28,565 nt of DNA from Desulfobacca acetoxidans (GTDB taxonomy: Bacteria; Desulfobacterota; Desulfobaccia; Desulfobaccales; 0-14-0-80-60-11), in contig DZCR01000023.1 of assembly GCA_022736495.1 (NCBI GenBank), forward strand, positions 1 to 28,565, written 5' to 3'. Every line of letters starts with the position of its first letter. Within the stretch, counting starts at the first letter, position 1. Made by a program: the position numbers and the translations under genes. A model generated the notes under the pieces. It was not told the origin of the DNA. It saw only the letters and a program-made list of their open reading frames with translations, and made no database searches. Shown one piece after another: positions 1-28,565 of this stretch.

Positions 1-102
1 CTGGCTTATTTTTGCGATCCAGGACCTCAGTTTCGAGCTTATCTCGACGCTATCAGCAATACTTTCAACCGCTTCTCCCCACTACAGGGGTGCGAAACTT
101 GA
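1..102 (+). CDS. 3' end of an unidentified gene cut by the window edge
   Basis: An open frame runs from base 1 to a TGA at 100-102 and encodes about 33 residues ending in SPLQGCET. No start lies inside the window, so only the C-terminus is visible. The frame reads like real protein, with aromatic and charged residues mixed (YLDAISNTFNRF), but nothing in it identifies a family. It could be the tail of a transposase or any other gene. The downstream 150 bases are AT-rich and non-coding. Confidence 0.35.
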   Translation: MAYFCDPGPQFRAYLDAISNTFNRFSPLQGCET

Positions 103-163
103 GTTAATGACCCTTTAAATAATGGATTCAGGCATTATTTTCTATTTTTTTCTTGACAAAAAG

Positions 164-193
164 TTAAAAGCTTTTAATTATGGGGCATATAAT
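164..193 (+). promoter_or_regulatory. Probable promoter with a 14-bp palindrome for the lipoprotein operon
   Basis: A perfect TATAAT lies at 188-193. An 18-base spacer separates it from TTAAAA at 164-169, a 4/6 match to the -35 consensus. A better -35 hexamer, TTGACA at 153-158, is too far from this -10 (29 bases). The spacer overlaps the perfect palindrome TTAAAAGCTTTTAA (164-177), which is well placed to be an operator. The stretch is far more AT-rich than the flanking genes, and the first downstream start codon is at 260. Confidence 0.5.
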
Positions 194-259
194 CGCTAAA
201 ATTTATGGCACTGACCAGACCAACTTTAGGCCACAACTTTTTGAGAGGGGACAATTATC

Positions 260-691
260 ATGAAAATGTTGGGGGTAATAGCAATTGTCGCCATGTTGTT
301 TTCTGGCTGCGCACAATTTCAGCGCAGTGAAGTTATTGACACTGATAAATTAGGCGGCTTTGCCTCGGGTGAATACCGTGAGAACAGTTCCGGGTCCAAT
401 GGGAGAGTGGTTCTGGGAGGGTCGGGGGCAGGTTGGGGAATTCACGGGGGTGGCCTTGGAGTTGGGTGGATAGATATCCAAACTGGCCCACCACCGAGCG
501 GCGCTTATAACTTCGCCAGGTCGATCGCCATGATAAACTATAGTAAGAGATTGAAGAGCGTAACATATGACCAGTTTGGCGGCGTTATCGACTACGAGTT
601 TGATCAAACATCCTTAGCCCCAAAGCAATATTCCAGTCCGGTGAAGGCCTCAAGGCTACCTTCGTCATTTGGATATCAACCCGTTGAATAA
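260..691 (+). CDS. Small lipoprotein of unknown function
   Basis: This 143-residue protein starts with a short hydrophobic signal ending in the lipobox LFSGC. It is therefore expected to be cut before Cys17 or so, lipidated and anchored in the envelope. The mature part is rich in Gly and Ser between residues 35 and 75, followed by a more ordered C-terminal half with several Tyr and Ser. I do not recognise a family. A purine-rich AGAGGGGA (243-250) precedes the ATG. It is followed 15 bases later by a second exported protein on the same strand, and the two share a promoter and terminator, so they probably act together at the cell envelope. Confidence 0.75.
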   Translation: MKMLGVIAIVAMLFSGCAQFQRSEVIDTDKLGGFASGEYRENSSGSNGRVVLGGSGAGWGIHGGGLGVGWIDIQTGPPPSGAYNFARSIAMINYSKRLKSVTYDQFGGVIDYEFDQTSLAPKQYSSPVKASRLPSSFGYQPVE

Positions 692-706
692 ATAAGGGGA
701 GAGTCT

Positions 707-1231
707 ATGAATAAAACATTTATTACCATAGCAGCTATGCTGATTTTTTGTCTTGGGTGGACAGGAACCAGTCAAGCAGAGAATGCCTATGAAATGAATA
801 AAGCCTCCATGGCCTCAAACGAGGCTGGCCAAAGTGGCTTGGTTTTTGATCCATTAAACATTGATGGCTCTGCCTTGCCTCAGATGCGTGATTTGCCAGC
901 TCCCCCTATCCAGCCAGCAAAAGCCTATACCGGGATAATTAAAAATAAAACCAAGTATGAGGTGTCAATTCCCTCCCGCAACAGCGATGCTACCATCATC
1001 ATCCCACCTCATAGCTGGGTAGAGTACACTGCATGGAACAGTTATTTTGGCTTGACTGCGTATCATGATGGCAAGCCGTTCTATTGTTTAAATATCTGTG
1101 CCCATCCCCGAAATTATCCTTTTATGTGCAAGAAATACGATTTCATGGCAGAGATCGTCAAAGAGGAACCGGTGATAAGGCGTGGGCCCTCCAAGCTTAA
1201 GCCCCGCAAGAGAATTAAACACAGGGGCTAA
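707..1231 (+). CDS. Secreted protein of unknown function
   Basis: The product is 174 residues with a classical Sec signal peptide: MNK, a hydrophobic core to about residue 20, then a TSQA cleavage site. An AAGGGGAGAG box lies just before the ATG at 707. The mature protein has a proline-rich linker (about 60-75) and then a compact domain (about 78-155) with many aromatic residues and three cysteines in the region CLNIC to FMCKK. These could form a disulfide or bind a metal. The C-terminus is very basic (KLKPRKRIKHRG), unusual for an exported protein and perhaps able to touch peptidoglycan, LPS or nucleic acid. No family was recognised. It is the second gene of an operon with the lipoprotein upstream. 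Confidence 0.75.
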   Translation: MNKTFITIAAMLIFCLGWTGTSQAENAYEMNKASMASNEAGQSGLVFDPLNIDGSALPQMRDLPAPPIQPAKAYTGIIKNKTKYEVSIPSRNSDATIIIPPHSWVEYTAWNSYFGLTAYHDGKPFYCLNICAHPRNYPFMCKKYDFMAEIVKEEPVIRRGPSKLKPRKRIKHRG

Positions 1232-1272
1232 AATTCCGATCTATTAAGTTTTCGGATTGGCTTTTTGCAGAC

Positions 1273-1300
1273 AAAGCCCGGGGCCTCCCGGGCTTTTTTT
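1273..1300 (+). terminator. Rho-independent terminator of the lipoprotein operon
   Basis: A perfect 10-bp stem pairs AAAGCCCGGG (1273-1282) with CCCGGGCTTT (1287-1296) around a GCCT loop. A run of seven T residues (1294-1300) forms the end of the stem and the tail. It lies 42 bases after the stop of the secreted protein. The A side is too short to make it a strong terminator in the other direction. Confidence 0.92.
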
Positions 1301-1390
1301 GGGGGCTCGCCAGATTAGGATCTGGTTCAGTTGCCTTCCCCCTGGGGCGCATTTTAGGTCCTCAAGAGAAAGATAACAATCCGACTTGGC

Positions 1391-1852
1391 TTAATCGCCC
1401 TCTCTCCACCCATAAATTACTACCACTGTCTTTCCTGCCTCAGCCCAGTCATACAGCCATTCGATATATGGCTGTTCCACATGGATACAGCCGTGAGTTG
1501 CCAAATCTTTCTTCACGTCAGGAGCAGGCACTTCGCCTTCGTGTATAGCTCGTTTTCCCTTATAATCGAAAAATAACGAGAACGGCATCGGCGTTTTGTA
1601 GGTACGGGAATAATAATCTGCGTCCTTCACCCTTACAACATAAATTCCCGGCGGGGTTGGAGTTTCATCATCTCCGGTTATTATGGGAAATTCTCCAAGT
1701 TTTTCTCCTTCTTCGTACACCGCTCCGACCTGCTTGATTTGGTCAATCCAAATCACTTTTTCATACTCTTTGAATACATCTGCAGCACAAACAGGTAGAG
1801 CATAAATGTTAGTGAACAGAACAATGACAAGGCAAGAAATATATTTTTTCAT
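1391..1852 (-). CDS. L,D-transpeptidase (YkuD-type) of the periplasm
   Basis: L,D-transpeptidases form 3-3 cross-links in peptidoglycan or attach proteins to it through an active-site cysteine. This 153-residue protein has a signal peptide (MKKY to VCAAD) and then a minimal YkuD domain. It has the TPTPPGIY turn, the MPFSLFF and AIHEG strands with the first histidine, and the catalytic THGCIHV motif near residue 128. The canonical motif is SHGCIR followed by L or M, so the arginine position is His here. There is no LysM or other binding domain, so it is a small single-domain member. Upstream spacing to a purine box (AAAGAGG) is rather long. It stands alone on the minus strand. Confidence 0.88.
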   Translation of the reverse strand: MKKYISCLVIVLFTNIYALPVCAADVFKEYEKVIWIDQIKQVGAVYEEGEKLGEFPIITGDDETPTPPGIYVVRVKDADYYSRTYKTPMPFSLFFDYKGKRAIHEGEVPAPDVKKDLATHGCIHVEQPYIEWLYDWAEAGKTVVVIYGWREGD

Positions 1853-1872
1853 AGCTTAACTGCCGGGCCTCT

Positions 1873-2148
1873 TTAATGCGTCAAGATCAGCAAGTTATTG
1901 TCCAGTGGCCCTCTGGCGGCGGGATTTTGGTCCTGTGGGTTGGCGATTTCGGGATGATAGCAGGTCAGCCAGGGCGTGAGGTCTTGGCACCCTGCCTGAC
2001 ATAGATTTGGACATTGCCGTCTTTGTAGCCGTTGCCCCCGGAAGGCTTGGTCAACAACCGTCATGACCACCTGGGAAACACGGCACCGGAACCTCGGTTC
2101 AAGTGGATAAGTTTTTGAAATCATAATGAAGCACGCCAGATTTGTCAA
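1873..2148 (-). pseudogene. Possible decayed coding region between ldt and dtd
   Basis: This 300-base gap holds a minus-strand open frame of 91 codons whose middle has unnatural composition (runs of Arg, Gln and Cys). Its last 35 residues look protein-like (LTCYHPEIANP to LDNNLLILTH). In another minus-strand frame just upstream there is a second plausible piece (GNGYKDGNVQIYVRQGAKT). Read together they suggest an exported protein broken by frameshifts. I cannot name the family, and the whole could be chance. Confidence 0.25.
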
Positions 2149-2161
2149 TCCTGACGCTGGT

Positions 2162-2611
2162 CTAAAACACCTTCCGGCTATCCAGGAGCAGGGTGACCGG
2201 CCCGTCGTTGATGAGGCCTACCTCCATCATCTGGCGAAAGCGGCCGGTGGCTACCCTTACCCCATAACCGGCCAGAGCGGCGACCAGATCTTCATAAAGC
2301 TGCTCCGCGCTCTCGGGGGCGGCTGCGGCATCAAAGGATGGCCGCCGCCCTTTGCGGCAATCGCCCAGGAGGGTAAATTGGGAAACCAGGAGAACCTCAG
2401 CCTTGAGGTCCAACAGAGATAGATGCATCAGGCGTCCGTCCCCGGCAAAGACCCGCAGATGCGCCAGCTTTTGCGCCAGGTAGGCCACGTCTTCGGGGCC
2501 GTCACCTGCAGCCACTCCCACCAGAATCAACAGGCCGACGCCGATCCGGGCCACCTCCTCCTGATCCACCCGGACCCAGGCCTCCTGCACCCGTTGCACC
2601 ACCGCTCGCAT
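2162..2611 (-). CDS. dtd: D-aminoacyl-tRNA deacylase
   Basis: DTD removes D-amino acids (and glycine mischarged on tRNA-Ala) from tRNA in the cytoplasm, acting as a chiral proofreading dimer. The protein has 149 residues, the usual length. Both family signatures are present: SQFTL at 77-81, with the active-site Thr, and the cross-subunit Gly-cisPro motif NDGPVT at 135-140. The N-terminus MRAVVQRV is also typical. A GGAGCAGG box lies just before the ATG at 2611. It faces away from pgsA across a 190-base divergent region. Confidence 0.96.
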   Translation of the reverse strand: MRAVVQRVQEAWVRVDQEEVARIGVGLLILVGVAAGDGPEDVAYLAQKLAHLRVFAGDGRLMHLSLLDLKAEVLLVSQFTLLGDCRKGRRPSFDAAAAPESAEQLYEDLVAALAGYGVRVATGRFRQMMEVGLINDGPVTLLLDSRKVF

Positions 2612-2660
2612 ACCCTGCTCCCATGAATTCGGTCATCTGATTTTGATTTTCGGCTACGAT

Positions 2661-2696
2661 AACAAATTTAGCCATTAATTACAGGCTAAGTTTGTT
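2661..2696. repeat. 13-bp inverted repeat in the dtd-pgsA divergent region
   Basis: The arms AACAAATTTAGCC (2661-2673) and GGCTAAGTTTGTT (2684-2696) pair over 13 positions with one G-T wobble around a 10-base AT-rich loop. It sits between two divergent genes and no T-tract follows on either side. It is thus more likely an operator or transcript leader hairpin than a terminator. Confidence 0.6.
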
Positions 2697-2700
2697 GAAT

Positions 2701-2729
2701 TTGAAAGCGCAGATGGTATAGGTTAATAG
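2701..2729 (+). promoter_or_regulatory. Candidate promoter for pgsA
   Basis: TTGAAA (2701-2706, 5/6 match) is followed after 17 bases by TAATAG (2724-2729, 3/6 match). Position and spacing are right for transcription starting near 2736, ahead of pgsA. The -10 match is weak. Confidence 0.35.
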
Positions 2730-2801
2730 ATTGTTTTATCGGCAACGGATATGTTAAAGTTTTGCCAGGAAAATCCCGAAACAGGATATCGATCACGCAT
2801 C

Positions 2802-3395
2802 ATGGCTTCTCGCCCCGTTTCCCAGGCCAGTCTGACTATTCCCAACCTCATCACCCTGGCGCGGATCCTTTTGACCCCGCTGTTCGTTATCTTTTTAATC
2901 CAGGGGGCCTATCACAAAGCCTTACTCGTGTTTCTTCTGGCGGGGGTAAGCGATTTGGCCGACGGCCTTATCGCTCGCACCTGGTCCCAGAAGTCCCGGT
3001 TGGGGAGCTACCTCGATCCCCTGGCGGACAAAGTCCTCATGGCCGCCAGTTTCGTTACCCTGAGTATTTATAAGGAGATTCCCTCCTGGCTGACCGTGGT
3101 GGTTATCAGCCGGGATGTGGCCCTGGCTTTTGGCGTCTTGATTTTTCGCCTGGCGGAATTTCCCTTGGTGGTCAGGCCCTCCCTGGCCGGCAAATTAACC
3201 ACCCTGTTCCAGGTGAGCACGGTGTTTCTGGTGCTTTTCGGTAAGATCCGCCCTATTCCACCCCTGGTATTGCCGACTTTTATCTGGATCACCGGCGTCT
3301 TGACCACCGTCTCTGGGATACACTACCTTTATAACGGCATTAAGATGATGCACATGTTCCAGGGAAATGGACCGCGGGAGCACGGCGGTGGCTGA
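2802..3395 (+). CDS. pgsA: CDP-diacylglycerol-glycerol-3-phosphate 3-phosphatidyltransferase type enzyme
   Basis: This membrane enzyme belongs to the CDP-alcohol phosphatidyltransferases. PgsA makes phosphatidylglycerol phosphate from CDP-diacylglycerol and glycerol-3-phosphate. The full metal-binding signature DxxDGxxARx8GxxxDxxxD is present (D51, D54, G55, A58, R59, G68, D72, D76 from the start used here). It is preceded by the typical TIPNLITLARI segment and followed by four to five hydrophobic helices. The ATG at 2802 places that segment ten residues from the N-terminus, as in the family. An in-frame ATG at 2751 would add 17 unlike residues. Neither start has a clear Shine-Dalgarno. Substrate assignment within the family (glycerol phosphate versus other alcohols) rests on overall resemblance. 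The downstream gene overlaps its 3' end. Confidence 0.87.
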   Translation: MASRPVSQASLTIPNLITLARILLTPLFVIFLIQGAYHKALLVFLLAGVSDLADGLIARTWSQKSRLGSYLDPLADKVLMAASFVTLSIYKEIPSWLTVVVISRDVALAFGVLIFRLAEFPLVVRPSLAGKLTTLFQVSTVFLVLFGKIRPIPPLVLPTFIWITGVLTTVSGIHYLYNGIKMMHMFQGNGPREHGGG

Positions 3396-3942
3396 AATCA
3401 TCGACCTGGAACGCTTCCGGTCCAAAATCGCCGCGGACCAGGGGTTTCGCTCCTGGCTGGCTCGCTTCCAGGAGCAGTTCGGACCCGACACCCGGCTGCG
3501 GGATCTGAGCCCTTCTACCCTCCTCTACCTGGCCACCCCGGGGGAAGAGAACCTCTTCGTCTTTTTCGACCTGGTCATGGGGGCGCGGGGCTTGGGGGGA
3601 TCACTGCGCTTCCGTCTGGACGACCTGGAAAATGACACCAAGATGAAGATTATCGACTGCGCCTTCGCCCTGGTGGACCGGGTGCGTTTCGAAGTCATGC
3701 GCCGTCTGGGGTGGGTGACCGCATTGCCCGAAGGGGATGTGCCCATCATCGAACTGGTGGGGCGAGCCTGGCGCCTGGGCCCCAGTTTTGGCCAGGAGGC
3801 CCCGGCCCTCGCTCCTGAACACCCGGAATTGCCGGCCTACACCCGGCTTTCCCCCATGGACCGGGTAGTCTTCCTGCGCCGGCTGATCCCCCGGGCGGTG
3901 GTGACGTTCCGGGATCAGGTAGAATCGAACCGCCAGGAATAA
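3388..3942 (+). CDS. Conserved hypothetical protein coupled to pgsA
   Basis: The frame overlaps the end of pgsA. The GTG at 3388 is used because GGGAG (3376-3380) lies seven bases before it and the product then starts MAEIIDLERFRSK. The ATG at 3367 is the alternative. The protein (about 184 residues) is soluble, with helical charged segments at both ends and a hydrophobic core near LFVFFDLVMGARGLGG. It has no signal peptide or membrane helix and no catalytic motif that I recognise. The overlap implies translational coupling with the phospholipid gene, but the function is unknown. Confidence 0.72.
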   Translation: MAEIIDLERFRSKIAADQGFRSWLARFQEQFGPDTRLRDLSPSTLLYLATPGEENLFVFFDLVMGARGLGGSLRFRLDDLENDTKMKIIDCAFALVDRVRFEVMRRLGWVTALPEGDVPIIELVGRAWRLGPSFGQEAPALAPEHPELPAYTRLSPMDRVVFLRRLIPRAVVTFRDQVESNRQE

Positions 3943-4081
3943 TCCTTCTTACACCCGCTTCATTCCTGCCGGATTTTTCTCCTCCACAGGCAAATCCCCC
4001 TTCGCCTCTGGCATCGGCCCGAAAGATGACCTATCTTTCCAACAGATTTTTGGTTTAAGTTGCCCACGTCAGGAGGCCCTT

Positions 4082-5197
4082 ATGAGCACCGCCCTGTTTT
4101 CTCCCCTCTCCTTGCGGGGGTTGACCCTGGCCAACCGCATCGTGGTCTCCCCCATGTGCCAATACAGCGCCAAAGATGGCAGCGCCACCGACTGGCATCT
4201 GATGCACCTGGGACAGTTCAGCGTTTCGGGTCCGGGGCTGGTGATCGTGGAAGCCACCGCGGTGGAGCCCCGGGGCCGTATAACCTATGGCGATCTGGGG
4301 CTCTATTCGGATGATAACGAAGCGGCTTTGCAACGCATCGTGGCATTTTTCCGGGAATACGGCGAAGCTAAAATCGGCATTCAATTGGCCCACGCCGGGC
4401 GCAAGGCTTCCGATCACTTGCCCTGGGAGGAACATGGCCGGCCCTTGGCCCCGGCAGAAGGGGCATGGACCACGGTGGGCCCGTCACCGATTCGCTATGA
4501 TGATTCCTGGCCGCCGCCCCAGGCCTTGGACTTGGCCGGATTGGATGCCGTGAAGCTTGCCTTTGTCCAGGCCACCCGGCGGGCGGCCCGCCTGGATTTC
4601 GATCTGGTGGCACTGCACGCCGCCCATGGCTATCTGCTCCACGAGTTTCTCTCGCCCCTGAGTAATAAGCGCACCGACAACTACGGGGGCAGCCGGGAAA
4701 ATCGGATGCGTTTCCCCTTGGAGGTCTTTGAGGCCATGCGGGCGGTCTGGCCAGCCCAAAAGCCGCTGGGGGTAAGGATTTCGGCCACGGATTACGCCGA
4801 GGATGGCTGGGAGATCGGTGATTCCGTGGCGTTCGCCACCGAACTGCAACAGCGGGGCTGTGATTGCCTGGATGTTTCCGGCGGCGGACTGGCGCCCTGG
4901 CAACGCCTGGCTGTGGGGCCGGGCTACCAGGTGCCGTTCGCGGCCCAGATCAAGCAAGCGGTAGGCCTCACTACCATAGCGGTGGGCATGATCAACCAAC
5001 CCCACCAGGCCGAAGAGATCATTGCCAATGGTCAAGCCGACCTGGTGGCCCTGGCCCGGGGCATGTTGTACAACCCGCGCTGGGCCTGGCACGCCGCCGA
5101 GGAGCTCTGGGTGGACCTGGAATATCCGCCCCCTTACCGGCGCTGCCACCCTTCCCGCTGGCCCCAGGCCTTTCCCCACCGCCAGGCAGTGGAGTGA
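4082..5197 (+). CDS. NADH:flavin oxidoreductase, Old Yellow Enzyme family (YqjM class)
   Basis: This is an FMN-dependent ene-reductase that reduces activated C=C bonds with NAD(P)H in the cytoplasm. The physiological substrate is usually unknown. It has 371 residues in a single TIM barrel. Markers of the YqjM or thermophilic-like class are present: C26 and Y28 in SPMCQYS, the QLAHAGRKA segment, and the substrate-binding pair H179/H182 in HAAHGYLLHEF. The NKRTDNYGGSRENR loop and the FMN phosphate region ending in ARGMLYNPRW are also present. A perfect AGGAGG-like box (about 4071-4076) precedes the ATG. It is somewhat longer than B. subtilis YqjM, owing to a C-terminal tail rich in Pro, Arg and His. 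It seems to be monocistronic. Confidence 0.95.
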   Translation: MSTALFSPLSLRGLTLANRIVVSPMCQYSAKDGSATDWHLMHLGQFSVSGPGLVIVEATAVEPRGRITYGDLGLYSDDNEAALQRIVAFFREYGEAKIGIQLAHAGRKASDHLPWEEHGRPLAPAEGAWTTVGPSPIRYDDSWPPPQALDLAGLDAVKLAFVQATRRAARLDFDLVALHAAHGYLLHEFLSPLSNKRTDNYGGSRENRMRFPLEVFEAMRAVWPAQKPLGVRISATDYAEDGWEIGDSVAFATELQQRGCDCLDVSGGGLAPWQRLAVGPGYQVPFAAQIKQAVGLTTIAVGMINQPHQAEEIIANGQADLVALARGMLYNPRWAWHAAEELWVDLEYPPPYRRCHPSRWPQAFPHRQAVE

Positions 5198-5248
5198 ATA
5201 TCGGACAGTTATAGCGGTTGCCAAAAATGTTCCCGATTGCTGATTTTT

Positions 5249-5343
5249 AAATCCCCCTAATCCAGACTTGTCAAAGAGGGACTTTCAAAGGAATCCCGAT
5301 AAGTTTCTTCCACCTTTTGGAAAAAGGGGGGCTGGGGGGATTT
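5249..5343. repeat. Intergenic inverted repeat (AAATCCCCC / GGGGGATTT)
   Basis: AAATCCCCC (5249-5257) and its inverse GGGGGATTT (5335-5343) bracket about 77 bases containing purine- and pyrimidine-rich tracts. This is the style of dispersed intergenic palindrome seen in many deltaproteobacterial genomes. It occupies most of the 240-base gap between the Old Yellow Enzyme gene and the HPP gene. No reading frame was found in it. Confidence 0.5.
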
Positions 5344-5440
5344 CGGTTCCTGGATCAAGTGCCATAAGGGAAAAAACTTTGGGCATTTGCTATAGGTGAG
5401 GCTATCCTGGCAACTGACCACTGACAACTATCCGAATTCC

Positions 5441-5983
5441 TTACCACCAAAACTCGGGATAGCGGCGCTGGGGGGCTATATTGTTGACCAACAGGGCCAC
5501 CATCAGCATGATGAGGGCCCCGGCCCCTGCGGGTATGACAGCATAGAGGTAGCCCAGGTTAGCCACCTTGGGGCCGCCGATGACCGCGATGAGGGCAGTG
5601 GCCCCACCCGGCGGGTGGAGGGTCTTGGTGGCATGCATCACCGCGATGCTGGTGGACACCGCCAGGGCTGCGGCGATCCAAAGGTGCGGGTCCAGCACTT
5701 TGTAAGCGGTGACGCCAATGAGGGCCGAAATAACGTGGCCGCCCAGCAGGTTGCGAGGCTGGGCCAGGGGACTCTTGATGGCCCCGTAAATAAGCACTGC
5801 CGAAGCCCCGAAGGAGCCGATCAGCATCAGTAAGTCGGTCTTGTCCAGGAGGCCGTAATTGACATAGGCCACCGCAGCGATCCCCAAAAAAGCCCCCAGC
5901 CAGGACCAGAGAATTTCCGCCAGGCTGACCCGGGGCGGACTCTGAGTGGTGCCGGTCATTTTGCGGAAGAAGTTTCCTAACAT
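5441..5983 (-). CDS. HPP family integral membrane protein
   Basis: The HPP family comprises membrane proteins of four to five helices. Some members have been linked to nitrite transport in chloroplasts and cyanobacteria, but bacterial roles are mostly untested. The family signature is visible in KTLHPPGGATALIAV. Helices lie near residues 20-40, 48-66, 80-98, 105-120 and 140-165. The start is the ATG at 5983 (180 residues), preceded by GAGGGAAC. A longer open frame to 6196 exists, but its extra 71 residues are low-complexity and overlap the CBS gene. The start overlaps the stop of the CBS gene by seven bases, so the two are translationally coupled. The partner probably regulates it. Confidence 0.88.
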   Translation of the reverse strand: MLGNFFRKMTGTTQSPPRVSLAEILWSWLGAFLGIAAVAYVNYGLLDKTDLLMLIGSFGASAVLIYGAIKSPLAQPRNLLGGHVISALIGVTAYKVLDPHLWIAAALAVSTSIAVMHATKTLHPPGGATALIAVIGGPKVANLGYLYAVIPAGAGALIMLMVALLVNNIAPQRRYPEFWW

Positions 5984-6603
5984 GACAGTTCCCTCCCCCT
6001 GGTGGCCTTGACGATATCCCCTCGAGATACCAGACCCAGGAGGCGGCCGGCCGGGTCGGTGACCGCCACCCGGTTGATCCCTTTGCCGGTCAGGGTAGCG
6101 GCAATAGCCTGCGCCGGAGTCTCCGGGGTCACGGTTATGGCTGGCGCACTCATAATATCCTGGGCCAGTGCCCTTTTGATGGGCAGGGCGACACAACCTT
6201 TGGTTTTCAGGCAGTTCGCCACCAGGCTCATGAAGTTTCGTGGTTCTTTGACGCCCATGCGGGAGAGAAAGTCTTTTTCCGAAATCATCCCCACCACTGT
6301 ATTGCCGGCATCCACCACGGGCAGACCCGATATTCCCCGCCGGCCCATGGCCGCAGCCACCTCGGCCACCGGCGTGTCGGGATTGACCGTGACCACGTCG
6401 CGGGTCATGATCTCGGCTGCAGTAACGTCGCGGCTCAGCCGCTCCAGGGCGTGCTGAAACGCCAGGCGGTAGATTTCTTTGAAATCCCCCGGGGTGATAT
6501 CCAGGTACCCTGGAATGGCGCGCATGGCCTCCAGGATATCCTCCTCTTTGAGGTCGAACCCCGGGTCAGGGCAGATTTCCGGATTGTTGCGGGCATCCGA
6601 CAT
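5977..6603 (-). CDS. Tandem CBS-domain protein, partner of the HPP protein
   Basis: This 208-residue soluble protein has an N-terminal helical segment (about 20-57) and two CBS repeats. CBS1 is about 62-115 (AEIMTRDVVTVNPDTPV to GMISEKDFL) and CBS2 about 147-202 (AQDIMSAPAITVTPETPA to GLVSRGDIVKA). Paired CBS repeats form a Bateman module that binds adenosyl ligands or other nucleotides and gates the activity of partners. Some HPP proteins are known as single fusions with CBS domains, so this split, overlapping gene pair is the natural two-gene version. It is the first gene of the pair. Function as a regulatory subunit is inferred from context. Confidence 0.9.
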   Translation of the reverse strand: MSDARNNPEICPDPGFDLKEEDILEAMRAIPGYLDITPGDFKEIYRLAFQHALERLSRDVTAAEIMTRDVVTVNPDTPVAEVAAAMGRRGISGLPVVDAGNTVVGMISEKDFLSRMGVKEPRNFMSLVANCLKTKGCVALPIKRALAQDIMSAPAITVTPETPAQAIAATLTGKGINRVAVTDPAGRLLGLVSRGDIVKATRGRELSC

Positions 6604-6659
6604 AATCGTGAGACTCCTTAAGGGAAAACTAGACTCGTTGCCAAAAGTTTTTTCTTATT

Positions 6660-6693
6660 CACCCCTAACCCTGGCCTCCACAAGGGGAGAGGG
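6660..6693. repeat. Dispersed intergenic repeat fragment
   Basis: The segment beginning CACCCCTAACCCTGG and ending AGGGGAGAGGG has the look of a dispersed intergenic element in which CCCCT and AGGGG pair. It lies in the 260-base gap between the CBS and NifS genes. Otherwise that gap holds only the hairpin at 6805-6825. Confidence 0.35.
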
Positions 6694-6804
6694 AAATAAA
6701 AGGAAAGAACCTTTGGCAAGCGCTTATAGATTAAACCCAGCGACCAACGGCTTGGCATAACGCAAAATGGGTAATGACAACGCTATGAAAGATCAAGATA
6801 GTAA

Positions 6805-6825
6805 GGGCGGGTTAACAACCCGCCC
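6805..6825 (-). terminator. Hairpin at the end of the NifU-NifS operon, possible terminator
   Basis: A perfect 9-bp stem GGGCGGGTT / AACCCGCCC with a three-base loop lies 40 bases beyond the NifS-like stop in the direction of transcription. The following minus-strand bases (TTACTATCTTG) are only moderately T-rich, so it is a plausible but not a strong intrinsic terminator. Confidence 0.55.
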
Positions 6826-6864
6826 CATACCTCAGTTCAGCCGATCCTCATCCGCACACTGATT

Positions 6865-8037
6865 TCAGCCGGTATGCTCTTTTTTATACAGCGGCGACAT
6901 ATCCCGTAAGGTTTGGACGATCTTCGGCATCACGTTCAGGATCTTGTCGATATCCGCCTCGGTGTTGTCAATGCCCAGGGTAAAGACCAGGGTGCCCTGG
7001 GCCAAAGCATGCCCCAGGCCGGTGCCGATGAGCACGTGCGAGGCCCTGAGCGACCCGGAGGCGCAGGCAGACCGCGTGGCCACGATGATGCCTTCCTCGT
7101 CCAGCATGAGCACCAGGCTCTCGCCTTCGATGTATTCCACGGACACAGAGTACAGGTGCGGCAAGCACTGGGTGGGATGGCCGTTAACCCTGATCTCGGG
7201 GATGCGCTCGTTTAACCCTCTGGCCAGGCGATCTTTAAGGGCCTGGATTCGAGGCAGGCGTTCGGGCATCTCCAGGCGGGCCAACTCCGCAGCCGCGCCC
7301 ATGCCCACAATGCCGATAAGGTTTTCCGTCCCGGCCCGGCGCTTGTTCTCCTGGAGGCCGCCGTCGATGAAAGGCCAGATGGGCGTGCCCTTGCGGACAT
7401 ACAGGGCGCCCACCCCCGGGGGTCCGTAGAACTGGTTGGCGGCCATACTCAGGAGATTCACCCCCAACTGCTCCACGTCCACGGGGATGATGCCGGTGGC
7501 GGCCACCGCGTCGGTATGCATCATCACTTTGTTTTTCTTGGCGATCTTGGCGATGTCGGCGATGGGTTCGATGGTGCCGATCTCGTTGTTGGCCAGCATA
7601 ATGCTAATGAGAATGGTCTCCGGGGTGATGGCCTTTTCCACCGCCGCCGGGTCAACCAGACCGTATTTGTCCACGTCCAGAGAGGTAACCCGATAATCCA
7701 GGAGCCGGAGGGTCCGGAGGGAATTCAACACCGACTTGTGCTCGATGTTGGAGGTGATAATGTGACGGCCCTTTTCCCGCAGCCCGATGGCGATCCCCTT
7801 GATGGCGTGATTGACGGACTCAGTCCCGCCGGAACCGAACACCACCTCTTTAGGATCGGCGTTGATCAAAGCCGCCACCTGGCCCCGGGCCTTCTCCAGG
7901 GCTGCGGCCGCCGGCTGCCCCACCTGGTTATCGCTGGATGGGTTGCCGAACACGGTTTCGATATAATTGATCATGGCCTCCTTCACCGCGGGGAGAAGGG
8001 GGGTGGCCGCAAGATGGTCGAGATAGATTACGCCCAT
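6865..8037 (-). CDS. NifS/IscS-like protein lacking the PLP lysine
   Basis: Overall this 390-residue protein is a group I cysteine desulfurase: IYLDHLAATPL, FGNPSS, GGTESVNHAI, NIEHKSV, LANNEIGTIEPI, HTDAV and the sulfur-accepting C325 in TRSACASGSL. However, the lysine that forms the Schiff base with PLP (K202 in Azotobacter NifS, in a GHK context) is Gln here. The segment reads AANQFYGPPGVG, and Q202 is codon CAG at 7432-7434. The Asn of TESNN is Val, and Gln of DAVQA is Ala, so the PLP pocket is changed in several places. Archaeoglobus fulgidus IscS is a known case with Asp at this position that lacks desulfurase activity and lends its Cys as a cluster ligand to IscU. The end MSPLYKK also resembles that protein. 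It is 30 bases downstream of the scaffold gene, with a GAGGA box before the ATG. Calling it an active desulfurase would be unsafe. Confidence 0.93.
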   Translation of the reverse strand: MGVIYLDHLAATPLLPAVKEAMINYIETVFGNPSSDNQVGQPAAAALEKARGQVAALINADPKEVVFGSGGTESVNHAIKGIAIGLREKGRHIITSNIEHKSVLNSLRTLRLLDYRVTSLDVDKYGLVDPAAVEKAITPETILISIMLANNEIGTIEPIADIAKIAKKNKVMMHTDAVAATGIIPVDVEQLGVNLLSMAANQFYGPPGVGALYVRKGTPIWPFIDGGLQENKRRAGTENLIGIVGMGAAAELARLEMPERLPRIQALKDRLARGLNERIPEIRVNGHPTQCLPHLYSVSVEYIEGESLVLMLDEEGIIVATRSACASGSLRASHVLIGTGLGHALAQGTLVFTLGIDNTEADIDKILNVMPKIVQTLRDMSPLYKKEHTG

Positions 8038-8067
8038 GACAGTATCCTCATCTTTCGAGCCGGGGTA

Positions 8068-8592
8068 TCAGTGGTCATGCTCATGAGGGATTTCCTTGCC
8101 GCAGAAGATGCACATGGGGGAGTCTTCCTCCACCTTCTTTTCGCAATAGGGACAATAGCAACCTTCGCCTTTCTGCTTGTGATGCGGCTCTTTGTCCAGG
8201 TCGCTGTCTACCACCTTTCCGGCCTTGCGGTCCAGGTAATTCTTGATGGCGGAGTGCAGGGCATCGGCCCCCAGGTTGGAACAGTGCAGCTTGTTGGGCG
8301 GCAGCCCCCCCAGGGCCTCGGCCACATCCGCGTTGGTGATCTTCATAGCCTCTTGCAGGGTTTTGCCCTTGGCCATTTCCGTGATCATGCTGGAAACCGC
8401 GATGGCCGCGCCACAGCCAAACGTCTTAAACTTGACGTCAACGATTTTGTCATTTTCGACCTTGATAAACACATTCATCATGTCCCCGCACACGGGGTTG
8501 CCGACTTCGCCCACCCCATCGGCCTGCAGGATTTCTCCCACATTGCGGGGATTCTTAAAGTGGTCCAGAACTATCGGGGAATAAGAAGCCAT
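8068..8592 (-). CDS. NifU/IscU-type Fe-S scaffold with C-terminal zinc ribbon
   Basis: The N-terminal domain (1-125) is an IscU/NifU-N scaffold, on which [2Fe-2S] and [4Fe-4S] clusters are built before transfer. The cluster ligands are all present: C35 and D37 in GNPVCGD, C60 in FGCGAAIA, and C104 in KLHCSNLG. The canonical FGCGSAIA has Ala in place of Ser. After a His/Lys-rich linker comes a four-cysteine knuckle pair, CPYC (147-150) and CIFC (161-164), and a His-rich end. This is probably a small zinc ribbon not found in classical IscU. The protein has 174 residues. AGAAGGAT precedes the ATG, and it is the first gene of an operon with the NifS-like protein. Confidence 0.95.
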   Translation of the reverse strand: MASYSPIVLDHFKNPRNVGEILQADGVGEVGNPVCGDMMNVFIKVENDKIVDVKFKTFGCGAAIAVSSMITEMAKGKTLQEAMKITNADVAEALGGLPPNKLHCSNLGADALHSAIKNYLDRKAGKVVDSDLDKEPHHKQKGEGCYCPYCEKKVEEDSPMCIFCGKEIPHEHDH

Positions 8593-8638
8593 ATCCTTCT
8601 CCCATTAAGGTGATTTCGACAAATAGTTTCTATTATAA

Positions 8639-8667
8639 ATATTAAGGTTTATACGGTTAAGGGTCAA
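8639..8667 (-). promoter_or_regulatory. Sigma70-type promoter of the NifU-NifS operon
   Basis: On the minus strand TTGACC (complement of 8662-8667) is followed by a 17-base spacer and TAATAT (complement of 8639-8644), about 45 bases before the NifU start. The surroundings are strongly AT-rich compared with the genes. No IscR-type palindrome was recognised in it. Confidence 0.65.
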
Positions 8668-8801
8668 GACCGAACCGGCCTCACCCGCAGGAATTCTTTG
8701 GATGAAGGCGCTTTTTCAGCACAGGCGCTCAGTTTGGGAAAAACGCGGCCCTGCGAAATTTTGCTGGCCATCGGCGGCAATCCAGGTACAATCGTCTTAC
8801 T

Positions 8802-8830
8802 TTAGGGGTATGGCGCCGCCATGCCCCTAA
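8802..8830. repeat. Near-perfect 29-bp palindrome
   Basis: TTAGGGGTATGGCG (8802-8815) is mirrored by CGCCATGCCCCTAA (8817-8830) with one wobble and a single central base. It lies upstream of the hypothetical gene at 8889 with no T-tract. It could be a protein-binding palindrome or a relic of a dispersed repeat. The rest of the 295-base gap holds only the NifU promoter. Confidence 0.55.
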
Positions 8831-8888
8831 GAAGCAAGGCCCTTTAGGTCTTCTTGCATTTTGTTGAGCTACCCCCCACGAGGCTGCC

Positions 8889-9401
8889 ATGTTGATACCC
8901 TGCAACCGATTTCAGGCCAGCTTTGCCGATCCGGGGATCAGGCTGGAACTGAAAACCCCGGCACCCATCATGTGGGACGAGCATGGCGGCACGTTCGTCC
9001 TTAAAGTGAGCGACCCGGAAGTGGTCGCAATGGCCAACCCCCCGGCGGACTCCGGCTGCCGTCTGGACATCTCCCTGACCCCGGGCGCCGATCTCATCCG
9101 CGCCCTGGAAGAATTTGCCGGCCTGCATCAGCTTCCCCTAGCCCCGCCCACGGCCCCGGACCTGGAAGAAGACGCCCTTTTGGCCGCCTGCCACCTGCCG
9201 GGTCAAAACCTCTTTGTCTTCGCCGAAGAACCCACCCTGACGGCCGTTAGGCGCGGTGAGGCCGTGGAACTGGCGATCCTGGGCAATTTCAAAACCCGGC
9301 GGGTTCCCTGCCAGACCACCGACATGGTCATTCACCTCACCAAAGCCGCCATGGCGAAGTTAGTAGCGTTTATGCTCTGCCAGGCCCGGACCGGACGATA
9401 G
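8889..9401 (+). CDS. Conserved hypothetical protein
   Basis: This soluble protein of 170 residues has no signal peptide and no membrane helix. Its codon use (GC-rich third positions) matches neighbouring genes, and ACGAGG precedes the ATG, so it looks like a real gene. It is acidic in the middle (PDLEEDALLAA) and contains three scattered cysteines. The strands near FVLKVSDPEVVAMA and AVELAILGNFKTRRVPC suggest an alpha/beta or beta fold. I recognise no domain. It is alone between divergent and convergent neighbours. Confidence 0.65.
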   Translation: MLIPCNRFQASFADPGIRLELKTPAPIMWDEHGGTFVLKVSDPEVVAMANPPADSGCRLDISLTPGADLIRALEEFAGLHQLPLAPPTAPDLEEDALLAACHLPGQNLFVFAEEPTLTAVRRGEAVELAILGNFKTRRVPCQTTDMVIHLTKAAMAKLVAFMLCQARTGR

Positions 9402-9431
9402 GGCGGCACGCCATTTCAGACCGGTTTTTTC

Positions 9432-9502
9432 TGTCATCCGAAGGGAGTAAAGCATCTCAGCCTATCGAAAAACCGAGATTCTTCGCTGCGCTCAGAATGA
9501 CA
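9432..9502. repeat. Dispersed intergenic inverted repeat (TGTCAT...ATGACA)
   Basis: The element begins TGTCAT and ends with the inverse ATGACA, with GCATCTCAG and GAGATTCTTCGCTGCG inside. The right part (ATTCTTCGCTGCGCTCAGAATGACA) is a very common bacterial intergenic repeat, often non-autonomous and mobile. It fills the gap between the hypothetical gene at 8889-9401 and the converging membrane protein gene. Confidence 0.65.
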
Positions 9503-9588
9503 ATACTTAAGTTTTGCAATGGAGTGTAATAGCTCATATCCCAGGGGCATCGCGAACCTCGTCCCTATTCTTCCGCAGCAGAGATTCC

Positions 9589-11220
9589 TTAATTAACCAA
9601 AAGATTGGGCGGCAGTTTGTTGAATTGGCTGCGGTACCGGAGTTGACTCCCGGCGAACAACAGGGAAAAGATATTGTGATCGTCGGTTATCGGGCGAGGG
9701 TCTTTCAAACGGGTGCGGTCCACCAAACGGGCGCCCATCAGGGTTTCGTAATCCTTGGCGGACATGTTGGCCCGATCGGCCAATTTGATCGCCACTTCCG
9801 GGGTCAGAGGTTCATTGGCCGCCACCATGCAGGCGCTGCTCACCAGGCCGGTAGAGGGGGGGGAGCGCAGTTCCAGGACATAAGGAAATGCGGCGCTGAC
9901 GGTGGCCAAAATGGATTCGTTGGCACTATCATTATTTGGATCGAAATAGGTATTGATAATCACAACCCCGCCGGGCCGCAAACAGGTCCGCACTTCCCGG
10001 AAAAACTCCACGGTCAGCAGATAATCCGGGGTGCAATCCCCCTGAAAAAGGTCCGTGACCACCAAATCATACCCTTGGCGGTGGCGGCGAACAAAGGTCC
10101 GGGCGTCCTCGATATGAACTTTGATACCCCGGGGATCGAAGTTAAAAAACTCCATAGCCGCCTGTAAAGAGTTGGGATTAATTTCCACCGCGGTAACGTC
10201 CAGCCCCTTGTGGTGCAGATAGCGGGGGATGAGCCCGGCCGCTACTCCCAGAACCAAAGCATTCTTGGCCGAGGGCGCATAGGCGTCTGCCAGGCGGACC
10301 ATGAATTCGGTGTGGTCCAAGACCACGCCGTCTTCAGTTACCATATTTTGGATGATGCCGTCCTGAAGGTAGGCTATAGCAGGTTTTCTCCCTTCGCCTT
10401 CAGGAATCACGGCCAAAACCTTGATGTTGCCAAACACCGAACTGTATTCGGCCAAGACCTTAAAACCTTTGCCGATATCGCTCATACTGGCGAGCAATTT
10501 TAAATAGGCGGGCTGCGCCATCAGCAAACCGCCGCTCAACAGCAAGACGATCACCCCACCTCCGACCAGGCGTTTTTTATGGCCCCCGGGAATCTCCCGG
10601 TTGAGCAAGGCCATCCCCCCCACCACGAGCCCCAACCCCAGGCTCATCCAGAGCAGGGCGCGAAAGTTGGTCAAATTGGGGATCAGGAGAAACGCGGTCA
10701 GCAATACCCCCGCCACCGACCCCACCGTGCTGATAAAAAATATCCGGCCGGCGCCGCCATCGCCGGAGGCTCTGGCATCGCGATCGAGCGCAATAAGCAG
10801 AGGGTTCATGGCAGAAAGCACGACCAACGGCACGGCCAGCAGGAGGGTGCCGCCCAGAAAGCTGGCCATAACCAGATTTATGGTCGCCAGCCGAGGAAAC
10901 ACGACAGGGTAAATTGCCGTGGCGATAACGATATAGAGCGCGGCCCACAGCGGCGCAGCCAGTAAAATTTGCTGCAAGCCGTTTTTGTCCCGGCGCTGGG
11001 AAATCTGCCCCCCAAGCCGGTAACCCAGGGCCAAAAAAATCAGGGTGATGGAGAGAATCCCGGCCCAGATATAAAGACTGACGCCAAAATACGGGGTCAT
11101 AATCCTCGAGGAGAGAACTTCCAGTGACAGGGTGATCGCCCCGGTAATAAAGATCAGCACTTCATACTGCCGGTAGGAGAGCGGCTGGGCCTTCTCGCTG
11201 ATAGCTTTCTTTTTTTTCAC
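9589..11220 (-). CDS. Membrane-anchored polyamine synthase-like protein
   Basis: The first 240 residues hold about seven hydrophobic helices (for example LIFITGAITLSLEVL and IWAGILSITLIFLALGY). The rest is a Rossmann domain of the spermidine synthase superfamily, with the nucleotide loop LVLGVAAG, the acidic strand end VTAVEINP, DARTFV, YDLVVTDLF and LRPGGVVIINTY. In true spermidine synthases the YD...D segment continues with a second catalytic Asp (STDP-like). Here it reads LFQGDCTPDY, so real polyamine synthesis is doubtful, and a methyl- or aminopropyl-transferase acting near the membrane is possible. It has 543 residues, a GTG start at 11220 and no obvious Shine-Dalgarno. No SAM decarboxylase gene is nearby. 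Confidence 0.85.
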   Translation of the reverse strand: MKKKKAISEKAQPLSYRQYEVLIFITGAITLSLEVLSSRIMTPYFGVSLYIWAGILSITLIFLALGYRLGGQISQRRDKNGLQQILLAAPLWAALYIVIATAIYPVVFPRLATINLVMASFLGGTLLLAVPLVVLSAMNPLLIALDRDARASGDGGAGRIFFISTVGSVAGVLLTAFLLIPNLTNFRALLWMSLGLGLVVGGMALLNREIPGGHKKRLVGGGVIVLLLSGGLLMAQPAYLKLLASMSDIGKGFKVLAEYSSVFGNIKVLAVIPEGEGRKPAIAYLQDGIIQNMVTEDGVVLDHTEFMVRLADAYAPSAKNALVLGVAAGLIPRYLHHKGLDVTAVEINPNSLQAAMEFFNFDPRGIKVHIEDARTFVRRHRQGYDLVVTDLFQGDCTPDYLLTVEFFREVRTCLRPGGVVIINTYFDPNNDSANESILATVSAAFPYVLELRSPPSTGLVSSACMVAANEPLTPEVAIKLADRANMSAKDYETLMGARLVDRTRLKDPRPITDDHNIFSLLFAGSQLRYRSQFNKLPPNLLVN

Positions 11221-11313
11221 GGTTTTGAGCGATTAAAAGGCATTGAATTTTTCCCATCATAGCAAATCATGGCTGACCCGGGCAAGCAGATTGCTGGCGG
11301 GGAATAAATTCGG

Positions 11314-13299
11314 CTAAGCCAACGAAACCTTGATCTGATCTTCCCGAGGATTGACGCGGTCCAGGCGGACCAGCACGGTATCTCCCGGGGATAGCTTCAC
11401 GCTGGCCGGGGCCGCCATAAAGAGTTCCAGCAAAATATCCGGCAACATCAGGCGGTAGCGGTGCGGCAGGCTGTCCAGCACCAGGGCCTCCAGCTTTTGC
11501 CCAACCCGGGTGGACAGGTGCTTCAGGAGCCAGTAACGGAGACGCCGGGTTTTCAACAGCCCGGCCCGCCGCATGGCCGGCTCGATGGTGGTCAAGATCT
11601 GCTCCAAATCAGCCGGGGTATAGATGGGCGGGTGGCCGCTGACCACCGCCAGGAGCTGGCGGTGGATCACCAGATCCAGGTAACGGCGGATGGGAGAGGT
11701 GGCAAAGGTATAGCAGGGCAGCCCCAGACCCCAGTGGGGCGAAGGCGTCAGGTCCATGACTACCCGGCTCAGACGGCGCCGGTCCTGCCAGAGTTCCAGC
11801 CGGCCTTTGTCCCCAACGGGTTTGATGGGCTCCCGGGGGTCGGGTTGGCCGCGGTAGAGGGCGGCAATGCCTTGATCCGCCAGGAACTGGGCGGCCAGGG
11901 AGTTGGCCAGCACCATGGCTTCGGCCACCAGCTGGTGGCTTAAGGTCTCCTGGTCTTCCACCACCATCTGGGTCTCGCCCTGGGGTGTAAAAGTAACCCA
12001 GACCTCGGGCAACTTCAGCTCATAGCCGCCCCGGGCCAAACGCCGTTCCTTGAGCCGGTGGGACAGATGGGACAGCGTGATCAACTGCTGATCCTGGGTC
12101 AGGAGATCATCCACTTCATGATAGGTCAGGCGCCGCTGCACCTTAATAAGGCTGGGGACAATCTCCCAGTCTTTGAGCTCCGCGTCCGGAGTCAGAGTCA
12201 CCAGAAAGCTTAAGGCCAGGCGCTCCTGGTGGACCAGCAGGCTGACGGTGTCTTCCGAGAGTTCCTCCGGCAGCATCGGCAACCGCCGCTCCGGCAGGTA
12301 GATGGAGGTTCCCCGGGCCTGCGCCTCCAGGTCCAGAGGAGTTCGGGGCGTCACGTGGGCCGAAACGTCGGCAATGTGAATTCCCAGGCGCCAGCCGTCC
12401 GCCACTGCTTCCAGGCTCAAGGCGTCGTCGAAATCCCGGGTGCGCTCCCCGTCAATGGTAATGATCGCCAGGCTGGTCAGGTCCCGCCGCTGGGCCGCAT
12501 AAAGATCGGGAGGCGAGGTCTGGGCCACCTGCCGGGCCAGGGCCAGGGCCTCCGGGGAGAATTCCAAGGGGACTTCCAGCCGGTGGAGATCCAGGTCTTC
12601 ATCTTCCTGAAAGACCCCCAGCCGCACCAGCAGGCGAAACGGGGCCTCCGCCGGGTTGAGCCGGGCTTTGTCCAATAAGCCCTTGCCCTCGAGATAATCC
12701 GGGGCCTCGGCCCCCCACAGGGCCATCTGGCGCAAGAGTCCGACAACCCGGTCTTTCCAGAGGCCGGCCCCCCTGGCCTGGCCTTCCAAAACCGCTTTCA
12801 GCCAGGCGCCGATCTCTTCGGCCTCCTGGCGCCGCGCCAATTCCCGGCAAAGCTGTTCCTTCAGAAGTTCTACTACTTCTGGGGGGTTGGGAATCACCAG
12901 ACCGTCTTTCAGCTTAAAGAGAAACCGGTCGTCCCTGAGGCTCCGCCCCATGGCAGCCACGCGGTCCGGGTCGGACCGGCCAAACCACAGGTCGGCCATC
13001 TCCGTCACCGATATGACTTGGTCTTCGGCGGCCAAAAGCTCCCACAGTTCTTCCAGATTGATGTCGGCTTTGAGAGCCTCGCGCGTCCTGGCGATATCTT
13101 CCAGGCGGTTCAACATCTCCTGGCGGGACAGGGTGGCGATGGCTAGGCGGGGGCCGGCATGGAGGATGCGCTTGGGGGCCAGGGTAATCTCGCGGCTGGA
13201 CTGGCTCAGCACCTGGAGCCGCTCGCCCTTCAGGTCTAGGACGACGGCGCAGAAGATGCGCTTTTCTTCGAAGAATTCGACAATATCGCCAGGTTCCAT
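11314..13299 (-). CDS. RNase II/RNase R family exoribonuclease
   Basis: RNB-domain enzymes degrade RNA 3' to 5' with two metal ions. The catalytic aspartates are in TIDGERTRDFDDALS (D283, D289, D291 and D292). The following ADVSAHV, YLPERRLPMLPEELSE and FATSPIRRYLDLVIHRQL blocks cover the rest of the RNB domain (about 270-585). The N-terminal 250 residues include a beta domain (EPGDIVEFFEEKR) and a winged-helix-like part rather than two clear cold-shock domains. The C-terminal 60 residues are S1-like (SPGDTVLVRLDRVNP). The ATG at 13299 gives 661 residues. The open frame extends upstream to a TTG at 13401, but those 34 residues do not resemble the family. No clear ribosome site was seen. Confidence 0.9.
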   Translation of the reverse strand: MEPGDIVEFFEEKRIFCAVVLDLKGERLQVLSQSSREITLAPKRILHAGPRLAIATLSRQEMLNRLEDIARTREALKADINLEELWELLAAEDQVISVTEMADLWFGRSDPDRVAAMGRSLRDDRFLFKLKDGLVIPNPPEVVELLKEQLCRELARRQEAEEIGAWLKAVLEGQARGAGLWKDRVVGLLRQMALWGAEAPDYLEGKGLLDKARLNPAEAPFRLLVRLGVFQEDEDLDLHRLEVPLEFSPEALALARQVAQTSPPDLYAAQRRDLTSLAIITIDGERTRDFDDALSLEAVADGWRLGIHIADVSAHVTPRTPLDLEAQARGTSIYLPERRLPMLPEELSEDTVSLLVHQERLALSFLVTLTPDAELKDWEIVPSLIKVQRRLTYHEVDDLLTQDQQLITLSHLSHRLKERRLARGGYELKLPEVWVTFTPQGETQMVVEDQETLSHQLVAEAMVLANSLAAQFLADQGIAALYRGQPDPREPIKPVGDKGRLELWQDRRRLSRVVMDLTPSPHWGLGLPCYTFATSPIRRYLDLVIHRQLLAVVSGHPPIYTPADLEQILTTIEPAMRRAGLLKTRRLRYWLLKHLSTRVGQKLEALVLDSLPHRYRLMLPDILLELFMAAPASVKLSPGDTVLVRLDRVNPREDQIKVSLA

Positions 13300-13517
13300 G
13301 TGGCCAAAACGTAACAAAATCCCTGGAAAAGTCAATGAGGACAGTTTTCGGTGAGTTTCTCGCTGATCCCCAAAGCCAGGGGGCGAGGTCTGATAAATCA
13401 AAAAAATGTTTGAATATCTTTTGATTTAAGCAAAAATATCGATGTCAGTAAATGCAGGGGCCTGGGGTAAGGCGCTGGACGTTACTGGACACTGAAACTG
13501 AAAACCGAAGACTTATC

Positions 13518-14261
13518 ATGCGCTTGGCCATCATTGCCGATATACACAGTAACTTGGAAGCCCTGGACCGCGTGCTGACCCGGATCGACGCCGAAAGGGT
13601 AGAGGTCATCTTGAACCTGGGCGACCTCGTGGGCTATAATGCCAGTCCCAATGAATGCCTGGAGTTGCTCAAGACCCGGAAGGTGTGGAGTCTGGCGGGC
13701 AACCATGACCTGGCCTTGTTCGATTCTGAACGGGCCCAACATTTTAATATCATCGCTCACCAGGCCTTGATGTGGTCCAGGGAGCAGATCCGTCCGGAAT
13801 TTCTAAAATTTCTCCAGGGCTTGCCCTTGCTGCGGGAACAGCCGGGCTCGTTTCTGGCCTGTCATGGCACCCCCGCCAGCCCGGACACCTATATTGCTTA
13901 TCACTTCCAGGGCAAACAGGTCTTGAAGCATTTGCTCAGTCACCCGCACATCCGGGTGTGCTTTTTCGGCCATACCCACCGGCGGGCCTTGTGGTACCGG
14001 GATATTCGGGGCAAGGTCGCTGTGCGCCCGATCTCGCCTGCCAAAATAATCTTATCCCCAGAGGAGCACTATCTCATCAATCCCGGCAGCGTGGGCCAGC
14101 CCCGGGACGGCAACCCGGAAGCGGCCTACGCCATTTTCGACGATGAGGAGTTGAGCATTCATTTCAAGTCGGTCCCTTATGATATCGCCGGGGCCCAACG
14201 CCGCATCCTGGCCGCCGGGCTGCCGGCCTTTCTGGCTGAGCGCCTGGCCCTGGGGGCGTGA
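13518..14261 (+). CDS. Calcineurin-like metallophosphoesterase
   Basis: The two-metal phosphoesterase motifs appear in order: DIHSN (residues 8-12), GDLVGY, GNHD, a CHGTP segment and GHTHR. Members hydrolyse phosphomonoesters or diesters, and the YfcE/MJ0936 type acts on small substrates. The true target is not readable. The start used is the ATG at 13518, giving MRLAIIADIHSN. An in-frame ATG at 13452 would add a 22-residue unlike leader. The product has 247 residues and is soluble. It is divergent from the exoribonuclease, and a repeat element follows it. Confidence 0.9.
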   Translation: MRLAIIADIHSNLEALDRVLTRIDAERVEVILNLGDLVGYNASPNECLELLKTRKVWSLAGNHDLALFDSERAQHFNIIAHQALMWSREQIRPEFLKFLQGLPLLREQPGSFLACHGTPASPDTYIAYHFQGKQVLKHLLSHPHIRVCFFGHTHRRALWYRDIRGKVAVRPISPAKIILSPEEHYLINPGSVGQPRDGNPEAAYAIFDDEELSIHFKSVPYDIAGAQRRILAAGLPAFLAERLALGA

Positions 14262-14264
14262 GGG

Positions 14265-14506
14265 AGCAGTTAGCGGTTAGCGGTTAGCAGTTAGCCGAAA
14301 TTGCCTGGTCAGCGTTCCTGGCTTTGGAGCTACAACGCACTATGGTTATTTTTAATAAGCTACTGTCGCAGCCTCAGACTTCAGCCTGCCTGGACCAAAC
14401 CATACGGCTACCTTTGAAGTCTTTTTATATAGGTCAATTCTGTATTAGCCCTGGACTGACTAATAATTGCTAATTGCTATTTAACTGCTAACTGCTAACG
14501 GCTAAG
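14265..14506. repeat. MITE-like element with GTTAGC-rich inverted ends
   Basis: Four tandem copies of GTTAGCN occupy 14269-14296. Inverted copies of the same unit (TGCTAAC and GGCTAA) occupy about 14468-14506. The 170 bases between have no reading frame and contain a GCAGCCTCAGACTTCAGCCTGCC segment. The ends could pair into a long imperfect stem. The right end runs into the AAGGAG ribosome site of the acetyltransferase gene. Confidence 0.6.
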
Positions 14507-14516
14507 GAGCGAGAAC

Positions 14517-15062
14517 ATGGTATACCACAAAGAGGGGGTGTTGAAAGACGGCAGCCGGGTGATCCTGCGGCCCATGGTCCAGGAGGATCGGGAGAAACTC
14601 TTGGAATTCTTCCGAGGTCTCGATGCCAAGGAATTGAGCTTCCTGCGCAATGACGTGCGGGACTCGGCCGTGATCGATCATTGGGTGAATCACATCGACT
14701 ACAACCGGGTCTTTCCCCTGTTGGCGGAGGCCGAAGGCCGGATCGTGGGGGACGCTTCCCTGCACATGCGCAAGGTAGGATGGAAGCGCCATCTGGGCAA
14801 CGTACGCGTAGTGGTGACCAGAGACTACCAAAACCGGGGCTTGGGCACCCTTCTGATTAACGAAATCGTCGAACTGGCCGGGGAATTCGGCCTGGAAAAG
14901 CTGGTGGCCGAAGTTCACCTCCAGGCGCTGGGAGCTATTGCCGTGTTCAAAAAGGCGGGGTTTTCGGTCAAGGCCGTGTTCGAAGACCTGGTCAAGGACC
15001 CGGCCGGCCAGAGCAGCGACCTGGTGGTGATGGTCTGTGATGTCCAAGCCCGGGATAAATAA
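14517..15062 (+). CDS. GNAT family N-acetyltransferase
   Basis: GNAT enzymes move an acetyl group from acetyl-CoA to an amine on a protein, antibiotic or metabolite. The protein has 181 residues in one domain. The N-terminal part (LRPMVQEDREKLLEFF) is typical. Motif A with the pyrophosphate loop is VVVTRDYQNRGLGTLLIN (Q/RxxGxG), and the C-terminal AIAVFKKAGF motif B is clear. Substrate unknown. A good AAGGAG lies before the ATG, and it comes from the very end of the GTTAGC repeat element, so the element may supply the translation signal. Confidence 0.93.
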   Translation: MVYHKEGVLKDGSRVILRPMVQEDREKLLEFFRGLDAKELSFLRNDVRDSAVIDHWVNHIDYNRVFPLLAEAEGRIVGDASLHMRKVGWKRHLGNVRVVVTRDYQNRGLGTLLINEIVELAGEFGLEKLVAEVHLQALGAIAVFKKAGFSVKAVFEDLVKDPAGQSSDLVVMVCDVQARDK

Positions 15063-15364
15063 GGGGGAAAAGGGGAAAGAGGCGGGACGGTCGCTCACCT
15101 TTGCCTCAAGTGTCATGGTCAAGATTTGACCAGAAAATATCTCCATAAGGGCATAATATCATCAGACAAAAAATAATTATTGGAATCCCCCCACAAAAGG
15201 TCAATTCGCTATTCAGATCAAATCTGGAATTTTTCCGGCGAAGGATCATTGTGGAACATGGGGCGAGAGTACCGATGCGGGGCACAGTGGCGGAACAACC
15301 CGTAGTAGCGGGGAATCCCGTAATGGGGATGGAGCGAAGTGGTTGTGTCGATCAGCCTTACCTG

Positions 15365-15421
15365 ATGGTCAACCAGCGATGGGAGGAGCTATTGAGTAAG
15401 TCAAAGCCGTGTCGCGGCTGA
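15365..15421 (+). pseudogene. Residual N-terminus of the intron-encoded reverse transcriptase
   Basis: The frame ATG at 15365 to TGA at 15421 reads MVNQRWEELLSKSKPCRG. The WEELLSKSKP part resembles the first residues of group II intron proteins, which normally continue for several hundred residues. Here it stops eight bases before domain V, which marks an internal deletion of the maturase/reverse transcriptase gene. It is short, so the assignment leans on its position. Confidence 0.45.
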
Positions 15422-15428
15422 TCGATGG

Positions 15429-15462
15429 GAGCCGGATGAGTCGAGAGATTCACGTCCGGTTC
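15429..15462 (+). ncRNA. Group II intron domain V (catalytic hairpin)
   Basis: This is a 34-base hairpin, the canonical length. The lower stem GAGCCGGAT pairs with GTCCGGTTC and contains the AGC catalytic triad (15430-15432). A two-base AC bulge (15452-15453) lies on the 3' side. The upper stem GAGTC/GATTC is capped by the GNRA loop GAGA (15443-15446). All pairs are Watson-Crick or G-T. This identifies the surrounding DNA as a group II intron. Confidence 0.9.
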
Positions 15463-15690
15463 TGGGAGGGCGTGGGGGTGAGATTCCCCGCGCACTCGAC
15501 ACGCGCTCAGCAGGACGATACCTGAGCAGAACTTCAAGTCGGTAGGGCAGAGGTTAAAGCCCCGCGCCTTCTCCCCGAATCGGTAGGGACCAAAGAGCAA
15601 TGCAGATTTAAGAATGTTGAGAGGAGGGAAAAATTAACTGGGACCTTAAGGTTGCTGAGGAAATTCCAAAGTGAAAGTTGCCCCAATGCC

Positions 15691-15908
15691 AAAGCAGTGA
15701 TATCTGGCCCGCACCGTGTGGTATCGGAAAAGCATCTCCAACGATACCTGACCGAAGTGTGCTACCGATTTAATCGCCGTTTTGGGAACGTCAATCTTTC
15801 CTTCGGTTACTCAACGTCTGTGCATCAACGAACACTATTACTCGAAATGAACTTATGGCAAAAACTGCTGAGCAGAATCAAGAGGCCATTTATCAATTAC
15901 ATAAATAA
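15691..15908 (+). pseudogene. C-terminal remnant of an IS1595-type transposase, frameshifted
   Basis: The translation HRVVSEKHLQRYLTEVCYRFNRRF is the characteristic tail of IS1595/ISXO2-like transposases. After the FNRR codons the frame goes wrong. If one T is restored in the TTTT run near 15780, the reading becomes FWERQSFLRLLNVCASTNT and continues to a TAA at 15906-15908, which matches the family end (FxRLLNAC). The catalytic DDE-region upstream is missing; only the last 70 or so codons remain. No terminal inverted repeats were found. The break could be real decay or a sequencing slip in a homopolymer. Confidence 0.75.
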
Positions 15909-15928
15909 TTCAATCTAGCGGGAGAGAG

Positions 15929-17908
15929 ATGAAAATCATTGCCCTCGTCGCGCTCAATCTATCTTTGTTGGGCGTCTTTATCTTTCTTTTGACCCGACGG
16001 GAACTCCTGGCTTTTCGTCAGAAGCGACGGTGGTGGTTGACCTGGCTGGCCATAGGGGTGATCACCTTGATGGATGAGTTTACGTCCGTCTTTTATGCGC
16101 CGGCCGAAGCTCACCGCTTCATCGGCAGCAGCGCCCTAGTCTTCATCGCTTTAACCAGCCTGCTGATGCGGTTCATGTCCACCAGGTTCACCGAGATCGC
16201 CGAAATCCTGGAGCACCACAATATCATCGGCGGCGGGGTTTATTCTTTTTCTTACTTTGTCCTGGGGCCGCTGGTCTCCTTTGTGGCCGTAGCCTCCATT
16301 ATGGTGGATTACGCCCTTACCGCCTGTCTTTCTTCGGTGAGTGCGGTGGGCAATGCCATCTCCTTCACGCCTTACTCCCAGTCCCCCAATCTCACGATGT
16401 TCCTGCCCCTGGGGATTCTCTGGTTTATCGCCGGGCTGAACATCGCCGGCATCAGAGAGAATGCCCGCTTTACCTTCGGGATTTTCGTTGTGGCCAGCTT
16501 CGTCGTCTTGAGCCTGATTGTTTCAGGCCTGGTAGACTTTGGGAGGTTCGGTTCTTGGGCCCGTCTTAAAATTTCGTTTTCCAGCGCCGCTGGTGAACTG
16601 GAGCAGGGGTCCTGGCTGACGCAATACGGCACCTTCGTCTCCCACATTGCCTACTGCATCCTGGCTTATTCCGGGATTGAATCGGTGATCCAGACCTCGG
16701 GCCTGGTGCGCGAATGGCGGGAAATCCAAAAAGCTTATTGGTTTCTGGCCCTCACCGTGGGGATAGCAACGCCCGTCATCGCGGCCCTGGCATTAACCGC
16801 GCCCATTGATATTGGCCGGCATGAAACGGACCTCATCCCTCATTATGCCACCATCTTGAATGGTCCGGCCTTCGGGGTCCTGGTGGCCGCAGTGGCCGCC
16901 TTCACCCTGACGATGGCGGTCAATACCGCGTTTGTGGCCTCCAGCGAACTTTTGGAACGGCTGGCCCGGCGATATAGATTAAATTGGCTCATTGCCCTCA
17001 ATCGCCGTGACTCCCTGTATCGGGTTCATCTGTTGAACGCCACCTTCTTCTCGGCCATCATTCTCATCACCGGCGCCCAGCAGTCCATCTTGGCGGACAT
17101 GTATGCCATCGGCCTGGTGGCCAGCTTTTGCATTAACATGGGCTCACTGCTCATTTACCGTTATTCCATGGGTACGACCGAGATTAAATATCATAACAGC
17201 CGTCTCGGCACCCTCATCCTGTGGATCATTCTGGTAAGCTGCTTTGGCTTCCTAGCGGCAGTGAAGACACAGGGCATCTTGTTATGGGTCACAGTCACCA
17301 CCCTGGTGCTGATTGCCGGCTTTCTGGTCGCCCGGCGGCGGGCTCCGGAAATCAAGGCGATCGCCAAGGCCGATGCCGCCGAGAAGATGGTCGAATATCT
17401 GGCGGAATGCAGAACCCGCGCGGTGTATATCTTTTTCCGCCGGGCGAAAGAGCCGAAATATGGGATGGAAGAAAGGGCCCCCGGCTTGGAAAGTAAAGAG
17501 CAGGGGGTCAGTGAAAAGAACAGCGTTTATATAACCTTTTACTCTCCCCTGGCTGGCATTCCCCCCAAGGTCACCCCCAATCATTTTCGTTTTCCCCTTT
17601 CCAAACTGAGCCTGTTTCAAGAGATAGTCGGCGTCTTGCAGCTGGTAGAATCCGAATTTCCTCAGCGCCGCGTGGTGGTGTACATCGGCTGGCCCCTCTC
17701 TTCCTGGTTAGACCGCCTTTCCATCGGGGTGATGTATTTCAATATGCTGCGTCTGCCGCGCCGGTTTCCCAGTTTCGAATTCATCATGCATTACATCACG
17801 AGAGTCCCCATAGCTGAAGAGAAGGGTTTGGCCAAGAGGGCCGCCGGGAAAAAGTCAGAAAAAAAGCCGACAAACCATACTCCATCGTCTCCTCATACTG
17901 GCTCATAA
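15929..17908 (+). CDS. APC superfamily amino acid/polyamine permease with cytosolic C-terminal domain
   Basis: This 659-residue membrane protein has about 12 hydrophobic helices between residues 1 and 475. It includes the helix-1-like GVITLMDEFTSVFYAPAEA and the GGGVYSFSYFVLGP segment, in the positions used for substrate binding in APC permeases. From about 480 the protein is soluble: a charged linker, a folded alpha/beta-like region (VYITFYSPLAG to VVVYIGWPLSSWLDR), and a Lys/Ser/Pro-rich tail. Extra cytosolic domains on APC proteins often regulate transport, but I could not assign this one. A GGGAGAGAG box lies directly before the ATG. The transposon scar ends just upstream, so any promoter must lie in or near it. 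Confidence 0.85.
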   Translation: MKIIALVALNLSLLGVFIFLLTRRELLAFRQKRRWWLTWLAIGVITLMDEFTSVFYAPAEAHRFIGSSALVFIALTSLLMRFMSTRFTEIAEILEHHNIIGGGVYSFSYFVLGPLVSFVAVASIMVDYALTACLSSVSAVGNAISFTPYSQSPNLTMFLPLGILWFIAGLNIAGIRENARFTFGIFVVASFVVLSLIVSGLVDFGRFGSWARLKISFSSAAGELEQGSWLTQYGTFVSHIAYCILAYSGIESVIQTSGLVREWREIQKAYWFLALTVGIATPVIAALALTAPIDIGRHETDLIPHYATILNGPAFGVLVAAVAAFTLTMAVNTAFVASSELLERLARRYRLNWLIALNRRDSLYRVHLLNATFFSAIILITGAQQSILADMYAIGLVASFCINMGSLLIYRYSMGTTEIKYHNSRLGTLILWIILVSCFGFLAAVKTQGILLWVTVTTLVLIAGFLVARRRAPEIKAIAKADAAEKMVEYLAECRTRAVYIFFRRAKEPKYGMEERAPGLESKEQGVSEKNSVYITFYSPLAGIPPKVTPNHFRFPLSKLSLFQEIVGVLQLVESEFPQRRVVVYIGWPLSSWLDRLSIGVMYFNMLRLPRRFPSFEFIMHYITRVPIAEEKGLAKRAAGKKSEKKPTNHTPSSPHTGS

Positions 17909-17938
17909 TTCCGGCTGTTGGCAGGAGGGACTCTCGCC

Positions 17939-18013
17939 ATGTATGTTAAAGGCGCCTTCTATGACAGAGTGCTTATAACGTACCCACCGCGGTACCCCGG
18001 TGCGCCGCGATAA
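17939..18013 (+). CDS. Possible 24-residue ORF or truncated gene head
   Basis: AGGAGGGA lies nine bases before an ATG that opens a 24-codon frame (MYVKGAFYDRVLITYPPRYP and four more residues). The ribosome site is excellent, but the frame ends at once and abuts the exonuclease remnant on the other strand. It may be the start of a gene lost to a deletion, or a leader peptide. Confidence 0.3.
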   Translation: MYVKGAFYDRVLITYPPRYPGAPR

Positions 18014-18098
18014 CTATCAGGGGCCAGGCCTCGGCGTCGGAAGCGGCATAGTGGTGCTTCAGGGTAATACCCCAGTGATCGCAGATATCATGTAATCT
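17973..18098 (-). pseudogene. C-terminal remnant of a DnaQ-like 3'-5' exonuclease
   Basis: The minus strand reads RLHDICDHWGITLKHH followed by YAASDAEAWPL and a stop at 17973. This matches the last part of DnaQ/epsilon-type exonuclease domains, where the HxAxxDA motif (here HHYAASDAEA) supplies the catalytic His and Asp. Only about 40 residues remain, upstream frames are closed, and the 5' part is gone. It sits immediately downstream of the RND pump gene. Confidence 0.6.
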
Positions 18099-18106
18099 TT
18101 AGGAGT

Positions 18107-21100
18107 TTAAACTCGTTTACCAAGACTCACCACCAAGACGGGCAATACGATCAAAACCAGCGGCAATTGTAAGCATAACCCAGAGATGATAGCAATGGCC
18201 AGGGGTTGTTGCATGGCCGCGCCTTGGCCGATCCCCAGGGCCAGAGGCATTAGGGCCAGGATGGCCGCCAGGGTAGACATGGCGATGGGCCGCATCCGGT
18301 TTTTCCCCGCTAAAATCAGAGCGTGGGGGCGCTCCAGATCGCCAGGCAAGGCCTGGTATTCGGAAAAATAAAAGATGGCCACCTCGGTGACGATCCCCAC
18401 GATCATGGTCAGGCCCATCATGGAGGAAATGTTCAGTTCCGTCCCGGTGAGCCAGAGGCCGATAAACACGGCGCTGAGAGACAGGAGTGCGGTGCTGAGG
18501 ATGGCGAGGGCGCCGAGGAACCGTTCATACAGAAACAGCAGCAAGGCGAAGACCAGGACGACTGCGGCCAAAAATACCACCACCAGCCCGGCAAAGGCGA
18601 TCTGCTGCTGGGCATAAAGACCGCCCAGGCGGTAATAGACCCCGGCAGGCAACAGGCCAGGCTGGTCAAGAACGGCTTGGACGTCGCGGAGGACCGAACC
18701 CATGTCCCGGCCGCTGATGCGCCCGGTGACCGCCACCATGCGCTTCAGGTTGTCCCGCATGATCTGGGGCTGCCCGGTGATCACCGTGAGTTGGGCGATG
18801 CGCTTGAGGGGGAACAGATGCCCGTCGGCGGCCCGCAGGCGCAGATGCTCCAAGTCCCGGATGGTGCGACGGTTTTCCGGGGGCGTCCAGACGCGGACGC
18901 CCAGCATTTTCGGGCCTTGCTGAATCTGGGTGGTGACCACGCCGGTCATGAAGTTGGCCACCATGCGAGTGACCTCATCGGGGTTGACGCCTTCTAGCGA
19001 AGCCTTATCCCGATTCACCCGGATATCCAAGGCGTCTCCCGCCAGCACGATACCGTCCCTGACGTCCACCACTCCCGGGATCTTGCCGATGGCCGCAGCT
19101 ACCTGGGGGGCCAATTTCTGCAACATTGGGGCATTATCTGAAAAGATTTTAATCTCGATGGGCTGGGGCACCGCGGTGAGATCGCCGATCAGGTCTTCCA
19201 TCAGTTGGGCCATTTCCACATACAAGCCGGGCACTGCGTGTTCGATGCGGCGGCGTACCTCGCCCATTACGGTCTCGATAGGTTTGCGGGGGAAAGGTCT
19301 GAGGCGGACAAAGAAATCGCCTTCATTGGCTTCGTTGAGGAAACCACCTAACCCCAAGCCGGTGCGGCGGGAATAGGTGTCCACTTCCGGGATTTTCTGT
19401 AGAATCGCCTCCACCTGGCGCACCAGGCGGTCGGTCTCCGTCAGGGAGGTGCCTGGGGGGGCATGATAATCGATGATAAAGCCCCCTTCATCCATTTTGG
19501 GCATAAAACCGGAACCCAGGTGCTGATAGGCCAGCCAGCCCAGGGCCAGCAAAGGGACAATGCCCAACAGGATCAGCCAGTGACTTCTCAGAAGTCGGCG
19601 CATAATTGCGTCATAGGCGAGGTGGCAACGCAGGGTCCAGGCGCCCCCTTCCTCCTGTTGGGCGTCCGCGGCTCGGAGCAGGTGCGCGGCCAGGAGCGGC
19701 ACCGCCAGCCAGGCCATCAGGAACGAGATAATCAGGCTGGCAGCCATGGTCAGGGACAGGGATTTGAAAAACGCGCCGGTGACCCCGGAGAGGAAGGCCA
19801 TAGGGGTGAAGATAATGATGGTGGCCGCGGACGACCCCGACAGGGGCTGGAAAAATTCCCGCATGGCCGCCATTACGCTTAAGCTATGGTGAGTAGCTGC
19901 CTCACGCATTCTCCGGACAATCTGCTCTTCCATGACGATCATATCGTCAATGATAAGCCCCACCGCCGCGGCCATGCCCCCCAGGGTCATGATGTTAAAG
20001 CTCATATGCAGCACGTAGAGGAGCAGGATGGTGGCTCCCAGGACGCAGGGTACGATGACCGCGGCAATAAAGGTCATGCGGACGTTGCGCAGGAACAGCC
20101 ATAAAATCAGCACCGCACAGAGCACGCCGATGAGAATGGCGTCCCGGACGCTGGCCACGGACGCCAGGATCAACTGGCTCTGATCGTACCAGTTGGCGAT
20201 GGTGATGCCCCCGGGCAGGTGAGCGCGGAACCCGGCGAGTTCCTTCTTAATGTTCCGGGCGATCTGTACGGTGTTGCCGCCAGGCTGCTGGTAGACCTGG
20301 AAGATCACGGCGTCGCGGCCGTCAGCGGTGACCCGGGTCCACTGGGGGGCCGTGGCCGCAGTGACTTGGGCAATATCCTCCAGACGCACCAGGCCGTCTT
20401 TCCCTGAGCGCAGGATAGTTTGCCCAATTTGCTTCAGCGTATGGAAGCGCGTATCGGAGACCACCAGGAAGAGTTTGTAGTGGTCTTCCAACCGGCCCAC
20501 CGCAGTAATGATATTGGCGGCGGAAACGGCCCGGGCGACTTCGTCCAGGGAGAGATGATAGCTGGCCAAGCGGGCCGGATTGACCACCACCTGGTATTCC
20601 GCCTGCGCGCCGCCCACCACCCCCACCCGGGCCACTCCGGGGACCGCGGAGAGCAGAGGCCGCAGTTGATAGAGGGCGATGTCCCGCAATTCCACTAATG
20701 AATGGGTGTTCGAAGTCAGACTGTAGGCGAGCACCGGGAAGACATTGGGTTGCATGCGCCGCACCCGGAAGGCGGTACCGGCCGGCAGCGCGGCGCGGAC
20801 CTGATTAATGGCCGACTCCACCTGGAGCATGGCGGCTACCATGTCCTGGCCCCAATCGAAATTAACCGAGATGTCGGCGCTGCCCCGGCTGGTGGTGGAA
20901 CGGATATCGAGCACGCCGGGAACGGAGCGGATAGCCTCCTCCACCGGGTAAGTGACCTCAATGGCCATCCGTTCGGCGGGCCGGTCGCCGGCGTCCAGGC
21001 TGACTTCGATCCGGGGAAAGTTGGTATGGGGGAAAAGGGCTGCCGGTAGGCTGAAACTGCTGACCAGCCCGGCCGCGGCCATTACTGCCATGAGGAAGAG

Positions 21101-21142
21101 GATGGAGCGGCGGTGGGCCTGAATCCACTCGGTTACCGTCAT
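18107..21142 (-). CDS. RND superfamily efflux pump, inner membrane subunit
   Basis: This is the proton-driven pump of a tripartite exporter (AcrB/CusA class). At 1011 residues it has the usual length. It has a short N-terminal helix (residues 15-32), a large periplasmic loop with porter repeats, a central block of helices with the proton-relay DD pair (D399-D400 in VGLIIDDMIVMEE), a second loop, and the final block with GKNRMRPIAMSTLAAIL. The substrate is not predictable. No clear Met triad or Glu pathway typical of CusA was seen, so drug, lipid or metal export all remain open. Its ATG overlaps the adaptor stop by four bases. The perfect palindrome GAGTTTAAACTC (18103-18114) overlaps its stop codon. 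Confidence 0.95.
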   Translation of the reverse strand: MTVTEWIQAHRRSILFLMAVMAAAGLVSSFSLPAALFPHTNFPRIEVSLDAGDRPAERMAIEVTYPVEEAIRSVPGVLDIRSTTSRGSADISVNFDWGQDMVAAMLQVESAINQVRAALPAGTAFRVRRMQPNVFPVLAYSLTSNTHSLVELRDIALYQLRPLLSAVPGVARVGVVGGAQAEYQVVVNPARLASYHLSLDEVARAVSAANIITAVGRLEDHYKLFLVVSDTRFHTLKQIGQTILRSGKDGLVRLEDIAQVTAATAPQWTRVTADGRDAVIFQVYQQPGGNTVQIARNIKKELAGFRAHLPGGITIANWYDQSQLILASVASVRDAILIGVLCAVLILWLFLRNVRMTFIAAVIVPCVLGATILLLYVLHMSFNIMTLGGMAAAVGLIIDDMIVMEEQIVRRMREAATHHSLSVMAAMREFFQPLSGSSAATIIIFTPMAFLSGVTGAFFKSLSLTMAASLIISFLMAWLAVPLLAAHLLRAADAQQEEGGAWTLRCHLAYDAIMRRLLRSHWLILLGIVPLLALGWLAYQHLGSGFMPKMDEGGFIIDYHAPPGTSLTETDRLVRQVEAILQKIPEVDTYSRRTGLGLGGFLNEANEGDFFVRLRPFPRKPIETVMGEVRRRIEHAVPGLYVEMAQLMEDLIGDLTAVPQPIEIKIFSDNAPMLQKLAPQVAAAIGKIPGVVDVRDGIVLAGDALDIRVNRDKASLEGVNPDEVTRMVANFMTGVVTTQIQQGPKMLGVRVWTPPENRRTIRDLEHLRLRAADGHLFPLKRIAQLTVITGQPQIMRDNLKRMVAVTGRISGRDMGSVLRDVQAVLDQPGLLPAGVYYRLGGLYAQQQIAFAGLVVVFLAAVVLVFALLLFLYERFLGALAILSTALLSLSAVFIGLWLTGTELNISSMMGLTMIVGIVTEVAIFYFSEYQALPGDLERPHALILAGKNRMRPIAMSTLAAILALMPLALGIGQGAAMQQPLAIAIISGLCLQLPLVLIVLPVLVVSLGKRV

Positions 21143-22212
21143 GGCGCGGCCTCGACTTTTACGGCCATACCGTTTTTGAGTTCATAATTGCCCAGCACCA
21201 CCACCGGTTCTCCGGCCTGCAAGCCCGCGCCCTTAATTTCCACTTCCTTATCGTTGCGCAGGCCTACCTGAACCAAGTGATTCACAGCCAGGTTTTCTTT
21301 TATGGTGAACAGGCTGTAGCCCTGGCCTTCAGGCAGGACCGCCGAGTGGGGCACGATAAGACCCTGAACCGACGCCACGGTGATTTCCCCGGAAGTGGAT
21401 TCGCCCAGCAAAAAATTAGCCGAAGCCGGAAGGGTTACAAACACATCCACGAGCCGCGTGGCGGGGTCGAGGCCATAGGAGATCTTGCGGATATGGCCGG
21501 TAACCGGCTGGGCCTTAGGGACGTTCACCCTGGTCAATGACACCGGCTGATTGGGGGTCACCCGGTTGATCTCGTCAGGCTCGACGCCCAGGCGCACTTC
21601 CAGTCGATTTTGCGCCACGACTTCCAGCAAGGGGTTGCCGGCCGGAACTATGGCCCCTTCCTGAACGAAAACTTTGTTAATCAACCCACCCACATCGGCA
21701 TGAATTATTCGGGGAGCTCCGACCCCCCGTTTTTTCATACTCTCCAGGCGCAGTTGGGCCTGTTGCAGAGCTTGCTTGGCCTGGAGCACCTGGTCATTGG
21801 TGGCCAGCTTGAGTTCGAATTTCCGTTCCACAAATTGGCGGCTTTGCCTGGCCAGATCCAAGGCCTGAACGGCCTGCTCCAGATGGAGAGTAGTATCGGG
21901 GCTGGGCTTGATCTCCAGGAGATCATTGCCCTTGGCAACTTTTTGGCCATTGCTGACCATGATTTGCATCACCTGGCTCTCGAACGGCACCGAGACGGCC
22001 TGTAAGGCCCCCGGCGCAGGGGTGACCAAGCCATAGGCGGTAATCTGTTCGGTCAGCACCCCCTGTCTGATGGGGGCGGTCTGCACCTGGGCCACCGGTC
22101 CCGGCATCTCGCCGGAGGTCTTTGCCACCTCCGAATGACGCAATCGCCACACCGCGACTGCCAGGATGACCACGAGGATGAGGATAACAGCGATACTTTG
22201 CCCCCGTCTCAT
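21139..22212 (-). CDS. RND periplasmic adaptor (membrane fusion protein)
   Basis: The adaptor bridges pump and outer-membrane channel. The 357 residues include an N-terminal anchor helix (8-24) and a split lipoyl half (VPFESQVMQIMVSNGQKVAKG). A helical hairpin follows (about 110-160, rich in Gln and Ala), then the second lipoyl half (IIHADVGGLINKVFVQEGAIV), a beta-barrel domain (RLEVRLGVEPDEINRV) and a membrane-proximal domain ending GNYELKNGMAVKVE. It overlaps both neighbours by four bases (ATGA), so stoichiometric translation of the three subunits is expected. There is no metal-binding N-terminal extension like that of CusB. Confidence 0.94.
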   Translation of the reverse strand: MRRGQSIAVILILVVILAVAVWRLRHSEVAKTSGEMPGPVAQVQTAPIRQGVLTEQITAYGLVTPAPGALQAVSVPFESQVMQIMVSNGQKVAKGNDLLEIKPSPDTTLHLEQAVQALDLARQSRQFVERKFELKLATNDQVLQAKQALQQAQLRLESMKKRGVGAPRIIHADVGGLINKVFVQEGAIVPAGNPLLEVVAQNRLEVRLGVEPDEINRVTPNQPVSLTRVNVPKAQPVTGHIRKISYGLDPATRLVDVFVTLPASANFLLGESTSGEITVASVQGLIVPHSAVLPEGQGYSLFTIKENLAVNHLVQVGLRNDKEVEIKGAGLQAGEPVVVLGNYELKNGMAVKVEAAP

Positions 22213-23582
22213 TTGGGTGATGTCCCCCTTTCTCCGCTCCCCAGATATTCGCCGGCGGCGATTTCCAGGGCTATGGTCTGGTCCGCCAAGTTGCGCTTCA
22301 GGGTGAGTAGCTCAAACTGCCGGGCGATCAGCTCATCCCGGGCATTGTAGTAGCTGATCACATCGGCGTTGCCTTCCAATAAGGCGTGGTAGTAAGTCTG
22401 CACCAGGTTGCTCAAGGTAGGAATGGATTTTTCCGTGGTTTTGATCTGTTGGCTTAAGGAGGCCATATCGGCAAGAAGCCGCGCCACGTCAGCCCGGGCG
22501 GTGAAAAGGCGGCTGATATATTCATCGAAAAGTTTCTTCCGGGTTGCAGTCTCAATGGCAACGCGTCCCTGGTTGCGATTAAAAATGGGCAGATCGATGG
22601 TCACTGCAAAGCCTGTGGTAATGACATGGGTGGTGTCGCTGGCATGGGCAAAACCGATATTGATTTTGGGCACCTGGGACAGAATCGCCGCCCGCAGGCG
22701 CTCCTCCTGACTCTGATACCCCATTTTAAGGGCCAGGAGATCCAGGCGCCGGGCCTCTAAATCCTGGGTGATTTCTTTAAGGGAGGACAGCCTCTGGGGT
22801 GAAAGGGGTTCCAAATGCGCCGATAGGGTGAGGCGCTGCTCCGGAGGCAGACCCAGGGCCTGGTTCAGGGCCAGACGTTCCTGCTCCCGCTGCTGTTCGA
22901 TGGTCAACACCTGGAGATGGACCTTTTGCAGCGAAGCCTGGGCTGCGGCCAGATTGATGATGGTGACATATCCCAGGTCCAGGGCGCGCTTGACGGTGGC
23001 GAGGTTGTCCTGCAAACCCCTTTCTTCGCCTTTAGCCACAGCCAGTTGCTGGTCCAGGAATGCCAGCCGGTAAACCTGGAGCCGCGCCGCCTGGGCCACC
23101 TGCCATTCTTGCCAGGCCACCTCCAGGTCCACCGCCTGGGCCTGGTTCCGCGCCGCGGCCATGTTTGCGTTTCGGGTCAGAAGAGAGACAATGTCCCAAC
23201 TCAATCCCAGGCCGTAGGCCTTGACCGTCCCCTGGGTGGCCCCGGCCATGGGCAGGTCGAGACTGTAGGAGAGTTGAGGGTTGGGCAGAATCCCCGCCTG
23301 GATAAGTTGGGCCTGGGCCACCCCCTTTTGGTCCCGCAACGCCCTTAGCTGAGGGTTGGCGATCACGGCCAGAACCGTCGCTTCATCCGGTGAAAGCCCG
23401 TCCCGCAGATCGAAGTTCAGCGGCCGCAGCAGGGGATGTTGGATCTGCGCGGCCTGAAGGGCAACCGTTTCCAGGGCCGGCGGCGCTAAGGCCCGGTCCA
23501 CCGCGGCCTTATCCAGGGGCAGGGGGTGATAGGTGGCGCAGCCGGTGAGCGTCAGGGTCAGGAACAGGATCAACCCGAGCAT
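22209..23582 (-). CDS. TolC-family outer membrane channel lipoprotein
   Basis: This 457-residue outer membrane factor forms the exit duct. It starts with a signal and the lipobox LTGC, so it is lipidated like CusC or OprM. Two internally similar halves are visible. The first has LPNPQLSYSLDLPM and a coiled-coil region rich in Ala, Gln and Leu. The second has VPKINIGFAHASD, TIDLPIFNRNQGRVAIE and the closing helix LTLKRNLADQTIALEIAAGEYL. The ATG at 23582 has no evident Shine-Dalgarno. It lies 60 bases after the preceding gene, so it probably follows it in one transcript. Confidence 0.93.
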   Translation of the reverse strand: MLGLILFLTLTLTGCATYHPLPLDKAAVDRALAPPALETVALQAAQIQHPLLRPLNFDLRDGLSPDEATVLAVIANPQLRALRDQKGVAQAQLIQAGILPNPQLSYSLDLPMAGATQGTVKAYGLGLSWDIVSLLTRNANMAAARNQAQAVDLEVAWQEWQVAQAARLQVYRLAFLDQQLAVAKGEERGLQDNLATVKRALDLGYVTIINLAAAQASLQKVHLQVLTIEQQREQERLALNQALGLPPEQRLTLSAHLEPLSPQRLSSLKEITQDLEARRLDLLALKMGYQSQEERLRAAILSQVPKINIGFAHASDTTHVITTGFAVTIDLPIFNRNQGRVAIETATRKKLFDEYISRLFTARADVARLLADMASLSQQIKTTEKSIPTLSNLVQTYYHALLEGNADVISYYNARDELIARQFELLTLKRNLADQTIALEIAAGEYLGSGERGTSPK

Positions 23583-23642
23583 AGCACCGGCCGATTATTG
23601 AGCTGTGCCTTAGGCAAAGGTGCTTGGGACAATTCCGCCATT

Positions 23643-24239
23643 TTAACTATCTGCATCATCTCCGCCCAATTCTCCCGGTTTTTGTTTATGATAATAACGA
23701 GCCCTATAAAAAACCATCCCCAAGAAAAGAAGCAATATGAACGCAGGCTCACCTAGAGCCACCGGCAGCACCCGCCCGGCAACAAGCGTCGCCTTGGGCT
23801 GAATCTCAAAGGGTACCAGATCGCTGACAATGGGCCGGTTCTCCCTGGGGTCCATCACGGTGAGGGCCACCCCGTACTTGCCTGCGGCGATAAGGCGCAT
23901 GCCCCAATTGCGGCAATCCGTGGCGCCTGGATTCAGTCGGTCGAGGCGCACCGCTTTCTGGGCCGACCAGTCTTCCAGGTCCACCGGATGCTCGTGGCCG
24001 GGCGCCAGGGAAACCAGGGAGAGATAAACCACCAGCCCCTGAACCGGTTGGGGACCGAGATTCGTAACCGCCCCGAGAAAATTGGGCGTGTCGCCCATCT
24101 TCAAGGCGCCTGCCGGCGCCTGCAATGACACCCGGAGATCCGGACCCACTCCGGCTGAGGCGGCCATTGTGCCGGCGGTCAACCACGCGCTCGCCAATAC
24201 AATGATGAGGGTCAGCCCTTTTAAACGCAACACATTCAT
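23643..24239 (-). CDS. Anchored periplasmic protein with CARDB/NEW3-like fold
   Basis: The start is the ATG at 24239, with AGGAGG ten bases before, giving 198 residues. A signal-like helix (residues 7-28) is followed by an all-beta domain (DLRVSLQAPAG to SDLVPFEIQP). Its layout of tandem strands and the NLGPQPVQGLVV segment recall CARDB or NEW3-type immunoglobulin-like domains. A C-terminal helix (LGEPAFILLLFLGMVFY) and a basic tail anchor it. It would sit on the periplasmic face of the inner membrane. The gene overlaps the ABC permease by four bases, so it probably is an accessory subunit of that transporter. Domain assignment is by appearance only. Confidence 0.72.
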   Translation of the reverse strand: MNVLRLKGLTLIIVLASAWLTAGTMAASAGVGPDLRVSLQAPAGALKMGDTPNFLGAVTNLGPQPVQGLVVYLSLVSLAPGHEHPVDLEDWSAQKAVRLDRLNPGATDCRNWGMRLIAAGKYGVALTVMDPRENRPIVSDLVPFEIQPKATLVAGRVLPVALGEPAFILLLFLGMVFYRARYYHKQKPGELGGDDADS

Positions 24240-24988
24240 GGTCCAAGCCTCCTGGTGCCCGTATATAACCACCACAGGACCGCCAACGCATAACCCACCA
24301 TGACGGCCAGGCGGAGAAGTTGCCAGGACAGCCCCTGGCTATCGATGATGACGCTGTCCAGGGTATTCAAGGCGCCCGCCAGGGGATTGGCCAGGTCCAG
24401 TATCCGCCCCACGGCGCTCTGCCGGAGGGACGGCCCGAGGAGCACCGGACTGCCCAAAAGCAGGAGCACGGTCAGTCCCAGAGACAGCACGCCTTTGAAG
24501 GTCTTCATGCGGGCGGACAGGGCCAGGGCCGCGCCGCCGAAAAACAGGACGATCAAGGTTCCGGCCAGGAACAGATACAGTATCGCGGCAAAGAGGTTTT
24601 GCCCAGTGCTCCCCACCGCCCAAAGATAAGGAATCGCCAGAGTAAAGAGAGTGAGCCAGGAAAAAACAATGCCGCCCAGCTTGGCCGCGGCTAGCCCGGG
24701 GCCGTTAATGGGCGCCAGCAGCAGCGGCTCCAGGGTCTGCCGATCCCGCTCTCCGGCAAACCCGTCGCTGCCCCGGATCACCGCCACCAGCGCCGCCAAG
24801 GCGATGATGATGCCGGCCATCATATAGACGGCCTGGGCATTGTCCAACAGGCTCAGTTCGGTATTGCTAACCAGTAAGACGGCAAAGACGCTCAACACCA
24901 GGGTGGCTATCACCAAGAAAACCGCGCCCCGGCTGGCTTTGAAGTCTTCCTGCAATTCACGCTTAACCAAAATCAGCCCTGGGTTCAT
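24236..24988 (-). CDS. ABC-2 type permease
   Basis: This 250-residue membrane subunit of an ABC exporter has about six helices. The segment GFAGERDRQTLEPLLLAPI between the second and third helices is a hallmark of ABC-2/NosY-like permeases. The N-terminal MNPGLILVKRELQEDF is the usual cytosolic coupling helix. It overlaps the ATPase gene by four bases at one end and the anchored periplasmic protein by four at the other, so the three genes form one unit. Substrate unknown. Confidence 0.92.
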   Translation of the reverse strand: MNPGLILVKRELQEDFKASRGAVFLVIATLVLSVFAVLLVSNTELSLLDNAQAVYMMAGIIIALAALVAVIRGSDGFAGERDRQTLEPLLLAPINGPGLAAAKLGGIVFSWLTLFTLAIPYLWAVGSTGQNLFAAILYLFLAGTLIVLFFGGAALALSARMKTFKGVLSLGLTVLLLLGSPVLLGPSLRQSAVGRILDLANPLAGALNTLDSVIIDSQGLSWQLLRLAVMVGYALAVLWWLYTGTRRLGP

Positions 24989-25893
24989 AACGCGCCTCCC
25001 GTGGTATGGTCCAGGTAGAGGTCCTCCAGGCCGCCGGTGACCGCCGCGGCCTCGACAATGGGGAGACCAGCCGTGATCAGGGCCTTAATCGCCTCAGTCG
25101 GCGACCTGCCCTCAATCGTGCAGGTGATCCAACTATCCCGGTGGTCAAGCAGAGAAATTCCTGGAAAGTTCCAAGGTGAAGGAATCATGCCCCCATTCCC
25201 TAAATGAAAGCGATAACGCAACTGGTGTCCGGCTTCAGGGCGCACCGGCCCTTCATACCGCACCAGGCCGTGGTCCAGGATGGCGATGCGGTTGCATAGA
25301 CGATCCACGTCGTCCAAGATATGGGTGGAGATCATGATGGTCAGGTTTCTGACCTGGTTATGCTGCAAGAGGAGATCATGGATCTCCCGGCGGCCTCTCG
25401 GGTCCAGACCGTTCGTGGGTTCATCCAGGAAGAGGACCTCTGGGTCGTTGATCATGGCCCGGGCGAGGCCCAGGCGCTGTTTCATGCCCCGGGAAAAAGT
25501 CCGGACAGGGCGCGAATCATCAGGGTCCAAACCCACCCGGCGCAAGCGGGCGCGGTAATCGCCGCCGCTAAAACGCATGCCGTAAAGTTCCCCGAAAAAG
25601 TTCAGGTAGGCCGTTGCCGACATCCAGCCGTACAGGCCGTGGGATTCCGGCAAGGCGTTGACCCGCCGACGCAACTGAGGGCCGGAGGCGGCCGGGTCCA
25701 GACCCAGTACCGCAACCTTGCCCGCCTCCGGTAGGATAATCCCCAGCAAAATGCGCAGGGTGGTGGTCTTGCCCGAGCCGTTCGGCCCCAGGAAGCCGTA
25801 AATATCTCCAGGGCTCACCGCCAGCGAGACGCCGTGCAGCACCGATTGTCCTTCAAAGCTCTTTGTTAACTCCTGAATTTCTATGGCAGACAT
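24985..25893 (-). CDS. ABC transporter ATP-binding subunit
   Basis: The ATPase partner of the ABC-2 permease has Walker A GPNGSGKT (about 36-43), Q-loop region NALPESHGLYGW, signature TFSRGMKQRLGLARA (SRGMKQ variant), Walker B VLFLDEPTNGLDP and the H-switch ISTHILDD. A C-terminal 90-residue extension follows, as in CcmA/NatA-like subunits. The start is the ATG at 25893, with GAGG seven bases upstream, giving 302 residues. The frame runs on to 25950, but those codons lie inside a terminator hairpin and are not credible. The Pro in ALPESHGLYG is common in ABC-2 ATPases. Confidence 0.93.
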   Translation of the reverse strand: MSAIEIQELTKSFEGQSVLHGVSLAVSPGDIYGFLGPNGSGKTTTLRILLGIILPEAGKVAVLGLDPAASGPQLRRRVNALPESHGLYGWMSATAYLNFFGELYGMRFSGGDYRARLRRVGLDPDDSRPVRTFSRGMKQRLGLARAMINDPEVLFLDEPTNGLDPRGRREIHDLLLQHNQVRNLTIMISTHILDDVDRLCNRIAILDHGLVRYEGPVRPEAGHQLRYRFHLGNGGMIPSPWNFPGISLLDHRDSWITCTIEGRSPTEAIKALITAGLPIVEAAAVTGGLEDLYLDHTTGGAL

Positions 25894-25904
25894 GGCAACC
25901 TCGG

Positions 25905-25946
25905 AAAAAAGTTCCGGGAGATCAAGGTGTTCCTTGATCTCCCGGA
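25905..25946 (-). terminator. Strong hairpin plus T-run between the PepSY gene and the ABC operon
   Basis: The stem arms are 25914-25927 (CCGGGAGATCAAGG) and 25932-25945 (CCTTGATCTCCCGG). They pair perfectly over 14 bp with a TGTT loop, extendable by one A-T pair, and on the minus strand are followed by TTTTTT (25905-25910). It lies 12 bases beyond the PepSY stop and 11 bases before the ATPase start. It therefore ends the PepSY message and must limit read-through into the exporter genes. Confidence 0.9.
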
Positions 25947-25958
25947 GCAAAGTAGGGG

Positions 25959-26357
25959 TTAGTCTTCTTCTTCGCGGCCCTCACGGTCCTCGCGCTCTTC
26001 CTTGCCGGCCTTCTCGTGGAAGAGGACGCGGCCGTCGCCCGCGTCCACTTTCACATCCATGCCGTTGCTCAGGTCCACGCTGTACACCAGGCAACCGTTT
26101 TCGTTGTCCAGTTCCACCTTTCTCACCGCGACGCCGGGAAAGGCGGCCTGGGCCGCGGCCATGGCTTGGTCAGCCTTGATCTTGGCCAGGGTGGACAGGT
26201 CGGCAGGCTCCGGTTCCGGCACCTTGATGCTGCAGGTGTAAGTAGGGACCTGGGCATTGGTCTTCTGATCTGCGGCCCAGGCCGCCTTGCCGACTCCTCC
26301 GGCTAACAGCAGGGCCAGGGCCAGGCTCGCTCCCTTCCAAAAACCACTGTTTTTCAT
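25959..26357 (-). CDS. Secreted PepSY-domain protein
   Basis: The 132-residue product starts at the ATG at 26357, which has a perfect AGGAGGTGAGGAAT region before it. The frame extends 12 codons upstream, but the ribosome site fits this start. A signal peptide (MKNSGFWKG to AAWAADQ) precedes a single PepSY domain (about 50-115: IKADQAMAAAQAAFPG, VYSVDLSNGMDVKVDAGDGRVLFHEK). The end is highly charged with many Glu, Arg and Asp. PepSY domains may inhibit proteases or sense envelope conditions. Here it follows a two-component system and precedes an exporter, which suggests a periplasmic sensor or buffer of the same response. Gene-specific function is unproven. Confidence 0.88.
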   Translation of the reverse strand: MKNSGFWKGASLALALLLAGGVGKAAWAADQKTNAQVPTYTCSIKVPEPEPADLSTLAKIKADQAMAAAQAAFPGVAVRKVELDNENGCLVYSVDLSNGMDVKVDAGDGRVLFHEKAGKEEREDREGREEED

Positions 26358-26479
26358 ATTCCTCACCTCCTCTTTGAACTTCATCATAATCAAGGAGGAT
26401 TACCGGAACCTTGCCACAACATTACAAATTAGAAAGGTTGATTTTCGCGAAGGGGATGGAGGGAATCGGGGTCGGGAAA

Positions 26480-27874
26480 TTATTGGGGCAGCGCGATTTC
26501 AAAGGTTGAGCCGACGCCGGGAGTGCTGGTGACAAACACTTGGCCGCCGTGCGCCTGGATAATGGCCCGAACCAGGCTCAGTCCCAGGCCCAGGCCCCGC
26601 TGCGACCGGCTTTGGTCACCGCGATACAGGCGCTCCCAAATCCGGGGCAGGTCCTCCGGCGGAATCCCTATTCCCGTATCCTGAAAGGCAACTATCGCCT
26701 GCTGATCCGCCTCCCGGGCCTTCACTTCAACGTGCCCGCCTGGGGGGGTATATTTCAGGGCGTTATCCAGCAGGTTGGCCATCGTCTGGCGGAGGCGGTT
26801 TTCATCGGCAGTTACCCAAAGCTCCGGAGGATAGGCGGTGGTAACTGTGATCTGCTTTTCTTCGGCGACATAGCGGTAAAGGTCTAAAACGTCTTCCAGC
26901 AGCCTGGCAAGATTGACCCGAGCCTTTTTCAGCGGCAGCGTGCCCGTCTCCGCCTCGGCAATATCCATCAGGGTGTTAAGCATGGTGAGAATCCGCTCGG
27001 ACTCTTCCAGGCAATCACCCAGCGCTTCCCGGCAGGCCTCCGGGTCTTCCGGGGCTTGCAACGCCATCTCGGCAGTCCCCCGCATCCGGGCCAAGGGGGT
27101 GCGCAGATCGTGGGCCGCATTGTCTAAAGTGCCCTTCATACCCTTGATGAGGGCCTCAATTTTCTCCAGCATGCGGTTGAAGAGCCGGGCCAGCTCACCG
27201 AGTTCATCCCCCGAGGAGGAAGCCGGCATGCGCGCCTCGATCTCGCCTGTGGTAGTGATGGTCTGGACCGTCTGGATAAGCTGTCGGATGGGGCGCAAGG
27301 CCCGGGAGGCCAGGAATTGACCGCCCAGAAAGCCCAGGAAGATAACCGGGAGCATAACTCCCAGAAAGATGCCGCGAAAGCTTTCCAGGAATTCTTCCCG
27401 GTTTTCGGTGTCTTTACCCACCTGGAGGATGGCACCATCGGGGAGCCGCAAAGAGACAAGCTCCAAGACGCTGTCATCATTCCGGGCCTTGAGATGAATC
27501 CAAGATTGCCCGCTGAAGGGACTGCCTTCCAGGGAGGCCAGGTCGAAATCGGCCCATTGATCGGGAAGGCTCAGGAAAAGCGTCCGGTTGTGCGGCCCGG
27601 CCAGGCGCACGAAATATTCATGGCGTTTGCCGGCATATTGTTGAAACTTGAGGTCGTTTCTCAGGGCGATAATGCCCCCCGCCTGGTACTGGGCCTGGTA
27701 ATCTTTGACTTTTCCTAAGATCGTCTCGTGGTCTTTATGGCGCAGGGAAGCGGCGAGAAACAGGTAGGCGGTAACAAACAGGACCAGGGAGCTGATGACA
27801 AAGATGGCCGAATACCACAGGGTCAGGCGCAAGCTGAGGGTCTGGCGGAACCATCTAAGAGGCTTTAAGAACAT
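26480..27874 (-). CDS. Sensor histidine kinase (CusS/HAMP type)
   Basis: This 464-residue membrane kinase has TM1 (about 19-42), a periplasmic sensor loop of roughly 125 residues, TM2 (about 168-190) and HAMP (191-245). The phosphoacceptor is H255 in the DNAAHDLRTPLARM H-box. The N-box is NLLDNALKYTP, the G1 box DTGIGIPPEDL and the G2 box GLGLGLSLVR. The layout resembles CusS-like kinases. No His or Met cluster in the sensor loop identifies a metal ligand, so the signal is open. The start overlaps the response regulator by 20 bases. Confidence 0.95.
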   Translation of the reverse strand: MFLKPLRWFRQTLSLRLTLWYSAIFVISSLVLFVTAYLFLAASLRHKDHETILGKVKDYQAQYQAGGIIALRNDLKFQQYAGKRHEYFVRLAGPHNRTLFLSLPDQWADFDLASLEGSPFSGQSWIHLKARNDDSVLELVSLRLPDGAILQVGKDTENREEFLESFRGIFLGVMLPVIFLGFLGGQFLASRALRPIRQLIQTVQTITTTGEIEARMPASSSGDELGELARLFNRMLEKIEALIKGMKGTLDNAAHDLRTPLARMRGTAEMALQAPEDPEACREALGDCLEESERILTMLNTLMDIAEAETGTLPLKKARVNLARLLEDVLDLYRYVAEEKQITVTTAYPPELWVTADENRLRQTMANLLDNALKYTPPGGHVEVKAREADQQAIVAFQDTGIGIPPEDLPRIWERLYRGDQSRSQRGLGLGLSLVRAIIQAHGGQVFVTSTPGVGSTFEIALPQ

Positions 27875-28529
27875 AGCCCACCCCCCGGATGGTCTGAATC
27901 ATCTTGGGTTCGAAATCCCGGTCCATTTTATTGCGTAACCGGCATATCAGCACGTCCACCACGTTGGTCTGCGGGTCGAAACTGTAGTCCCAGATATGCT
28001 CCAGGATCATGGTCTTGGAAACCGCCCGGCCCTCGTGACGCATCAGGTATTCCAGCAAGGCGAACTCCCGGGGTTGCAGGTCGATCTTCACGTCACCCCT
28101 GATCACTTCCCGGGAAACCAGGTCCACCATCAGTTCTCCAGCCGTCAGACGGGTGGAGTGAGCCACGCCGCCGGCCCGACGGATGAGAGCCTGGACCCGG
28201 GCCAGGAGTTCGGTAAAGGCAAATGGCTTGGTGAGATAATCGTCGCCCCCGGTCTCCAGGCCCTTAACCCGGTCATCAACCGAGCGCCTGGCGCTGAGGA
28301 TTATTACGGGGGTGTTGATCTTCTGCCGCCGCAGTTCTTCGATCAGACTCAGCCCGTCCCGTTTCGGCAACATGATATCAATGACCGCGACATCATAAGG
28401 CTCATTCAGGGCCAGATGCAGGCCGTCTTCACCATTGGCGGCATGGTCCACGGCAAATCCCGCCTGCTCCAGTCCCTTAATAACAAATAAAGCGATCTTT
28501 TGATCGTCCTCTACTACCAATACCCGCAT
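27855..28529 (-). CDS. OmpR/PhoB-family response regulator
   Basis: The 224-residue regulator has a receiver domain with acidic pocket E7-D8-D9, the phosphoacceptor D51, S79 and K101. A winged-helix DNA-binding domain follows (about 128-222: LTAGELMVDLVSREV, LQPREFALLEYLMRH, RNKMDRDFEPKMIQTIRGVGYVL). This is the CusR/PhoP-like arrangement. GGGAGAA precedes the ATG at 28529. Its targets are probably the downstream PepSY and exporter genes on the same strand. Nothing of an upstream promoter is visible because the window ends at 28565. Confidence 0.95.
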   Translation of the reverse strand: MRVLVVEDDQKIALFVIKGLEQAGFAVDHAANGEDGLHLALNEPYDVAVIDIMLPKRDGLSLIEELRRQKINTPVIILSARRSVDDRVKGLETGGDDYLTKPFAFTELLARVQALIRRAGGVAHSTRLTAGELMVDLVSREVIRGDVKIDLQPREFALLEYLMRHEGRAVSKTMILEHIWDYSFDPQTNVVDVLICRLRNKMDRDFEPKMIQTIRGVGYVLKAS

Positions 28530-28565
28530 CGATAAAAATTCTCCCGTAACAAAATAAGTTGGGCA

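Follow-up and report, generated by a model that had tools for sequence, protein, structure and literature searches.

A NifS-like protein without the catalytic lysine, encoded beside NifU in Desulfobacca and in related bacteria

Lysine-less systems described so far and the pair in the window

In the usual account of Fe-S cluster assembly, the sulfur of clusters built on IscU or NifU comes from cysteine by way of a pyridoxal phosphate (PLP) enzyme. The best known departure from this account is the structure of Archaeoglobus fulgidus IscS2 with IscU (4eb5, 4hvk), an archaeal pair with Asp at the lysine site. According to PMC7585200, this IscS has no desulfurase activity, and one of its cysteines serves as a ligand of the IscU cluster; whether the complex is physiologically relevant has been questioned (PMC8617193, available part). 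By its description, Methanosarcina acetivorans IscS1 resembles the protein analyzed here in that it is reported to lack the catalytic Lys; its partner IscU1 is unusually long (24.2 kDa), and inclusion bodies formed upon expression (PMC7585200). The SMS (SmsCB) system likewise serves cluster assembly in anaerobes and has no desulfurase in its operon, and sulfide as the sulfur source of the M. jannaschii system is supported in vivo (PMC12192291, available part); the SMS scaffold is of the SufBC type, whereas the scaffold at the locus described below is NifU. To these known cases, A. fulgidus and M. acetivorans IscS1, we add a bacterial lysine-less group spanning several phyla, a NifU that carries a ribbon at its C terminus, and TusA and DsrE2 genes beside relatives of the pair; no report of any of the three was found in a literature search outside which most subscription papers lay. 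The existence of a large lysine-less family in anaerobic bacteria suggests cluster building without on-the-spot cysteine sulfur, and the bacterial group provides non-archaeal proteins for testing the origin of the sulfur and a possible ligand role of the subunit cysteine.

The window, that is, the whole stretch of 28,565 nucleotides of Desulfobacca acetoxidans DNA that was analyzed, encodes the pair on the minus strand, with nifU 30 bp upstream of the NifS-like gene:

6865..8037, minus strand: NifS-like protein of 390 aa, lysine-less (Q202, N201, A199, A179, V351), with H100, D176 and C325 kept
7432..7434, minus strand: codon of Q202, which replaces the Schiff-base lysine (raw sequence and alignment of 121 sequences)
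7063..7065, minus strand: codon of C325, the candidate persulfide or ligand cysteine (raw sequence and alignment of 121 sequences)
6985..6987, minus strand: codon of V351, which replaces the substrate-carboxylate arginine (raw sequence and comparison of N-Q-type with Lys-type sequences)
8068..8592, minus strand: NifU/IscU-type scaffold of 174 aa with C35, D37, C60, H103 and C104 (TIGR03419, 201.6 bits, cut-off 187.9)
8092..8160, minus strand: zinc-ribbon-like C-terminal ribbon of NifU with C145, C147, C150, C161 and C164 (Zn_Ribbon_1 on the excised segment)
8632..8660, minus strand: promoter-like site TTAACC-17-TATAAT upstream of nifU (a consensus match only, 10 of 12 positions)

The NifS-like frame is open and contains the motifs GTESVN, IEHKS, HTDAVAA, SMAANQFYGPPGVG and RSACASG where the original prediction had placed them. 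Q202, N201, A179 and C325 were all as described there, and the codons of Q202 and C325 were verified in the raw sequence. Q202 aligns with the Lys of 9wep, the nearest solved desulfurase, and the spacings of H100-D176-A179-Q202 and C325-V351 are those of E. coli IscS H104-D180-Q183-K206 and C328-R354 (numbering from PMC9978102). The window pair shares the predicted fold, the Cys loop, the gene pairing and the NifU site with canonical NifS-NifU and IscS-IscU, but its NifS-like member lacks the Schiff-base lysine (Q202), the PLP-pocket Gln and His (A179, N201) and the substrate Arg (V351) of a PLP-dependent cysteine desulfurase, and scores below the NCBIfam cut-offs for NifS and IscS. The mobile-loop cysteine is present (C325), in a loop (residues 324-329) that has low confidence in the structure model. 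The prediction had overlooked V351, at the site of E. coli Arg354, and A199; at position 199, 18 of 24 Lys-type sequences have Ser and the other 6 have Ala. Val75, which it had listed at the Asn of the TESNN motif, is indeed there but is not a signature residue, the site being variable (N 44, V 39, I 32 and C 6 among 121 sequences).

Divergent from nifU, a 170-aa protein without a Pfam match is encoded at 8889-9401 (plus strand), with similarly placed homologues in six other loci (L004, L006, L007, L009, L015 and L020). Downstream of the NifS-like gene, about 260 bp away on the same strand, lies a gene for a CBS-domain protein (5441-6603, minus strand), followed by one for an HPP-type membrane protein.

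Coordinated loss of the catalytic set under purifying selection

The loss of the lysine is far beyond chance. In a close set made up of the query and the best 120 of 8000 scored candidates (n = 121, 81-95% identity), position 202 is Q in 116 sequences, P in 5 and K in none, and N201, H100, H174, D176 and C325 are invariant; in the broader phylum sample described below, 39 of the 39 sequences at least 57% identical to the query are lysine-less. A contig scan with the patterns AAN[QP]FYGP and LRTLRLLDY yielded loci L001-L080 (80 of 89 confirmed stretches), residue counts from which are not independent of the trait because the loci were pattern-selected. Across 18 genes (that of the window and 17 from L001-L022), dN/dS (Nei-Gojobori) had a median of 0.19 and a maximum of 0.34 over 153 pairs, and no stop codons were found in these genes. 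Because Q or P but never K occurs in the 121 sequences, dN/dS is 0.19 and stops are absent, we interpret the replacement as a lineage-wide change under purifying selection. The earlier view that selection rather than decay was at work, which a lysine in close relatives would have undermined, is thus well supported by the low dN/dS and by the invariance of N201, H100, D176 and C325. That the gene is decaying, or that Q202 reflects a sequencing error or a strain-specific change, is scarcely credible given this dN/dS, the 18 genes free of stops and the lysine-less copies in 76 genomes of the phylum sample; a strain-specific error is ruled out by the close homologues together with that sample.

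For the phylum sample, 297 genomes were picked evenly across the phylum to which a close MAG belongs; 134 of them had a match at E 1e-100 or better. From 105 of these 134, we took 136 NifS-like sequences in descending similarity to the query, weaker matches being excluded; ten of the 136 come from six genomes picked earlier for the trait. Lysine-less sequences number 81 (Q 49, P 13, T 5, D 4, A 4, S 3, N 2, I 1) and Lys-type sequences 55, proportions that are not a phylum frequency because the sequences were taken down a similarity ranking. All 55 Lys-types have H-D-Q-H-K-C-R at positions 100, 176, 179, 201, 202, 325 and 351. Among the 81 lysine-less sequences, Q179 and R351 are found in none and H201 in 4 (with N in 57), H100 and D176 are kept in all, and C325 in 80, the other having a gap. 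Under a strict rule, only 6 of the 390 positions split 42 N-Q-type from 24 Lys-type sequences, and four of the six are 179, 201, 202 and 351. One chloroflexotal sequence, L297, departs from the full set: Gln replaces the Lys and Met the Arg, yet Q179 and H201 are kept. Of the sample matches flagged for stops, L173, L175 and L182 have none inside the gene in a translated alignment, and L225 and L253 contain unread positions. In the L297 locus, a TusA gene lies 36 bp from the NifS-like gene; the L297 protein perhaps represents an early stage of the loss.

Variants of E. coli IscS bear on what the replaced residues would do. Desulfurase activity is absent from K206A, Q183E and H104Q, some PLP remains bound to K206A, and R354K retains full activity (PMC9978102, available part). 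The inactivity of K206A and Q183E makes desulfurase activity of the window protein very unlikely, and from its residues we judge that it has very probably lost PLP-dependent desulfurase activity; the loss of Arg at 351 need not in itself kill an enzyme, given that R354K is fully active. Both H100 and D176, at sites of PLP contact in IscS, are retained throughout the 81 lysine-less sequences, so that PLP or another molecule may still be bound in the pocket. One might therefore envisage a residual or altered PLP enzyme in which PLP is held by H100, D176 and T72 without a Schiff base and supports slow or different chemistry, as the PLP retained by E. coli K206A would allow. We consider such an enzyme improbable, since Q179 and R351 have gone along with the Lys in 81 of 81 sequences and H201 in 77, and the E. 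coli K206A and Q183E variants are inactive.

The A. fulgidus parallel that the original prediction had drawn was borne out and can be extended. At the corresponding sites, A. fulgidus IscS (4eb5) has ISSND, DATAS and TLLLTLG, that is, N-D, Ala and Leu, so that besides the Lys three pocket positions (201, 179 and 351) have changed alike in the two proteins, to Asn, Ala and Leu or Val; in both, the Cys is kept and an IscU-type gene is adjacent. The two differ in that the archaeal protein has Asp where the bacterial one has Gln. Asp replaces Lys in 119 of the 120 best A. fulgidus IscS homologues, itself included; the sole record with Lys, P0124, carries V16I and D199K relative to P0123, with the Lys placed as in 4r5f, which is titled a D199K mutant.

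NifU linkage and the candidate role of Cys325

The window NifU has the three Cys and the Asp of an IscU-type scaffold (C35, D37, C60, C104) and exceeds the TIGR03419 cut-off. Its structure model matches IscU structures, and it is 64% identical to A. fulgidus IscU, the chain of which has 138 residues in the structure, compared with 174 in the window protein with its C-terminal ribbon. Among 75 rows, C35, D37, C60, H103 and C104 are each present in 73-74, and the remainder are gaps. The ribbon has no Pfam match above cut-off; the excised segment matches Zn_Ribbon_1 with E 2.1e-4 and 21.4 bits, below the curated cut-off of 25. Its pattern, CYCPYC...C..CG, occurs with variant forms in most Desulfobacterota-type loci and is absent from most chloroflexotal ones.

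NifU adjoins the lysine-less NifS gene in 27 of 27 loci (the window and the 26 best-ranked new loci of the phylum sample) and in 74 of the 80 pattern-selected loci; among the six loci without it, L008 and L065 are truncated by the end of a contig. We also examined 20 genomes picked for carrying the gene, with completeness unstated. NifU lies next to 19 of the 20 lysine-less N-type genes in these genomes, and the 45 NifU-domain genes have a lysine-less neighbor in 23 cases, a Lys-type neighbor in 6 and no NifS within 2 kb in 16; in 9 of these 20 trait-carrying genomes, every NifU found has a lysine-less neighbor. In the Chloroflexota sample, with its short flanks, NifU is near 7 of 9 lysine-less and 11 of 22 Lys-type genes. 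Because a bacterial group with the same coordinated losses adjoins NifU in 27 of 27 loci, we argue that such pairs work in the cell.

The window pair probably assembles Fe-S clusters, with Cys325 acting at the NifU site and with a NifS-like subunit that has ceased to be a PLP-dependent cysteine desulfurase. In the mechanism that we propose, the NifS-like subunit would keep its fold and its mobile Cys325 loop and dock on NifU, so that Cys325 could act directly at the site formed by C35, D37, C60 and C104. It might supply one more ligand to the forming [2Fe-2S] cluster, on the model of the A. fulgidus IscS-IscU structure, a role for which we see the case as evenly balanced; or it might carry sulfane sulfur and pass it to NifU, a relay that is possible but clearly less probable. 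The two roles may hold together. The sulfur itself would be supplied by sulfide or, in persulfide form, by a separate donor protein, and not by cysteine on the NifS-like subunit. A non-enzymatic regulator or chaperone of NifU, with C325 unused in cluster building, would suffice to explain the tight linkage of the two genes; we regard this as unlikely, given that 80 of the 81 lysine-less sequences retain C325 and the remaining one has a gap there, while other pocket residues drift.

Sulfur supply and the origin of the lysine-less types

Among 30 chloroflexotal loci listed (131 genomes matched; flanks of about 1.5 kb), TusA lies within 1.3 kb of 8 of 9 lysine-less versus 0 of 22 Lys-type NifS genes (Fisher p 1.1e-6); the nine include the query's own locus, without which the count is 7 of 8. 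Loci L052-L079, from Chloroflexota and others, including one deltaproteobacterial MAG (L067), show rows of lysine-less NifS, NifU, DsrE2 and TusA genes, with TusA in 18 and DsrE2 in 11 of the 28. The family identity of TusA (PF01206) and DsrE2 (PF13686) was confirmed on example genes. The lineage of the window also has a second lysine-less NifS, which we denoted PAL-type after its SGPALG or SGPSLG motif, with Ala for Gln, Val for Arg and the Cys kept; a TusA-like gene lies upstream of 4 of 4 such genes (L106, L108, L109 and L110; neighborhoods L142-L145) versus 0 of 15 Lys-types. In the window and the 26 phylum-sample loci, tblastn gave no TusA or DsrE2 match, and none was found in L001-L051 or beside the H-Q-type L160. 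As the sulfur source, the genes beside these relatives argue for a persulfide carrier no less strongly than for free sulfide. For these relatives persulfide feeding is a good guess, and for the window pair it is only possible, since TusA is missing from the window, the 26 sample loci and L001-L051. The sulfide-using or scaffold-only module that had been suggested for the window pair is a candidate interpretation.

In E. coli, TusA and IscU bind at different sites on IscS (PMC2854127, available part). The IscS-TusA step could run in reverse, with TusA, together with DsrE2, giving persulfide sulfur to C325 and from there to NifU. The separate binding sites and the gene associations in Chloroflexota, in L052-L079 and around the PAL-type genes speak for such a relay. 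We nevertheless hold it to be rather unlikely: the two genes are missing from the window and from the loci just named, 3 of the 20 trait-carrying genomes have no TusA match, and gene association is silent on the direction of transfer. In 19 of the 20 genomes, a Lys-type NifS- or SufS-like protein is also present and could act as the persulfide supplier, so that these cells are not without desulfurases; 12 of the 20 also carry a SufB/D-type gene. In G001-G004, no NifU was found near the Lys-type NifS/SufS-like gene.

Several individual loci can be recorded here. G013, the genome of L053, measures 1.2 Mb and may be incomplete; apart from the lysine-less NifS, it has no NifS/SufS-like match at E 1e-20. 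Stand-alone Lys-type NifS genes of the window's lineage (L126, L128, L129 and L130) encode an odd Cys loop, GAACHG or GSACHA, and have no NifU nearby. The PAL-type genes of G001 and G003 are accompanied by a gene for an Rrf2-type regulator and by NifU downstream, and in G001 HcyBio and NIL-ferredoxin genes lie further upstream; the HcyBio/NIL-ferredoxin pathway is described as making homocysteine from aspartate semialdehyde and sulfide (PMC5764234, available part).

Taken more broadly, anaerobic bacteria and archaea may widely use lysine-less NifS-NifU pairs as a second way of assembling Fe-S clusters. Selection would have turned the desulfurase into a cluster ligand and sulfur acceptor that works without PLP and receives its sulfur from sulfide or from persulfides of TusA/DsrE2; in some lineages, it would serve every NifU of the genome. 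We offer this reading tentatively, with the balance tilted slightly against it.

Phylogenetic trees bear on whether the bacterial and archaeal types share an origin. In a 92-row tree built without columns 179, 199, 201, 202 and 351, bacterial lysine-less sequences form a clade of 47 (support 100/99) and 14 archaeal ones a separate clade (100/100), but joining the two in one clade is not rejected (p-AU 0.43; tree with outgroup). A 191-row mixture-model tree without outgroup has a branch (support 99) that sets 97 bacterial rows apart, with a long-branch warning for two rows, and groups the archaeal rows separately with four bacterial N-D rows. In a quick 195-row LG+G4 tree, the SufS-type outgroup roots among the bacterial lysine-less rows, where there is a long-branch warning; with this rooting, those rows would be paraphyletic, against a clean clade. 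On these alignments, one origin and two origins of the archaeal and bacterial types both stand. The four bacterial rows (L270, L274, L278 and L284), from phylum-sample genomes, have the archaeal-type N-D motif with Glu at 351, and their grouping with archaeal rows possibly reflects horizontal transfer.
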